A stretch of DNA of 64,000 nt, from assembly GCF_030269665.1 (NCBI RefSeq), contig NZ_BSTS01000012.1, positions 1 through 64,000 on the forward strand, written 5' to 3'. The notes below the pieces were generated by a model. It saw nothing but the letters and a program-made list of their open reading frames with translations. It had not been told where the DNA came from and searched no databases. The translations under genes and the position numbers were made by a program. Shown here piece by piece: positions 1 to 64,000 of the stretch (its first letter is position 1; each line of letters opens with the position of its first letter). This DNA is from Actinomycetospora sp. NBRC 106375 (GTDB taxonomy: Bacteria > Actinomycetota > Actinomycetes > Mycobacteriales > Pseudonocardiaceae).

Positions 1-617
1 GATCGTGGCCATGGACGGCTTCGGGGGCTACAAGAACGCCGCGGTCGAGGCGCTGCCCGACGCGGTCACGGTGATGGACCCGTTCCACGTCGTCGCTCTG
101 GCCGGGCACAAGCTCGACCTGTGCCGTTCAACGCGTCCAACAGGACACCCTCGGGCACCGCGGGCGCTCCCGAGACCCGCTCTACCGCGTCTCACCCTGC
201 GAACCCGCCTCGGGCTGCTCACCGACCGCCAACGCGCCCGCCTCGAGACCGTGTTCGCCTACGACGAGCACGTCGCGGTCGAGGTGACCTGGTGGGCCTA
301 CCAGCAGATCATCGCCGCCTACGAAGACCACGACCGCCACCGCGGCAGAACCCTGCTCGCCGCCGTGATCGACCGGCTCCGATCCGGGCTACCGGCCGGG
401 CTCGAGGAACTGGCCACGCTCGGGCGCACCCTGCACCGCCGCCGCGACGACGTCCTGGCCTACTTCACCCACCGCGCCTCGAACGGGCCGACCGAGGCCA
501 TCAACGGCCGGCTTGAAGCCCTCCGACGCAACGCCCTCGGGTTCCGCAACCTGATCAACTACCGCATCCGAGCCCTACTGCACTGCGGCGCACTCGCACT
601 CTAATTCCGGAAGAGCC
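1..617 (+). mobile_element. ISL3-family insertion sequence, right part
   Basis: The window opens inside an insertion sequence. It contains the 3' part of an ISL3-type transposase gene. A few bases after the stop codon is a terminal sequence whose reverse complement begins GGCTCTTCCGG, the usual start of ISL3-family inverted repeats, so the right end is placed at about 617. The flanking cgataagg would be the 8-bp target duplication, but its partner lies outside the window. The element sits inside a pentapeptide-repeat gene reading the other way. Confidence 0.7.
2..604 (+). CDS. ISL3-family transposase, 3' part, probably inactive
   Basis: This is the C-terminal half of a DDE transposase of the ISL3 family. 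The MDGFGGYKNA and DPFHVVALAG segments and the end segment NGPTEAINGRLEALRRNALGF with its catalytic-region E are typical. The 5' end lies outside the window. Around bases 127-200 the reading frame slips: the open frame gives CRSTRPTGHPRAPRA, whereas frame 3 gives the expected CRQRVQQDTLGHRGRSRDP if one T near 127 is removed, and a second slip near 198 restores the frame. About 24 residues are therefore scrambled between two compensating indels, so the enzyme is probably dead even though no stop interrupts it. Confidence 0.75.
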   Translation: MVAMDGFGGYKNAAVEALPDAVTVMDPFHVVALAGHKLDLCRSTRPTGHPRAPRALPRPALPRLTLRTRLGLLTDRQRARLETVFAYDEHVAVEVTWWAYQQIIAAYEDHDRHRGRTLLAAVIDRLRSGLPAGLEELATLGRTLHRRRDDVLAYFTHRASNGPTEAINGRLEALRRNALGFRNLINYRIRALLHCGALAL

Positions 618-1253
618 CGATAAGGTTGCGTTTGCAAGGATGTCCGTGCGAGGAAGACAAACGTTCGCCAGATTCTGATCCGGCGACGCTTGCGGGTTCA
701 GACCTCCAATGACCTGAATGGCGGCGCGAACATCGCTAGGGAGAACCAGGTCGGGTGGATTATTACCGCCCACCAATGCCAAGGATCCGCACGCCGGGTC
801 GCGGGAATCGATTACGTGGTCACGCGTGTAGGCCGCAAGAACGTCTGTGACAGTAGGTTGGTCGCGAGAAGAATCGCGCGCAAGACGCCCGAGAGCGTAG
901 ATGCCGCCGAGCCTGACGTCCAAGCCCGGGTCACCGAGCTGCCCCACGGCTCGAATGTACCGATCCGTGACCTGCCCCTCCCCCGTCTGGTTTGTAGTAC
1001 TAATGAGCGCGAGGACGGCGATCAAGGCGCTGGCGAGCGCAGCTATCGATGTAATCAACGCTGCCACAGGACCCCACCGGTCCCGCGAGCGCTGCGGAGC
1101 CGGCAGCCGGGCTCCGGAGCACTCGAACTTCACCGTTCCTAGGGAAGCCCTCCGAGGCATGAGGCGAGCAATGGCAACAGCCGCTGCTGCGCCAACGAGA
1201 GCACCACCGGCAACCAGGTGGTGCCGTCGTTGTCTCGAACGGCCGCCCTGCAC
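618..1253 (-). pseudogene. Pentapeptide-repeat membrane protein, truncated by the IS
   Basis: The N-terminal part of an actinobacterial membrane-anchored pentapeptide-repeat protein. It has two hydrophobic segments (about residues 12-30 and 63-86), then VTDRYIRAVGQLGDPGLDVRLGGIYAL, the conserved linker of this family, then the TDVLAAYTRDHV region. The first pentapeptide-like units (TDILANATLSG) are just starting when the IS right end cuts the frame. The remaining repeats are lost or lie beyond the window. The GTG at 1253 keeps both membrane segments; an ATG at 1160 or a GTG at 1133 behind a GGAGGG would leave only one. Function is unknown; the truncated product is unlikely to work. Confidence 0.6.
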
Positions 1254-2084
1254 GGAGCGGTATCATGCATCGACTTGCAGTGGTTGCACTCGTCCGATTG
1301 GCCGAACAGAGACTCGGCGACAACGCTCACTCCCATGTCCCCGGGCCCGTACAACTGAAGCCGCTCGAGCCGACCCCCGAGCAGCAGACCAAGGCCGTCG
1401 ATCTTGAGCGCCTCCAGGGCGCCGCTGATACCTCGCGGATCGCGCTGATGCCGAAGATGATCTACATACGGGGCGCGGGACTGGATGCGAATTTGAGGTC
1501 GATCGCCTTACCTGGGCGAGGCGCCGGCCGGTCCTCGACATCCTGGCGCTGACTCTCACGAAGGGTCTCGACGTGAACGATGGAGATCGACACGGCCAGC
1601 GCAGAGATCAACAGCGCGCAGGCTCGGCCGGGAACACGACGTGACCCGCCCGGCTCCTCAGCACCGGCGGTCCAGGCAGAGGCTGTCCCCAGTCTGATAG
1701 TCCCCTCGAGGTCGCGCTGGCACCGTAGTGCGCTCCCGCGGCCCATCGTGACCGCACCTCTTGTGAGGTGACCCTCGTGACGCGGCCCGCTCCGTACCAG
1801 GCGTCCAGCCTTGCGGTGCTCGACGTCCTGGTGCTGGCCTCATCCGGGCACTGTGAGCTCACGGTCGACATCGACAAGGTCACGACGGAGGTCGTCGGCG
1901 CGCGCCCATCGCCCGGTCTCGGTTCGGGCACGGCGTCGCTGTAGGGCGCGCCATCGACTCGGGCCGGGGTGATGACGAAGAGGCCACGGGCCAACAGAGC
2001 TCACCACGACCTCAGGGCGAGCCGATATCGATGCTGAGGTAATGGAGCGCTCACGCGAGTAACAGACCAGCAGCACAGAGCGGC
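1254..2084. other. Island segment without a confident gene
   Basis: About 830 bases with lower GC skew by codon position than the surroundings and no frame that reads convincingly from start to stop. On the minus strand a short hydrophobic stretch (ALLISALAVSISIVHVETL, near 1620-1560) and, in another frame, ALEALKIDGLGLLLGG (near 1430-1380) look protein-like and could be two pieces of one frameshifted gene. I cannot name a family. The part from 1747 to 2084 shows nothing. Confidence 0.3.
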
Positions 2085-2558
2085 TCATCTGCCGTGTCGC
2101 GGGGCAGCCAGACTCCGCGGTTGGGTCGCCTGCCGAAGATTGGGTGATCGCTTGAAGTGATAGTAGCCAACTGTACGGCCCTTTGTGGCGACATTCTGGC
2201 CCGAAGACATGAACTTGTCACGGCTCTGCTGACCCTCTTCCACGAAGGTGAAGGAGCATGAGGCCAAGTCCCAGCCCTCGCCACATATCGCGTTGAGTAT
2301 ATCGTTCGGATCAGTGGCCCGTTGAGTTGTGTTGCTTCCGACCATGGCTACGATAATCGCTTCTTGATTCATCACGTCGAGGGATGTCTGGTGGACATGG
2401 TCTCCTCGCTCGAATGCCGTTCGCGCTCGACCGACTGGAGACGCAAGAAACTCCTGCGCCTCCCTCTCGACTTGTCGAACTCTCCGACGCTCGTCTTCTT
2501 CGCGCTGCCGTCGCGCCTGCTCCTCCTGCTGTTCAGGCGTCTTTTGGAATAATCCCAT
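2085..2558 (-). CDS. Hypothetical protein (charged N-terminus, C-terminal SRDK...GQxVATxGxxxG motif)
   Basis: A cytoplasmic protein of 157 residues. The ATG at 2558 is chosen because a GGGGGAAC ribosome-binding site precedes it and because the family usually begins MGLF. Residues 1-40 form a highly charged helix (QKTPEQQEEQARRQREEDE). This is followed by FLASPVGRARTAFERGD and a C-terminal segment with EGW, FVEEGQQSRDKFMSSGQNV and VATKGRTVGYYHFKR. From memory this matches a widespread, uncharacterised actinobacterial family that starts MGLFxKxPEQ. No catalytic residues are evident. It may be island cargo. Function unknown. Confidence 0.65.
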   Translation of the reverse strand: MGLFQKTPEQQEEQARRQREEDERRRVRQVEREAQEFLASPVGRARTAFERGDHVHQTSLDVMNQEAIIVAMVGSNTTQRATDPNDILNAICGEGWDLASCSFTFVEEGQQSRDKFMSSGQNVATKGRTVGYYHFKRSPNLRQATQPRSLAAPRHGR

Positions 2559-2762
2559 GACTGTTCCCCCATTGCTCGACTGACTGGCTGCCCACGATGG
2601 GACCACAAAATTACGAAGAAGCCCGCCACTTGGTAGGCAGTTAGACCTAAACGAGGTCAACCACGAGCATAGGGTCTTCCACCTGTTAAGAGCCTCCGCT
2701 GACAGCCTATCGGGCGCCCTCGTTCGAGTGTCTGTCGGGCCAACCTAGGCTGGCAGCACCAC

Positions 2763-4271
2763 TCAGGAGACAACCGCTCGTCGTCCGCGAGCAACTCTCA
2801 CTAATCCCGCTTCAGCCAGCTGCGCAACCGCCCTCTGGGCGGTTCCAGCGGACACCCCATAGCGCTCCATGAGCTGCACGACCGTCGGCAAGAGCATCCC
2901 TGCTGTCAGCACCCCGCTGGTGATAGCACCGCGAAGGTCAGCAGCGATGCGCTCGTACGGACTCGAGGCGCGCGATGTCTGAACGTCAGCGCTCACGATC
3001 GGAGCTGCGTCGTCGAGATCGATCGGCATCGACGGCATGTGGCGATCAAAGTGCCCGGCGGCGCGCTGATCGGCCTCAGAGACCCAAGCGGCGTACGCCT
3101 TGAGGGTGGTGGTGCCTCCTCCCCCGTGCCCTAGACGGCCCGCCACGGTCCGCACGTCCACACCGGCCGCGATGAGCTCGGTCGCCGAGTAGTGGCGCAG
3201 CTGATGGAGGTGGATGCTCCAGCCAAGCCGTGCGCTCATGCGGATGAAGCGCTGGGTCACCGAGGACGGCGGCAACCACGAGCCGAAGTCGGGGTCCTTC
3301 GAGAACAGCCTCGACGAGGCAGTTAGTGCCGCCCCTCCGAACGCAGCGAGGTCATCGCAACGACCTCGGTACGCCCTCAAGAGGGCGACAGTCGATCGGT
3401 CGAGGGCGATCCGACGCTGCTGGTGGGTCTTGGTGTCCTTCTCCCAGGTCTTGGTGCCTTCCTGCGCGATGCTCGATCGGATCGCGAGGACTGCGCGTTC
3501 GAAGTCGACGGACTCCCATCGCAGCGCACACAGCTCGCCCCGCCGAGCGCCGGTGACCATGGCCAACCACACGAGGACACCCCACCCGAGGTCGATCGCG
3601 AAGGCCGCCTCGACGATCGCGGCCGCCTGCTCGGCGGTCGGTGGCTGCGGGTTGTTGGGCACTCCGCCCGGAGGTTCGGCGGCGTCGAGGGGGTTCACGC
3701 TGATCCACCCCCACCGCACCGCGCGGGACAGGGCCCCCGACAGACAGAAGTGGACCTCGCGAATCGAGGCCGGCGACAGCGGCTTACAGACGTGAGGCCG
3801 GCAGTTCGACGTGCAGTCGTGCCCTCCGATGACGCGGTGCTCGCTTGCCGAGCGCCCGTCACAGTGATCACGGCAGCGACGAAGCTCTCCCTTGAGCCGG
3901 TCGATGATCTCGCCGGTGAGCCTTGGGACTGGGAGGTCGCCGAGCGCCGGTCGAACGTGGAGCCGGAGGATCGACTCGTAGCGAGTCTGGGTGGTCGCGT
4001 CGACCTCGAGCACCTCGAGGTAGCGGTCGAGGAGTTGGTTGACCGTTGCTCGTGTGCGGGGCTGCTTCCGCTCATCGACCTGGCTGATGAGCCGAACTCG
4101 AGCCTTCTCGGCCTCCTTGGCCGCCCGCGCCCCGGCGGGCACCGACTCGGTCAGATAGAGCCGCTTGCCCGTGAGGGGGTCGACGCCTGCGTAGACGCGG
4201 ACGCGCAGCCCGCCGCTCGGGAGAGTCTCAACCTCGCCGCGCTGGCGGCGGGGAGCGCGGGCGCTAGCCAT
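2763..4271 (-). CDS. Tyrosine site-specific integrase fused to a GntR-type winged-helix domain
   Basis: Catalyses integration or excision of the island. N-terminal arm-binding region, then a SAM-like core-binding domain (about residues 70-200) that holds a Cys/His-rich insert (CRDHCDG, HDCTSNCRPHVC) typical of actinobacterial phage/ICE integrases. The catalytic domain shows R in TGARRGELCALRW (about 243), the H-x-x-R box HQLRH (about 355), LGHGGGG and the nucleophile Tyr in LKAYAAW (about 392). Residues about 430-502 (YERIAADLRGAI...LPTVVQLMERYGVSAGTAQRAVAQL) form a GntR-family helix-turn-helix, an addition beyond the usual integrase length. The gene lies 81 bp from the 3' end of tRNA-Glu, the likely attachment site. 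A 14-bp inverted repeat includes the start codon. Confidence 0.9.
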   Translation of the reverse strand: MASARAPRRQRGEVETLPSGGLRVRVYAGVDPLTGKRLYLTESVPAGARAAKEAEKARVRLISQVDERKQPRTRATVNQLLDRYLEVLEVDATTQTRYESILRLHVRPALGDLPVPRLTGEIIDRLKGELRRCRDHCDGRSASEHRVIGGHDCTSNCRPHVCKPLSPASIREVHFCLSGALSRAVRWGWISVNPLDAAEPPGGVPNNPQPPTAEQAAAIVEAAFAIDLGWGVLVWLAMVTGARRGELCALRWESVDFERAVLAIRSSIAQEGTKTWEKDTKTHQQRRIALDRSTVALLRAYRGRCDDLAAFGGAALTASSRLFSKDPDFGSWLPPSSVTQRFIRMSARLGWSIHLHQLRHYSATELIAAGVDVRTVAGRLGHGGGGTTTLKAYAAWVSEADQRAAGHFDRHMPSMPIDLDDAAPIVSADVQTSRASSPYERIAADLRGAITSGVLTAGMLLPTVVQLMERYGVSAGTAQRAVAQLAEAGLVRVARGRRAVVS

Positions 4272-4301
4272 GGTGCGAGTCTAGAGAAGACTCGCACCAT
4301 G
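4269..4301. promoter_or_regulatory. Perfect 14-bp inverted repeat over the integrase start codon
   Basis: The arms catggtgcgagtct and agactcgcaccatg are exact reverse complements around the 5-base spacer agaga. The left arm contains the integrase ATG. There is no T-tract and the position is 5' of the gene, so it is more likely a protein-binding operator (or recombination arm site) than a terminator. The integrase's own GntR-type domain is an obvious candidate ligand; that is inference. Confidence 0.55.
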
Positions 4302-4352
4302 AATAGCTCCACGAACACGAGGTCGAGAGGCTCTGCGAGCCTCTGACCTGCG

Positions 4353-4425
4353 TAGCCCCGAGGGGATTCGAACCCCCGCTACCGCCTTGAGAGGGCGGCG
4401 TCCTAGGCCGCTAGACGACGGGGCC
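4353..4425 (-). tRNA. tRNA-Glu(CTC)
   Basis: Reads as a full cloverleaf on the minus strand: acceptor GGCCCCG pairs with CGGGGCT (G1-U72 wobble) and discriminator A. The anticodon stem CCGCC/GGCGG encloses loop CTCTCAA with anticodon CTC, and the T-arm is GGGGGTTCGAATCCCCT. CCA is not encoded. Its 3' end faces the integrase gene, the usual arrangement for an element inserted into a tRNA 3' end. I found no second copy of the tRNA 3' end within the window. Confidence 0.95.
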
Positions 4426-4473
4426 CTAGGAGAACGGCGACGACTCTAGATCACGGTCCGCCACCGCTCGCAG

Positions 4474-4545
4474 CTGGGGTACCAGGACTCGAACCTAGAA
4501 CAACTGAACCAGAATCAGCCGTGTTGCCAATTACACCATACCCCA
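4474..4545 (-). tRNA. tRNA-Gln(CTG)
   Basis: Minus-strand cloverleaf: acceptor TGGGGTA pairs with TACCCCA, discriminator G as usual for tRNA-Gln. The anticodon stem GCTGA/TCAGT encloses loop TTCTGGT with anticodon CTG, and the T-arm contains GGTTCGAGTCC. It lies 48 bp upstream of tRNA-Glu on the same strand; the two are probably co-transcribed. Confidence 0.95.
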
Positions 4546-4722
4546 TGGCGATCACCGAGCGTGACGCACGACCGCGCCCGGCGACGGCATCCAGTCTAGG
4601 ACATCGGCTCCCCCACGCTCGACACCCCCCGAGAGCGGCGACGGGGCCGCAGGTCAGAGCCCGGACCAGCGTCCCGGTAGCCTGGGTGAGTTGGGCAGCC
4701 GCACGACCAGGAAGATCGAGAC

Positions 4723-7700
4723 GTGAGTTCTTCGCCCGCCCCCGGCAACGGGAGCAAGCCTGCGTTCGCCTCCCTCCCCGCGAGCGTGGACCTGCCCGCG
4801 ATCGAGCGCGAGGTCCTGGCCCGCTGGGACGACCGCGACGTGTTCCGTCGCACCCTCGAGCGCACCGCCGACGGCGAGCCGTGGATCTTCTACGAGGGCC
4901 CGCCGACCGCCAACGGCCAGCCGGGCACCCACCACGTCGAGGCCCGCGCGTTCAAGGACCTCTTCCCCCGGTTCAGGACGATGCGCGGCTACCACGTGCC
5001 CCGCCGCGCCGGCTGGGACTGCCACGGCCTGCCCGTCGAACTGGCCGTCGAGTCCGAGCTCGGCTTCACGGGCAAGGGCGACATCGAGCGCTACGGCATC
5101 GCGGAGTTCAACGCGGCGTGCAAGGAGTCGGCGCTGCGCAACGTGAGCGCCTTCGCCGCGATGACCGAGCGCATGGGCTACTGGGTCGACCTCGACCAGG
5201 CCTACCTGACCATGGCACCGCGCTACGTCGAGAGCGTCTGGTGGTCGCTCAAGAAGATCTTCGACGACGGGCTGCTCGTCGAGGACCACCGCGTCACCCC
5301 GTACTGCCCGCGCGACGAGACGCCGCTGTCGGACCACGAGGTGGCGCTCGGGTACGAGGACGACGTCGACCCCTCGGTCTACGTCCGCTTCCCCCTGACC
5401 GACGGGCTCTGGGCCGGCGCCGACCTGCTGGTCTGGACGACGACGCCCTGGACGCTGCCGTCGAACACCGCCGTGGCCGTCGCCCGCGACATCGCCTACG
5501 TGCGGGCGACCACCGCGGACGGGGACGACCTCGTCGTCGCCGAGGACCTGCTGGGCGTGCTCGGCGAGGGCGCGACCGTCACCGATCGCGCCACCGGCGC
5601 CGACCTGCTGGGCAGCCACTACCGCCGCCCGCTCGACCTCCTCGACGACGAGCGCTTCGGTGACGCCCACCGCGTCGTGCACGGCGACCACGTCACCACC
5701 GACGCCGGCACCGGCCTGGTGCACATGGCCCCCGCCTTCGGCGCCGAGGACCACCTCGTGGCCAAGGCCGAGGGCCTCGAGATGGTCAACCCGATCGGTC
5801 CGAACGGGCACTTCGACGAGGACGTCCCCCTGATCGGCGGGATGTTCTTCAAGGCGGCCGACCCGACGCTGGTCGAGGAGCTGCGCGCCCGGGGCGTGCT
5901 GTGGCGCTCGGAGTCCTACGAGCACTCGTATCCGCATTGCTGGCGCTGCCACACGCCGCTGATCTACTACGCGCTGCCGTCGTGGTTCATCCGCACGACC
6001 GCGATCCGCGACCGGCTGGTCGAGGAGAACGAGCGGACGAACTGGTACCCGCCGCACATCAAGCACGGCCGCTACGGCGGCTGGCTCGAGAACAACGTCG
6101 ACTGGGCGCTCTCCCGCAACAGGTACTGGGGCACGCCCCTGCCGATCTGGCGCAACGACGCCGACCCGTCCGAGATGGTGTGCGTCGGCTCGCTCGCCGA
6201 GCTGGGCTCGTGGGTGGGCCAGGACCTCGCCGAGCTCGACCCGCACCGCCCTTACGTCGACGACGTGACGTTCCCGGCGCCGAGCGGCACGGGCACGATG
6301 CGGCGCGTCACCGACGTCATCGACGTCTGGTACGACTCGGGTGCCATGCCGTTCGCCCAGTGGGGCGCGCCGCACCACCACGAGGCCGACTTCGAGGCCG
6401 CCTACCCCGCGCAGTACATCTGCGAGGCCATCGACCAGACCCGCGGCTGGTTCTACTCGCTCATGGCCGTGGGCACGCTGGTGTTCGACCGGTCCTCGTA
6501 CGAGAACGTCGTGTGCCTGGGTCTGCTCCTCGACGAGCAGGGCCGCAAGATGTCCAAGCACCTGGGCAACGTGCTCGACCCGTTCGAGCTGTTCGACTCC
6601 CACGGCGCCGACGCCGTCCGGTGGTTGATGCTCGCCCAGGGCTCGCCGTGGGTCGACCGGCGCGTCGGGCACGAGGCGCTGCGCGAGATCGTCCGCAAGA
6701 TCCTGCTGACCTACTGGAACACGGCGTCGTTCCTGGTCACGTACGCGAACGCGTCGGGGTGGACGCCCGCGGAGCAGCCGACGCCGAGCGACCACCCCAT
6801 GGACCGCTGGGTCCTCGGCGAGCTCGCGACGTGCGTCCGCGAGGTCACCCGCGCGCTCGACGACTTCGACTCCTCGAGCGCGGGCCGGGCGATCACGGCG
6901 TTCGTCGACGACCTGTCGAACTGGTACGTCCGCCGCTCGCGGCGGCGCTTCTGGCACGGCGAGCCGGCGGCCCTGTCGACGCTGCACACCTGCGTCGAGA
7001 CGCTCTCCCGGCTCATGGCGCCGTTCACCCCGTTCGCGACCGACTACCTGTGGACGCTCCTCCAGGGCGACGTCGTCGAGGGGGCGCCGGACTCGGTGCA
7101 CCTCGCCGACTGGCCGACGGTCGACGAGGCCGCGATCGACCCGGGCCTGGCCGAGCGGATGGCGCTCGTGCAGCGGATCGTCGAGCTCGGCCGCTCGACG
7201 CGGGCCGCGAGCGGCGTGCGCACCCGCCAGCCGCTCTCGCGAGCCGTGGTGGCCGCCCCCGGGTTCGCCGACCTCGCATCCGATGATCAGGGGCGGGGCC
7301 TGCTCGCCGAGATCGCCGAGGAGCTCAACGTCGGGCGCGTCGAGGCGGCCGGGTCGGACCTCGTCGAGGTCGTGGTGAAGCCGAACTTCCGCGCGCTCGG
7401 CAAGCGCTTCGGCAAGCAGACGCCCGTGGTGGCCGAGGCCGTCAAGGCGTCCACCGACGCGCCCGTCGACGGGTCGCTGACGGTGGTCGTGGACGGCGAG
7501 GAGATCGCCCTGTCCGGCGACGAGATCCTCGTCGAGGAGACCCCGCGCGAGGGCTGGGCGGTGCGCTCCGAGGGCGGCCTCTCGGTCGGCCTCGACACCG
7601 AGCTCACCGACGAGCTGCGCGCCGCCGGCCTCGCCCGCGACGTCGTGCGCGTCGTGCAGGAGGCCCGCAAGACCCGCGGCCTCGAGGTGTCCGACCGCAT

Positions 7701-7878
7701 CGCGCTGACCTGGGCCGCCGACCGTGCCGACGTCGCGGACGCCGTGCGCACCCACGCCGGCTCGATCGCCGAGGAGGTGCTCGCGGTGTCGATGACCGAG
7801 GGCGCCGTCAACGGGGGTGCCGCGGCGCGCTCCGACGACCTCTCGCTCGCCGTGGCGATCACTCCGGCGGGGGCATGA
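4723..7878 (+). CDS. ileS: Isoleucyl-tRNA synthetase, eukaryote-like (IleRS2) type
   Basis: Charges tRNA-Ile in the cytoplasm (class Ia synthetase). 1051 residues, normal for the actinobacterial type. The class I signature appears as G68-T69-H70-H71 instead of H-x-G-H, and the second signature is K609-M-S-K-H613. The CP1 editing domain shows TTTPWTLPSNTAVAV and a metal-type CWRCHTP element; DWALSRNRYWGTPLP is the usual motif before the KMSK loop. The GTG at 4723 follows an AGGAAG. I see no T-box consensus (GGTGGNACCGCG) in the 177 bp upstream, although translational T-boxes are known before ileS in other actinobacteria. The 3' end overlaps the convergent UGSC-partner gene by 20 bp. Confidence 0.96.
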   Translation: MSSSPAPGNGSKPAFASLPASVDLPAIEREVLARWDDRDVFRRTLERTADGEPWIFYEGPPTANGQPGTHHVEARAFKDLFPRFRTMRGYHVPRRAGWDCHGLPVELAVESELGFTGKGDIERYGIAEFNAACKESALRNVSAFAAMTERMGYWVDLDQAYLTMAPRYVESVWWSLKKIFDDGLLVEDHRVTPYCPRDETPLSDHEVALGYEDDVDPSVYVRFPLTDGLWAGADLLVWTTTPWTLPSNTAVAVARDIAYVRATTADGDDLVVAEDLLGVLGEGATVTDRATGADLLGSHYRRPLDLLDDERFGDAHRVVHGDHVTTDAGTGLVHMAPAFGAEDHLVAKAEGLEMVNPIGPNGHFDEDVPLIGGMFFKAADPTLVEELRARGVLWRSESYEHSYPHCWRCHTPLIYYALPSWFIRTTAIRDRLVEENERTNWYPPHIKHGRYGGWLENNVDWALSRNRYWGTPLPIWRNDADPSEMVCVGSLAELGSWVGQDLAELDPHRPYVDDVTFPAPSGTGTMRRVTDVIDVWYDSGAMPFAQWGAPHHHEADFEAAYPAQYICEAIDQTRGWFYSLMAVGTLVFDRSSYENVVCLGLLLDEQGRKMSKHLGNVLDPFELFDSHGADAVRWLMLAQGSPWVDRRVGHEALREIVRKILLTYWNTASFLVTYANASGWTPAEQPTPSDHPMDRWVLGELATCVREVTRALDDFDSSSAGRAITAFVDDLSNWYVRRSRRRFWHGEPAALSTLHTCVETLSRLMAPFTPFATDYLWTLLQGDVVEGAPDSVHLADWPTVDEAAIDPGLAERMALVQRIVELGRSTRAASGVRTRQPLSRAVVAAPGFADLASDDQGRGLLAEIAEELNVGRVEAAGSDLVEVVVKPNFRALGKRFGKQTPVVAEAVKASTDAPVDGSLTVVVDGEEIALSGDEILVEETPREGWAVRSEGGLSVGLDTELTDELRAAGLARDVVRVVQEARKTRGLEVSDRIALTWAADRADVADAVRTHAGSIAEEVLAVSMTEGAVNGGAAARSDDLSLAVAITPAGA

Positions 7879-9151
7879 CGGGGTCGGTCGGCAGGCTCAG
7901 GTCCCCGAGACGCCACCCGGACCCCGCCAGCGCGTCGGCGAGCACGCCGGCGATGACGGGTCGCGGCGCGAGGCAGTCCTCGCAGGCCTGCGGCCCGGCG
8001 GCGATGTCGACCGCGACGGCGCCGCCGCGCACGGACCACGTCAGCGCGTAGCCGTCCCGGGCGACGAGGTGCCGCAGCGGGGCCAGCGCGCGGTCGAGGT
8101 CGCCGTCCTCGACCGCCACCGTGGGCGGCGGCCCGCCGCGGGGCCCGAAGGTGTCGACGACCGCCGAGACCCCCGCGTTCGCGGCGCCGGCGACCACCAC
8201 GAGCACGGCCTCCGGCGACGTCAGCGCGTGCAGCCCGGACTCCACGTGGCCGGTGGCCTCGGGGTGGTCGTCGGGCACCCGCCAGCGCGTGGTCGACGAC
8301 ACCGCGGACTTGCCGACCGCGGCGAGCCGGTCCCGGTCGATCCACGACTCCTCGTGGACGGCGCGGGACACGTCGGCCTTCGACCAGCCGGCGTCCGCGA
8401 GCAGGTGCGCGTGCTCCGGGGAGAGCACGAGCGCGGCGCTGGTGCTCGCGTGCAGCAGCGCACCGGTGCGGGCGGCGGTGCCCGCGAGGTCGCGCAGCAG
8501 CTGCTCGGGGCGCGCGGTGTGCCGGGCCTCGACGTGGACGATCGAGCGGATGACGATCGCGGTGACGGTGCTCGACGCCGCGTCGAAGCCGAGGTCGACG
8601 TGCAGCGGGTCCCACGGGCTCGCCGCGGCGTTCTCGGCCAGGCAGCACGTGTGCTTGGCCGGGGTGCCCTGGGTGGCCTGGTCGAGCTCACCCGGCCGCA
8701 GACCGAAGATCGTGATCGCGGCGAGCCGGATGGCCCGGCCGATCGTCGCGTTGGCGCGGACCCCGGAGCCGAAGACGTTCCCCGCGGCGTTGAGCCCGAT
8801 CCGCTCGGCGACCGGGCCGTTGACCAGCACCATCGGCGCCGTGCCGGTGGTCGACTGCCAGATGCCGCGGCCCGGGTAGCGCTCGGCGCGCAGCGAGTCC
8901 CACGCCGCGAGGACCACCGGGAAGTACTCCGGGCGGCAGCCGGCCATCACGGCGGTGACGGCGGCCAGGCGCACGGTCGCGGCGCGCCCGATCTGCGGCA
9001 GGTCGAGCAGGACCTCGTCGGGGTCGCGCGCCGTCGTCGCGAGGAGCTCGGCCAGCGCGTCCTCGGTGCACGGCACCACCGGCAGCCCGTCGGTCCAGCC
9101 CGCGTCGTAGCAGTGCTCGATGGCCGCGCGGGCCACCCGTGGGTCAGGCAT
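7859..9151 (-). CDS. Uncharacterised partner protein of the UGSC selenoprotein
   Basis: 430 residues, last gene of a six-gene operon. Its ATG overlaps the stop codon of the selenoprotein gene, so translation is coupled. Conserved-looking stretches are HCYDAGWTDGLPVVPCTE near the N-terminus, the RAATVRLAAVTAVMAGCRPEY segment, VNGPVAERIGLN, and KHTCCLAEN followed by SPWDPLHVDLGFD. A C-x-x-C motif (C390-E-D-C393) lies near the C-terminus. No signal peptide or membrane segment. From memory, proteins with this segment recur beside UGSC proteins but have no established activity. The cysteine pairs suggest a thiol/selenol exchange partner; this is inference. Confidence 0.75.
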   Translation of the reverse strand: MPDPRVARAAIEHCYDAGWTDGLPVVPCTEDALAELLATTARDPDEVLLDLPQIGRAATVRLAAVTAVMAGCRPEYFPVVLAAWDSLRAERYPGRGIWQSTTGTAPMVLVNGPVAERIGLNAAGNVFGSGVRANATIGRAIRLAAITIFGLRPGELDQATQGTPAKHTCCLAENAAASPWDPLHVDLGFDAASSTVTAIVIRSIVHVEARHTARPEQLLRDLAGTAARTGALLHASTSAALVLSPEHAHLLADAGWSKADVSRAVHEESWIDRDRLAAVGKSAVSSTTRWRVPDDHPEATGHVESGLHALTSPEAVLVVVAGAANAGVSAVVDTFGPRGGPPPTVAVEDGDLDRALAPLRHLVARDGYALTWSVRGGAVAVDIAAGPQACEDCLAPRPVIAGVLADALAGSGWRLGDLSLPTDPVMPPPE

Positions 9152-9692
9152 CCGGCACCCCCAGGATCGCGAGGACGCGGGGGACGATCGCGTCCGCCCG
9201 CGCGGCGACGCCGTCACGATCGAGGCTCGCCAGCGGATGGGGCAGCACCGCGTACGGGAAGTCGGGGTGGCCCTGGACCCGCGCCATCGCCCCCGCGGCG
9301 GCCGTGAACGCGTCGGTGCACAGCGATACGGCCGGCACGCCCGCGCGCTCGAGTGCGATCCCGTCGGCCAGACTGGCCGCGCTGCAGGAGCCTCAATCGC
9401 CGATGGCGGTGACGGCCACGTCGCAGGAACGCAGCATCCGCAGGATCTGGTCCTCGTCGGCCGGGGTGCCGAAGTAGCCCTTGGTCTCGCGGACGACGGC
9501 GGCGAGCCGGAAGCGGTGACCGAGCCGCTCGGCGAGCGCGTCGAGCAGCGCCCCGGCGTTGGGCTTGCCGTTGTCGAGCAGGCCGAGCCGCAGCCCGTCG
9601 AGGGTCGCCGGCCGCGGGGTCAGCGCCGGGTCGGCGTCGCGGGCCCCGCCACCCGACGGGTCGAGGATCGGCGGGTCCCAGGTGGTCGTCAT
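9144..9692 (-). CDS. UGSC-family selenoprotein (in-frame TGA read as Sec100)
   Basis: The frame starts at ATG 9692 behind GAGGAG and reads 99 residues (LLDNGKPNAGALLDALAERL ... CDVAVTAIGD). It meets TGA at 9395-9393 and continues in the same frame as GSCSAASLADGIALERAGVP to a real TGA at 9146-9144. The TGA stands exactly at the first position of the U-G-S-C motif that defines the UGSC (seleno)protein family, so residue 100 is best read as selenocysteine, giving 182 residues. A SECIS-like hairpin follows immediately. The motif sits after a beta-strand/loop (VAVTAIGD), as a redox-active selenol would. Upstream is an FAD oxidoreductase gene (11 bp away), downstream the overlapping partner gene. 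Function is unknown; a conventional gene call would wrongly split or truncate it. Requires selA/B/C/D elsewhere in the genome. Confidence 0.88.
9365..9379 (-). promoter_or_regulatory. Putative bacterial SECIS hairpin
   Basis: Counting the U of UGA as 1, bases 17-21 (CGGCC) pair perfectly with 27-31 (GGCCG), leaving loop A22-G23-U24-C25-U26. In the E. coli fdhF SECIS the key unpaired bases contacted by SelB are G23 and U24 at this same distance from UGA, in a loop AGGUCU. The agreement in stem, spacing and loop supports decoding of the UGA as selenocysteine. Structure was judged by eye, not folded. Confidence 0.7.
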
Positions 9693-9703
9693 GCGCGTGC
9701 TCC

Positions 9704-10993
9704 TCAGGAGTCGAGGTTCGCCGTCAACCGCGCCCCGAGCGCGGCGTGGTCGATCGCGTGCACCGAGCCGGTGCCCGCGAGGTCGAGAGCGTGCGCGGCG
9801 CCGACGCCCATCGCCGAGCACGGGCCCATGACCCGCACGCTCGAGAGCGCGGCGGCGTCGCCGTCGACGCAGCGGCCGGCGGCGACGAGGTTCGTCACGT
9901 CCGGCGGGGTCATCGCCGCGAGCGGCACGTAGTGCACGTGGTCGGCGTCGAAGGTCTCCCACACGTAGCCCTCGACGCGGTCGTGCAGCTCGATCGGCCA
10001 GGCGGTGCGGGCGACGGCGTCGGTCGGGCGCCGTCCGGAACGGACGTCGTCGACCGTGACCTGCCCGGCACCGACGATCCACCGGGTCTGGCGCCGTCCG
10101 GGGAAGCCGTAGGCCCGCACGCGGGCCTTCCCGAAGGCCGCGGGGAACTCGGCGCGCAGGAACGCCACCACGCGGTCGGCCTGCTCGCGGCCCGCGAGCT
10201 GGGCCGCGGCGGCCGCCACGGGGTCGAGCGGCGCCTCGACGTGGGTCATGTTCATGACCGCCTGGTCGCGGCCGGTGAAGAAGAACGCGAGCCCGTCGCG
10301 GCGCACGAGCCCGTAGTCCGAGACGCGGGCGCCGACGCGCGCCGCGAGCTCGGCGGGGTCGGGCCGGGCGTCCTCGTCGAGGCGCTCGAGCACGATCTGC
10401 TGGCTGCCGTAGATCGGGCGCTCGGGCACGCGGCACGGCAGGCCCGCGTGCCAGGTCAGGGCGGCGTCCCCGCTGGCGTCGACGAACCCCGTCGCGTCGA
10501 CGACGACGTCGCCGTACCGCGTGCCCGCCCGGACCCGGGTGAGCCGCCCGTCGGCGACCTCGACCCCCTGCACCGACGCCCCGAGCACGACCCGGACCCC
10601 GGCGTCGCGGACGGCCCGCTCGACCCAGCGCCCGAGCGCCACCTCGTCGTAGCTGACCGTCACGGTGTGCCGGTGGTGGTAGGCGAGGTCCCCGGACGCG
10701 CCGAGGTCGGCGAGGATCCCGTCGAACACGTGACGGGTCAGCCGGCGGTACCCCGGCGCGTTGCCGAACACCCCGCAGAACAGCCCGATCAGCGAGGTGA
10801 CCATCTGGCCGCCCAGCACGGGCAGCGCGTCGACCAGGACGACGTCGCGGCCCAGACGGGCGGCCTCGAGCGCCGCGGACACCCCGGCGATCCCCGCGCC
10901 GACCACGCACACGTCCGCGCGCAGCGCGTGCGGCGCCTCGTCGGCCGGGCGGACGACGGTGTCGAGCCGCAGCGGCGTCAGCGGATGGGGCAC
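9704..10993 (-). CDS. FAD-dependent oxidoreductase (FAD_oxidored type)
   Basis: 429 residues. A Rossmann FAD-binding motif is near the N-terminus (DVCVVGAGIAGVSAALEAARLGRDVVLVD, glycines at about 32-37). The central VVDATGFVDASGDAAL and the C-terminal VAAGRCVDGDAAALSSVRVMGPCSAMGVGAAHAL are typical of the family that includes many substrate-specific flavin oxidoreductases next to catabolic genes. It starts with GTG one base after the permease stop and ends 11 bp before the selenoprotein start. It probably supplies the redox chemistry of the pathway, perhaps to the selenoprotein. Substrate unknown. Confidence 0.85.
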   Translation of the reverse strand: MPHPLTPLRLDTVVRPADEAPHALRADVCVVGAGIAGVSAALEAARLGRDVVLVDALPVLGGQMVTSLIGLFCGVFGNAPGYRRLTRHVFDGILADLGASGDLAYHHRHTVTVSYDEVALGRWVERAVRDAGVRVVLGASVQGVEVADGRLTRVRAGTRYGDVVVDATGFVDASGDAALTWHAGLPCRVPERPIYGSQQIVLERLDEDARPDPAELAARVGARVSDYGLVRRDGLAFFFTGRDQAVMNMTHVEAPLDPVAAAAAQLAGREQADRVVAFLRAEFPAAFGKARVRAYGFPGRRQTRWIVGAGQVTVDDVRSGRRPTDAVARTAWPIELHDRVEGYVWETFDADHVHYVPLAAMTPPDVTNLVAAGRCVDGDAAALSSVRVMGPCSAMGVGAAHALDLAGTGSVHAIDHAALGARLTANLDS

Positions 10994-10994
10994 G

Positions 10995-11786
10995 TCACGC
11001 GAACTCCTTCTCGCTCACCGACTCGTGCCACGGGATCACGAGGCGCTTGGCGAGGTTGACCGCGAAGAAGAGCACGGAGCCGACCGCGGCGAGCAGGACG
11101 ATGACGGCGAACAGCGCCGGGGCGTCGAGGGCGTTGAGGCTCGAGACCACGAGGAAGCCGAGGCCCTCGTTGCCGCCCAGGTACTCCCCCACGATCGCGC
11201 CGATCACGGAGAAGACGATCGCGACCTCCATGCCGGCGAAGACGTAGGGCAGCGTGCTCGGCAGCTCGAGGTTGCGGAACGTCGACCAGCGGCTCGCGCC
11301 GAGACCCCGCATCACGTCGCGGTGGCCCGGGTCGACCGAGCGCACGCCGAGCAGCACGTTCAGCAGGATCGGGAAGAACGCCAGGATCGCGGCCATGATC
11401 ACCTTCGAGGTGAGCCCGAAGCCGAACCAGATCACGAAGATCGGGATGAGGGCGACCTTCGGCACGACCTGGAAGGCGACCAGGGCCGGGCGCATCGCGA
11501 CCTCGAGCCACGCGACCCGCCCGAGCACCCACCCGCCGAGCACCCCGAGCACCAGCGCGATGACGAAGCCCGTGAGCACCTCGGAGACGGTCACCTGCAC
11601 GTGGCCCCAGGTCTCCGGGTCGACCAGCAGCTCGCCCAGGGACGCGGCCACCGCCGACGGCGGCGGGAGGACGAACTCCGAGATGCCGAACACCGACACC
11701 ACCAGCGACCAGACGACCACCAGCAGGACGAGCAGGACCGGCGCCGAGATCCAGGGCAGCCATTTCGAGAGCCCGCGCTGTTCCAT
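10995..11786 (-). CDS. ABC transporter permease, NitT/TauT (SsuC-like) type
   Basis: 263 residues with about six membrane helices, beginning LPWISAPVLLVLLVVVWSLV. The BPD_transp_1 (EAA) region lies in the second half (MRGLGASRWSTFRNLELPSTLPYVFAGMEVA), the contact site for the ATPase. Homologues import nitrate, taurine, alkanesulfonates, pyrimidine precursors or aromatic acids. The ATG lies one base past the ATPase stop. Works with the adjacent ATPase and binding lipoprotein as one importer in the plasma membrane. Confidence 0.92.
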   Translation of the reverse strand: MEQRGLSKWLPWISAPVLLVLLVVVWSLVVSVFGISEFVLPPPSAVAASLGELLVDPETWGHVQVTVSEVLTGFVIALVLGVLGGWVLGRVAWLEVAMRPALVAFQVVPKVALIPIFVIWFGFGLTSKVIMAAILAFFPILLNVLLGVRSVDPGHRDVMRGLGASRWSTFRNLELPSTLPYVFAGMEVAIVFSVIGAIVGEYLGGNEGLGFLVVSSLNALDAPALFAVIVLLAAVGSVLFFAVNLAKRLVIPWHESVSEKEFA

Positions 11787-11787
11787 C

Positions 11788-12615
11788 TCAGTCCTCCTCG
11801 TCCAGCGCCCCGCGCAGCGACCGGACCGTCTCCCTGAAGCCGGGCTCCACGTCGATCTCCAGCTCGCGGGGACGGGCGAGGTCGACGTCGACGACGGAGT
11901 GGATCCGGCCCGGCCGCGGGGAGAGCAGCACGACCCGGTCGGCCAGGAAGACCGCCTCGGGGATCGAGTGCGTCACGAACACCACGGTGGCGCCGGTGCT
12001 CGCCGCGATGCTCTGCAGCTCCATGTTCATCCGGTCGCGGGTCAGGGCGTCGAGCGCGCCGAACGGCTCGTCCATGAGCAGCACGCTCGGGTCGCAGCTC
12101 AGTGCCCGGGCGATCGCCGCGCGCTGGCGCATCCCGCCGGACAGCTCGCGTGGCAGCGACTTCTCAAAGCCGCCGAGCCCGACGAGGTCGCACAGCTCGT
12201 GGGCCCGCGCCCGCCGCGTGGCCCGGTCGGTCCCGCGCAGCTTGAGCGGGAGCGCGACGTTGTCCTCGATCGAGAACCAGGGGAAGAGGTTCGCGTCCTG
12301 GAAGACCAGCCCGAAGCGGCTCACGGTCTCCTCGTCGCGCCGCGTGCCGCGCCACACCGGGCGCCCGCCCGCGCGCACCTCACCGGCGGTCGGCGGGAGC
12401 AGGCCCGCGAGGATCCGCAGCAGGGTGGTCTTGCCGCAGCCGGAGCGGCCGACCAGCGCCACGAACTCGCCGCTCGCCACGCTCAGGTCGATGCCGCGCA
12501 GGGCCTCCGTGCTGCCGCGCCGCGAGCTGTAGACCTTGTCGACGCCCGCCAGTTCGAGCTCGAGGTGCGTCACGGCGCTCGCGGGGGCGGCCTGTTCCAG
12601 GAGGTGGTCGGTCAT
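11788..12615 (-). CDS. ABC transporter ATP-binding protein, NitT/TauT (SsuB-like) type
   Basis: 275 residues. Walker A GRSGCGKTTLLR (about residue 56), Q-loop in LVFQDANLFPW, signature LSGGMRQRAAIARAL, Walker B VLLMDEPFGALDA and the switch histidine in VVFVTHSIPEA are all present. It begins one base after the binding-protein stop and is followed directly by the permease. It energises the importer of this operon. The substrate class cannot be fixed from the ATPase. Confidence 0.94.
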   Translation of the reverse strand: MTDHLLEQAAPASAVTHLELELAGVDKVYSSRRGSTEALRGIDLSVASGEFVALVGRSGCGKTTLLRILAGLLPPTAGEVRAGGRPVWRGTRRDEETVSRFGLVFQDANLFPWFSIEDNVALPLKLRGTDRATRRARAHELCDLVGLGGFEKSLPRELSGGMRQRAAIARALSCDPSVLLMDEPFGALDALTRDRMNMELQSIAASTGATVVFVTHSIPEAVFLADRVVLLSPRPGRIHSVVDVDLARPRELEIDVEPGFRETVRSLRGALDEED

Positions 12616-12616
12616 G

Positions 12617-13672
12617 TCAGGTCCCGAGCAGATCGTTGGTGAACCACGGGTCGGGCTGCAGGCCGCCGGGCATGATGCGGGCGGCGGTCAGCTCGGCGTA
12701 CGTGGCCTGCCAGCGGGCGGGGTCGGTGCGCATGAGGTTCTGCGGTCCCGCCGCGTTCCAGTTCGCGGTGTAGGCCCGCAGGCTGGTCTTCGCCAGCTCG
12801 GTGTCCTGCAGGATCGGGAAGTCGTAGCGGCTGCGGATCGTCGCGAGCGTCTGGTCGCCGGTCGGGTCGGACAGCACCGCGCCGACGGCCGACCGGATCC
12901 CGCGCAGGTAGCGGGTCATGAGGTCGCGGTTGCGCGGGTCGTCGAGCTGCGGGCGCGACGTCGCGTAGAGCTGGGCGCCGCTGGAGATCACGTCGGCCGG
13001 GTTGAACACGACGGCGTCCGGGCGCTGGGTGCGCAGCTGCTCGGAGGTGTCCAGCGACGCGACGTAGGCGGCGATGCGGCCCTGCGCGACGAGGTCGAAC
13101 ACGCCCGGGGCGACGCCGACGACCTGGCGCTGGACGCTCGCCGGGTCGACGCCGCCGCGGGCGAGCACGAGGTCGAGGGTGGTCTCGCTGGTGCCGCCCT
13201 GCGACGGCAGCCCGATCGTCTTGCCGGCGAAGTCGGCCGGCGTCCGGATCGGCGCGCTCGCCGCGGAGACCATCCGCACCGTGACCTGCTGGAGCATCGT
13301 GCTGACGTTGACCAGCGGCGCGTTCCGCTGACCGACGGCGATCATCGTCTCGATGTCGCCGATGCGGGACACGAGCGCGCTGCCCGCGATGAGCGTCTGG
13401 ATCGCCTGGGCCGACCCGCGCGTGGTCTGGAACTGCACGTCCAGGCCTTCCCGCGCGAAGTGCCCACCGGCCGCGGCGACGAGCTCCGGGGTGAAGGAGA
13501 GCGTCTCCAGCGGCAGGACGTTGAGGAAGACGACCCGGTCGCCGGACCCGCCGGGCCCGGAGGAGCAGGCGGGGACGACCACCGCCGCGGCCCCGACCGT
13601 CGCGGCGAGGCCGGCGCGGTGCAGGAACCGGCGGCGCGACAGCGCCGGGGTCATCGGGAACGACGTCGTCAC
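12617..13672 (-). CDS. ABC transporter substrate-binding lipoprotein, Tat-exported (NMT1/SsuA-like)
   Basis: First gene of the operon. The GTG at 13672 is preferred because a GAGGAGG lies six bases before it. The N-terminus has a twin-arginine signal SRRRFLHRAG and a lipobox VVPAC with Cys36, so the mature protein (351-residue precursor) is lipid-anchored outside the membrane. The body fits the NMT1/THI5 and SsuA fold (LETLSFTPELVAAAGGHFAREGLDVQF; FAGKTIGLPSQGGTSE; PWFTNDLL). Tat export suggests folding in the cytoplasm. Ligand unknown, probably a small anionic organic compound. Confidence 0.9.
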   Translation of the reverse strand: MTTSFPMTPALSRRRFLHRAGLAATVGAAAVVVPACSSGPGGSGDRVVFLNVLPLETLSFTPELVAAAGGHFAREGLDVQFQTTRGSAQAIQTLIAGSALVSRIGDIETMIAVGQRNAPLVNVSTMLQQVTVRMVSAASAPIRTPADFAGKTIGLPSQGGTSETTLDLVLARGGVDPASVQRQVVGVAPGVFDLVAQGRIAAYVASLDTSEQLRTQRPDAVVFNPADVISSGAQLYATSRPQLDDPRNRDLMTRYLRGIRSAVGAVLSDPTGDQTLATIRSRYDFPILQDTELAKTSLRAYTANWNAAGPQNLMRTDPARWQATYAELTAARIMPGGLQPDPWFTNDLLGT

Positions 13673-13800
13673 CCGAGCCTCCTCGGTCTCGCCTCGTGGT
13701 GGCGCGCCCGGGGAATGGTGGAAACGCATCCCTCGACGGCCGAAATCACACTACGAACGATTCCGATCCGGCGGGAAATCAGTAGTTCGAATTGACGTCA
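13673..13800 (-). promoter_or_regulatory. Likely promoter region of the transporter-selenoprotein operon
   Basis: 128 bp between the LysR gene and the operon start. It contains a loose dyad gattccgatccggcgggaaatc (13758-13779), whose ends GATTcC/GGaAATC are inverted, flanked by actacgaac and gtagttcg. That spacing is compatible with a LysR-type site. No clear -35/-10 pair could be picked with confidence. Confidence 0.35.
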
Positions 13801-14784
13801 TCATCCGGGTGTATGGCCGCTCGCCGTGATCATCCCGAGATCGGTGTCCGGGGAGATCCGGGCCGCCTGGCGGACCACGCCGCGCAGCCACCGGTGCGAC
13901 GGGTCGTCGTCGACGCGGTGGTGCCACCACAGGCACTCGACGATCTCGGGAGGGTCGCCGGGACAGGGCACGATGACCAGGTCCGGGTGGTCGGCGAAGG
14001 TCACCGCGAGGCGCCGCTGCATCACGGCCACCCGGTCGGTGCCGGCCACGAAGTAGGGCGTCGCGCGGTAGCTGTCGACGCGGACCGCGACCCGGGGGCG
14101 GCGGGAGAGCCGGGACAGCAACGGGGTCAGCGGGTAGCTGGCCGGGTAGCCGCCGTCGGGGTGGTGCGGCACCACCCACGGCAGCTCCTCGAGGTCGGGC
14201 AGCGCGAGCCGCTCGGCGGCCGGGTGGTGCCGGTCGATCACGCAGACCCACCGGTCGCGGAAGAGCTCGAGGTCGCGGATCCCGGCGGTCCGCAGGGCCT
14301 GGGTCGGCGCGGAGATGATCCCGTCGATGACGCGCAGCGTGTCCAGCGGATCGGTCGGCAGCGCCTCGTTGACGATCTTGACGTGGAGCCGGGTGCCGGG
14401 CGCGGCCCGGTACATCGCGCGCGACAGCGACTCGCCGAGCGCGCAGACCGCGTAGTCGGGCATGAGGAGGGTGAACTCGCGCTGCGAGTCCTCCGGCCGG
14501 AAGTCCCCGGTGGTGACGAACAGGGCCTCCAGGCCCTCGCAGACCGGCTCGACCTGGCCGGCGAGCTGCTCGGCGAGCGGCGAGAGCACGAACTGCGCGC
14601 CGTTGCGGACCAGCAGCTCGTCGGCGAAGTGGCGGCGCAGCCGCAGCAGGGCGGCGCTGGCGGCGGGCTGGGTGACCCCGATCCGCTCGGCGGCCCGTGT
14701 CACGTTGCGCTCGCGCAGCAGCTCCCGGAGGAACACGACGAGGTTGAGGTCGAGGTTGGCCAGCGACGCGCGCGGGCGGCTCAT
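13801..14784 (-). CDS. LysR-family transcriptional regulator (NodD-like)
   Basis: 327 residues. N-terminal helix-turn-helix LRERNVTRAAERIGVTQPAASAALLRLR (about 21-48), followed by a periplasmic-binding-like effector domain (REFTLLMPDYAV ... RDRWVCVIDRHHPAA). The FRPEDSQREF linker is typical of the NodD/NahR-type branch. It lies directly upstream of, and in the same direction as, the transporter-selenoprotein operon and downstream of the hydrolase genes, so it probably senses the pathway substrate and controls one or both transcription units. Confidence 0.88.
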   Translation of the reverse strand: MSRPRASLANLDLNLVVFLRELLRERNVTRAAERIGVTQPAASAALLRLRRHFADELLVRNGAQFVLSPLAEQLAGQVEPVCEGLEALFVTTGDFRPEDSQREFTLLMPDYAVCALGESLSRAMYRAAPGTRLHVKIVNEALPTDPLDTLRVIDGIISAPTQALRTAGIRDLELFRDRWVCVIDRHHPAAERLALPDLEELPWVVPHHPDGGYPASYPLTPLLSRLSRRPRVAVRVDSYRATPYFVAGTDRVAVMQRRLAVTFADHPDLVIVPCPGDPPEIVECLWWHHRVDDDPSHRWLRGVVRQAARISPDTDLGMITASGHTPG

Positions 14785-14839
14785 CGGTGACCCGCCGTCG
14801 GTGGCATGCCCGATTCTGGTGGGTCCGGCACCGGCCGCG

Positions 14840-15673
14840 TCAACGGTCGAGGAGCTCCCGCAGCGCCGCCAGCGTCTCCGCGGGGCGCTCCTCGGCGACG
14901 TGGTGACCGCAGGCGAGGGCCCGTCCGGTGGCAGCGGGGGCCCACCGCTGCCACGTCCCGAGCGGGTCGGGCGCCCGCCCGAGCGGTCCCGTCTCGCCCC
15001 AGAGCACCAGGGTCGGGCAGGCGATGGCGCGACGGTCCCGGTCGGCCTCGTCGTGGGCGACGTCGGCGGTGACGCCGGCCCGGTAGTCGGCGCACATCGC
15101 CGCGACGACCTCGGGGCGGCGCCAGGCCTCGCGGTACGGAGCGGGGTCGGGCACGTGGCGGGCGAAGAACGCGTCCGGGTCGGCCAGGATCATCCGCCCC
15201 GGCACGCCCCCGGGCTGGGCCAGGAAGAACCAGTGCCAGGCCGCGAGCGCGAAGGACGCGTCGACGGTCGCGACCACGTCCCCGGTCGGCAGGACGTCGA
15301 GCACGGCGAGGGCCGCGACGGCGCCGGGGTGGTCCAGGGCGAGCCGGTAGGCGCAGCGGGCGCCGCGGTCGTGGCCGACGACGGTGAAGCGCTCGTGACC
15401 CAGCGCCGCCATCACGGCGATCTGGTCGCGGGCCATCGCGCGCTTGTCGAACCGGGCGGTCGCCGGCGCCGTGCTCGCCCCGTAGCCCCGCAGGTCGGCG
15501 GCCACCACCGTGTGGTCGCGGGCCAGGTCCGGGGCGACGGCGTGCCACATCGCCGAGGTCTGCGGCCACCCGTGCAGCAGCAGGACCGGCGGCCCGGACC
15601 CCGCGACGTGGATGCGGATCCGGACGCCCGGCTCGGTCTCGACGTCGCTCGGGGCGAAGCCGGGCAGGGTCAC
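14840..15673 (-). CDS. Alpha/beta hydrolase, haloacetate (fluoroacetate) dehalogenase-like
   Basis: 277 residues; its GTG overlaps the stop of the preceding amidohydrolase gene (GTGA). Oxyanion region HGWPQ (34-38), ADLRGYGAS, nucleophile elbow GHDRGAR with Asp102, and a C-terminal His257 in GHH. All landmark residues of fluoroacetate dehalogenase have counterparts: Asp nucleophile, Arg103 and Arg106 (carboxylate binding), and the halide pocket His147-Trp148 (AWHWFFL) and Tyr197 (ADYRAG). It could hydrolyse a haloacid, or an epoxide or ester of the same shape. The fit to haloacid chemistry is good but is inferred from motifs alone. Confidence 0.8.
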   Translation of the reverse strand: MTLPGFAPSDVETEPGVRIRIHVAGSGPPVLLLHGWPQTSAMWHAVAPDLARDHTVVAADLRGYGASTAPATARFDKRAMARDQIAVMAALGHERFTVVGHDRGARCAYRLALDHPGAVAALAVLDVLPTGDVVATVDASFALAAWHWFFLAQPGGVPGRMILADPDAFFARHVPDPAPYREAWRRPEVVAAMCADYRAGVTADVAHDEADRDRRAIACPTLVLWGETGPLGRAPDPLGTWQRWAPAATGRALACGHHVAEERPAETLAALRELLDR

Positions 15674-16737
15674 AGCCGGTACCAGGCGACGGCGTTGTCG
15701 CGCGTCACCGCCGCCCGCTCGTCGTCGGTGAGCGCGTCGAGCAGCCACCGTCCCCCGGGCCCGTGGTCGTGGGGGTGGTCGCTCGCCCAGAGCAGCGCGT
15801 CGGTCCCGCCGAGCAGTTCGAGGACCTCCCGGATCCGCGCGGGGTCGGGCGGGAGCGCGGCCGGCGCCGTCGTGAAGCGCACGTGCTCGCGCACGATCTC
15901 CGAGGGCCGCCCGGCGACCCACGGCACCTCGCGCCAGACCCCCTTCCAGTCCTTGTCGAAGCGCCACAGCAGGGCCGGCAGCCACGAGAAGCCGCACTCG
16001 ACCAGCGTCACCCGCAGCTCCGGCACGGCGGCGAACGCGCCCTCGGTGACCAGGCTGGTCAGCTGCGCCTGGGCGGCGACCTGCGAGTTGGTCAGGTAGT
16101 CCTCGACGTAGGTGTGGGTCAGCCCGGACGGGGTCCCGGCCTGCCCGGCGCGTCCCCACGCGTGCAGGCCGACGACCAGACCGTGCTCGGCGGCGGCCTC
16201 GAGGACGGGACGGTGCCGCACGTTGCCCCACGGCGCGTCGGTGCGGACGGGGAGCAGCACCTGCACGACGCCGGGGTGCGACCCCACCCGCTCGATCTCG
16301 GCGACGGCGGCCCGCGTGTCGAGCGTGGGCACGACGATGCTCGCCCGCAGGCGGTCGTCGCGGGCCAGCCAGCGCTCGAGGAGCCAGTCGTTGACGGCCC
16401 GGGTCAGCGCCGCCTCGTAGTACGGGTTGCGGTTGACCGGGAACGCGCTGGTGCAGCTCAGGACCGCGGTCCGCAGGCCGGCCGGGTCGAGGAGCGCGTC
16501 ACGCAGCGCGTCGACGGTGCCCGCCGCGGGGAGCAGACCGGCCTCCCGGGCCGCGGGTGTCGCGCTCGTCGGCGCGCCCGGCGGGTAGGCGCCCGCCTGG
16601 GTCGGCGACAGCGCGAGGCCCGCGTCGCGCACGTAGCCGCGCCAGTAGCCGTCGAAGGAGCCACCGAGCTCGTCGAGGTGCGCCGGCGCGCAGTGGACGT
16701 CGCAGTCGACCGCGCCCGTCCCGACCGCGGTGCTCAC
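15670..16737 (-). CDS. Amidohydrolase family 2 (ACMSD-like) metalloenzyme, first copy
   Basis: 355 residues, GTG start overlapping the preceding gene's stop. The N-terminal metal site VDCDVHC (H-x-H type), LLPVRTDAPWGN, a GLHAWG strand end with His, VECGFSWLPALLWRFDKDWKG and ASDHPHDHG near the C-terminus give the TIM-barrel amidohydrolase pattern (PF04909). Members decarboxylate or hydrolyse aromatic and heterocyclic acids. It is about 30 percent similar in layout to its neighbour, so the two may be diverged duplicates or act on successive intermediates. Substrate unknown. Confidence 0.85.
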   Translation of the reverse strand: MSTAVGTGAVDCDVHCAPAHLDELGGSFDGYWRGYVRDAGLALSPTQAGAYPPGAPTSATPAAREAGLLPAAGTVDALRDALLDPAGLRTAVLSCTSAFPVNRNPYYEAALTRAVNDWLLERWLARDDRLRASIVVPTLDTRAAVAEIERVGSHPGVVQVLLPVRTDAPWGNVRHRPVLEAAAEHGLVVGLHAWGRAGQAGTPSGLTHTYVEDYLTNSQVAAQAQLTSLVTEGAFAAVPELRVTLVECGFSWLPALLWRFDKDWKGVWREVPWVAGRPSEIVREHVRFTTAPAALPPDPARIREVLELLGGTDALLWASDHPHDHGPGGRWLLDALTDDERAAVTRDNAVAWYRL

Positions 16738-17837
16738 CCGGCGTCCCGCGCCGGCAGTCCGTAGAGGCGGCAGGCGTTCGCGCCCATCACGGTCTCCCGG
16801 ATCGCGGCCGGGAAGGCGCGCGGGGCGTGGCGCGGCGAGTCGAAGTCCCAGTGCGGGTAGTCCGAGGCGAAGAGGATCCGGTCGTCCATGTCGAGGTGGC
16901 GCAGCGCGAGCTCGAGGTGGCGCGGGTCGTCGGGCTCCTCGATCGGCTGCGTGGTGAACCAGACCCGCTCCCGCACGATCTCCGACGGCGGCCGCCGCAG
17001 GTGGGGGACGTCCTCGCGCAGCGTCGCCCACGCCTGGTCGAGGGCCCAGAGCAGCGGACCGGCCCACGCGATCCCGCCCTCGACGAGCACGAGCTGCAGC
17101 GTCGGGAACTCCTCGAAGACGCCCTCGAGCAGGAAGCTCATGAGCAGGGCGGCCATGGTGTTGCCGTTCCAGACGTGCTCCTCGAGATAGAACGAGGGCC
17201 AGCCGGCGGACCGGTGCTGGGCGAGGCCGCCGGTGTGGGCGGCGATCGGCAGCCCGGCCTCCGCGGCCGCCGCGAAGATCGGCCAGTAGTTCCGCCGCCC
17301 GACGGACAGCTCCGTGCCGGTCGACAGGAGCACCTGCACGAACCCGGGGTCGCCGGCCCGGCGGCGGATCTCGGCGGCCGCCAGGTCGGGCGCCTCGTGC
17401 GGGACGGCGATCGAGCTACGCAGGCGCGGCTCCCGGTCGAGCCACTCCTCGCGGATCCAGGTGTTGAGCGCACCGCACAGCGCGGCCGCGTACTCCGGTG
17501 CCTCGACGCCCCAGCTGTGCCCCTGCAGCGGGATGAGGATGCCGTGGTCGACGTCGAACTCGTCGAGGAGCTGGTCGCGCACCATCCCGAGGTCGCTGCC
17601 CGGGAAGCCGCCGTCGGGCCACGCGTCGACGCGGAAGCCGGCGTTGCGCACCCGCGGGTAGATCTCCGGCGGTCCGGGGACGCGGCTGCCGAACATCTCC
17701 CACCGGCGGCGGTGGGCGGGCGCGAGCCGGGCTGCGACGTCGCGCGCCAGGGCGTGGGGGTGGATGTCGGCGTCGACGAGTGTCCGTGTGGTGCGCTCCC
17801 GTCCGGGGCGCGTGCTGGTCGGTGCCGTGGCCGTCAT
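16734..17837 (-). CDS. Amidohydrolase family 2 (ACMSD-like) metalloenzyme, second copy
   Basis: 367 residues. Metal motif DADIHPH (about 22-28), ILIPLQGHSWGVE, PIAAHTGG, VEGGIAWAGPLLWALDQAW and the late ILFASDYPHWDFD, where the Asp is the expected metal ligand/base. ATG overlaps the Rieske gene stop (ATGA). This is the classic PF04909 layout, often found as ring-cleavage product hydrolase or decarboxylase in aromatic degradation. Acts in the cytoplasm together with the adjacent Rieske protein and second amidohydrolase. Confidence 0.87.
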   Translation of the reverse strand: MTATAPTSTRPGRERTTRTLVDADIHPHALARDVAARLAPAHRRRWEMFGSRVPGPPEIYPRVRNAGFRVDAWPDGGFPGSDLGMVRDQLLDEFDVDHGILIPLQGHSWGVEAPEYAAALCGALNTWIREEWLDREPRLRSSIAVPHEAPDLAAAEIRRRAGDPGFVQVLLSTGTELSVGRRNYWPIFAAAAEAGLPIAAHTGGLAQHRSAGWPSFYLEEHVWNGNTMAALLMSFLLEGVFEEFPTLQLVLVEGGIAWAGPLLWALDQAWATLREDVPHLRRPPSEIVRERVWFTTQPIEEPDDPRHLELALRHLDMDDRILFASDYPHWDFDSPRHAPRAFPAAIRETVMGANACRLYGLPARDAG

Positions 17838-18259
17838 GCGGAACCCTCCCCGCGGGTCGCGGTGTCGACCACGACCCATGCGTCCTCGACGTGCACCGGG
17901 AACGTCTCGGCGACGTACGGGCCCGGCTCGCGACCGCCCACCGAGACCCCGTAGGTCCGGACCGGCGCCTCCCCGGGACCGAGGAACGACTGGCCGGTGG
18001 CGAGGTCGTACTCCCAGCCGTGCCAGGGGCACGCGAGCAGCGCGTCCTCGTCGTCGACGCGGTAGTCGCCCGGCGCCGCGGACCGGAGCCACGGCGCGAC
18101 CCGTCCCAGGCACAGCGGCCCGCCCTGGTGCGGGCAGTGGTTGTTCAGTGCGTAGAACCGGTCACCGACCCGGAACACGCCGATCGACCGGCGCCCCGCC
18201 TCGACGATGCGCCGCTCCCCCGGCCCGAACTCGTCGAGCCGCGACACCACGATCCTCAC
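17834..18259 (-). CDS. Rieske [2Fe-2S] protein
   Basis: 141 residues forming essentially one Rieske domain. The two ligand boxes are C42-P-H44 (NHCPHQGGPLC) and C77-P-W-H80 (LLACPWHGWEYD), with an insert of about 20 residues between them. There is no catalytic iron domain, so it acts as an electron carrier, not as a ring-hydroxylating oxygenase. It is the first gene of a tight run with two amidohydrolases and the dehalogenase-like hydrolase. Start is GTG. Confidence 0.92.
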   Translation of the reverse strand: MRIVVSRLDEFGPGERRIVEAGRRSIGVFRVGDRFYALNNHCPHQGGPLCLGRVAPWLRSAAPGDYRVDDEDALLACPWHGWEYDLATGQSFLGPGEAPVRTYGVSVGGREPGPYVAETFPVHVEDAWVVVDTATRGEGSA

Positions 18260-18319
18260 GCGATCGATCGTAGGAATGCACTCCGCGGCCCGAGAAACAG
18301 CGATCGGGAATGGTGCGCA

Positions 18320-19630
18320 TCAATTCGGCTGATGCCCCACCGCGTCCTCGGCGACGTCGTCCTGCTCCTCCGACCGCGCGGATCCCTCGTGCAGCCCGAA
18401 CACCGCGAGCAGGGTCAGCAACGACAGCGCGGCGACGTAGAGCGCGATCGGGGTCGACGAGCCGGTCGCGCCGAACAGCGCGGTCGCGACCAGCGGCGTG
18501 ATCGCCCCGCCGACCATCCCGCCGATCTGGTAGGCGATGGAGATCCCGCTGTAGCGCACCCGCACCGGGAAGATCTCGCTGAACAGCCCGCCCTGGGCGC
18601 CCGCCATGATGCCCTGCACGACCGCCGCGACGGCGAACGCGAGACCCGCGAGGCCCGCGGAACCGGTGTTGACCAGCGCGAACATCGGCAGCGGCCACAG
18701 CACGGCGGTGATCGCCCCGACGACGTAGACCGGTCGCGCGCCGAACCGGTCGGACAGCATCGCCGCCACGACGATCGTCGCCACCCAGACCACCGTGGAG
18801 AGCATGATCAGCGTGAGGAGGGTCGTGCGCTCGTAGTCCAGCACCGTCGTGCCGTAGCTGAGCATGTAGACGATGACGGTGTAGCCGACGGCCGGCGGCG
18901 CGATCGAGGCGAGGCTCGCGAGGGCGAGCACGCGCGGGTGCCGGCGCAGCAGCTCCGCGACGGGCACCTGGCTCGTCGTGCGTTCCCGCTTCACCCGCTC
19001 GAACTCGGGGGCGTCCCGGAGCCGGCTGCGCGCGACGAAGCCGACGACGACGAGCACCACCGAGAGCAGGAACGGGATGCGCCAGCCCCAGGAGCGGAAC
19101 GCCTCGTCGGACAGGCCGGCGACGGCGAGGAAGGCGAGGTTCGACGTCAGCACGCCGACCGGCACCCCGAACTGCGCGAAGCTGCCGTAGACCGCCCGGC
19201 GGCGGCGCGACGCGTGCTCGGTGGCGATCAGCACCGCTCCGCCCCACTCGCCGCCGACCCCGAATCCCTGGATCACGCGCAGCAGCACCAAGAGCAGCGG
19301 GGCGCCGATGCCGATGGCCGCGTACGTCGGGAGCAGGCCGATGAGGGCCGTCGCCCCGCCGGTGAGCAGCAGCGTCAGCACGAGCATGGCCTTACGGCCG
19401 AGGCGGTCGCCGAAGTGGCCGATGACCGCGGCGCCCAGGGGACGGGCGATGAAGCCGACGGCGAACGTGCCGAACGCGGCGAGCGTGCCGGCCACCGAGG
19501 AGAACTGCGGGAAGAACAGGCCCCCGAACACCAGCGCCGCGGCGGTGCCGAAGATGTAGTAGTCGTACCACTCGATCGACGTGCCGACGAGGCTCGCGGT
19601 GACGATGCTCCGGCGCGAGGGAGCGGCCAT
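18320..19630 (-). CDS. MFS transporter, metabolite:H+ symporter (MHS) family
   Basis: 436 residues with 12 predicted membrane helices. RPLGAAVIGHFGDRLGRKAML is the MFS motif between helices 2 and 3, and GVGGEWGGAVLIATEHA is characteristic of the MHS group (ShiA, ProP, KgtP, aromatic acid carriers). AAGGAGG precedes the ATG. It ends 60 bp before the Rieske gene on the same strand and probably imports an organic acid for the pathway; a second importer (the ABC system) lies a few kilobases downstream. Confidence 0.9.
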   Translation of the reverse strand: MAAPSRRSIVTASLVGTSIEWYDYYIFGTAAALVFGGLFFPQFSSVAGTLAAFGTFAVGFIARPLGAAVIGHFGDRLGRKAMLVLTLLLTGGATALIGLLPTYAAIGIGAPLLLVLLRVIQGFGVGGEWGGAVLIATEHASRRRRAVYGSFAQFGVPVGVLTSNLAFLAVAGLSDEAFRSWGWRIPFLLSVVLVVVGFVARSRLRDAPEFERVKRERTTSQVPVAELLRRHPRVLALASLASIAPPAVGYTVIVYMLSYGTTVLDYERTTLLTLIMLSTVVWVATIVVAAMLSDRFGARPVYVVGAITAVLWPLPMFALVNTGSAGLAGLAFAVAAVVQGIMAGAQGGLFSEIFPVRVRYSGISIAYQIGGMVGGAITPLVATALFGATGSSTPIALYVAALSLLTLLAVFGLHEGSARSEEQDDVAEDAVGHQPN

Positions 19631-19701
19631 GGGTGTCCTCCTTCGACCGGTGCGGTGCCGGCACCGAAGCGCACCGACCGGCGGAGGACAAGCGCCGCGC
19701 G

Positions 19702-20877
19702 TCAGGTCTTCCGGAACTCGGAAAGAACGGCGTCGGTGTGCTCGCCGACGTCCGGGATCGCGCCCATCCGCAGCGGGCGGCCCGGCAGCCCGATCGGCGG
19801 AACCAGGGCGGGCACCGCGCCGGCCGGGGACCCGACGGTGCGCCAGCGGTCACGCGCGGTGTGCTGCGGATGGTGCAGGACGCCCTCGTCGCCGACGAGG
19901 TCGCGCTGCCGGGCGTGCGCGATCCCGGCCCCGGCGAGGCGCGTGACCACCTCCTCGCCGTCGAGCGCGCCGAGCACCGCGTCGATGGCGGCGTGCAGGT
20001 CGGGGCGGTGCTCGAGGCGAGCGGACCCGGTCGCGAAGCGCTCGTCGGTCGCCAGCCCCTCGTCGCCCAGGACCTCGGCGCAGAAGCGCGCCCACTCCCG
20101 CTCGTTCTGGATCGCGAGCACGACCTCGGTGCCGTCGCCGGCGGCGAACGTCCCGTAGGGCGCGATCGCGGGATGGGACGTTCCGGCGCGCTGCGGAGCG
20201 CGTCCGGCGCCGGCGGCGTAGGTCAGCGGGAAGCCCATCCACTCGCTCAGCGCGTCGAAGAGGCTGACCTCCAGCGCAGTCCCCTCCCCCGTGCGCTCGC
20301 GGTCGTAGAGCGCGGCGAGGATGCCGGAGAACGCGTACATGCCGGCCCCGATGTCGGCGGCGGGGATGCCGGCCTTGGCCGGGTGCTCGGGCGTGCCGGT
20401 CATGGTCACCAGACCCGTCTCGGCCTGGATGAGCAGGTCGTAGGCCTTCGCGTCGCGGTAGGGGCCGTCCGCGCCGTAGCCCGAGATGCTGCAGTGGACC
20501 AGCCGCGGGTGCTCCCGGCGGAGGTCGTCGGCGCCGAGCCCGAGGCGCTCGGCGGCCCCGGGCGCGAAGTTCTGCACGAAGACGTCGGCGCGGGCGAGGA
20601 TCCGCTGCAGGTCGGCGAGCGCCTCGGGGTCCTTGAGGTCGAGCGTCACGCTCTCCTTGCCGCGGTTGAGCCAGACGAAGTGGCTCGAGAGGCCGCCGAC
20701 GACCGTGTCGTAGTCGCGCGCGAAGTCCCCGCGGCCCGGACGCTCGATCTTGATGACGCGGGCGCCGAGGTCGGCGAGGTGGCGGGTCGCCAGCGGCGCG
20801 GCGACGGCCTGCTCGCACGCCACGACCAGGACGCCGTCGAGCGGGAGGGCGGGTGTGCCGGGGTCCGCAGCGGTCAT
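19702..20877 (-). CDS. Class III (CaiB/BaiF family) CoA-transferase
   Basis: 391 residues. LDGVLVVACEQAVAAPLATRHLADLGARVIKIERPGRGDFARD at the N-terminus, FVWLNRGKESVTLDLKDPEAL and the region AKAGIPAADIGAGMYAFSGI are diagnostic. The Asp of ADIGAG aligns with the catalytic aspartate that forms the acyl anhydride. It would activate a carboxylic acid by transfer of CoA from another thioester. The ATG at 20877 is chosen by family length; an ATG at 20904 would add nine residues. First gene of the catabolic block, 71 bp upstream of the MFS gene. Confidence 0.88.
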   Translation of the reverse strand: MTAADPGTPALPLDGVLVVACEQAVAAPLATRHLADLGARVIKIERPGRGDFARDYDTVVGGLSSHFVWLNRGKESVTLDLKDPEALADLQRILARADVFVQNFAPGAAERLGLGADDLRREHPRLVHCSISGYGADGPYRDAKAYDLLIQAETGLVTMTGTPEHPAKAGIPAADIGAGMYAFSGILAALYDRERTGEGTALEVSLFDALSEWMGFPLTYAAGAGRAPQRAGTSHPAIAPYGTFAAGDGTEVVLAIQNEREWARFCAEVLGDEGLATDERFATGSARLEHRPDLHAAIDAVLGALDGEEVVTRLAGAGIAHARQRDLVGDEGVLHHPQHTARDRWRTVGSPAGAVPALVPPIGLPGRPLRMGAIPDVGEHTDAVLSEFRKT

Positions 20878-21029
20878 GACGTGATCGTGCCGCGTGGGTC
20901 GCATCCCCGCGCGACGCCGCTCGTTGTGACGGACGCGCCAGTCGATCGCCTGAACCGACTCGCCCGTTCGGACGAACGATGCGGGTCGGGGCAGGACGGC
21001 GACCACGGCGAGCAGCGGGAGACGGCGGA

Positions 21030-22193
21030 ATGGGACCACGGATGGGTCGACTCATCGGGCGGCGCGCGGGCACGGCCGCGCTCGCGCTCACCACGACGGC
21101 CCTCGCGATCGGCGGGACGGGCGTGCTCGCGCAGGCCGGGGTGGTGTCGCTCGCCGTCGCGCCGTCCTCGCAGTCGGCGCCGACCGACCAGGGCCTGCTG
21201 CGCGTCGCCCACCTCTCGCCCTCGACCGGCGCGGTCGACATGTACGCCGAGGGCCCCGGGCTCCCGTTGACCAAGGTCGCGTCCGGGGTCTCCTACCGCG
21301 GCCTCACCGGCTACCTCCCGGCCGCGCCCGGCGTCTACACGCTGCAGGCCCGCCCCGCCGGCGCCGCCGCCACCTCCCCGCCACCTCGCCGCCGGCGCTG
21401 ACCGCGAGCGTCGCCGTCGCCGCCGGGTCCGCCCAGACCGCCGCCTTCGTCGACGTGGGCCCGAACGGCACCCCGCAGACGGAGATCCTCGCCGACCGCA
21501 CCGCCGCGCCGACCGGGCCCTCGTGCGGGTCGTGTCCGCCGCGACCGGCGTCGGCGCCCTCGACGTCACCGCCCGCGGCGGCGGGCCGATCGCCGACGAC
21601 GTCTTCTACGGCGCGGCCTCCGACTACGCCACGGTCGACGCAGGGCGCGCTCGCCGTCGTCGTCGGGGTCGCCCCGGTCGGCGACGACGACGAGCTCGGC
21701 GAGCTCTCCGACCCGGCCGTGGCGGCATCGGGATACGGGGGCCTGTCCGGCGCCTCGGGTCCGGCCGCGATCCCGAGCGCCGGCACGGACAGGCCGGTGG
21801 GACGCAGGCCCGCCCGCGGGGCGGCGGGGACGGCGAGCACCGGCATGGGGCGGCCCGCAGGACCTCGGGTGGTTCACCGACGGGGCGGTGCCCGGACAGT
21901 CCGGGCCGGCTGTCGTCGTCGGGCACGTCGACTCCTGGCAGGGGCCGGGCGTCTTCTCGCGGCTCCACCGGCTGCGCGCGGGCGACGCGATCGACGTCCC
22001 CCGCAGCGACGGCACCGTCGCGCACTTCGTCGTCGACTCCGTGGAGCAGTTCGGCAAGGACACGTTCCCGACCGACCGCGTCTACGGCCCCACGGCCGCC
22101 CCCGCGCTGCGCCTCGTGACCTGCGGCGGACCGTTCGACCCGCGGACCCGCTCGTACGTCGACAACGTCGTCGTCTTCGCCTCGCCGCGCTGA
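21030..22193 (+). pseudogene. Secreted DUF4397 protein with class F sortase domain, frame-broken
   Basis: Signal-like N-terminus (TAALALTTTALAIGGTGVLAQAG), then a DUF4397 domain (LLRVAHLSPSTGAVDMYAEG ... GVYTLQARPAGAA), then a class F sortase with VVGHVDSW, catalytic Cys in LVTCGGPF and Arg in PRTRSYVDN. The protein only reads through if the frame changes at about 21380, 21525, 21645 and 21860. For example SPPALTASVAVAAGSAQTAAF, LVRVVSAATGVGALDV, GALAVVVGVAPVG and DLGWFTDGAVPGQSG are each in a new frame. The first break lies at a small duplication (cacctccccgccacctcgccg). Either a genuine pseudogene or clustered assembly errors; the last 300 bp encode an intact sortase core. Whether it was one gene or two is unclear. 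Confidence 0.65.
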
Positions 22194-22205
22194 CAGACTC
22201 CCGCT

Positions 22206-22967
22206 GTGCGCAGCAACCTGTTCGCCCCGGAGAACCAGGAGCAGGAGTCCGCGCAGCCGGGCCTGCGTCTGCAGAACTCGAAGATGCTCAAGATCGAGCT
22301 CAACGGCGAGTGCCTGGCCCGCCAGGGCTCGATGGTCGCCTTCCAGGGCCAGGTGCACTTCGAGGCCCAGGGCTCGGGCGGCATCGGCGGGTTCATCAAG
22401 CAGCAGCTCACCGGCGAGGGCGTGCCGCTGATGAAGGTCACGGGCCGGGGCGACGTCTTCCTCGCCGACGCCGCGTCCGACGTGCACCTCATCGACCTCG
22501 AGGGCCCGCACGACGCGCTGTCGATCAACGGCAAGAACGTGCTCGCCTTCGAGCCCTCGCTGTCCTACGACATCCAGATGGTGCAGGGCGCCGGGATGAT
22601 GTCGGGCGCCGGCCTGTTCAACTGCGTCTTCTCGGGCCGCGGCCGCCTGGCGATCACGTGCAAGGGCACGCCGGTCGTGCTGACCGTCGACCAGCCCACC
22701 TACGCCGACCCCCAGGCCGCCGTCGCCTGGTCGGCGGGGCTGCAGACCGGCGTGCACCGCGCCGACCAGTTCGGCCTCGGCACGCTCATCGGCCGCACCA
22801 CCGGCGAGGCCTTCACGATGGGCTTCTCGGGTCACGGCTTCGTCATCGTCCAGCCGTCCGAGGAGGTCCCGGCGGGCGCCGGCGTCGGTGGCGTCGGCGG
22901 GCAGGGCGGCGGTCAGCAGGCCGGCCAGGGCGGCGTCGGCGGCGTGCTCGGGAGCTTCCTGCGCTGA
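22206..22967 (+). CDS. AIM24-family protein
   Basis: 253 residues, GTG start. SKMLKIELNGECLARQGSMVAFQG, GRGDVFLADAASDVHLIDLEG and NGKNVLAFEPSLSYDIQMVQGAGMMSGAGLFNCVF are characteristic of the AIM24 (TIGR00266-like) beta-rich fold. The C-terminal 30 residues are Gly/Gln-rich low complexity. The molecular role of bacterial AIM24 proteins is unsettled; no signal peptide is present. Stands alone, 12 bp after the sortase frame. Confidence 0.9.
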   Translation: MRSNLFAPENQEQESAQPGLRLQNSKMLKIELNGECLARQGSMVAFQGQVHFEAQGSGGIGGFIKQQLTGEGVPLMKVTGRGDVFLADAASDVHLIDLEGPHDALSINGKNVLAFEPSLSYDIQMVQGAGMMSGAGLFNCVFSGRGRLAITCKGTPVVLTVDQPTYADPQAAVAWSAGLQTGVHRADQFGLGTLIGRTTGEAFTMGFSGHGFVIVQPSEEVPAGAGVGGVGGQGGGQQAGQGGVGGVLGSFLR

Positions 22968-23496
22968 CGTGTCGGGGGGCGTCGGGGGTCGGGCGCGCGT
23001 GCGGAGCGAGGGACGCCTTCGCAGCGTCGAGATCGGAGCGAGGGACGCCTTCGCTGCGTCGGGATCGGAGCGAGGGACGCCTTCGCTGCGTGCGACGCAG
23101 TCAGGGCGTCCCTCGATCCTCGGCGCCGCACGAGGGGGACGTTCCGCACGCTCCGACGCTTGTCGATCATGCGCACCGTGCCGGTCGTCGACGGCCCGAG
23201 TGCCGGCGGGACGCCCGAGCATGATCAGGAGCACCTCATCGACGGGCGTCGACTTCCTCGGTGCACCACGTGCTCCTGATCTCCCCGCGCTGGCGGAGCG
23301 ATCTCCCGCACGAGCGGAGCGAAGGACGCCTTCGCTGCGTGCGACGCAGCCAGGGCGTCCCTCGGTCCTCGGCGCCTCACGAGGGGCACATTCCGCAGGC
23401 CGAGGCACCCGTCGATCATGCGCAAGGTGCCTGTCGTGGCGCATCCGGCGCGCGGTGGGCGTCGACGACCGTGGTCGGGACCCCGGCGAGGAAGAG
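22968..23496. repeat. Convergent intergenic region full of tandem and inverted repeats
   Basis: No gene. Three tandem 32-bp units (cggagcgagggacgccttcg...) lie at 23002-23033, 23034-23065 and from 23066. The third unit runs into an inverted copy (cgagggacgcc 23071-23081 against gggcgtccctcg 23104-23115, with ctgcgt/acgcag inside). About 120 bp from 23066 is repeated imperfectly from about 23315. Between the two blocks is a perfect 12-bp inverted repeat, GATCAGGAGCAC (23223-23234) with GTGCTCCTGATC (23270-23281). It separates the 3' ends of the AIM24 and lysS genes and may terminate both. Confidence 0.7.
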
Positions 23497-25143
23497 TCAG
23501 CCGCCGAGCAGGTGCCGCACGCGCTCGGGGCCGGCGGCGAGGAGCAGCGTGGGCAGGCGCGGCCCGGTGTCCGCGCCGACCAGCAGCTGGTAGACGACGA
23601 CGAAGAAGCGCCGCTGGGCCGCCTTGAGCTCGTCGGTGGGCTTCACGTCGAGCGGCAGACCGGCCTGCTTCTTGGGCACGCCGTAGACGAGCGTGGTGAG
23701 CCCGTCGAGCGACCAGTCGTCGGTGAGGTGGTCGCGCAGCATCGCGACGGCCTCGCGGTCCTGCTCGTCGAGGGAGGCGAGCAGGTCGGTGTCGGGCTCG
23801 TCGCGCACGCGGGTGTGCGCGTCCTCGGGCAGGTAGCTCTCGACCCACTGGGTGACGCGGTCGAGGCGCGGGCGCGCGCCGTCGAGGGTGACGCCGAGCC
23901 CGGCGAGGATGCGTTCGAGCTGGGCCGGGTCGCCGGCGGTGATGTCGACGACCGAGGCGAGCGTGCGGTAGGAGACGGGCTCCGGGGTGCGGGACAGCTC
24001 GCGCTCGGCGGTGCTCACCGCGCGGACGTGCCCGGTGGTCTCGATCCCGCCCGCCGTGCCCGCCGCGACCTTGCGCTCCAGGGCGTCCCACTCGTCGTAG
24101 AGGCGGTGCAGCTCCGCGTCGAACGCGACCTTGATGGCCTGGTTGGGCCGGCGGCGCGCGAACAGCCACCGCAGCACCGGCGTCTCGAGGATCGCCAGGG
24201 CGTCGCCCGGGGTGGGCACCGCGCCGCGGGAGCTGGACATCTTCGCCTGCCCGGTGATGCCGACGAAGGCGTACATGGGACCGATGGGCTGCCGGCCGCC
24301 GAAGACCTCGTCCACGATCAGCCCGCCGACCTGGTACGACGAGCCGGGCGAGGAGTGGTCGACCCCGGAGGGCTCGAAGTGCACGCCCTCGTACGACCAG
24401 CGCATCGGCCAGTCGACCTTCCACACCAGCTTGCCGCGGGTGAACTCGCGCAGCGGCACCGTCTCGGAGAACCCGCACGCGCACGTGTAGGTCATCTCGG
24501 TGGTGTCGTCGTCGTACGCGGTGATCGTCGTGTCGTCGCGCCCGCAGCCGCCGCAGTAGGGCTTGAACGGGAAGTACTCGGCGCCGTGCACGACGTCGGC
24601 ATCATCGTCGGGGTCGTCGTCCTCCGCGTCCTTCTTCTTCGTGCGGAAGCGGCCGAGGATGCCGTCGATCGTCGCGCGCTCGCGCATCGCGAGCAGCACC
24701 TGGTCGCGATAGGCGCCCGAGGTGTACATCGCGGTCTGGCTGATGCCGCGGAACGGCACGCCGAGCTCCTCGAGCGCGGCGATCATCGGGGCCTTGAAGT
24801 GGTCGGCCCAGGTGTCGTACGGGCTGCCGAACGGCGGGGGGACCGCGGAGAGGGGCTTGCCGATGTGCTCGGACCAGGCCGGGTCGACGCCGGCGGGCAC
24901 ACGGCGGAAGCGGTCGTAGTCGTCCCACGAGATCAGGTGCTCGCACTCGTAGCCGCGGCGGCGGATCTCGTCGGCGACGAGGTGCGGCGTCATCACCTCG
25001 CGCAGGTTGCCGAGGTGGATCGGGCCCGAGGGGCTCAGGCCCGAGGCGCAGACGATCCTGCTCCCCGGTCCGGCGCGCTCGATGACCTCGTCGGCCATCG
25101 TCGACACCCAGTCCGGCTCCGGTGTCCCGGCCGTCTCCACCAC
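23497..25143 (-). CDS. lysS: Lysyl-tRNA synthetase, class I
   Basis: 548 residues of the class I (archaeal-type) LysRS, unrelated in fold to the common class II enzyme. HIGH motif as H43-L-G-N46 (SGPIHLGN), KMSKS as KMSSS (about 301), and a zinc-type C-x-x-C pair (YCGGCGRD ... YTCACGF). The WDDYDRFRRVP segment is typical. Charges tRNA-Lys. Whether it is the only LysRS cannot be judged from the window. 43 bp downstream of the FAH-family gene on the same strand. Confidence 0.94.
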   Translation of the reverse strand: MVETAGTPEPDWVSTMADEVIERAGPGSRIVCASGLSPSGPIHLGNLREVMTPHLVADEIRRRGYECEHLISWDDYDRFRRVPAGVDPAWSEHIGKPLSAVPPPFGSPYDTWADHFKAPMIAALEELGVPFRGISQTAMYTSGAYRDQVLLAMRERATIDGILGRFRTKKKDAEDDDPDDDADVVHGAEYFPFKPYCGGCGRDDTTITAYDDDTTEMTYTCACGFSETVPLREFTRGKLVWKVDWPMRWSYEGVHFEPSGVDHSSPGSSYQVGGLIVDEVFGGRQPIGPMYAFVGITGQAKMSSSRGAVPTPGDALAILETPVLRWLFARRRPNQAIKVAFDAELHRLYDEWDALERKVAAGTAGGIETTGHVRAVSTAERELSRTPEPVSYRTLASVVDITAGDPAQLERILAGLGVTLDGARPRLDRVTQWVESYLPEDAHTRVRDEPDTDLLASLDEQDREAVAMLRDHLTDDWSLDGLTTLVYGVPKKQAGLPLDVKPTDELKAAQRRFFVVVYQLLVGADTGPRLPTLLLAAGPERVRHLLGG

Positions 25144-25186
25144 CTGCGCGTGCTCCTTCTCCCGGATCGATCCCGTTCCAGGGTAG

Positions 25187-25981
25187 CTATCGGACCTGGA
25201 CCGGGTTGGTGAGCGTGCCGATGCCCTCGACGGTGACGCTGACCTGCTGCCCGGCGCTCATCGGCCCGACCCCGGAGGGCGTCCCGGTGAGGATCACGTC
25301 ACCGGGCAGCAGCGTCATGACCCGCGAGATGTAGGCGATCAGCTCGTCGATCGGGTGCAGCAGCAGGTGCGTGCGGGAGTCCTGCCGGACCTCGCCGTCG
25401 AGCTCGGTGCGGATCGCGAGGTCGTCCGGGTCGATCGTCGTCTCGATCCACGGCCCCAGCGGGCAGAACGAGTCGTAGCCCTTCGCCCGCGTCCACTGCC
25501 CGTCGGACTGCTGCAGGTCCCGCGCGGTGACGTCGTTGGCGACGGTGTAGCCGAGGACGACGTCGCGGGCACGCGCCTCGGGGACGTCGCGGCACGGCCG
25601 CCCGATGACGATCGCGAGCTCGCCCTCGAAGTCGACGCGCTGGGAGTCCGGCGGCAGCTGGATCGCCAGGCCGGGCCCGATGACGCTCGTCGAGGGCTTC
25701 ATGAAGATCAGCGGGACCGGCGGGGCCTCGCCGCCCATCTCGTCGACGTGCGCGGCGTAGTTCTTGCCGATGCAGACGACCTTGGTGGGCAGGATCGGAG
25801 CGAGCAGCCGGACGTCGGCGAGCGGCCAGGTCCGTCCCGTGAAGGTCGGGTCGCCGAAGGGGTGCTCGGCGATCTCGGCGCAGACGTCGGCGGAGGACTC
25901 GGGCTCGCCCCCGGCGGTCGAGGCGGACTGCAGGGCGGCGAACGAGACGCCCTCGGCATGGGCGATCCGGGCGAGGCGCAC
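25187..25981 (-). CDS. Fumarylacetoacetate hydrolase (FAH) family protein
   Basis: 264 residues, GTG start. The FAH catalytic core is clear: KVVCIGKNYAAHVDEMG, FMKPSTSVIGPG, the metal-binding acidic residues in RVDFEGELAIVIG, and TPSGVGPMSAGQQVSVTVEGIGTLTNPV at the end. Such enzymes hydrate or hydrolyse beta-diketo acids in aromatic degradation. Position before leuB/serA matches M. tuberculosis Rv2993c, so it is a core gene and not part of the catabolic block. Exact substrate unknown. Confidence 0.9.
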   Translation of the reverse strand: MRLARIAHAEGVSFAALQSASTAGGEPESSADVCAEIAEHPFGDPTFTGRTWPLADVRLLAPILPTKVVCIGKNYAAHVDEMGGEAPPVPLIFMKPSTSVIGPGLAIQLPPDSQRVDFEGELAIVIGRPCRDVPEARARDVVLGYTVANDVTARDLQQSDGQWTRAKGYDSFCPLGPWIETTIDPDDLAIRTELDGEVRQDSRTHLLLHPIDELIAYISRVMTLLPGDVILTGTPSGVGPMSAGQQVSVTVEGIGTLTNPVQVR

Positions 25982-26008
25982 GGCCGCCGACCCTATCCGG
26001 CGGGGTGC

Positions 26009-27019
26009 TCAGAGCGCGCCGGCGGCCACCGGCTCGTCCTCGTCCACCCACGACCACCGCTCGTGGTCCGGGGCGACGGCGTTCAGCTCCGCGAGACCCG
26101 TGACCGGCACGGCGAGGTACACGCCCTGGTCGACCCACAGCCACGCGAGACGGGTGCCGGCGGCGTGCGCGGCGCGCGCGACCTCGACGTGCAGCACGGT
26201 GCTGAGGTACTTGACGTGACCGGCGTAGTCGAGGTCCGCCACGTCGTCGCCCAGACGTAGACGCAGGTGGTGGCGCCCGTCGTCGGTGATCTCGACGTGC
26301 TCGAGGTGCACGGCGAGCGCGTCCCCGACCAGCCGAGCCAGGTCCTCGACCTGCTCGCGCAGGGTGTCGGCGAACTGCTCGGCGTGGCCGTCGTGGAACG
26401 CGAGGTCCGCGAGGTGCGGCTCGGCGTCGAACCCGGGGTGCCAGTAGGCGGCCTCCCCGATCGCGCCGAGCACCGTCCCGGCGGTCGGCGGCTCGCCGGC
26501 GTCGGCGACGGCCTCGGCGATCGCGTCGACGTCGGGGACGGCGGTCGGGAGCACCCCGGCCTCGGCGAGCACCCGCAGCAACCGCCCCGTCGCCGCCCGC
26601 CCCTCCGGCGACAGCTCCGGCCGTTCCTGCGGGGGTGGCGGGGGTGGGAGTGGGGGCGACGTCGGCGCGGTCAGCGGCGTCGGCGCGGTCAGCGGCGTCG
26701 GCGCGGTCAGCGGCGTCGGCGCGGTCAGCGGCGTCCTGGGTGTTCGAGCAATGCGGCTTTCCTGGCGTCTCACGCCAGGATCGCCACATCGATCACGCGC
26801 GGACGATGTGGGCGTGTCGCGAGCTCGCCGCACACCTCGCCACGCCATCGTCCCCAGGAGCGCGAGGGCGAGCGCCGCCATGACGTAGGGGAACGCACGG
26901 TCGACCGGCGTGCGGCCCGGTCCGTCCGCGGTCAGCCCGAGAACGACGAAGTACCCGGCGACCGCCACGCCGCACGTCACCTCGACAGCGGCGACGACCA
27001 GGTTCCCCCGGCGTGTCAC
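26009..27019 (-). CDS. Hypothetical membrane-anchored protein with PLTAPT repeats
   Basis: 336 residues, GTG start. Two membrane helices at the N-terminus (AAVEVTCGVAVAGYFVVLGL and YVMAALALALLGTMAW), then a linker made of five PLTAPT-like hexapeptides and a poly-proline run, then a soluble domain of about 200 residues without a family I know (LSPEGRAATGRLLRVLAEAG ... YLAVPVTGLAEL). The linker DNA is an 18-bp tandem repeat. Just before it the reading frame also passes through a 46-bp palindromic repeat that encodes GDPGVRRQESRIA. A second copy of that palindrome forms the whole spacer upstream of the start. Real gene likely, since the soluble domain has strong codon bias. Confidence 0.6.
   Translation of the reverse strand: MTRRGNLVVAAVEVTCGVAVAGYFVVLGLTADGPGRTPVDRAFPYVMAALALALLGTMAWRGVRRARDTPTSSARDRCGDPGVRRQESRIARTPRTPLTAPTPLTAPTPLTAPTPLTAPTSPPLPPPPPPQERPELSPEGRAATGRLLRVLAEAGVLPTAVPDVDAIAEAVADAGEPPTAGTVLGAIGEAAYWHPGFDAEPHLADLAFHDGHAEQFADTLREQVEDLARLVGDALAVHLEHVEITDDGRHHLRLRLGDDVADLDYAGHVKYLSTVLHVEVARAAHAAGTRLAWLWVDQGVYLAVPVTGLAELNAVAPDHERWSWVDEDEPVAAGAL
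26661..26732. repeat. Four exact 18-bp tandem repeats
   Basis: The unit gtcggcgcggtcagcggc occurs four times in succession without mismatch. Being a multiple of three, it encodes PLTAPT repeats in the linker of the membrane protein on the minus strand and can change copy number without breaking the frame. Confidence 0.9.
26745..26790 (+). repeat. 46-bp palindromic repeat, copy A (inside a gene)
   Basis: Begins cgagcaatgcggctttcctg and contains the hairpin CCTGGCGT/ACGCCAGG. It matches the reverse complement of copy B at 45 of 46 positions. It lies within the coding region of the membrane protein and keeps its frame open. Confidence 0.85.
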
Positions 27020-27028
27020 GTCGTCGAG

Positions 27029-27074
27029 GATGTGGCGATCCTGGCGTCAGACGCCAGGAAAGCCGCATTGCTCG
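27029..27074 (-). repeat. 46-bp palindromic repeat, copy B (between genes)
   Basis: Inverted relative to copy A with a single C/G difference in the loop. It fills nearly the whole gap between the leuB stop and the start of the membrane-protein gene, so its hairpin may also terminate leuB transcripts. Confidence 0.85.
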
Positions 27075-27092
27075 CAACGGGACGGTGCGCCA

Positions 27093-28139
27093 CTAGGCGG
27101 GGGTACGGGTGCCCGCGGTCGAGGAGACCAGGGCCGCGAGGCGGTCGCCGACCGCCGAGGTGCCGCCCGGGTTGGTGTGGTCGCGGGTGGCGAGGTCGAA
27201 GGCCACGGCCGCCTCGACGCGGCGGGCGAGCTCGGGCTCGCCGAGGTGGTCGAGCAGTAGCGCTACCGAGAGGATCGCGGCGGTCGGGTCGGCGATGCCC
27301 TTGCCCGCGATGTCCGGCGCGGAGCCGTGCACGGGCTCGAACATGCTCGGGTTGGCGCGCGAGACGTCGAGGTTGCCCGAGGCCGCGAGGCCGATGCCGC
27401 CCGTCACCGCGGCCGCGAGGTCGGTGAGGATGTCGCCGAACAGGTTGTCGGTGACGATCACGTCGTAGCGCGACGGGTCGGTGACCAGGTGGATCGTCGT
27501 CGAGTCGACGTGCTGGTAGTCGACCGAGACCTCCGGGTGCTCGAGCGAGACCTCCTCGACCACGCGCGACCACAGCGAGCCGGCGTGGGTGAGCACGTTG
27601 GTCTTGTGCACGAGCGTGAGCTTGCGGCGCGGGCGGTTGTTGGCGCGCGTGAAGGCGTCCCGCACGACGCGCTCGACGCCGAACGCGGTGTTGACGCTGA
27701 CCTCGGTGGCGATCTCCTGCGGGGTGTCCTTGCGCAGCAGCCCGCCGGTGCCCGCGTACGGGCCCTCGGTGCCCTCGCGGACCACGATGAGGTCGATCTC
27801 GGCGTTGCCCGAGAGCGGCCCGCGCACGCCCGGGTAGAGCCGGGCGGGGCGCAGGTTGACGTGGTGGTCGAGCTCGAAGCGCAGCCGCAGCAGCAGGCCG
27901 CGCTCGAGGATGCCGCTGGGCACCGACGGGTCGCCCACCGCGCCGAGCAGGATCGCGTCGTGCTCGCGCAGCTCGGAGAGCACCGACTCGGGAAGCAGCT
28001 CCCCCGTCGAGTGCCACCGCGCCGCGCCGAGGTCGTACTGCGTGGTCTCCACCGAGGGGGCGACCTCGTCCAGGACCTTCAGCGCTTCGCCGACGACCTC
28101 GGGACCGATGCCGTCCCCGGGCACCACCGCGAGTCGCAT
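27093..28139 (-). CDS. leuB: 3-isopropylmalate dehydrogenase
   Basis: Third enzyme of leucine synthesis: oxidative decarboxylation of 3-isopropylmalate with NAD. 348 residues from the ATG at 28139, which a GGAGG precedes; an ATG three codons earlier is less well placed. [12 protein letters not shown], the substrate arginines in [31 protein letters not shown], the KTNV region and [13 protein letters not shown] (Mg-binding aspartates) and [15 protein letters not shown] are all present. Located between serA and the FAH gene, as in mycobacteria. Confidence 0.96.
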
Positions 28140-28330
28140 CCGCAACAACCTCCACCGAGCGGGTCGCCCCGCGACGGGGTGACCGGGGCTGACCCGGGGA
28201 GACTACTAGGCGTGTCGGTCGATCACGGAACCGGATCGCCGGATCGTAGGAATGCGGTCTCCGACGGGGTTGCTGCGCTCGGCGGGGTTTGAGCGGCGGA
28301 ACGGCCCTGCCGGACCTCGACCGCCCCGGA

Positions 28331-29935
28331 TCAGCCGAAGGTGATCAGCCGGGTCGTCCGCGCGTCGAGCGCCTGGCCGATCGTCTCGAGCACCTCGGAG
28401 CCGACGGGCTGGTCGACGCGCAGGAGCATGATCGACGAGGACCGGTCGCGCTGCTGCGAGAGCTGGGCGGCCTCGATGTTGACGTCCGACTCGCCGAGCA
28501 TCGTGCCGACGGTGCCCATGGCCCCGGGGCGGTCGGAGTACTCGAACAGCAGCACGTGGCCCTCGGCGCGCAGGTCGAAGCTGCGCCCGTTGATCTCGAC
28601 GAGCTTCTCGACCTCGTCCTCGCCGGTCAGGGTTCCTGAGACCGTGACCGCGTCGGAGCCGTCCGAGCCGTCGCGCACCGCCCGCAGGGTGACCATGCTG
28701 CGGTGGTTCGGGCTCTCGGTCGCGGTCTCGACGGTCGCGGCGACGCCGCGCTCCTCGGCCAGGGCGGGGGCGTTGACGAAGGTGACGGGCTCGTCGACGA
28801 CCTCGCCGAACACCCCGCGCAGCGCCGCCAGCGCGAGCACCGAGACGTCCTCGTGCGCGAGCTCGCCGCGGACCTGCACCTGCAGCTCCCCCGGCGCCCC
28901 GACGAGGTCGGAGAGCAGGATGCCGAGCTTCTGCGTGATGCCCAGCCACGGCCGGACCTCCTCGCCCACCGCGCCGCCGGAGACGTTGACGGCATCGGGG
29001 ACGAAGTCGCCGCGCAGGCCCGCGAGCACGGAGTGGGCCACGTCGGTGCCGGCGCGGTCCTGGGCCTCCGCGGTGGAGGCACCCAGGTGCGGCGTCACCG
29101 TCACCTGCGGGAGCTCGAAGAGCGGCGAGGAGGTCGTCGGCTCGGTGACGTAGACGTCGATGCCGGCGCCGGCGACGTGGCCGGAGCGCACCGCCTCGGC
29201 CAGCGCGTCCTCGTCGACCAGCCCGCCGCGCGCGGCGTTGACGATGATGACGCCCGGCTTGGTCTTGGCCAGCGCCTCCTTGCCGATGAGGCCCTGCGTC
29301 TCCGGGGTCTTCGGCAGGTGGATGGTCATCATGTCCGCGCGGGCGAGCAGCTCGTCGAGCTCCACGAGCTCGATGCCCAGCTGCGCCGCGCGGGCCTGCG
29401 GCAGGTACGGGTCGTACGCGATGACATGGGTGCCGAACGCCGCGATGCGCGCCGCGAAGAGCTGGCCGATCTTGCCGAGGCCGATGACGCCGACCGTCTT
29501 GCCCTGGATCTCGACGCCGGAGAGCTTGCTGCGCTCCCACTTGCCCTCGCGCAGGCTCGCGTCGGCCTGCGGGATGTGGCGGGCGGTGGCCAGCAGCAGC
29601 GCGAGCGCGTGCTCCGCGGCGGAGACGATGTTCGACGTGGGGGCGTTGACCACCATGACGCCGTGGGACGTCGCCGCCGGGACCTCGACGTTGTCGAGCC
29701 CGACCCCGGCGCGGCCCACGATCTTCAGCTGCTTCGCGGCGGCGAAGACCTCGGCGTCGACCTGTGTCGCCGAGCGCACCAGCAGGGCGTCGGCCGTCGC
29801 GACGGCGTCCAGCAGCGCGGCACGGTCGGTGCCGTCGACGGAGCGGACCTCGACCTCGTCGCCGAACACCTCCAGCGTCGACGGCGCGAGCTTCTCGGCC
29901 ATCAGGACGACGGGCTTGCTGGCGGCGGTGGTCAC
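28331..29935 (-). CDS. serA: D-3-phosphoglycerate dehydrogenase
   Basis: First step of serine synthesis. 534 residues from the GTG at 29935 (GGGAG upstream), the long form with four domains: catalytic domain, NAD-binding domain (VGVIGLGKIGQLFAARIAAFG at about 150, catalytic Arg/Glu/His region ending VTPHLGASTAEAQ), allosteric substrate-binding domain, and a C-terminal ACT domain (VLLFEYSDRPGAMGTVGTMLGESDVNI) for serine feedback. Same strand and order as M. tuberculosis serA1 next to leuB. Confidence 0.96.
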   Translation of the reverse strand: MTTAASKPVVLMAEKLAPSTLEVFGDEVEVRSVDGTDRAALLDAVATADALLVRSATQVDAEVFAAAKQLKIVGRAGVGLDNVEVPAATSHGVMVVNAPTSNIVSAAEHALALLLATARHIPQADASLREGKWERSKLSGVEIQGKTVGVIGLGKIGQLFAARIAAFGTHVIAYDPYLPQARAAQLGIELVELDELLARADMMTIHLPKTPETQGLIGKEALAKTKPGVIIVNAARGGLVDEDALAEAVRSGHVAGAGIDVYVTEPTTSSPLFELPQVTVTPHLGASTAEAQDRAGTDVAHSVLAGLRGDFVPDAVNVSGGAVGEEVRPWLGITQKLGILLSDLVGAPGELQVQVRGELAHEDVSVLALAALRGVFGEVVDEPVTFVNAPALAEERGVAATVETATESPNHRSMVTLRAVRDGSDGSDAVTVSGTLTGEDEVEKLVEINGRSFDLRAEGHVLLFEYSDRPGAMGTVGTMLGESDVNIEAAQLSQQRDRSSSIMLLRVDQPVGSEVLETIGQALDARTTRLITFG

Positions 29936-30089
29936 GTGTGATCGCTCCCGGGGGGTCGGCGGTCCACGCCGACGAGCCCTGCACCTACCGATGTCACACA
30001 CGCCGACGTGCGTACGGGCCTGATCGTCCCGTACTCACGGCGAGCTTACCGACCCGTCGTGAACCGATTCACAGGGTCACGGGGTGACG

Positions 30090-30138
30090 AACGAACGACG
30101 CTCTCGCTGCTTCGGAGGTAGCGAGAGCGCCGTTCGTT
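30090..30138 (-). terminator. Strong hairpin downstream of ilvC
   Basis: Arms of 19 bases, aacgaacgacgctctcgct and agcgagagcgccgttcgtt, pair with one mismatch around an 11-base loop (gcttcggaggt). It lies 57 bp after the ilvC stop and before the serA promoter region. No U-tract, so it is either a GC-type terminator or an extragenic palindrome. Confidence 0.6.
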
Positions 30139-30194
30139 CACCAGACACGCTGCTCCGGACGCCCCGCACGACGGGCATCCGGGCGAGCGGGCGA

Positions 30195-31226
<1,032 letters not shown>

Positions 31227-31278
31227 CTACTTCCTTCCGGGGTCTGGCTGTACGGGAGACGAATCTAGCGGGGGCGAG

Positions 31279-31785
31279 CTAGCGGTGGTGCGCGGCGATC
31301 GACCGCGGCCCGCGGGACAGCGCGACCATGCCCGACTGGACCACCTCGCGGATGCCGTAGGGCTCGAGCATCCGGCGCAGGGCGTTCAGCTTGTCCTCGG
31401 TGCCGGTGGCCTCGACCGTGACCGCCTCGGGCGAGACGTCGACGACCTTGGCGCGGAACATCTGCGTCACCTCGAGGACCTGCGAGCGCACGCTGGCGTC
31501 GGCACGGATCTTCATCATGACCAGCTCGCGCTGCACCGACGTGGTCGGCTCCAGCTCGACGATCTTGATGACGTGCACGAGCTTGTTGAGCTGCTTGGTG
31601 ACCTGCTCGAGGGGGAAGTCGTCGACGGTGACGCAGATCGTCATCCGTGAGATCCCCTCCTCCTCGGTGGGGCCCACGGCCAGCGACTGGATGTTGTAGC
31701 CGCGCCGCGAGAACAGCCCCGAGATGCGGGCGAGCACGCCGGGCTTGTCCTCGACGAGGACGGACAGCGTGTGGGTCGTGGTCAC
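31279..31785 (-). CDS. ilvN: Acetolactate synthase small (regulatory) subunit
   Basis: 168 residues with an N-terminal ACT domain ([34 protein letters not shown]) that binds valine, and the C-terminal ALS_ss domain ([10 protein letters not shown]). Confers feedback control on IlvB. GTG overlaps the ilvB stop by GTGA, giving coupled translation at near-equal levels. Confidence 0.96.
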
Positions 31786-33725
31786 GCGGGCACCTCGTCG
31801 GCTCCACCCGTCTCCGGGTCGTCGAACAGCGGGCGGATGTCGCGCGCGGCCATGATCTGGTCGTTGCCCGTGCCGGCCGCGACCATCGGCCAGACCTGCG
31901 CGTCGGCGCCCACGGTGAAGTCGATGACCACGGGGCGGTCGTCGATCGCCATCGCCTGCTCGATCACGCGGTCGACGTCGTCCTTCGACTCGCAGCGCAG
32001 GCCCTCGCACCCGAGCGCCTGGGCGAGCATGACGAAGTCGGGCACGCGGTGCTTGTGCGTGCCGAGCTCGGTGTTCGAGTAGCGCTCCTCGTAGAACAGG
32101 GTCTGCCACTGGCGGACCATGCCGAGGTTGCCGTTGTTGATGACCGCGACCTTGATCGGGATGCCCTCGATCGCGCAGGTCGCGAGCTCCTGGTTGGTCA
32201 TCTGGAAGCAGCCGTCGCCGTCGACGCACCACACCGTGGTGTCCGGCATCCCGACCTTGGCGCCCATCGCGGCGGGCACGCCGTAGCCCATCGTCCCGGC
32301 GCCGCCGGAGTTGAGCCACGTGCGCGGCTTCTCGTAGCGGATGAACTGCGCGGCCCACATCTGGTGCTGGCCCACGCCCGCGGCGTAGATCGCGTCCGGG
32401 CCGGCGATGGCCCCGATCCGCTCGATGACGTACTCGGGCGAGAGCGTGCCGTCGGGCGGGTCGTCGTAGCCGAGCGGGAAGGTCGTCCGCCAGCCCTCCA
32501 GCTGCTCCCACCAGGGCCGGAGTCGCTCGTGGCGCTCCTCGCGGTCGGACTCCCCGGAGCGCAGGGCGCCGGTGAGCTCGGTGATGACCTCGCGGGCGTC
32601 ACCGACGATCGGCACGTCCGCGGGGCGGTTCTTGCCGATCTCGGCCGGGTCGACGTCGGCGTGGATGATCTTCGCGTCGGGCGCGAAGGTCGACAGATCG
32701 CCCGTCACACGGTCGTCGAAGCGGGCCCCCAGCGCGATGAGGAGGTCCGACTTCTGCATCGCCGCGACCGCGGCGACGGTGCCGTGCATGCCCGGCATCC
32801 CCAGGTTCTGGCGGTGGCCGTCGGGGAAGGCGCCGCGGGCCATGAGGGTGGTGACCACGGGCGCGCCGGTCTCGTCGGCGAGGTCGAGGAGCTCGGTGGA
32901 GGCCTCGGCCTTGATGACGCCGCCGCCGACGTAGAGGACGGGACGCCGCGCCTCGCGCACGAGGCGGGCGGCCGCGGCGATCTGCTTGGAGTGCGGCCGG
33001 GTCGTCGGCCGATAGCCGGGCAGCCGGGTCTCGACCGGCCAGCTGAAGGTCGTCTGCGCCTGCAGGACGTCCTTGGGCAGGTCCACGAGGACCGGCCCGG
33101 GACGTCCCGTCGACGCGATGTGGAACGCCTCCGCGATCGCCCGCGGGATGTCCGCGGGGTCGGTCACCAGCATGTTGTGCTTGGTGATCGGCATCGTGAT
33201 GCCGCAGATGTCGGCTTCCTGGAACGCGTCGGTGCCGATGAGCTTGCGCCCGACCTGTCCGGTGATCGCGACGACAGGCACCGAGTCGAGCATCGCGTCG
33301 GCGAGCGGGGTGACGAGGTTGGTCGCCCCCGGCCCGGAGGTCGCGATGCACACCCCGACCCGCCCGGTGGCCTGCGCGTAGCCGGTGGCGGCGTGGCCCG
33401 CGCCCTGCTCGTGGCGCACGAGGATGTGCCGCACGAGCGTCGAGTCGAACAGCGGGTCGTAGGCCGGGAGGATCGCGCCGCCCGGGATGCCGAAGACGAC
33501 GTCGCAGCCGACCGACTCGAGCGAGCGCACGAGCGAGCGGGCGCCGGTGGCGGGCTCGGGGTCGACGTGCGTGGGGCGCGGGGCGTCGGGACGGACGGGC
33601 TCCTGCGAGACCGTGTCCTGCTGCTCGCTGGGTGCGCCGGCGCGCGGAGCGGGGCGCCGGGTCGCGGCGCCGTTCGCGGCCGGGCCCGGGGTACCGGGCG
33701 GCGCGGAGGGTTTGGCTTGAGTCAT
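31782..33725 (-). CDS. ilvB: Acetolactate synthase large (catalytic) subunit
   Basis: ThDP- and FAD-dependent first common step of branched-chain amino acid synthesis. 647 residues, including about 65 Pro/Ala-rich N-terminal residues before the conserved core. [18 protein letters not shown], the catalytic Glu in [33 protein letters not shown], and the ThDP motif [29 protein letters not shown] are clear. Transcription is governed by the attenuator directly upstream. Confidence 0.97.
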
Positions 33726-33779
33726 GGGGTGTCTGCCTCGAAGCGGTCGTTACCGGGTGCGGAACTGGGGCCGAACATG

Positions 33780-33812
33780 AAAAAGCCCCCACCGCCTCGA
33801 GGCGGAGAGGGC
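33780..33812 (-). terminator. Attenuator terminator of the ilvBNC operon
   Basis: On the minus strand the stem gccctctccgcc / ggcggtgggggc with loop tcga is followed directly by five T residues, a factor-independent terminator 54 bp before the ilvB start. Upstream, ggcgcgtcagc (33814-33824) can pair perfectly with gctgacgcgcc (33859-33869), which overlaps the last codons of the leader peptide; ribosome stalling would disturb this pairing. Confidence 0.8.
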
Positions 33813-33852
33813 AGGCGCGTCAGCAGGAACTCACGGCGGGCGGCGAGGCCCG

Positions 33853-33900
33853 TCAGGCGCTGACGCGCCCCGGGAGTACGAGAATTCGCCGCTGGATCAC
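33853..33900 (-). CDS. ilvB leader peptide
   Basis: GTG-initiated 15-codon frame encoding MIQRRILVLPGRVSA, with consecutive Ile-Leu-Val-Leu codons, the control amino acids of the operon. Its length, the ILVL core and a closing stop inside a stem match the actinobacterial ilvB leader peptides known from Streptomyces and mycobacteria. No ribosome-binding site precedes it; the promoter would start transcription at or beside the GTG, so it is probably translated leaderless. Confidence 0.8.
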   Translation of the reverse strand: MIQRRILVLPGRVSA

Positions 33901-33907
33901 GGGAGCG

Positions 33908-33937
33908 AGGGTAGGTGGCGGCTCGGCAGGTCGTCAA
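33908..33937 (-). promoter_or_regulatory. Promoter of the ilv leader/operon
   Basis: TTGACG (33937-33932) and TACCCT (33913-33908) are separated by 18 bp. Seven bases separate the -10 box from the GTG of the leader peptide, which fits a transcript beginning at the start codon itself. Housekeeping-sigma type by inspection. Confidence 0.65.
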
Positions 33938-33962
33938 ACCGGGGTGGTGGCACCCTGGCCCC

Positions 33963-34565
33963 GTGACGAACGAGGACACCACCACGACCACCGTCGACGC
34001 AGTGTCGGGGCGCGTGACCTTCCGTCCGTTCCCCCTCCCCGCCCTGGTCGCGGTGGGGATGCTGGCGATCGGGATCTCGCCCATCGCGTTCCAGGGCGGG
34101 CCCTGGTTCCTCGTCCTGCTGGTCCCGGTCGCGCTCGCGTGGGTCGTCGTCCGCACGCGGACCGTCGTCGACGACACCTCCCTGCGCGTGCTCACGCTCA
34201 CCGGGTCCCGGCGCATCCCGTGGGACGACGTGGAGACGCTGCGCGTCGCCGACCGCGGCTGGGTCCGGGCCGTGCGGGCCGGGGCGGCACGGAGCGGAGC
34301 GGGAGCTGCCGCGCCGGAGGCGGGTGACCGTGAGGAGCCGGCCCTGGTGGGCGTGCGCGCGCGGCACCTCGGCCGCGTCGCCCAGGCCAGCGGGGGGCGG
34401 ATCACCATGCCGAGCCCCGAGGAGGTCGAGGAGGCCCGGGAGCACGAGCGCGAGCTCGAGGCCACGCGGATGCGGATCGCGGCCCTGCGGGACCGGCAGG
34501 CCCCCGCCGCGCAGGACGCTCCGGCCGAGGAGACTCCGGCCGACGGGGCCGACGAGCGGGCGTAG
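33963..34565 (+). CDS. Cfp6-like PH-domain membrane protein
   Basis: 200 residues from the GTG at 33963. Two hydrophobic segments (LPALVAVGMLAIGISPIAF and FLVLLVPVALAWVVV), then a bacterial PH domain (SLRVLTLTGSRRIPWDDVETLRV), then a charged helical tail rich in Glu, Arg and Ala. Divergent from ilvB, as Rv3004 (cfp6) is in M. tuberculosis. Role unknown. Confidence 0.85.
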   Translation: MTNEDTTTTTVDAVSGRVTFRPFPLPALVAVGMLAIGISPIAFQGGPWFLVLLVPVALAWVVVRTRTVVDDTSLRVLTLTGSRRIPWDDVETLRVADRGWVRAVRAGAARSGAGAAAPEAGDREEPALVGVRARHLGRVAQASGGRITMPSPEEVEEAREHERELEATRMRIAALRDRQAPAAQDAPAEETPADGADERA

Positions 34566-34610
34566 CCTCGCGCTCGTCCACCGCCTGATCGTTTCCCTGC
34601 GAGGTCTGCC

Positions 34611-36452
34611 GTGCCGCCGCTGCGCTCGCGCGTCACCACCCAGGGCCGCAACGCCGCCGGGGCCCGGGCCCTCTGGCGCGCCACCGGCCTCACCGACTCC
34701 GACTTCGGCAAGCCGCTCGTCGCGATCGCCAACTCGTACACCCAGTTCGTGCCCGGTCACGTGCACCTCAAGGAGCTGGGTGAGCTCGTGGCGGGCGCCG
34801 TGCGCGAGGCCGGCGGGATCGCGCGCGAGTTCCACACCATCGCGGTGGACGACGGCATCGCCATGGGCCACGGCGGGATGCTGCACTCGCTGCCCTCGCG
34901 CGAGGTGATCGCCGACGGCGTCGAGCACATGGTGCAGGGCCACGCGGTCGACGCGCTGGTGTGCATCTCGAACTGCGACAAGATCACCCCGGGCATGCTC
35001 AACGCCGCGATGCGGCTGAACATCCCGACGGTGTTCGTGTCCGGCGGGCCGATGGAGGCGGGCAAGGCCGTCGTCGTCGAGGGCGTCGCCCAGGCACCGA
35101 CCGACCTCATCACCGCGATCTCCGCCTCGGCGTCCTCGCAGGTCAGCGACGACGGGCTCACCGAGGTCGAGCGCTCGGCGTGCCCGACGTGCGGGTCGTG
35201 CTCGGGCATGTTCACCGCGAACTCGATGAACTGCCTGACCGAGGCGCTGGGCCTCTCGCTGCCCGGCAACGGGTCGACGCTGGCGACGCACGCGGCGCGC
35301 CAGCAGCTGTTCCTCGACGCCGGCCGCACCGTCGTCGACCTCGCCCGGCGCTACTACGCCGAGGACGACGACTCCGTGCTGCCGCGGAACGTGGCGAGCA
35401 GGCACGCGTTCGAGAACGCGATGGCGCTCGACGTCGCGATGGGCGGGTCGACGAACACCGTGCTGCACATCCTCGCCGCCGCGCACGAGGCCGAGCTGGG
35501 CTTCACGCTCGCCGACATCGACGCGGTGAGCCGGCGGGTGCCGTGCGTCGCCAAGGTCGCGCCGAACTCGGCGCACCACATGGAGGACGTGCACCGTGCC
35601 GGCGGCATCCCGGCGATCCTCGGCGAGCTCGACCGCGGCGGGCTGCTGCACCGCGACGTGCACGCGGTGCACGCGCCGTCGCTCGCGTCCTGGCTGGGGA
35701 CGTGGGACATCCGCGGCGGCTCGCCCTCCGACGAGGCCGTCGAGCTCTTCCACGCCGCCCCCGGCGGCGTCCGCACCGTCGAGCCGTTCTCGACGACCAA
35801 CCGCTGGTCGTCGCTCGACACCGATGGCGTCGGCGGGGTCATCCGCGACGTCGGGCACGCGTTCTCGGCCGACGGCGGGCTCGCCGTGCTGACCGGGAAC
35901 CTCTCCCCCGACGGCGCCGTGATCAAGAGCGCCGGCCTGCCCGAGGACGGGCGGCACTTCCGCGGTCCCGCGCGCGTCGTGGAGAGCCAGGAGGAGGCCG
36001 TCTCGGTGATCCTCGGCAAGCAGGTGCAGCCCGGCGACGTGCTCGTCGTGCGCTACGAGGGCCCGGCAGGCGGCCCGGGGATGCAGGAGATGCTGCACCC
36101 GACGGCGTTCCTCAAGGGGGCGGGGCTCGGCGCGGTGTGCGCGCTGGTCACCGACGGCCGGTTCTCGGGCGGGTCGAGCGGCATCTCGATCGGCCACGTC
36201 TCCCCCGAGGCGGCCGCGGGCGGCGCGATCGGGCTCGTCCAGGACGGCGACGAGATCCTCCTCGACGTCGACACCCGGCGCATCGAGCTGCTGGTCGACG
36301 ACGACGTGCTCGCCGAGCGCCGCGCCAAGATGGACGCCTCCGAGCGGCCCTGGCAGCCCGCCGCCGAGCGGAACCGCCCGTTGACGAGCGCCCTGCGCGC
36401 CTACGCGAAGCTCGTCACCTCGGGCGCGACCGGCGCGGTCCGCTCGGTCTGA
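34611..36452 (+). CDS. ilvD: Dihydroxy-acid dehydratase
   Basis: Third common step of valine/isoleucine synthesis; an Fe-S dehydratase. 613 residues with GTG start behind GAGGT. Cluster ligands in [12 protein letters not shown] and [19 protein letters not shown], and [23 protein letters not shown] and [20 protein letters not shown] are diagnostic; the three-cysteine arrangement is that of a [2Fe-2S] or [4Fe-4S] DHAD of the bacterial main type. Co-location with ilvBNC differs from mycobacteria. Confidence 0.97.
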
Positions 36453-36459
36453 GCCGGGA

Positions 36460-36642
36460 TCACGCCGGCGGGTGCCGCCGGGACGCGGCGCGCAGCGCGT
36501 CCGCGATCCGGCGGCACTCGTCGCGCGTGAGCACGGCGGTGTGCCGGCCCATCGTCATCACCGCGAACGGGTCGCCGTCGTCGACCTGCACGCTCACGAT
36601 CTCCTCGCCGGCCCCGCTGCTCACGCTCGTCCACGCCGTCAT
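36460..36642 (-). CDS. Small hypothetical protein
   Basis: 60 residues from an ATG preceded by GGAG. Short beta-type segments (IVSVQVDDGDPFAVMTMGRHTAVLT) and a terminal helix (RDECRRIADALRAASRRH). Converges on ilvD with 7 bp between stops. Plausible gene by codon bias; no family recognised. A longer start at 36723 would add 27 residues lacking that bias. Confidence 0.5.
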   Translation of the reverse strand: MTAWTSVSSGAGEEIVSVQVDDGDPFAVMTMGRHTAVLTRDECRRIADALRAASRRHPPA

Positions 36643-36730
36643 GGCCCACTCCGCTCCGACGTCGTCCACGTCCGCTACGTGGGCGTCGGAGTCCGTTCTA
36701 CATACTTGCGTGTCGGCTGGCAAGTAAGTA

Positions 36731-37660
36731 TCAGTACCCGTTGGTCACCAGGTTCGGCGGGTCCTCCCCGCGGGCGACGGCCGCGAGCTGGGTGTGCACG
36801 ACGCGATAGGCGCGGTCGAGGTGACCGGGGACGCTGCCGCCGACGTGCGGGGTGATCAGCAGGTTGGGCGCCGTCCAGAGCGGGTGGTCGGCGGGCAGGG
36901 GCTCGGGATCGACGACGTCGACGACGGCACGCAGGCGCTCCGCGCGCAGCTCGGCGAGCAGGGCGTCGGTGTCGACCACGGGGCCGCGCGCGGCGTTGAC
37001 CAGCAGCGCACCGTCGGGCATCGCGGCGAGGAACGCGGCGTCGACCAGCCCGCGCGTCTCGTCGGTGAGGGGCACGAGCAGGACGACGACGTCGTGGTCC
37101 CCCAGCAGGTCGGGCAGCTCGGACGTCGCGTGGACGCCGTCGCGGGCGCGGCGCCCGACGCGGGTGATCGTGTCGACGTCGAACGTCTCGAGGCGCCGCG
37201 CGGTCTGCTCGGCGAGGTCTCCCGCGCCGACGAGCAGCACCCGCTTGCCGGTGAGCGTGTCGGTGATGTGCTGGTCCCAGCGGCCCTCGTCCTGGGCGCG
37301 CACGAACGGCGGGATCTCGCGGAGCACCGCGAGCGTCGCCGCGAGCACCCACTCGGCGGTGACGCCGCCGTGGGCGCCCTGGCAGTCGGAGAGCTGCACG
37401 CCCGCCGGCAGCCGTCCGACCCACAGCTCCGCGCCCGCCGAGAGCAGCTGCACCAGGCGCAGCCGCGGGCAGCGCTCCACGAGCTTCAGCGCGTCGCTCG
37501 TGGCCAGGAAGCCGGGGATGAGCACCGCGGCCCGGTCGGCGGCGTCGGGGAGCTCGTCGGCCTGCTCGTCGTAGCGGACGAGCTCGAGGCCGTCGATGTC
37601 GGCGAGCGCGGCCTCGCCCTCGTCGTGGGGTACCAGGACGGTCACGGGTTCCGGACTCAC
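36731..37660 (-). CDS. D-isomer-specific 2-hydroxyacid dehydrogenase
   Basis: 309 residues. The NAD-binding domain carries VLLVGAGDLAEQTARRLETF (G-x-G-x-x-A variant), VPLTDETRGLVDAAFLAAMPDGALLVNAARGPVVD with the catalytic Arg, a Glu in DVVDPEPLPADHPLW and the catalytic His in LLITPHVGGSVPGH. Family members reduce glyoxylate, hydroxypyruvate or similar 2-keto acids. Distinct from serA; sits between ilvD and the LppZ-like gene. Substrate not predictable. Confidence 0.9.
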   Translation of the reverse strand: MSPEPVTVLVPHDEGEAALADIDGLELVRYDEQADELPDAADRAAVLIPGFLATSDALKLVERCPRLRLVQLLSAGAELWVGRLPAGVQLSDCQGAHGGVTAEWVLAATLAVLREIPPFVRAQDEGRWDQHITDTLTGKRVLLVGAGDLAEQTARRLETFDVDTITRVGRRARDGVHATSELPDLLGDHDVVVLLVPLTDETRGLVDAAFLAAMPDGALLVNAARGPVVDTDALLAELRAERLRAVVDVVDPEPLPADHPLWTAPNLLITPHVGGSVPGHLDRAYRVVHTQLAAVARGEDPPNLVTNGY

Positions 37661-37774
37661 GGTCGGCGGACGCTACTCCTCCCGGGTCGGCGCGGGGCCG
37701 AGCGGCGCGGTGATCGACCCCGACCCGCCCCGTCTCACGGCCGGCAGAACCCGGGACGCCTACTGTGTCGTGCC

Positions 37775-38944
37775 GTGTCCGGTCCGCTCCGCAGGGTCGC
37801 GCTGATCGTCGCGCTGACGACGTTCACCGCGCTGCTCGCCGGCTGCGCGCAGTTCCCGGACGCGGGGACCCAGCCGTGGCGCGAGCGTCCCGACCTCTCG
37901 GCGGAACGGGCTCCCCAGCCCGAGCTCCCGGAGACCGGCGAGCCGACGCCCGCGCCGAACTCCGCGGGCCCGTCGGTGCCCCCGCCGTGCGTCGACCCGG
38001 ACCCGCAGGTCGTCGCCACCTGCCTCGACCCGCTGTCGGCGGTCGTCACGCTGCCCGGCGGGGCCTCGGCGCTGGTCGCCGAGCGGACCACCGGGCGCAT
38101 CCTGCGGATCACGCCCGACGAGACGCCCGAGCAGGTCGCGACGGTGCCCGTCGACTCAGCCGGCGACGGCGGGCTGATGAGCCTCGCGCTGTCCCCGAGC
38201 TTCGCCGAGGACCAGCTGATCTACGCCTACGGCACCACCGCCGCCGGCAACGCGGTCTTCCGGATCGCCCCGGGCGACGTGCCCAAGGTCGTGCTCGGCG
38301 GCATCCCGCGCGGCGCGTCGGGGAACCGCGGGGCGATCGGCGTGGAGCCCGACGGGACGCTGCTCGTGGCCACGGGCGACGCCGGCAACGCGGCCGCGGC
38401 CGCCGCGCCCACCTCGCTCGCGGGCAAGCTCCTGCGCATCGATCCGTTCGGCCGGCCCGTCCCGGGCACGCCGAACCCGGCCTCACCCGTCGTGGGTAGC
38501 GGGCTGCACTCCCCCGGCGACGTGTGCGCCGACCCCGCGGCCGGCGTCAGCTGGGTGACCGACCGCGCCGGGCCGCGCGACGTGCTCCTCGCGGTCCGCC
38601 CCGGCGTCGCGCCCGGTGCCGGGGCCGCGGCCTCGCCGGCCTGGACCTGGCCCGAGCGTCCCGGCGTCGCCGGCTGCGCGGCGCTGCCCGGCACGCTCGT
38701 CGTGGGCCTGCAGGGCTCGAGCGCGATGTTCGTGCTGCGCCCGACGCCCCAGGGCGGGTTCGTCGGCGCGCCCCAGGCGGTCCTGCAGGGCACCTACGGG
38801 CGCATCACCGGCGCCGACGTGGCGTCGGACGGGCTGATCTGGTTCACCACCGCCAACAGGGGCGGGGGCGGGCCCGTGACGCCGACGGACGACCGCGTCG
38901 TGCGCATCCGTCCGCCGTCAGGCGGGGCGAGCGGAGCGGACTAG
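37775..38944 (+). CDS. LppZ-like lipoprotein with sugar-dehydrogenase (PQQ-type) beta-propeller
   Basis: 389 residues. N-terminal lipoprotein signal with lipobox LLAGC, a Pro-rich linker, then a glucose/sorbosone dehydrogenase propeller (DGGLMSLALSPSFAEDQLIYAYGT, GVEPDGTLLVATGDAGN, LAGKLLRIDPFGRPVPG, GLHSPGDVCADPA). Catalytic His and PQQ-ligand Arg of true GDHs are not obvious, so enzymatic activity is uncertain. Equivalent in position and layout to M. tuberculosis LppZ (Rv3006). Exported and membrane-anchored. Confidence 0.87.
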   Translation: MSGPLRRVALIVALTTFTALLAGCAQFPDAGTQPWRERPDLSAERAPQPELPETGEPTPAPNSAGPSVPPPCVDPDPQVVATCLDPLSAVVTLPGGASALVAERTTGRILRITPDETPEQVATVPVDSAGDGGLMSLALSPSFAEDQLIYAYGTTAAGNAVFRIAPGDVPKVVLGGIPRGASGNRGAIGVEPDGTLLVATGDAGNAAAAAAPTSLAGKLLRIDPFGRPVPGTPNPASPVVGSGLHSPGDVCADPAAGVSWVTDRAGPRDVLLAVRPGVAPGAGAAASPAWTWPERPGVAGCAALPGTLVVGLQGSSAMFVLRPTPQGGFVGAPQAVLQGTYGRITGADVASDGLIWFTTANRGGGGPVTPTDDRVVRIRPPSGGASGAD

Positions 38945-38995
38945 ACCCTGGGCGGGAGGCCGTCCCCGTCACCGAGATGCCGTGAGCGCAGTGAT

Positions 38996-39038
38996 CGAAG
39001 TACCGATACGGACGCTCAGCGTCCGTGACGGCACTTCG
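38996..39038. repeat. Extragenic palindrome
   Basis: Two 21-base arms (cgaagtaccgatacggacgct and agcgtccgtgacggcacttcg reversed) match at 18 positions around a single central base at 39017. Lies beyond the LppZ-like gene, just before the stronger terminator hairpin. Confidence 0.6.
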
Positions 39039-39060
39039 CTGACACGACGCCGGACGCACC

Positions 39061-39104
39061 GCGGCCCCGGTCCTCCACCTCGGGGTGGGGAGGACCGGGG
39101 CCGC
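39061..39104. terminator. Bidirectional hairpin terminator
   Basis: Perfect 16-bp arms gcggccccggtcctcc and ggaggaccggggccgc, with further pairing in the loop. It lies between the convergent LppZ-like gene and the small secreted-protein gene and can serve both strands; no U-tract, as is common at this GC content. Confidence 0.7.
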
Positions 39105-39149
39105 GGGCCACCTGATCTGGGGAGCGGACCAGGCGAACGTCGATCCGTC

Positions 39150-39662
39150 TCAGTCGTCGCTGTCGCTGCTGTGCCCGAAGGACATGAGGCTCGAGCCGTG
39201 CGAGGCGATCGCGTCGTCGACCTGGTGGGCGCCGGCGCCGGTCGCGTCGTGGACCTGGCCCGCGACGCGGTTGGCCGCACCGGAGATCTTCTGCTCGGTG
39301 TCGGTGGCGTGGCTGCCGACCGGGATGCCGTTGGCGTTGGCCGCGGTCTGCAGGTCCGACGTGGCGGCCGACGTGATGCGGTTGACCTGGTGCTGGCCGG
39401 CCGACACGTGGCCGCCGACGAGCTCCTCGCCGCCCTTGACCGTCGTCGGGACGTCGGTGTCGGGCAGGTCCTGCAGCGCCGCGGCGTTCTCCTGCGCGAC
39501 GTCGGAGAGCGTGCTCGTGGTGTTGTCGACGTTCGGCGCCTCGGCGGCGAAGGCGAACGACGCGGTCCCGCCGGTCAGCGCGAGCGCCGCGGCAGCAGTC
39601 AGCGCGCCCCGGCCGGCGACCTTGCCGACCGTGCTGGTCTGGCGGGCACTGTGTGCACCCAT
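39150..39662 (-). CDS. Small secreted protein of unknown function
   Basis: 170 residues with a clear Sec signal peptide (hydrophobic GALTAAAALALTGGTASFAFA, cleavage near AEA). The mature part is rich in Ala, Ser, Asp and His with heptad-like helices (NRITSAATSDLQTAANANG, KISGAANRVAGQVHDATG) and an acidic end. No family recognised. Likely exported to the cell wall or medium. Confidence 0.75.
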   Translation of the reverse strand: MGAHSARQTSTVGKVAGRGALTAAAALALTGGTASFAFAAEAPNVDNTTSTLSDVAQENAAALQDLPDTDVPTTVKGGEELVGGHVSAGQHQVNRITSAATSDLQTAANANGIPVGSHATDTEQKISGAANRVAGQVHDATGAGAHQVDDAIASHGSSLMSFGHSSDSDD

Positions 39663-39835
39663 TCGGAACCCTCCAGTACTTCGTATGGCATCGGGGGATG
39701 AACCGGACGGTGGGCACGCCGTAACGCCCGGCCAGGGAACGGCTACACGCTGCTCCCTGAATCACCCAACGGAGGGATCTCGTCCGGGTTACGGGTAGAT
39801 CACGGAAAACATGATCGATCTCGGTGAGTCAGGGC

Positions 39836-41344
39836 TCACCGGCAGCGCTCGAGCACCAGTTCCTGGACACGGGCGGCGTCCGCCTGCCCCCGGGTGGCCT
39901 TCATCACCGCTCCGACGATCGCGCCGGCGGCCTTCGTCTTGCCCGCGCGGATCTTCTCGGCGATGTCGGGCTGCGCGGCCAGGGCCTCGTCCACGGCTGT
40001 CGTCAGCGCGCTCTCGTCGCTCACGACCGCGAGACCCCGCCCGGACACGACCTCGTCGGGCTCGCCCTCGCCGGCCAGGACGCCGTCGACCACCTGGCGG
40101 GCCAGCTTGTTGGTCAGCGTGCCCTCGCCGACGAGGGCGACCACGCGCGCCACCTGGACCGGCGTGATGGCCAGCTCGGGGAGCGTCACGCCGGCGGTGT
40201 TGGCCTGCTGGGCGAGGTACGAGACCCACCAGGACCGCGCGGCCTCGGGCGGGGCGCCCGCGTCGACGGTGTCGGCGACGAGGTCGAGCGCCTCGGCGTT
40301 GACCAGGTCGCGCAGCTCCTCGTCCGAGAGGCCCCACTCGGTCTGGATGCGGGCCCGGCGCTCCCAGGGCCGCTCCGGGAGCCCGGCGCGCAGCGACTCC
40401 ACCCAGTCGCGGGAGGGCTCGAGCGGCGGCAGGTCGGGCTCGGGGAAGAAGCGGTAGTCGGCGAAGGTCTCCTTCGGCCGGCCCGCCGACGTCGTGCCGG
40501 ACTGCTCGTCGAAGTGCCGGGTCTCCTGGCGGATCGTGCCGCCGGAGAGCAGGACACCCGCGTGGCGGCCCATCTCGTAGCGCACCGCGCGCTCGACCGA
40601 GCGCAGCGAGTTGACGTTCTTGGTCTCGGTGCGGGTGCCGAACTCCTCGGTGCCCTTCGGCTTGAGCGACACGTTCGCGTCGCAGCGCATCGAGCCCTGG
40701 TCCATGCGCACGTCGGACACGGCGAGCCCGCGCAGCACGTCACGCAGCGCGGTCACGTACGCCCGCGCGACCTCGGGCGCGCGGACGCCGGCACCGACGA
40801 TCGGCTTGGTGACGATCTCGATGAGCGGCACGCCGGCGCGGTTGTAGTCGAGCAGCGAGTAGTCCGCGCCGTGGATGCGCCCGGTGGCCCCGCCGATGTG
40901 CAGGGACTTGCCGGTGTCCTCCTCCATGTGCGCGCGCTCGATCTCGACCCGCCAGGTGCCGCCGTCGTCGAGCGGCACGTCGAGGTACCCGTCGAAGACG
41001 ATCGGGTCCTCGTACTGGGAGATCTGGAAGTTCTTGGGCATGTCCGGATAGAAGTAGTTCTTCCGGGCGAAGCCCGACCGCTCCCGCACCTGGCAGTTCA
41101 GCGCCAGGCCGATCGTGATCGCGGACTCGACGGCGGTGCCGTTGACGCGCGGCAGCGCTCCGGGCAGACCGAGGCAGACCGGGCAGATGTTGGTGTTGGG
41201 CTCGGCGCCGAACGCGTTGGCGCAGCCGCAGAACATCTTGGTGTCGGTGTTGAGCTCGACGTGCACCTCGAGCCCCATGACGGGGTCGAAGTGCTCGCAG
41301 ACCTCCTCGACGGTGTACGGCGCGGACTCGACAGTGGCCGTCAT
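39836..41344 (-). CDS. gatB: Asp-tRNA(Asn)/Glu-tRNA(Gln) amidotransferase subunit B
   Basis: 502 residues. Binds the mischarged tRNA and phosphorylates the acyl group. [23 protein letters not shown] with the zinc pair CGC ... [55 protein letters not shown] and the C-terminal YqeY-like tail are all typical. ATG overlaps the gatA stop. Confidence 0.97.
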
Positions 41345-42906
41345 CGGCTCGTCTCCAGGGCACGGAGTTCGGGGATGCGCGGACCGGCGGCGGAGCCCGC
41401 CGTGGCGGCCTCGTAGGCGGCGGCGACCCGGTAGGCGCGGTCGTCGGCCAGGGCGGGCGCCATGACCTGCAGCCCGACCGGCAGGCCGTCGTCGGCCGAC
41501 CGCCCGCACGGCACCGAGAGCGCCGCGTTGCCCGCCAGGTTCGACGGGATCGTGCAGAGATCGGCGAGGTACATCGCCAGCGGGTCGTCGCTGCGCTCGC
41601 CGATGGCGAACGCCGTCGTCGGCGTGGTCGGCGAGACGAGGACGTCGCAGGTCTCGAACGCCGCGGTGAAGTCGCGGACGATCAGCGTGCGGGCCTTCTG
41701 CGCCTTGCCGTAGAGCGCGTCGTACGAGCCGGCCGACAGGGCGTGCGTGCCGATCATGATGCGGCGCTTGACCTCGGCCCCGAAGCCGGCCTCGCGCGTG
41801 AGCGACATGACCTCGTCGGCCGCGTGCTCGCCGTCGTCGCCCACCCGCAGGCCGTAGCGCATCGCGTCGAAGCGGGCGAGGTTGCTCGAGGCCTCGCTGG
41901 GCGCGATGAGGTAGTACGCGGGCAGGGCGTAGGCGAACGACGGGCACGACACCTCGACGACGTCGGCGCCCAGCTCGCCGAGCACCCTTACGGCGTCGGT
42001 GAACGCCGCGAGCACGCCGGAGTGGTAGCCCTCGCCCGAGAACTCGGAGACGACGCCGACCCGGACGCCGGCGAGGTCCCCGCGGGCGCCCGCCTGCGCG
42101 GCCTCGACGACGGGCGGCAGGGGCGCGCTCACCGAGGTCTGGTCGTTCGCGTCCTTCCCGCCGATGACCTCGTGCAGCAGCGCGGCGTCGAGCACCGAGC
42201 GTGCGCACGGGCCGATCTGGTCCAGCGACGACGAGAAGGCCACGAGCCCGTAGCGCGAGACGGTGCCGTACGTCGGCTTGACGCCCACCGTGCCGGTCAC
42301 GGCGCCGGGCTGACGGATGGAGCCGCCCGTGTCCGAGCCGAGCGCGAGCGGCGACTCGCCGGCGGCGACCGCCGACGACGACCCGCCGCCGGAGCCGCCG
42401 GGGATGCGGGTGAGGTCCCAGGGGTTGCGGCTGGGCCCGAACGCGGAGTTCTCGGTCGAGCTGCCCATGGCGAACTCGTCGAGGTTGGTCTTGCCCAGCG
42501 GGACCAGGCCGGCGGCGCGCAGCCGGGTGACGACGGTCGCGTCGTACGGCGGGCGCCATCCTTCGAGGATCCGCGACGCGCACGTCGTGGGCATGTCGGT
42601 GGTGGTGAGGTTGTCCTTGAGGGCGATCGGGACCCCGGCCAGGGGCGACACCGGACCGCCGTCGGCGATGGCGCGGTCCGCGGCCCCGGCCGCGGCCAGC
42701 GCGCCGTCCGCGTCGAGGTGGAGGAACGCGTGCACGCCGCTCTCGGCCGGGCCGTCGACGGCCTCGATGCGCTCGAGGTGGGCGCGCGTGACCTCGACCG
42801 AGGACACCTCGCGGGCGTGGATGCGGCGCGCCAGCTCGGCGGCGTCGAGGGAGACCAGCTCGGAGTCCACCGGTCCAGCTCCGCTGCGCTGCGTGTCCCA
42901 GCTCAC
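41341..42906 (-). CDS. gatA: Asp-tRNA(Asn)/Glu-tRNA(Gln) amidotransferase subunit A
   Basis: 521 residues; the glutaminase of the complex, releasing ammonia. Amidase signature with Lys in [10 protein letters not shown], the cis-Ser/Ser pair in [33 protein letters not shown], and [20 protein letters not shown] overlaps the gatC stop. No pfkA lies between gatA and gatB, unlike in M. tuberculosis. Confidence 0.97.
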
Positions 42907-43199
42907 GCGCCCTCCCCCAGGATCCGCGGCACGCGGAAGCGGCCCTCCTCGGCGGCGGGCGCGGCGGCGAGCACCACGTCGCGCGGCAGCGAGGGCTCGA
43001 CCGTGTCCGGGCGCACGACGTTGGTCTGCGGGACCACCTGCGCGGTCGGCGGCACGTCGTCGGGGATCTCGCCGACCTTCGAGACCGTGTCGACGATCGC
43101 GTCGATCTGCGCCGAGAACATGTCCAGCTCGGCGTCGGAGACGGCGAGCCGGGCCAGCCGGGCGAGGTGGGCGACGTCGTCGCGGGTGATGTCGGACAT
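42903..43199 (-). CDS. gatC: Asp-tRNA(Asn)/Glu-tRNA(Gln) amidotransferase subunit C
   Basis: 98 residues from an ATG behind [28 protein letters not shown] and the extended [19 protein letters not shown] are typical of GatC, the strap that joins GatA and GatB. First gene of gatCAB. Confidence 0.95.
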
Positions 43200-43543
43200 G
43201 TCCCTCCGGGGGTGCTGCACGTGCCTCGGGTCGAGCGGCGCTTCGCTGCGTCTCCCGGCGCCGGGCGCGAGCCCGCAGGACGGTGTCTCCCGGCGCGGAT
43301 GTCCAGTCTAGGACCGGGTCGCGCGGGCCCTCGACGAGGATTCCGGCGGCTGCCGCGGTCAAGCTCTGATCATCGCTCGCCCCGGCGGGGGTCGGCCTGG
43401 GAGGATGCGCCGGTCCCGCCGGTGGGGTATCTCGGCGGGGCGCCCGGGAAGTGCGACCGCCGCCTCCCCGGCGGGGTACAGCCGAGTGCCCGCGCCGGCC
43501 CACCAGGCGGGGGTCGTCGGGCGTCCGGGAGTCGAGGAGGGTC

Positions 43544-44203
43544 GTGACCTACCTGCTGCGTGTGGTGCTGCCCGATCGTCCGGGCACGCTCGGCTCGCTG
43601 GCCTCGGCCCTCGGCGCCGAGGGCGCGGACATCCTCTCGGTCGACGTGGTGGAGCGCGGCGCCGGTTCGGCGGTGGACGACCTCGTGGTCGACATGCCCA
43701 GCTCCCGCCCGCCCGACGTGCTCATCACCGCCGCCGAGGCCGTCCACGGCGTGATCGTGGAGTCGGTGCGCCCGTTCGCCGGCGCCCTGGACACCACCCG
43801 CGAGCTGGAGCTCGTCGAGGCGGTCGCCGCCCACCCCGAGGAGGGCGTGCGGCTGCTCGCCGAGGGCGTGCCCGGGCTGTTCCGTTCGGCGTGGGCGCTC
43901 GTCACCGAGACCACCGGCGAGGGCCAGGGCGTGCGCCGCGTCGCCTCGAGCCCGGCGGCGCCCGAGACCGAGGCCGCCGAACTGTCCTGGCTGCCCCTCG
44001 ACAAGGCCACCGTGCTCGATCCGATCGGCGGCCACACCGTGCCGGAGGCCTGGACCGACCTCGACACGGAGCTCGCCGCCGCACCCGTCGGGCGCCCGGA
44101 ACGAGCCCTCGTCGTCGGGCGGCCCGGAGGGCCGGCCTTCCGGCCCTCCGAGCTCGCCCGGCTCTCCCACCTGTGCGGGATCGTCGCGACGATCGTGGGC
44201 TAG
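43544..44203 (+). CDS. ACT-domain amino-acid-binding protein (Rv3013-like)
   Basis: 219 residues, GTG start with GAGGAGGG. N-terminal ACT domain [23 protein letters not shown]. The rest shows a second, degenerate ACT-like half and a GAF-like end. Divergent from gatC and next to ligA, as Rv3013 is in mycobacteria. Probably a small-molecule sensor; target unknown. Its stop overlaps that of the oppositely oriented oxidase gene. Confidence 0.85.
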
Positions 44204-45591
44204 GGCGCCGGGATGATGTTGGCGTTGCGGTGGAAGAGGTTGTCCGGGTCGTAGGCGGCCTTGATCTCCGCGAGCCGCGCGTACTTCGTGCCGTAGGCCG
44301 CCGGGACGCGGTGGGCGTCGTCGACGCCCAGCCCGTTGGCGTAACCGCCCCGGCCGATCCCGTGCGGCGCGAGGGCGTCGTAGAAGCCCCGCACCCAGGC
44401 GCGCTCCGTCGTGAGCGGCACGCCGTCCGGGGTCATCCCCAGGATGAAGACCTGCAGACGGGGGGTCCGCTCGCCGCTGAACGCCGTGCTCGCGTCCTCG
44501 GCGTCGCAGTAGGCGCCGGAGAGGTCGTAGAAGAACACCGCCGACGTCGGCGGTGCCATCGCGCCCACCCCGTCCACGACCACGTCGATGACGTCGTCGG
44601 TGAAGCCCTCGAGGTAGAGCGACTTCTCGTACGCGCGGGTCCCCCAGCCGTACGCCTCGTCGAACATCTGCTGCAGCTCGACGTACGGCATCGGGGTGAC
44701 CAGCTCGAACAGCGGCGGCAGCGCGCCGCGCACGCGGTCGACCACGGCGCGATGGGCGTCCTCGGCGCCGAAGCCGACTGCGCACAGCGCGAGCCCGCGC
44801 CGCAGGTGGTGCTCCTCGGGCACGAACGGTGCCGGCGGGGCGTGCATCGCCACCACCTCGAAGCTGACGTCGGGCGGCAGGTCGGCGATGACCTCTCGCG
44901 ACACCCGCAGCGCCTCGGCCGCGCGGTCCATGCCGTAGAAGAGCATGCCCAGCTGGATCAGGGGGCCCACCTCGTGGAGGGCGAGCTCGAACGAGGTGAC
45001 GATCCCGAAGTTCCCGCCGCCGCCGCGGACGGCCCAGAACAGGTCGGTGTTCTCGTCGGCGTCCGCGCGCACGATCCGGCCGTCGGCGAGCACCACCTGC
45101 GCCGCGACGAGGTTGTCACAGGTGAGCCCGTGCTGGCGGGTCAGCCAGCCCATCCCCCCGCCGGTCGTGATGCCCCCGACCCCGGTGTGGCCGATCTCGC
45201 CGAGGGGGACCGCCAGCCCGTGGGCCTGGGTCGCCGCGTCGAGATCCCGTTGCAGTGCTCCGCCCCCGACGACGGCCCGCCGGGCCACCGGGTCGACCTG
45301 CACATCGTTCATCCGCGTGAGGTCGACGACGATCCCCGCGTCACCGACGGACATGCCCGAGACGGAGTGGGCACCGCAGCGCACCGAGATCTCGAGCGAC
45401 GCGTCGCGGGCGAACACCACGGCCGCGGCGACGTCCTCGGCCGTCACGCAGTAGGCGACGACGGACGGCCGCCGGTCGATGTCGCCGTTCCACTCCCGGC
45501 GGGCCTCGTCGTAGTCCGGGTCGTCCGCGGTGACGACGCTCCCCGTGAGCGCCGAGCGCAGGTCCTCGAACCGTGAGATCACCTGTGTCAT
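44200..45591 (-). CDS. FAD-linked oxidase, berberine-bridge-enzyme type
   Basis: 463 residues from an ATG with AAGGAG. FAD_binding_4 domain with the flavin-linking His in VRCGAHSVSGMSVGDAGIVVDL, GHTGVGGITTGGGMGWLTRQHGLTCDNL and GGGGNFGIVTSFEL, and the C-terminal BBE motif YDPDNLFHRNANI. Such enzymes oxidise alcohols or sugars with O2. It is inserted between the ACT gene and ligA and absent from the corresponding mycobacterial block. Substrate unknown. Confidence 0.92.
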   Translation of the reverse strand: MTQVISRFEDLRSALTGSVVTADDPDYDEARREWNGDIDRRPSVVAYCVTAEDVAAAVVFARDASLEISVRCGAHSVSGMSVGDAGIVVDLTRMNDVQVDPVARRAVVGGGALQRDLDAATQAHGLAVPLGEIGHTGVGGITTGGGMGWLTRQHGLTCDNLVAAQVVLADGRIVRADADENTDLFWAVRGGGGNFGIVTSFELALHEVGPLIQLGMLFYGMDRAAEALRVSREVIADLPPDVSFEVVAMHAPPAPFVPEEHHLRRGLALCAVGFGAEDAHRAVVDRVRGALPPLFELVTPMPYVELQQMFDEAYGWGTRAYEKSLYLEGFTDDVIDVVVDGVGAMAPPTSAVFFYDLSGAYCDAEDASTAFSGERTPRLQVFILGMTPDGVPLTTERAWVRGFYDALAPHGIGRGGYANGLGVDDAHRVPAAYGTKYARLAEIKAAYDPDNLFHRNANIIPAP

Positions 45592-45710
45592 GGGTCGGAC
45601 TCCTTCCCCCCGGGCCACCTGGTCCCCCGCGGCCCTGGATCCGGAACGCCCCTCGCTCCGGAGCCGCCCACGCTAGTGCCACGCTCCGTGATCAGACGCT
45701 GCTCCGAACG

Positions 45711-45727
45711 AGCTATCATCGATAGCT
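45711..45727. promoter_or_regulatory. Possible operator upstream of the FAD oxidase
   Basis: AGCTATC-atc-GATAGCT, a perfect 7-bp dyad 120 bp upstream of the oxidase start, in the 216-bp spacer between it and the BKACE gene. The size fits a MarR/GntR-type operator; no regulator gene is adjacent. Confidence 0.35.
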
Positions 45728-45807
45728 AGGCGAAGACAAAGGCGGCATTCGACTACGGAAGGACACCAAGCTGTCCGGTGACTCGTGCACGCGGTGGATG
45801 CGGAGGG

Positions 45808-46626
45808 TCAGCGGCGGTGCTCGGCGCGGGACCCGGGCCAGAAGCCGGCCGCGCGCAGGCCGCCGGTGCGGGCGCCGTTGCGCCTGCGGTCCCAGCGGCC
45901 GCCCACGTCCTTGCCCTGCGCGTACCGCACGAGCTCCTCGTTGCCGGTCGCGAGCCAGGTGCCGTCGGGACCCTTGAGGGTGTCCTCGAAGCCGATGCGG
46001 CAGTCGAGGTTGTTCCGCTGCGCGTACTCGAGCACCGGCCAGGCGCCCGCCTCCTCGCCGTGCAGCAGGATCGGCGCCGGCACCGGGCCCAGGGCCTTGA
46101 GGATGCGGACGGCCTCGGCGACGGCGGTGTCCGGGTCGGTGACGGTGACCTCGGCGAGCACCCGGACGGTGCCCCGCGGCAGGCCGGCCTGCTTGAGCTG
46201 CACGGCGTCGCCGGTGGTCCACACGCCCAGCTCGACGCCGATGTCGACGGCGTCGAGCGCGGCGCACACGCGCTGCCAGCCGCGCTCGTGCACGTTGACC
46301 GCCGCGACGTCGGGGCGCGCGTGCCGCGGCAGGCGCCCCCACTGGCCGATGATCTCGGTGCGCTTGAGGGGGTCGGGCTCGACCCAGCGCGCGGTGGTGA
46401 CGCCGATCTCGAGGTCGGGGGCCTCGCGACGGATGGTGTCGACGACCGTGCCGATCACCCGCGGGTCGAGGCTCTCCTGGCCGTCGCGGTCGCGGGGGTG
46501 GACGTGCAGGCTCTCGACGCCCAGCGCCGCCACCGCCCGGGCGTCGCGCGCGAGGTGGCGCGGGCTCATCGGGACCGCCGGGTACACGTCCGCGGGACGG
46601 GCACCGTTGGGGCAGCACTGCAGCAC
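45808..46626 (-). CDS. Beta-keto acid cleavage enzyme (BKACE, DUF849)
   Basis: 272 residues from the GTG at 46626, chosen for GGAGGG upstream and for the usual start VLQCCPNGAR. Zinc-binding HVHPRD (about 49-54), ELGVWTTGD, LLHGEEAGAW and RIGFEDTL fit the BKACE TIM barrel, which condenses a beta-keto acid with acetyl-CoA to give acetoacetate and a CoA ester. The specificity pocket cannot be read by eye. Downstream gene (oxidase) on the same strand could supply a keto acid. Confidence 0.88.
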   Translation of the reverse strand: MLQCCPNGARPADVYPAVPMSPRHLARDARAVAALGVESLHVHPRDRDGQESLDPRVIGTVVDTIRREAPDLEIGVTTARWVEPDPLKRTEIIGQWGRLPRHARPDVAAVNVHERGWQRVCAALDAVDIGVELGVWTTGDAVQLKQAGLPRGTVRVLAEVTVTDPDTAVAEAVRILKALGPVPAPILLHGEEAGAWPVLEYAQRNNLDCRIGFEDTLKGPDGTWLATGNEELVRYAQGKDVGGRWDRRRNGARTGGLRAAGFWPGSRAEHRR

Positions 46627-46825
46627 CGCGGCGTCCCTCCCTCCGCCCGTGAGCCTCGTCCCGGGTGTCCAGCTTCGACGCTGGCGGCGGCGGAGGCAAC
46701 GCCAACGCGTCAGCGCTCGGGCTCCCGGCGGCACGCCACCCGGACGGTCGCACCGCCGTCACCCGACGGTGTGAGTGTGCCGGACACCCCGGGAAGGTCC
46801 GCTACCGGCCGGTCGGACGATCTCG

Positions 46826-49739
<2,914 letters not shown>

Positions 49740-49817
49740 GGCTGCCTCCCCGGGCCGTCGGTGCTCACGGAGAGTACGCGCGATCGGCCGTCCGAGGGGA
49801 TGGTCGTCGCCAGTCGA

Positions 49818-50768
49818 TCACTCTACGTGTCGACCCAGGTGTCGTTCCACCGACGCGACGAAGCCGGTGGCGATGCCGGCGTAGGAGGTGTCGGTGACGC
49901 CGCCGACGTGCGGGGTGACGGCGACGTTCTCGGCGAGCAGGGGGTCGTCGGCGTCGATCGGCTCGACCCAGGTGACGTCGAGCCCGGCGCCGGCGAGGTG
50001 GCCGTCGCGCAGCGCGGCGGTGAGCGCGTCCTTGTCGACGACCGGTCCGCGGGCGACGTTGACGACGTGGCCGCCGGGCCGCAGCGCGTCGAACGCGGCC
50101 GTGCCGACGATCCCGCGCGTCTCGTCGGTGAGGGGACACGCGACGACGAGGTCGTCGCAGCACGCCAGGGCGGCGGTCAGGTCGTCGACGCGGTGGAAGT
50201 GGGCGTCGTCGAGGAGCGCCGCGGCCCGGGGCGTCTCGGCGCGCGGACGCCGTCCGATCCCGACCGGCTCCGCGCCGAAGGCCCGCAGCCGGACGATCAC
50301 CTCCGCGCCGATGTCACCGACGCCGAGGACGCCGACGGTGCGCCCGGCCAGGGTCCGCCCGGACGGCTCGCCCACCAGCTCCTTCGACACGTTCGCCCGC
50401 GCCTCCTCGAACCGCCGCAGGAGCGCGAGCAGGTGCAGCAGGGCGATCTCGGCGACGGCGACCGCGTTGCCGGACACGGCGCCGGAGACGTTGTCGACCG
50501 GCAGGCCGCGCTCCTGCGCGGCGGGCAGGTCGACGCCGGAGAGGCCGACGCCGAACTGCTGGATCATGCGTGGCGTCGTCGCGTCCATCAGCGCGCCGGA
50601 GATCGTGCTGCCCATGGGGCAGAGGATGTCGACCGGGTCCAGGCCTCCGTCCGGCACCTCGACGGGGACGTCGACGATCTCGACGCCGGTCCAGCCGACC
50701 TTGTCGAACGCCGTCTCGAGGGCTCCGCGCAGGGCGGCGAACCCGCCGCCCACCAGTCCGATCCGCAC
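49818..50768 (-). CDS. D-isomer-specific 2-hydroxyacid dehydrogenase, second copy
   Basis: 316 residues from the GTG at 50768 (RIGLVGGG). NAD motif VGVLGVGDIGAEVIVRLRAFG, CPLTDETRGIVGTAAFDALRPGGHVVNVARGPVVD with the catalytic Arg, Glu in VEPIDADDPLL and His in VAVTPHVGGVTDTSY. Closer in pattern to phosphoglycerate/glyoxylate reductases than the copy at 36.7 kb. 52 bp downstream of the methionine-synthase-like gene. Confidence 0.9.
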   Translation of the reverse strand: MRIGLVGGGFAALRGALETAFDKVGWTGVEIVDVPVEVPDGGLDPVDILCPMGSTISGALMDATTPRMIQQFGVGLSGVDLPAAQERGLPVDNVSGAVSGNAVAVAEIALLHLLALLRRFEEARANVSKELVGEPSGRTLAGRTVGVLGVGDIGAEVIVRLRAFGAEPVGIGRRPRAETPRAAALLDDAHFHRVDDLTAALACCDDLVVACPLTDETRGIVGTAAFDALRPGGHVVNVARGPVVDKDALTAALRDGHLAGAGLDVTWVEPIDADDPLLAENVAVTPHVGGVTDTSYAGIATGFVASVERHLGRHVE

Positions 50769-50820
50769 GGCGCCCAGTATCGGATCCCGCGGCCCGGCGC
50801 GTGCGCCGCGGGGATCACCG

Positions 50821-51876
50821 TCACCAGCTCGCGGGAGGGTCCGCGAACGCGCGGGCGAGCTCGACGGTCGTGCTCGTCGCCCGCCGGGCCCAGCCCGGTG
50901 TCGCCCCGGCGAGGCCGCAGGACGGCGTGACGACGGCGCGGTCGGCGAGGCGGGCGCGGTCGAAGCCCAGCTGGTCGGCGAGCTCGAGGGCGGGCGCGGC
51001 GAGGGCGTGGAGGTCGGGCCGGGCGCTCGGATCGGTGGAGGGGACGATGCCCAGCCAGAGATCCCGGTCCTCCCAGAGCTCCCCGAGGGCGTCGAGGATC
51101 TCCTTGGGGGCGTCCGGGCCACCCAGCGCGGTGAGGTCGACGGCGACGGCGTCGGGGGCGGTGGCGCCGAGCAGGGCGAGCGGCGGGGTGGGGTGGCAGC
51201 AGTGGAGGACGACCCTCTCCGCACCCGCGGCGCGCGCTCCCTCGACCGTCGCGGCGAGCAGGGACCGGGCCTCGGCGCCGGGCACCGCGCCGACCGTCCC
51301 GTAGCCCGAGGGCGTCGTCAGGGAACCGGCGAGCACGGCCGGCAGCGTCGGCTCGTCGATCTGGACGACGACGGGGGCGCCGGTGCGGCGGGCGAGCGTG
51401 GCAACGTGCGTGCGCAGCCCCTCGGCGAGGCTGGCGGCGAACTCGGCGACGGCGCCGCGGTCGGTGAGCACGCGGTGCCCGCTGTGCAGCTCGACGCCCG
51501 CGGCCAGCGTCCACGGCCCCGCGACCTGGCACTTCACCGCGCGCGGCGTCGCCCCGGCCGCGCCGAGGGCCTCGTCGAGGGCGTCCACGTCGCGGGCGAG
51601 CAGGTCCTCGGCGCGCCGCTGGTCGCCGCCGGGCCTGTGCACGACCCGGTAGCCCGACGGCCACACCTCGACGGCGAGGTCGACGAGCATCGCGGCGGCG
51701 CGCCCGATCATGTCCGCGCCGGCGCCGCGAGCGGGGAGCTCCGGGACGTAGGGCAGGCCGGGGACCTCGCCGACGATCGTGCGCGCGGCCTCCTGCCGGT
51801 CGGTCCCGGGCCACGAGCCCAGCCCCGTGGCACGGTCGCCGGGCTCGGGCTCCCGCGCGGCGGTCGTCTCACTCAC
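50821..51876 (-). CDS. Cobalamin-independent methionine synthase-like protein (Rv3015c-like)
   Basis: 351 residues, GTG start. Corresponds to the C-terminal catalytic barrel of MetE: GLGSWPGTD at the start, VAGPWTLAAGVELHSGHR, VVQIDEPTLPAVL, VVLHCCHPTPP with zinc-type His/Cys, and VVTPSCGLAGATPGWA with the last Cys. The N-terminal half of MetE is missing, as in its mycobacterial counterpart beside ligA. Methyl donor and acceptor are uncertain. Confidence 0.85.
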   Translation of the reverse strand: MSETTAAREPEPGDRATGLGSWPGTDRQEAARTIVGEVPGLPYVPELPARGAGADMIGRAAAMLVDLAVEVWPSGYRVVHRPGGDQRRAEDLLARDVDALDEALGAAGATPRAVKCQVAGPWTLAAGVELHSGHRVLTDRGAVAEFAASLAEGLRTHVATLARRTGAPVVVQIDEPTLPAVLAGSLTTPSGYGTVGAVPGAEARSLLAATVEGARAAGAERVVLHCCHPTPPLALLGATAPDAVAVDLTALGGPDAPKEILDALGELWEDRDLWLGIVPSTDPSARPDLHALAAPALELADQLGFDRARLADRAVVTPSCGLAGATPGWARRATSTTVELARAFADPPASW

Positions 51877-52108
51877 GCGCCCAGGATCCACCCGGCCTCC
51901 GGGACCGTGCCGCGCGGGGCGGCCGCGCCGCCGTGGTCCTGAGCGAAGAGCACCGTCGGGCGGAGAGATGGGCGAGGGGCGCCCTCCGCTGGAACCCGGC
52001 GGGGTCGAGGAGATCAGGAGCGCTTCGTCCACGTGCCCGGGGCCCGGGTGGTGGATGAGGTGCCCGTGATCTCGGGAGACCCGGCCTCCGACCGGCCCCC
52101 GGACGACC
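51877..52108. repeat. Intergenic region with a long imperfect palindrome
   Basis: GAGATCAGGAGCGCTTCGTC (from 52009) and its imperfect inverted copy GTGGATGAGGTGCCCGTGAT (52052 on) flank a CCCGGGGCCCGGG core. The GATCAGGAGC-type arm also occurs in the 23.2-kb hairpin, indicating a small dispersed family. It separates two minus-strand genes. No other element seen. Confidence 0.5.
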
Positions 52109-52903
52109 TCAGCCGCGACCGGCGCCCGCCGGGGCGAGGTCCACCGCCGGCGGCGGCCACCCGACGCCGAGGCGGTCGGCCAGCCCGGCGACGCCGTCGT
52201 CGGTGACCTTCAGCGCGCGGTGGCCGGGCATCGAGCGCAGCCAGCCGTCCTCGTCGAACCGCGCGAGCAGCGCCGCGGCGAGCGGGCCGGCGAGGTGGTG
52301 GCGCTGCTCGGTCCAGTCGACGCAGCAGCGCACCGCGGACAGACCGTCGGGCACCGCCACCCCGAGGCCGGCGAGACCGGCGCGGCCCGTGTCGGTGAGG
52401 CGGTAGGCGCCGTCCTCGGCGACGGGCCCGGGCAGCTGGTGGCCCTCCCGCTCCGTGGGGTCCGGGGTGCCGTCGGAGCCCTCGATCCAGCCCTGGTCGC
52501 GCAGCGCGTCGGTGACGGCGACGCCGAGGCGGCCGGCGAGGTGGTCGTAGCAGCGGCGGGCCAGGCGCATCGCGTGGGCACGGGTGCCCTCGCGCAGGGA
52601 TCGGACCGGGCGCGCGGGCGCGATCCGCCCCAGCACCTCGACGAGCCGCGCGACCTCGGGTCCCGCGAGCCGGTAGTAGCGGTACCGGCCGGTCGCGACG
52701 ACCTCGGTCAGCCCGCGCTCGGTCAGACGGCCGAGGTGCCCGCTCGCCGTCGACGGGGCCACGCCCGCCTCCGCCGCCAGCGTGCTCGCGGGCAGCGCCC
52801 GCCCGTCGGCGAGCGCCAGCAGCATGCGACAGCGGGCGCGGTCGGCGAGCAGCTCACCGACCGCGGCCATGTCGACGTCGCCGCCGGGTGTCTGCGGTGC
52901 CAT
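52109..52903 (-). CDS. ArsR-type winged-helix transcriptional regulator with C-terminal extension
   Basis: 264 residues from the ATG at 52903. ArsR helix-turn-helix (LLADRARCRMLLALADGRALPASTLAAEAGVAPSTASGHLGRLTERGL, about 15-62), wing VVATGRYRYYRL, and a 150-residue C-terminal part (CYDHLAGRLGVAVTDALRDQGWI ... RCCVDWTEQRHHLAGPLAAAL) found in the larger actinobacterial regulators of this group. No metal-binding Cys pair. Divergent from the following gene, which it may control. Confidence 0.88.
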   Translation of the reverse strand: MAPQTPGGDVDMAAVGELLADRARCRMLLALADGRALPASTLAAEAGVAPSTASGHLGRLTERGLTEVVATGRYRYYRLAGPEVARLVEVLGRIAPARPVRSLREGTRAHAMRLARRCYDHLAGRLGVAVTDALRDQGWIEGSDGTPDPTEREGHQLPGPVAEDGAYRLTDTGRAGLAGLGVAVPDGLSAVRCCVDWTEQRHHLAGPLAAALLARFDEDGWLRSMPGHRALKVTDDGVAGLADRLGVGWPPPAVDLAPAGAGRG

Positions 52904-52997
52904 GGCCCCGACCGTAGGAGCGCGACGCTGCGGCGTGCACCGAAGCGTCGCCACCTCTCGTCGGAACGCCACGCCGACCGGCTGGGAGCATGGTCCG

Positions 52998-53852
52998 GTG
53001 GCGCAGGTGCTGGCGGGGCCGCAGTGGCGGGCCCGGGCGGGCGAGCACGCCGCGCGGGCCGACGCCCTGACCGCCGGGCACCGGGCGCGCCGGCAGCGCG
53101 GCGAGGCGCACCCGGTCGAGGACTTCCTCTACACCTACTACCCCACCCGCCCCAGCCGGCTGCGGCGCTGGCACCCCGGGGCCGGGGTGGTGCTCGAGGA
53201 CGCCGGGGAGCGGGCGGTGTGGCGCCACTACGTCGCCGAGGACGGCGGCACGAGGGTCGATCACGAGACGCTCGGGCGGGAGCGCGGCGCCACGATCACC
53301 TTCGTCGCCGCCCTCCTGCGCGCCACGGCGTCGCGGGAGCCCCAGCTCGGCTGCTTCGGCCTCCACGAGTGGGCCATGGTCTACCGCGACGAGGACACCC
53401 GGCACCCGGTCCCGCTGCGGCTGGGCACCGAGGGCACCGACGCCGTCGTCGAGTCGCACCGCCTGCGCTGCTCGCACTTCGACGCCTACCGCTTCTTCAC
53501 CGACGCCGCGGCGCCGCGCAACGCGGTCACCCCGACCCGGGAGCGCCAGCCGGACCTCGAGCAGCCCGGCTGCCTGCACGCGGGCATGGATCTCTACAAG
53601 TGGGCCGACAAGCTGGGGCCACTCGTGCCCGGCGAGCTGCTGCTCGACGCGTTCACGCTCGCCCGCGACATCCGGGTGCTCGACATGCGCGCGTCGCCCT
53701 ACGACCTCGCCGACCTCGGCTACGACCCGGTGCGCATCGAGACCTCCGAGGGCAAGGCCGAGTACGCCGCCGCCCAGCGCGGCTTCGCCGACCGCGGCGC
53801 CGCCCTCCGCGCCCGCCTCCTCCACGTCTGTGAGCAGTTGGCCCCCCGATAG
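52998..53852 (+). CDS. Protein usually annotated as 3-methyladenine DNA glycosylase
   Basis: 284 residues, GTG start. The conserved stretch HPVEDFLYTYYPTRPSRLRRWHPG, FGLHEWAMVYRDEDTRHP, ESHRLRCSHFDAYRFFT, QPGCLHAGMDLYKWADKLGP and ASPYDLADLGYDPV identify an actinobacterial family generally called 3-methyladenine glycosylase. It does not resemble Tag, AlkA or MPG, so the name should be treated as unproven. Divergent from the ArsR-type gene. Confidence 0.75.
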   Translation: MAQVLAGPQWRARAGEHAARADALTAGHRARRQRGEAHPVEDFLYTYYPTRPSRLRRWHPGAGVVLEDAGERAVWRHYVAEDGGTRVDHETLGRERGATITFVAALLRATASREPQLGCFGLHEWAMVYRDEDTRHPVPLRLGTEGTDAVVESHRLRCSHFDAYRFFTDAAAPRNAVTPTRERQPDLEQPGCLHAGMDLYKWADKLGPLVPGELLLDAFTLARDIRVLDMRASPYDLADLGYDPVRIETSEGKAEYAAAQRGFADRGAALRARLLHVCEQLAPR

Positions 53853-53881
53853 GGGCGCCAACCGCTCACATGGGATCGCAT

Positions 53882-53897
53882 TTGACAGGCTTGTAAA
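53882..53897 (+). promoter_or_regulatory. Candidate operator of the ligase-carboxylase-TetR operon
   Basis: TTGACA-GGCT-TGTAAA, an almost exact 6-4-6 dyad (one mismatch between arms) 10 bp before the start of the acyl-CoA ligase gene. The TetR encoded as the third gene of the operon is the natural candidate to bind here (inference). TTGACA could also double as a -35 element. Confidence 0.5.
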
Positions 53898-53907
53898 GTC
53901 CGGGGTC

Positions 53908-55500
53908 ATGGGACTCCCCGCGCTCGAGCAGCGCACGGTGCTCGCCACGCTGGAGCGCGCCCTGGAGCGGGCGCCCGACGACGTCGCCCAGATCGACCGC
54001 GCCGGGCGCTGGACCACGGCCCAGGCCTTCGACCGGTCGCGGCGGCTCGGCAGCGGGCTCCACGGGCTCGGCGTGCGACCGGACGCCCCCGTCGCGCTCA
54101 TGGTCGACAACTCGTTCGACGCCGTGCACACCGCGCTCGGGCTCGCGCTGGTCGGCGGGGTGCAGGTGCCCGTCAACACCGCCTACAAGGGCGGCTTCCT
54201 CGCCCACGTCCTGCGCGACTCGGGCTCCGAGGTGCTCGTCGTCGAGCCGGGCTACGTCGAGCGCGTGCTCGCCGTCGCGGACGAGGTACCGGCGCTGCAC
54301 ACGGTGGTGGTGCTGGGGGAGACGGCGCCGAGCAGCACGAGATTCCGCGTGATCCCCTGGGCCGAGCTGGAGACCGCGCGCCCCGCCGACCCCGTCCGCC
54401 GCGGGCCCGGCGACCTCATGGCGATCATGTACACGTCGGGCACCACCGGCCGCGCGAAGGGCGTGCTCGTCCCCCACGCCCACGCGTACACCTACGCCAG
54501 CCGGGAGCACCTCGAGAGGCCGGGGCCCGGCGACCGCTCGCTGGTCACGCTGCCGATCTTCCACCTCGCCGGGCAGTGGTACGGCGTCTACCAGGCCCTG
54601 ATCCACACCATCCCCTGCGTGCTCGAGCCCGGGTTCTCGGTCAGCGGGTTCTGGCGCGCCGTCCGCGAGCACGGCATCACGTACACGACCATGCTCGGCG
54701 CGGTCGCCGAGCTGCTCGCCCAGACCCCGCCGGCCCCCGACGACGCCGACAACCCCCTCGAGCTCGCCGTCATGGCCCCGCTCGCGAGCGACGTGGCGGG
54801 CTTCCGACGCCGTTTCGGCACCGACGTCGCCGCCGTCTACGGCATGAGCGAGATCGGCTGCGTCCTCGACGGCCCGCCCGCGTCCATCGTCGGCGGGGAA
54901 TGCGGCTTTCCTCGCACGGGGTTCACGCTGCGGCTGGTCGACGAGGCCGGCGAGGAGGTCGCCCCCGGACAGATCGGCGAGCTGCTCGTCCGCCCCGAGG
55001 AGCCCCACACCGTGATGGCCGGCTACCACGGCCTCCCCGAGGTGACGGCCCGGACGATCAGGGACGGGTGGGTGCACACCGGCGACGCGTTCCGCACCGA
55101 CGCCGAGGGGCGCTTCTTCTTCTCCGACCGCATGAAGGACGCGCTGCGCCGCCGCGGCGAGAACATCTCGAGCTTCGAGGTCGAGAGCGTGGTCAACGCC
55201 CACCCCGACGTCTACGAGAGCGCCGTGGTCGCCGTGCCGTCCGAGGTCGGCGAGGACGAGATCAAGGTGGTCGTCGTCCCGCAGCAGGGCGCGACGGTCG
55301 ACCCCGAGCAGCTCACGTACTTCCTGGTCGACCGGCTCCCGTACTTCATGGTGCCCCGCTACGTCGAGCTCGCCGCGGAGCTGCCGAAGACGCCGACGCA
55401 CAAGGTCCAGAAGGCCCGGCTGCGCGAGAGCGGCGCCACCGGCTGGGACCGCGAGGCCGCCGGCATCCGGGTGCGCCGCACCGGGGTGACGAGCCGATGA
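53908..55500 (+). CDS. Acyl-CoA synthetase (AMP-dependent ligase)
   Basis: 530 residues. Activates a carboxylic acid through an acyl-adenylate to its CoA thioester. P-loop-like A3 motif MYTSGTTGRAKGV (about 173), A5 YGMSEIG, A7 TGDAFRTD, A8 RMKDALRRRGENISSFEVE and the C-terminal Lys in THKVQKARL (PTHKVQK). Resembles the CaiC-like branch. First gene of a three-gene operon; its stop overlaps the carboxylase ATG, suggesting that the CoA ester made here is carboxylated next. Confidence 0.94.
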   Translation: MGLPALEQRTVLATLERALERAPDDVAQIDRAGRWTTAQAFDRSRRLGSGLHGLGVRPDAPVALMVDNSFDAVHTALGLALVGGVQVPVNTAYKGGFLAHVLRDSGSEVLVVEPGYVERVLAVADEVPALHTVVVLGETAPSSTRFRVIPWAELETARPADPVRRGPGDLMAIMYTSGTTGRAKGVLVPHAHAYTYASREHLERPGPGDRSLVTLPIFHLAGQWYGVYQALIHTIPCVLEPGFSVSGFWRAVREHGITYTTMLGAVAELLAQTPPAPDDADNPLELAVMAPLASDVAGFRRRFGTDVAAVYGMSEIGCVLDGPPASIVGGECGFPRTGFTLRLVDEAGEEVAPGQIGELLVRPEEPHTVMAGYHGLPEVTARTIRDGWVHTGDAFRTDAEGRFFFSDRMKDALRRRGENISSFEVESVVNAHPDVYESAVVAVPSEVGEDEIKVVVVPQQGATVDPEQLTYFLVDRLPYFMVPRYVELAAELPKTPTHKVQKARLRESGATGWDREAAGIRVRRTGVTSR

Positions 55501-58500
55501 ACCGCCTGCTCGTCGCCAACCGCGGCGAGATCGCCCTGCGCATCCTCGCCGCGGCCGCCGACCTGGGGCTCGAGACCGTCGCGATCGCCCCCGCCGACGA
55601 CCGCACCACCCGCCACGTCGACGCCGCCGACGACGCCGTCGAGCTCCCGGGCACCGGCGCCGCCGCCTACCTCGACGTCGAGGCCGTCGTCGCCGCCGCG
55701 CAGAAGTCCGGCGCCGACGCCCTGCACCCCGGCTACGGCTTCCTCTCCGAGAACCCGGCCCTCGCCCGGGCGTGCGCCGAGGCCGCCGTCACCTTCGTCG
55801 GGCCGGACCCCGCGGTCCTGGAGCTCTTCGGCGACAAGGCCCGCTCGAAGGAGCACGCCCGCTCCGTCGGCGTCGACGTGCTCGAGGCGGTCGGGCCCGA
55901 GCAGGCCCGCGCCTTCCTGGACCGCGTCGGCGCGGTCATGGTCAAGGCCGTGGCCGGCGGCGGCGGGCGCGGGATGCGGGCCGTGCGCGACCCCGCCGCC
56001 CTCGACGAGGCCCTGGCACGCGCCGCGAGCGAGGCCGCTGCCGCGTTCGGCGACCCGACGGTGGTCGTCGAGCGCCTGCTGCCGCGGGCCCGGCACGTCG
56101 AGGTGCAGGTCGCGGGCGACGGGAGCGACGTCGTGGTGCTCTCCGACCGCGACTGCAGCGCCCAGCGCCGCCACCAGAAGCTCGTCGAGATCGCCCCGGC
56201 GCCCGCGCTCGACGACGAGGTGCGCGCGCGCCTGCACGACGCCGCGCGCCGGATCGTCGCCCCGGTCGGGCTGCGGGGACTCGCGACCGTCGAGTTCCTC
56301 GTCGACGGCGCCACGACCGCGTTCCTCGAGGTCAACCCCCGGCTGCAGGTCGAGCACACGGTGACCGAGGAGGTCCTCGGGCTCGACCTCGTCACCGCGG
56401 CGCTCCGGCTCGCGGACGGCGCCGACCTGCGCGGCGCCGGGCTCGACCCGGTGCCCGCGGTCCGGGGCACGGCCGTGCAGGCGCGGGTGTGCACCGAGAC
56501 GCTGCGCGCCGACGGGACCGTCACCCCGCAGGCCGGCACCCTCACGCGCTTCACCCCGCCGACGGGGCGCGGCGTGCGGATCGAGACCCACGGCCACGCC
56601 GGCCACACGGTCGGCCCGCGCTACGACTCGCTGCTCGCCAAGGTCGTCGTGCACGACCCCGCCGGCGACGCGACGAGCGTGCTGGCCCGGGCCGGGCGGT
56701 GCCTGCGCACGTTCGAGATCGAGGGCGTTCCCACCAACCTCGAGGTGCTGACCGCGCTGCTCGACCAGCCCGGCCTCGCCGTCGGCGCCCTCGACACCGG
56801 GTTCGTCGACCGCCACGCGGCCGAGCTGGCCCCGGAGGTCGAGGACGCCGTCGACGAGCCCGACGGTGACCTCCACGCGGTCCGCGCCCCCACCGCCGGC
56901 GTCGTCGTCGCCGTGGAGCGGACGGCCGGCGACACCGTCGGACCCGACGCCACGCTCGTCGTGCTCGAGGCCATGAAGATGGAGCACGTCGTCACGGCCG
57001 GGGTCGCGGGCGCCGTCGCAGAGCTGCGGATCGCGGTCGGCGACGACGTGACGGCCGGTGGGGTGCTGGCGACGGTGACCCTCGGCGACGCCGACGCCGA
57101 TCACCAGGAAGCCGACACGTCCGTCGACCCCGACCACGTCCGCCCGGACCTCGCGGAGTCCCTCGAGCGCCACCGCGTCACCACCGACGCGGCGCGCCCG
57201 CAGGCCGTCGCGAAGCGCCGCGACGTCGGGCGGCGCACGGCCCGGGAGAACCTCGCCGACCTGCTCGACGAGGGCAGCTTCGTCGAGTACGGCGCGCTGG
57301 CGCTGGCCGCGCAACGCCGCCGGCGGTCGGTCGAGGACCTCGTCGCGCGCACCCCGGCCGACGGCATCGTCACCGGGACCGGCACCGTCGACGGCCGGCG
57401 GATCGCGGTGCTGGCCTACGACTACACGGTCATGGCGGGCACCCAGGGCGTGCTCAACCACGCCAAGACCGACCGGCTGCTGCGCCTCGCGCTCGACTAC
57501 GGGCTGCCCGTCGTGCTCTTCGCCGAGGGCGGCGGCGGGCGTCCGGGCGACACCGACTCGACCGCCGTCGCGAGCCTCGACGTCACCACGTTCGCACTCT
57601 TCGCGCAGCTCTCCGGGCGGGTCCCGACGGTGGCCGTCGTCGCGGGCTACTGCTTCGCGGGCAACGCCGCCCTGGCCGGGTGCGCCGAGCTGATCGTCGG
57701 CACCCGCGACCTGTCGCTCGGCATGGGCGGGCCGGCGATGATCGAGGGCGGCGGGCTGGGCGCGGTCGCCCCCGGCGACGTCGGTCCGGCCGACGTGCAG
57801 GGACCCAACGGGGTGCTCGACGTGCTGGTCGACGACGAGGCCGAGGCCGTCGCGGTCACGAAGCGCTACCTGGGGTTCTGCGCCGGGCCGACCGGCCCCG
57901 TGACGCCCCACGACCAGCGCGCCCTGCGCCACGCCGTGCCCGAGAACCGGCTGCGGGTCTACGACGTGCGCCGCGTGCTGCACACGCTCGCCGACCCGGA
58001 CACCGTCCTGGAGCTGCGCCCCGGGTTCGGCGTCGGAATGATCACGGCGTTCGCCCGCCTCGGCGGACGACCCGTCGGCGTGCTCGCCAACGACCCCCGC
58101 CACCTCGGCGGCGCGATCGACGCCCCCGCCGCGGACAAGGCCGCCCGGTTCCTGCAGCTCTGCGACGCGCGCGGGCTGCCGGTGGTCTCGCTGTGCGACA
58201 CCCCCGGCTTCATGGTCGGCCCGGACGCCGAGCGCACCGCGACCGTCCGCCGGTTCTCGCGGATGTTCGTGGCCGGGGCGAACGCGCGGGTGCCGGTCGT
58301 GTGCGTCGTGCTGCGCAAGGGCTACGGGCTCGGCGCCATGGCCATGGCCGCCGGACACCTCCACCGCCCCGTCATCACCGCGGCGTGGCCCACCTCCGAG
58401 TTCGGTGGGATGGGGCTCGAGGGTGCGGTGCACCTCGGCTACCGCCAGGAGCTCGAGGCCCTCACCGGCGAGGCGCGGAAGGCCCGCTTCGACGAGCTGG

Positions 58501-58661
58501 TGGGCGCGTACTACGAGCGCGGCAAGGGCCTGTCGGTGGCGAGCGTGTTCGAGGTCGACGACGTGGTCGACCCGGCCGCGACCCGCGACGTCGTCCTGGC
58601 CGCCCTCGAGACCGCGGGCGACGACCTCGGGCCCCGCCACCCGATCGTGGACACCTGGTGA
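55497..58661 (+). CDS. Single-chain acyl-CoA carboxylase (biotin carboxylase + BCCP + carboxyltransferase)
   Basis: 1054 residues uniting activities that are normally on two chains. Residues 1-440 are biotin carboxylase (NRLLVANRGEIALRI, ATP-grasp VKAVAGGGGRGMR, EVNPRLQVEHTVTEEV). A biotinyl domain with EAMKMEHVV places biotin on Lys494. A linker of about 40 residues leads to the carboxyltransferase of about 520 residues (GRRTARENLADLLDEGSFVEYG, GGGGRPGDTD, ANDPRHLGGAIDAPAADKAARFLQLCD, RKGYGLGAMAM). The order BC-BCCP-CT in one chain is found in some actinobacterial and eukaryote-like enzymes. Substrate is probably the product of the adjacent ligase. Confidence 0.93.
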   Translation: MNRLLVANRGEIALRILAAAADLGLETVAIAPADDRTTRHVDAADDAVELPGTGAAAYLDVEAVVAAAQKSGADALHPGYGFLSENPALARACAEAAVTFVGPDPAVLELFGDKARSKEHARSVGVDVLEAVGPEQARAFLDRVGAVMVKAVAGGGGRGMRAVRDPAALDEALARAASEAAAAFGDPTVVVERLLPRARHVEVQVAGDGSDVVVLSDRDCSAQRRHQKLVEIAPAPALDDEVRARLHDAARRIVAPVGLRGLATVEFLVDGATTAFLEVNPRLQVEHTVTEEVLGLDLVTAALRLADGADLRGAGLDPVPAVRGTAVQARVCTETLRADGTVTPQAGTLTRFTPPTGRGVRIETHGHAGHTVGPRYDSLLAKVVVHDPAGDATSVLARAGRCLRTFEIEGVPTNLEVLTALLDQPGLAVGALDTGFVDRHAAELAPEVEDAVDEPDGDLHAVRAPTAGVVVAVERTAGDTVGPDATLVVLEAMKMEHVVTAGVAGAVAELRIAVGDDVTAGGVLATVTLGDADADHQEADTSVDPDHVRPDLAESLERHRVTTDAARPQAVAKRRDVGRRTARENLADLLDEGSFVEYGALALAAQRRRRSVEDLVARTPADGIVTGTGTVDGRRIAVLAYDYTVMAGTQGVLNHAKTDRLLRLALDYGLPVVLFAEGGGGRPGDTDSTAVASLDVTTFALFAQLSGRVPTVAVVAGYCFAGNAALAGCAELIVGTRDLSLGMGGPAMIEGGGLGAVAPGDVGPADVQGPNGVLDVLVDDEAEAVAVTKRYLGFCAGPTGPVTPHDQRALRHAVPENRLRVYDVRRVLHTLADPDTVLELRPGFGVGMITAFARLGGRPVGVLANDPRHLGGAIDAPAADKAARFLQLCDARGLPVVSLCDTPGFMVGPDAERTATVRRFSRMFVAGANARVPVVCVVLRKGYGLGAMAMAAGHLHRPVITAAWPTSEFGGMGLEGAVHLGYRQELEALTGEARKARFDELVGAYYERGKGLSVASVFEVDDVVDPAATRDVVLAALETAGDDLGPRHPIVDTW

Positions 58662-59218
58662 GCACCCGCACGGCGATCCTCGACGCGGCGTCGCAGGTGT
58701 TCGCCGACGAGGGCGTGGGCGCGGCGAGCATCGGCCGGATCGCGAGCAGCGCCGGGGTCACCCGCCCCACCGTGTACGCGTACTTCGACACCAAGGAAGC
58801 GATCTTCACCGCGCTCGTCGGGGAGGTCCGCGACGCCTTCCTCGCCGCGCAGGAGGTGCCCGACACGGACGACCCGGTCGCGGTCGCGCGCGCGGTGATC
58901 ACCTCCTACCTCGCGCTGCACGTCCGCCACCTGCCCCTGCTCGCGGCGATCGACCAGCGGGCCCGCACCGACCCGGCGGTCGCCGCCGCCCGCGACGACC
59001 TGCTCGCCCGCGTCCACCGGCGCAACGCCCGCTTCGTCGACCGCCTCACCGCGGCCGGGCGCGCCGACCCTGCCCTCGACGCCGACACGGTGTCGCAGGC
59101 GATCACGGGCATCGTGCGCCGGTTCGCCGAGCTCGGCGAGGACGCCGCCCCCGCCGTCCGCGCCCGTCTCGCGGACGACGCCGTCACCGCCTACCTGCGG
59201 CTCACCGGCCTGCACTGA
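58658..59218 (+). CDS. TetR-family transcriptional regulator
   Basis: 186 residues, GTG overlapping the carboxylase stop (GTGA). TetR helix-turn-helix AILDAASQVFADEGVGAASIGRIASSAGVTRPTVYAYFDTKEAIFTAL (about 6-53), followed by an all-helical effector domain. Being in the operon with ligase and carboxylase, it likely autoregulates through the dyad before the first gene, relieved by an acyl-CoA or acid. Confidence 0.92.
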   Translation: MSTRTAILDAASQVFADEGVGAASIGRIASSAGVTRPTVYAYFDTKEAIFTALVGEVRDAFLAAQEVPDTDDPVAVARAVITSYLALHVRHLPLLAAIDQRARTDPAVAAARDDLLARVHRRNARFVDRLTAAGRADPALDADTVSQAITGIVRRFAELGEDAAPAVRARLADDAVTAYLRLTGLH

Positions 59219-59247
59219 TCAGCTCCTCCGCGGCCCGGCCGTGCGGG

Positions 59248-59589
59248 TCACCGGCCGCCGAGCGCCCTGTCGAGCCGGGCGAGCAGGAAGAACGCCGCCA
59301 TCGTCGCGACGACGCCGCCGATCCACACGCCCCACCCGGCCGCGCCGACGCCCACGGCGGCCCACCCGGCGTGGTCGCCCGCCGACCAGGCGACGATCAC
59401 GCCGACCACCGCCCAGGTGATCAGCCCGCCGTAGGCGAGGAGCTGCAGGACCCCGTGGCGCACGAGCGGCCCGGAGGCGGGGTCGTCGTTGGCCATGGCG
59501 AAGGGGAGCAGCGCATAAAGGGTGAACAGCGCGGCGACGACGGCCAGGACCAGGGCGTTGACGGTGCTCACGAGGCTCCCGACGCTCAC
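59248..59589 (-). CDS. Small membrane protein, unknown function
   Basis: 113 residues, GTG overlapping the EamA stop. Three membrane segments (LVLAVVAALFTLYALLPFAMA, LQLLAYGGLITWAVVGVIVAW, AAVGVGAAGWGVWIGGVVATMAAFFLLA). Translationally coupled to the exporter upstream. No family recognised. Confidence 0.75.
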   Translation of the reverse strand: MSVGSLVSTVNALVLAVVAALFTLYALLPFAMANDDPASGPLVRHGVLQLLAYGGLITWAVVGVIVAWSAGDHAGWAAVGVGAAGWGVWIGGVVATMAAFFLLARLDRALGGR

Positions 59590-60458
59590 GACGCGACCGG
59601 CCGCGACGCCCGGACCGCGCCGATGCTCGCCACGACGACCAGCGCGATGGCCAGCGCGGAGAGCGCCGTGAGCTCCTGGCCGAGGACGACGAACCCCGCG
59701 GTCGCGGCGATCGCCGGCGCGAGGCTCATCAGCACCGAGAACGCCGAGGCCGGCAGCCGGCGCAGGGCGAGCAGCTCGAGGCTGTAGGGCACGAGCGAGG
59801 ACAGGAGCGCCACCGCCGCGCCCCACCCGAGCACCACCGGGTCGAGCATCGCCGCGCCGCCCTGGAGCACGCCGAGCGGCACCGTCAGCACGGCGCCGAC
59901 GGTCATCGCGAGGGCGAGCCCGTCGAGGCGGTCGAACCGCCCGCCCGCGCGCTGCGAGGCGAGGATGTACGCCGCCCACATCGTCGCCGCGCCCAGCGCG
60001 AACAGCACCCCGGGCACCGTCAGATCCGCGAAGCCCCCGCGGCCGAGCAGGGCGACGCCGGCGACCGCCAGCGCCGCCCACAGCCAGCTCGACGCCCGCC
60101 GCGACGCGGCGACCGACAGCACGAGCGGCCCGAGCACCTCGAGGGTCACCGCGGCGCCGAGCGGGATCCGCGCGATCGCCTCGTAGATCATCGAGTTCAT
60201 GCCCGCGAGGGCGACGCCGAAGCCGACGACGAGCGCCACGTCGCGCCGGCCGAGCCCGCGCACGCGCGGCCGGCACACGGCGAGCAGGACGAGCGACGCG
60301 AACGCGAGACGCAGCGCGACCGCCCCGACCGGCCCCACGCGGCCGAACAACCCGGTCGCGGCCGTGGCGCCGAACTGCACCGAGAACTGCCCGACCAGCA
60401 CCATGACGACGGCGACGGCGCGCGTCCGGGTGGCCGACTCCTCCCGCAGGCCCGTCAC
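59586..60458 (-). CDS. EamA-family (RhtA-like) exporter
   Basis: 290 residues, ten membrane helices in two EamA repeats (about 15-140 and 150-280), with LRLAFASLVLLAV, PLGAAVTLEVLGPLVLSVAASRR, and PYSLELLALRRLPASAFSVLMSLAPAIAATAGFVVLGQ. The VTLEVLGPL stretch is typical of the RhtA threonine/homoserine exporter branch. Likely exports amino acids or drugs. Confidence 0.9.
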   Translation of the reverse strand: MTGLREESATRTRAVAVVMVLVGQFSVQFGATAATGLFGRVGPVGAVALRLAFASLVLLAVCRPRVRGLGRRDVALVVGFGVALAGMNSMIYEAIARIPLGAAVTLEVLGPLVLSVAASRRASSWLWAALAVAGVALLGRGGFADLTVPGVLFALGAATMWAAYILASQRAGGRFDRLDGLALAMTVGAVLTVPLGVLQGGAAMLDPVVLGWGAAVALLSSLVPYSLELLALRRLPASAFSVLMSLAPAIAATAGFVVLGQELTALSALAIALVVVASIGAVRASRPVAS

Positions 60459-60479
60459 GGCCCCGACGTTAGGACGAGC

Positions 60480-60839
60480 TCAGCCGGCCCGCAGGTGCGA
60501 CGGCGGCGGACGGTGGGCGCCGCCGGCCAGCCAGGCGCAGAGGTCGTCGACGTCCGCCGGCTCGTGCAGCGGACCGGCGACGACCGCGGGGCCGGTCGGC
60601 GTGCGCTCGTGGTCGCACGGCTGGACGAGCACCAGCCCGCCCGCCCCGTGCGGCGCGGTGCCCTGTCCGCACGCCGCCGCGGCCAGGCACGGTGCGCGCA
60701 CGAGCAGTCCGTGCGGGCACCGGCGGACGGCGCCCCGCAGGGCCTCGCCGACGACGTCGCCGCCCGGTGCCGGGTGCTGGTGGTGCGGGCACGCCGGGGT
60801 ACCGCAGTAGACGGCGGTGAAGCCGACGGTGCCGCTCAT
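60480..60839 (-). CDS. Small Cys-rich (2Fe-2S) ferredoxin-like protein
   Basis: 119 residues; ATG overlaps the stop of the CobW-like gene. Cysteines in [13 protein letters not shown] and [18 protein letters not shown], then VLVQPCDH. The C-x-x-x-x-C, CPHG and later Cys follow the thioredoxin-like 2Fe-2S ferredoxin pattern, but also suit zinc binding given the zinc-responsive locus. Role unknown. Confidence 0.7.
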
Positions 60840-62158
60840 CCCTCGCCCCGGTCCCGCGCGTGCCGCGCCTCCTCGGGGACGTCCTCGCACGGGTCGACGT
60901 GTCGGTGCTCGAACGGGTCGGGGAAGCGGCGCCACGCCTCCTCGCCGAGGGCCAGCTCGGCGTCGGTGAGCAGCGCGGCGTCGAGCGCCTCGACGATGCC
61001 CGCGGGGGCGGCGTCGTGGACGAGCGCCACGATCTGCTGCTCGCGGTCACCGAAGCGCTCGTCCCAGCTCAGGGCCGCCGCCGCGCGCCGTTCGTCGCCG
61101 GCGTCGTCCCAGGCCTGCGGGTCGGCGGCGAGCCAGGTGCCGGCCGGGCCGATCTGCAGTGCGCCGCCCGCGGACTCGAGCCACAGCACGTGCTCGGGCT
61201 GCGAGGCCACCCACACGCGGCCGCGGACCCGGACGGTGCCGTGCAGGAGCACGTCGATCGCGGCGTGCAGCCGCTCGGGGTGGAACGGGCGGCGGTGCCC
61301 GACGTGCAGCAGCGAGACACCGGCGTCGCGGGTCAGCGGCGGCTGGCCCCGCAGCAGCGGGGTGTGGGCGTCCTCGGGCGCCCCGCGACGGGCCTCGCTC
61401 GGCAGCGTCGCGAGGCGGTCGACGATCTCCGCGCCGAGGTCCGCGGCGAGCTCGGGGGCGCCGGCCAGGTCGGCGGGCGACTCCGGGGCCGTCAGCCGGA
61501 CCGCGCGCGGCGCGAGCCGGTCGAGCACGGCCTCGAGCCGGACCCGGTCCCACGGCGTGGGGCACCGCCCCGCGACCACGAGGACGTCGGCCGGCTCGGC
61601 CGACCCGACGATCATCTGGGCCACGGTCCGCTCGTCGTCCCCGGTGAGGGCCAGGCCGCGCCCGGCGAGGGTGTCGTCGCCGCCCGCGTCGTCCAGCCAG
61701 ATCGCCGCGTCGAGGACCGTGACCACACCGCGCAGCGCGAGCAGGTCGGTCACCGGGCCCGCGGCGCCGTCGGGGACCAGGGCGTGCAGCGCCTCGCACA
61801 CCGCCTCGGGCTCCACGCCGGGGTCGAGCAGCAGCACGACCTCACCGACCTCGGGGTCGCGCGCCAGGCACACCAGCAGCGGCAGCAGGTCCTCCCGCAG
61901 CGTGCAGGCCACGCACCCGTGCGCGAGCTCGAGGACCGCGTCGTGCTCACCGTCGTCCTCGACGACCCGCCGGTGCACCACACCCTCACCCAGCCCCCGC
62001 AGGTCGTGGGCGACGAGCACCGCCGTCGTCCGCGTCCGCTCCCCGGCGCTGCCGGTCGCCGCGCACCGCACCGCGGCCGCCACTGCCGCGGTCGCGACAC
62101 GGTCGGCGCCGCTCACCAGCGTCAGCCCGGCCCGGGCGATCTCCGCACCCTCCGGCAT
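60836..62158 (-). CDS. CobW/YciC-like protein without a canonical P-loop
   Basis: 440 residues, ATG behind GGAGGG. Overall layout is that of COG0523 metallochaperone GTPases: N-terminal G-domain, the metal motif region [15 protein letters not shown] (C-x-x-C where C-x-C-C is usual) and the C-terminal CobW_C domain ([24 protein letters not shown] ... [12 protein letters not shown]). However, the N-terminal strand-loop reads [19 protein letters not shown], with no GxxGxGK[ST], so GTP hydrolysis is doubtful. Divergent from rpmG across a perfect Zur-like palindrome, so probably made under zinc starvation. Confidence 0.85.
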
Positions 62159-62184
62159 ACAACTCCCTCCGTCGGCGTTACCGT

Positions 62185-62199
62185 GAACGATAATCGTTC
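62185..62199. promoter_or_regulatory. Zur-like operator
   Basis: GAACGAT-A-ATCGTTC is a perfect 15-bp palindrome within TGAACGATAATCGTTCTCA, close to actinobacterial Zur boxes. It lies in the 60-bp spacer between the divergent CobW-like and L33 genes, so one dimer pair could shut both promoters when zinc is plentiful. Confidence 0.75.
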
Positions 62200-62218
62200 T
62201 CAACAAGGAGGGGAACCG

Positions 62219-62383
62219 GTGGCCCGCAACGACGTCCGCCCGATCGTCAAGCTGCGCTCGACGGCCGGGACCGGCACGACCTACGTGACCCGCAAGAACC
62301 GCCGCAACGACCCGGACCGGCTCGTGCTGCGCAAGTACGACGCCCGCGTCGGTCGCCACGTCGACTTCCGCGAGGAGCGCTGA
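62219..62383 (+). CDS. rpmG: 50S ribosomal protein L33, zinc-free (C-minus) form
   Basis: 54 residues, GTG behind [27 protein letters not shown] and [20 protein letters not shown] are typical L33. The zinc-binding C-x-x-C pairs are absent, which marks the paralogue made under zinc limitation to spare zinc. First gene of an rpmG-rpmJ pair. Confidence 0.93.
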
Positions 62384-62416
62384 GCGCTCCTCCGACCCCG
62401 TCAGGGAGGAGAGGCC

Positions 62417-62539
62417 ATGAAGGTCCGCGCGTCGCTGAAGGCGCTCGAGCAGAAGCCGGGATCGCGCGTCGTGCGCCGGCACGGCAAGGTCCTGGTGATC
62501 AACAAGCGGAACCCGCGCTGGAAGGCCCGGCAGGCCTGA
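62417..62539 (+). CDS. rpmJ: 50S ribosomal protein L36, zinc-free (YkgO-like) form
   Basis: 40 residues, ATG behind [25 protein letters not shown] and [22 protein letters not shown] match L36. The Cys/His zinc ligands of the standard form are missing. 33 bp after rpmG and presumably under the same Zur control. Confidence 0.93.
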
Positions 62540-62571
62540 GCCGGGGCTGAGCCGGGGCTGAGCCGGCCGGC

Positions 62572-62880
62572 CTACGCCTGCTCCGGCGGCGTGTCGGTGA
62601 CCCGCAGCAGCAGGGCGAGGAAGGCGTCGGCCTGCAACCGCCCGCCGCTGCGGGGCACCTCCCCCCGGCGCTCGTCATCGGCCGCCAGCTCCTCGCCGAT
62701 GCGCCCCATGGCGCGCACCAGCGGGTCGGCGAGCTCCGGCGGCACGTCGCCCAGCAGCTCGAGCGACCCGTCCTCGCGGCGCTGCGTGGACAGGTGCGCG
62801 AGGGCCCGGCGCAGCACCCTGCGCGGCTCCCCGGCCACCAGGTCCGCGTCGTCCCCGCCGTCCCCGCCCGCCGTCGTCAT
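62572..62880 (-). CDS. Small hypothetical protein
   Basis: 102 residues. Acidic, helical, with GEPRRVLRRALAHLSTQRREDGSLELLGDVPPELADPLVRAMGRIGEEL and an end helix LQADAFLALLLRVTD. No family recognised. Divergent from the AraC-type gene and convergent with rpmJ. The ATG at 62880 is the only reasonable start. Confidence 0.55.
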   Translation of the reverse strand: MTTAGGDGGDDADLVAGEPRRVLRRALAHLSTQRREDGSLELLGDVPPELADPLVRAMGRIGEELAADDERRGEVPRSGGRLQADAFLALLLRVTDTPPEQA

Positions 62881-62947
62881 CCCCGCAGTGTGCCGCGCGG
62901 CTCCGAGACCGTTCCGTGGGGACGGGCGCCGGGCTACCGTCGGGGCG

Positions 62948-63862
62948 GTGGCGGTCTGGGACATCGCGACGCTGCCGGCGCGCGAGCAGTTCTCGTACTG
63001 GCACGAGGTCATCTGCCAGGCCTTCGTCCCGCTCACCCCGCACCGCACCACCGACGAGACGGGGTTCGCCGCCAAGGTCGAGACCCGGGCGCTCGCGGGC
63101 CTCAACCGGGCCCGGCTGCGCTCCCGTCCCCAGCGCACCGACCACGGGCCGCGCGAGGTGGCCCGCACCGCCGGCGCGTACTACTTCGTCAACCTGCAGC
63201 TCGCCGGCCGCTGCGTGACCACGGTCGGCGAGCACACGAGCGTCGTCCGCGCGGGCGAGCTCGTCGTCGTCGACACCGCGGAGCCGTACTTCTTCGAGCT
63301 GGACCGGCCCTGGCAGATGCTGTCGTTCCGCGTCCCGCACGGCGAGCTCGACGCGAAGCTGCACGGGCGGCGACCGCGGCTCGGCCGGGCCGTCACCGCC
63401 ACGGGGGCCGGGGCCGCGGTGGCCGCGCTCATGCCCGCGCTGTGGTCGCTCGACGCCGCCGACCCTGCGGCGGGCGAGCTCGCCGAGTCCTTTGCGACCG
63501 CGGTGGCGGCGGCGACCGCCGGAGCGCCCGCGGAGCGACCGCGGGCCGGCGTCACCCGCGCCGCGGTCCTCGCCCACGTCGAGCGCCACCTCGGCGACCG
63601 CGACCTCACCGTCGCCGGCGTGTGCCGGCTCTTCGCCATCTCGCCCCGCACGCTGCACCACCTCTTCGCCGGCACCGGCGAGTCGTTCGCCGCGACGGTG
63701 CGGCACCGGCGTCTGGACCGGTGCGCGGCGGTGCTCGCCGACCCCGCGACCACGGCGACGGTCACCGCGGTCGCCCGCGCGCACGGGTTCGACGACCCGA
63801 CGGCGTTCGCGCGGGCGTTCCGGCGCCGGTTCGGGGTCTCGCCGCGGGAGCGGCGCCCGTAG
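62948..63862 (+). CDS. AraC-family transcriptional regulator
   Basis: 304 residues, GTG start. N-terminal AraC-binding-like (cupin) domain (REQFSYWHEVICQAFVPL ... GELVVVDTAEPYFFEL), and a C-terminal double helix-turn-helix (VERHLGDRDLTVAGVCRLFAISPRTLHHLFAGTGESFAATVRHRRLDRC ... AVARAHGFDDPTAFARAFRRRFGVSPRERR). NahR/XylS-unrelated AraC-binding-like group. Directly upstream of the acyl-CoA dehydrogenase gene, its likely target. Confidence 0.92.
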   Translation: MAVWDIATLPAREQFSYWHEVICQAFVPLTPHRTTDETGFAAKVETRALAGLNRARLRSRPQRTDHGPREVARTAGAYYFVNLQLAGRCVTTVGEHTSVVRAGELVVVDTAEPYFFELDRPWQMLSFRVPHGELDAKLHGRRPRLGRAVTATGAGAAVAALMPALWSLDAADPAAGELAESFATAVAAATAGAPAERPRAGVTRAAVLAHVERHLGDRDLTVAGVCRLFAISPRTLHHLFAGTGESFAATVRHRRLDRCAAVLADPATTATVTAVARAHGFDDPTAFARAFRRRFGVSPRERRP

Positions 63863-63940
63863 TCGGCGTGCACGAACGGCACGGTGCGGTGCCCGGAAAG
63901 CCGAGACGGTGCCGACGGGCCGCGCCACGCTCTGCAGAGC

Positions 63941-64000
63941 ATGACCGTGTCCTTCCTGCTGAGCCCCGAGCAAGAACAGCTCAAGGCCGCCGCCCGCGCC
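63941..64000 (+). CDS. Acyl-CoA dehydrogenase, N-terminal fragment
   Basis: Only the first 20 codons lie in the window (MTVSFLLSPEQEQLKAAAR). FxLSPEQEQLKAAAR is the usual first helix of acyl-CoA dehydrogenases. The rest is beyond the window, so the identification is tentative. Confidence 0.5.
   Translation, partial: MTVSFLLSPEQEQLKAAARA

Follow-up and report, generated by a model that had tools for sequence, protein, structure and literature searches.

Selenoproteins of the UGSC family had been described in marine metagenomes by 2008; PMC2398784 suggests a likely Trx-like fold for them and reports a fusion with a second domain, named Unknown_1. A proposed fluoroacetate reductase of the anaerobe Cloacibacillus is encoded by farACEB, which includes homologues of GrdB and GrdE, according to PMC10838667. 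No reaction or substrate for UGSC was found in the literature searched; the searches returned mostly selenium and trace-element surveys, and the UGSC passages retrieved held neither a relation to GrdB nor a function. Here we follow up a UGSC-type gene predicted from sequence alone in a 64,000-nucleotide stretch of Actinomycetospora sp. NBRC 106375 (NZ_BSTS01000012.1, positions 1–64,000; hereafter the window), together with its relatives in other genomes and on plasmids.

The gene occupies positions 9144–9692 of the minus strand and yields a read-through protein of 182 residues. Sequence and read-through translation agree with the original prediction of one frame, running from ATG 9692–9690 to the final TGA 9146–9144 and interrupted solely by TGA 9395–9393. 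This TGA is codon 100 and is followed by GGC TCC TGC (Gly-Ser-Cys) in the context GD-U-GSC, which places the UGSC motif at codons 100–103 as a UxxC arrangement with Sec at its first position. The family call was borne out by matches above cut-off to PF24696 (UGSC; Pfam, 210 bits versus a cut-off of 25, E 3e-62, residues 9–178), which extends across the TGA, and to NF041046 (UGSC family (seleno)protein; NCBIfam, 151 bits versus 125); the gene is a further member of a known family. Coding character is present on both sides of the TGA, as had been claimed, with an in-frame score per codon of 0.44 upstream and 0.21 downstream and negative scores in all five other frames on either side. The best-matching Sec-type relative found, L033 from another genus, is 54% identical in amino-acid sequence before the TGA and 62% identical after it. 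A simple gene caller did split the gene at the TGA, in line with the expectation for standard gene calling. In DNA this rich in GC, a frame that stays open past a TGA says little on its own; the argument for read-through is carried by homology, by a SECIS-type hairpin and by the Sec machinery.

Overlapping the UGSC stop by 8 bases on the same strand lies a gene of 430 codons (7859–9151), here termed PA. A six-frame search revealed 61 UGSC domains in 57 stretches, 51 of them in stretches found via UGSC and 10 in stretches found via PA, and a same-strand PA lies within 4 kb of all 61 (within 400 bases of 59); the loci counted include some that had served as seeds for the UGSC and PA search profiles. 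In the reverse direction, UGSC was present in 10/10 plasmid stretches found via PA, these being the records examined among 24 with a PA match. Plasmid records came from haloarchaea, Variovorax, Acidovorax, Roseovarius, Arthrobacter, Paracoccus, Vibrio and Sporomusa, and PA is annotated on them as a hypothetical protein wherever the gene is listed. Within a 150-genome sample, PA was detected in all 20 UGSC genomes and in 1 of the 130 others, there as one weak fragment. Extra PA copies with no detected UGSC occur inside UGSC loci, and the two are fused in one paralogue of the same genome (L023, 8270–10030) and in several other loci. Judged by this co-occurrence, PA is an obligate partner of UGSC and the pairing is fixed; PA is likely the Unknown_1 of PMC2398784. 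The window PA matched nothing in Pfam or NCBIfam at E 0.01, three other copies matched nothing in Pfam at E 1, and comparison of PA with solved structures gave no match better than E 1.7. PA was absent from viral contigs, and the window copy had no counterpart in PADLOC. A scan of named genome contigs yielded only 4 loci. PA was also considered as a GrdE and rejected (hhalign probability 0.1, no similarity).

The Sec-bearing domain itself points towards selenoprotein B. The window protein matches the GrdB model TIGR01917 over residues 93–156 at E 0.0075, with 15.2 bits versus a cut-off of 602, and scores far below the curated cut-offs of the GrdB/PrdB family. Among 35 chosen diverse UGSC proteins, all xGSC (Met, Trp and UGAC-type forms were left out), NCBIfam matches at E ≤ 0.1 were obtained for TIGR01917 (GrdB) in 13 (best E 8.5e-7), the GrdF model in 10 (9.5e-6), the PrdB model in 9 (1.8e-4), TIGR01918 in 6 (9.3e-7) and the GrdH model in 3 (2.1e-6). 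The only non-self models with a best E below 1e-5 in this panel were selenoprotein-B reductases (GrdB, GrdF, GrdH); other non-self families were scattered, the commonest being a geranylgeranyl reductase model (5/35, best E 5.8e-4), and no second Pfam family recurred in the UGSC proteins. In GrdB-like proteins the PF07355 match stops just short of the Sec site. Comparison of a profile built from 50 UGSC domains with one built from 12 actinobacterial GrdB-like C-terminal domains gave a probability of 91.3 (P 9.5e-7) and placed the UxxC columns in register, and the reversed-profile control gave 0.6. By these comparisons, based on NCBIfam models and GrdB-like actinobacterial proteins, UGSC appears distantly related to the selenoprotein-B reductases (GrdB/PrdB), by remote homology only. 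The actinobacterial GrdB-like proteins (L105–L115) comprise the C-terminal part of PF07355 and carry an in-frame TGA or Cys in a U/C-P-x-C motif just beyond the Pfam match; they are possible further selenoproteins.

We also predicted the UGSC structure from a 5-sequence alignment (pLDDT 84.5, pTM 0.81). The model contains five alternating strands and helices (beta-alpha units), with Sec after the third beta strand and just ahead of helix 101–116. This predicted five beta-alpha order does not look like thioredoxin, and the Trx-like fold suggested in PMC2398784 appears not to fit the structure model; the fold comparison made is not of a kind that can exclude a family. A search of UGSC against solved structures returned nothing significant (best E 0.16).

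In the window, UGSC and PA belong to a minus-strand operon with a FAD-dependent oxidoreductase (PF12831; 9704–10993), a relative of which is found in L057. An ABC importer lies next to it on the same strand, made up of a permease (PF00528; 10995–11786), an ATPase (PF00005; 11788–12615) and a substrate-binding protein (PF09084, NMT1/THI5-like; 12617–13729), and then a LysR-type regulator (13801–14784, minus strand) assigned to the system by its position. The best NCBIfam match of the permease, SaoP, was rejected at 132 bits versus a cut-off of 295. L057, the stretch around the most similar Sec relative, shares with the window the importer, UGSC, PA, the FAD enzyme and a NifU-like domain. Other UGSC neighbours include CaiB-type CoA transferases, acyl-CoA enzymes and F420/LLM-type oxidoreductases, and the transporters near UGSC loci are of ABC, TRAP, TTT or MFS type; neighbour names follow annotation for plasmid records, Pfam for the window and otherwise a reading of cluster representatives. 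Elsewhere in the window, an integrase-like protein with an apparent GntR-type C-terminal domain, recognised by reading the translation only, is encoded at 2763–4271 (minus strand) beside tRNA-Glu (4352–4425); its place next to tRNA genes is perhaps the edge of an integrated element.

Two genomes (G132, G148) carry several UGSC–PA pairs within about 100 kb of tRNA-Sec and selA-/selB-like genes. Their large islands (G132:C2:512001-572000, L064–L066; G148:C43:1-80000, L067–L070) combine tRNA-Sec, selB-/selA-like genes and several pairs with CoA transferases, importers and a gene read as selD-like. The Paracoccus ferrooxidans plasmid pFER4 (L130) carries a Sec-type UGSC with the SECIS apex, annotated as two hypothetical proteins; a gene annotated as selB is some 4 kb away.

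Candidate electron carriers recur around some loci. The NifU-like CxxC domain at the C-terminus of the window PA (7883–8095, minus strand, end approximate) is NifU-like by resemblance only, and the profile that marks it was seeded with this stretch; it is a separate small gene in L058, L060 and L061, and in L056 and Arthrobacter it forms the C-terminal end of the UGSC protein. Among three pieces scanned with PF01106, only the 87-residue protein of L068 passed the cut-off; the L056 C-terminus reached E 0.11 and the 76-residue gene of L058 did not match. NifU-like domains lie within 6 kb of 13/61 UGSC domains and thioredoxin reductase (TrxR)-like genes within 6 kb of 10/61, in 8 stretches, none of them near the window copy. 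Some of the counted loci had themselves been seeds for the two profiles (7 of 9 TrxR-bearing stretches), so the figures document presence and do not amount to an independent test. In Arthrobacter the gene order is trxB-trxA-PA-UGSC; on the plasmid of Arthrobacter sp. ERGS1:01 (L134) this array follows an ABC importer and an annotated phosphosulfolactate synthase gene, a hint of a sulfonate substrate in that case. Searches with the N-terminal CPTC domain of the C1 partner found nothing, and the domain is thioredoxin-like by eye only.

By analogy, we propose that the UGSC selenoprotein and PA probably form an enzyme that uses Sec as the nucleophile in reductive cleavage of imported small organic acids, with both substrate and reaction inferred. 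The template is the selenoprotein-B step of glycine reductase together with the proposed fluoroacetate reductase (PMC10838667, PMC10298544). PA would hold or activate the imported small molecule, which is probably a carboxylic acid with a substituent; Sec would play the nucleophilic role proposed for its distant relatives GrdB, PrdB and FarB and attack the carbon bearing a leaving group (N, S, O or halogen), and the UxxC cysteine would resolve the intermediate or an Se–S bond. Either thioredoxin/thioredoxin reductase or a flavoprotein may supply the electrons, possibly via the NifU-like CxxC domain. For the window copy, substrate uptake would fall to the neighbouring ABC importer, and the FAD enzyme would act on substrate or product. 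We counted the CoA transferases, importers and acyl-CoA enzymes near UGSC for this catabolic reading. PF09338 (GrdE-type) and PF07355 found no match in the same genome and PA is unlike GrdE, so there is no ground for assuming pyruvoyl chemistry of the kind used by glycine reductase. More tentatively, and with rather less confidence, UGSC–PA may represent an unrecognised class of two-component selenoenzymes, in which a stand-alone GrdB-type Sec domain and a new substrate-binding partner cleave C–X bonds of many different imported acids, fed by TrxR and NifU-like CxxC carriers; many hosts would probably be aerobic, with several paralogues per genome, and the system can sit in islands or on plasmids with Sec machinery genes.

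A general thiol/peroxide oxidoreductase, thioredoxin- or peroxiredoxin-like in keeping with a published suggestion and with PA as its protein substrate or regulator, would account for the resemblance of the UxxC motif to redox selenoproteins and for the TrxR-like genes close by in some loci. We regard it as unlikely, given a structure model of five beta-alpha units, recurrent non-self family matches to GrdB/PrdB, and several paralogues per genome in differing settings among importers and CoA enzymes, which fit catabolism better than housekeeping redox.

The residue at the Sec site bears on a further alternative. We surveyed 58 loci from the same genome, the family sample and the phylum sample, mostly best matches and leaving out three GrdB-like loci. 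Fifty of them pass the motif xG(S/T)C with no other stop, and the residue at the site is Sec or Cys in every one of these; set aside were L089 and L095 (UGAC), L100 (UGGC), L101 (UDGC), L035 (CAGC), L102 (Met), and L087 and L099, which have no readable UxxC motif inside the stretch. The original prediction had named a residue other than Cys or Sec in close relatives as counting against it: the Sec/Cys pattern stood in every motif-passing domain, whereas other residues do exist, in divergent relatives only, namely Met in L102 and in Vibrio and Sporomusa, and Trp in a single fused paralogue of G132 and another of G148. The Met forms from Vibrio and Sporomusa (L131, L132) are UGSC–PA fusions beside annotated aconitase X, and the Trp forms are the fusions L065 12251–13771 and L068 11743–13311. 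Part of the UGSC family so works without a selenol or thiol at the site, and these fusions are possibly a lineage with another function. Met beside aconitase X, and Trp in G132 and G148, would suit a non-redox step for UGSC–PA as a whole, for example a lyase or hydration tied to aconitase X-type enzymes, with Sec/Cys structural or regulatory; Sec or Cys in 50/50 motif-passing domains, the divergence of the Met/Trp forms and the dedicated machinery that Sec costs make this quite improbable, and the reductive-cleavage proposal is the one we retain.

Sec insertion at the UGA draws on several lines of evidence besides the family match and the Sec/Cys-only site. The genome encodes tRNA-Sec (74.8 bits versus a cut-off of 47, C23:9325-9416), selA (382 versus 268) and selB (261 versus 242) on the same contig, and selD (392 versus 125), so each component that the original prediction had listed for checking is present over cut-off. 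A formate dehydrogenase gene with an in-frame TGA (L009, 9489–12719) directly follows the tRNA-Sec gene. Among 150 genomes of the same GTDB family, UGSC matches occurred in 23, over cut-off in 20, and tRNA-Sec over cut-off was found in all 20 of the latter, including those with Cys-type copies. The accompanying statement that selenoproteins are rare in actinomycetes did not hold for this GTDB family, in which 102/150 genomes have tRNA-Sec over cut-off. In a phylum sample of 396 genomes, 27 had UGSC matches at E 1e-6.

Directly after the UGA is a SECIS-type hairpin (9362–9381, minus strand; apex AGUCU at 9374–9370), at a fixed distance (offsets 14–33 from the U of the UGA, counting from 0). Scoring covered 60/62 loci (L087 and L102 left out; the Cys set includes the CAGC form L035). 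An apex AGUNU at offsets 21–25 was present in 34/37 Sec forms versus 0/23 Cys forms, the exceptions being L013 (the fused paralogue of the same genome), L100 and L101; the 37 Sec forms represent 15 different hairpin sequences and are hence not independent. At least five of six apical pairs are formed in 35/37 Sec versus 4/23 Cys forms; the window copy forms 6/8 pairs, including all six apical ones. The formate dehydrogenase of the same genome has GGUCU at the same offset as the apex. For covariation we used 19 chosen sequences: 17 of the 37 UGSC Sec forms, picked mostly for differing hairpins and with the non-conforming L013 and L101 left out, a Paracoccus plasmid UGSC and this formate dehydrogenase. 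In this set, standard pairs filled 92.8% of pair cells versus a shuffle mean of 76.4%, and both-sided changes occurred in 19 pair cells versus 5.6; four of five measures were reached by 0/500 shuffles and the fifth by 1/500, and sliding the pairing partner lowered all measures. Rfam gave no SECIS match in the stretch. Hairpin energy was tried as a discriminator and discarded (mean −11.0 for Sec versus −10.4 kcal/mol for Cys, p 0.14); energy alone does not discriminate because GC-rich DNA folds anyway, and it is hairpin position and apex sequence that do separate Sec from Cys forms. The reading of TGA 9395–9393 as a genuine stop, as a mutation or as an error in sequencing has nothing but the plain code in its favour, and is extremely improbable with exactly one in-frame TGA in each of the genome's four UGSC genes, one in 26/50 match rows of the family sample and 38/45 of the phylum sample, and a SECIS hairpin with covariation. 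Taken together, the sequence evidence indicates that the window gene is very probably a real selenoprotein whose UGA is read as Sec, in agreement with the prediction.

Compared with known systems, the window protein is like the UGSC family (PF24696/NF041046) in its full-length match above cut-off, its UGSC motif and its Cys relatives, and in both cases UGSC also occurs fused to a second domain. Where PMC2398784 describes a likely Trx-like fold, our comparisons point to a relation with GrdB/PrdB and to a partner gene that is obligate; within the literature searched, and apart from the UGSC–Unknown_1 fusion, neither is described. Together with the link to thioredoxin reductase, these two findings make UGSC function open to experimental test, and if the proposal is true, aerobic Sec-dependent cleavage of C–N, C–S or C–halogen bonds would matter for natural carbon turnover and pollutant breakdown. 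UGSC remotely resembles selenoprotein B (GrdB, GrdF, GrdH, PrdB) in the C-terminal domain that bears the Sec, and the Sec/Cys columns of the two coincide. Unlike selenoprotein B of glycine, sarcosine, betaine and D-proline reductase, it is a single domain of about 180 residues that lacks GrdE; with no GrdE found in the genome and a PA unlike it, the chemistry cannot follow that template in every detail. A parallel is farACEB, where, according to PMC10838667, a selenoprotein-B relative likewise lies beside a transporter and Sec is proposed to attack the C–X bond of a small acid.
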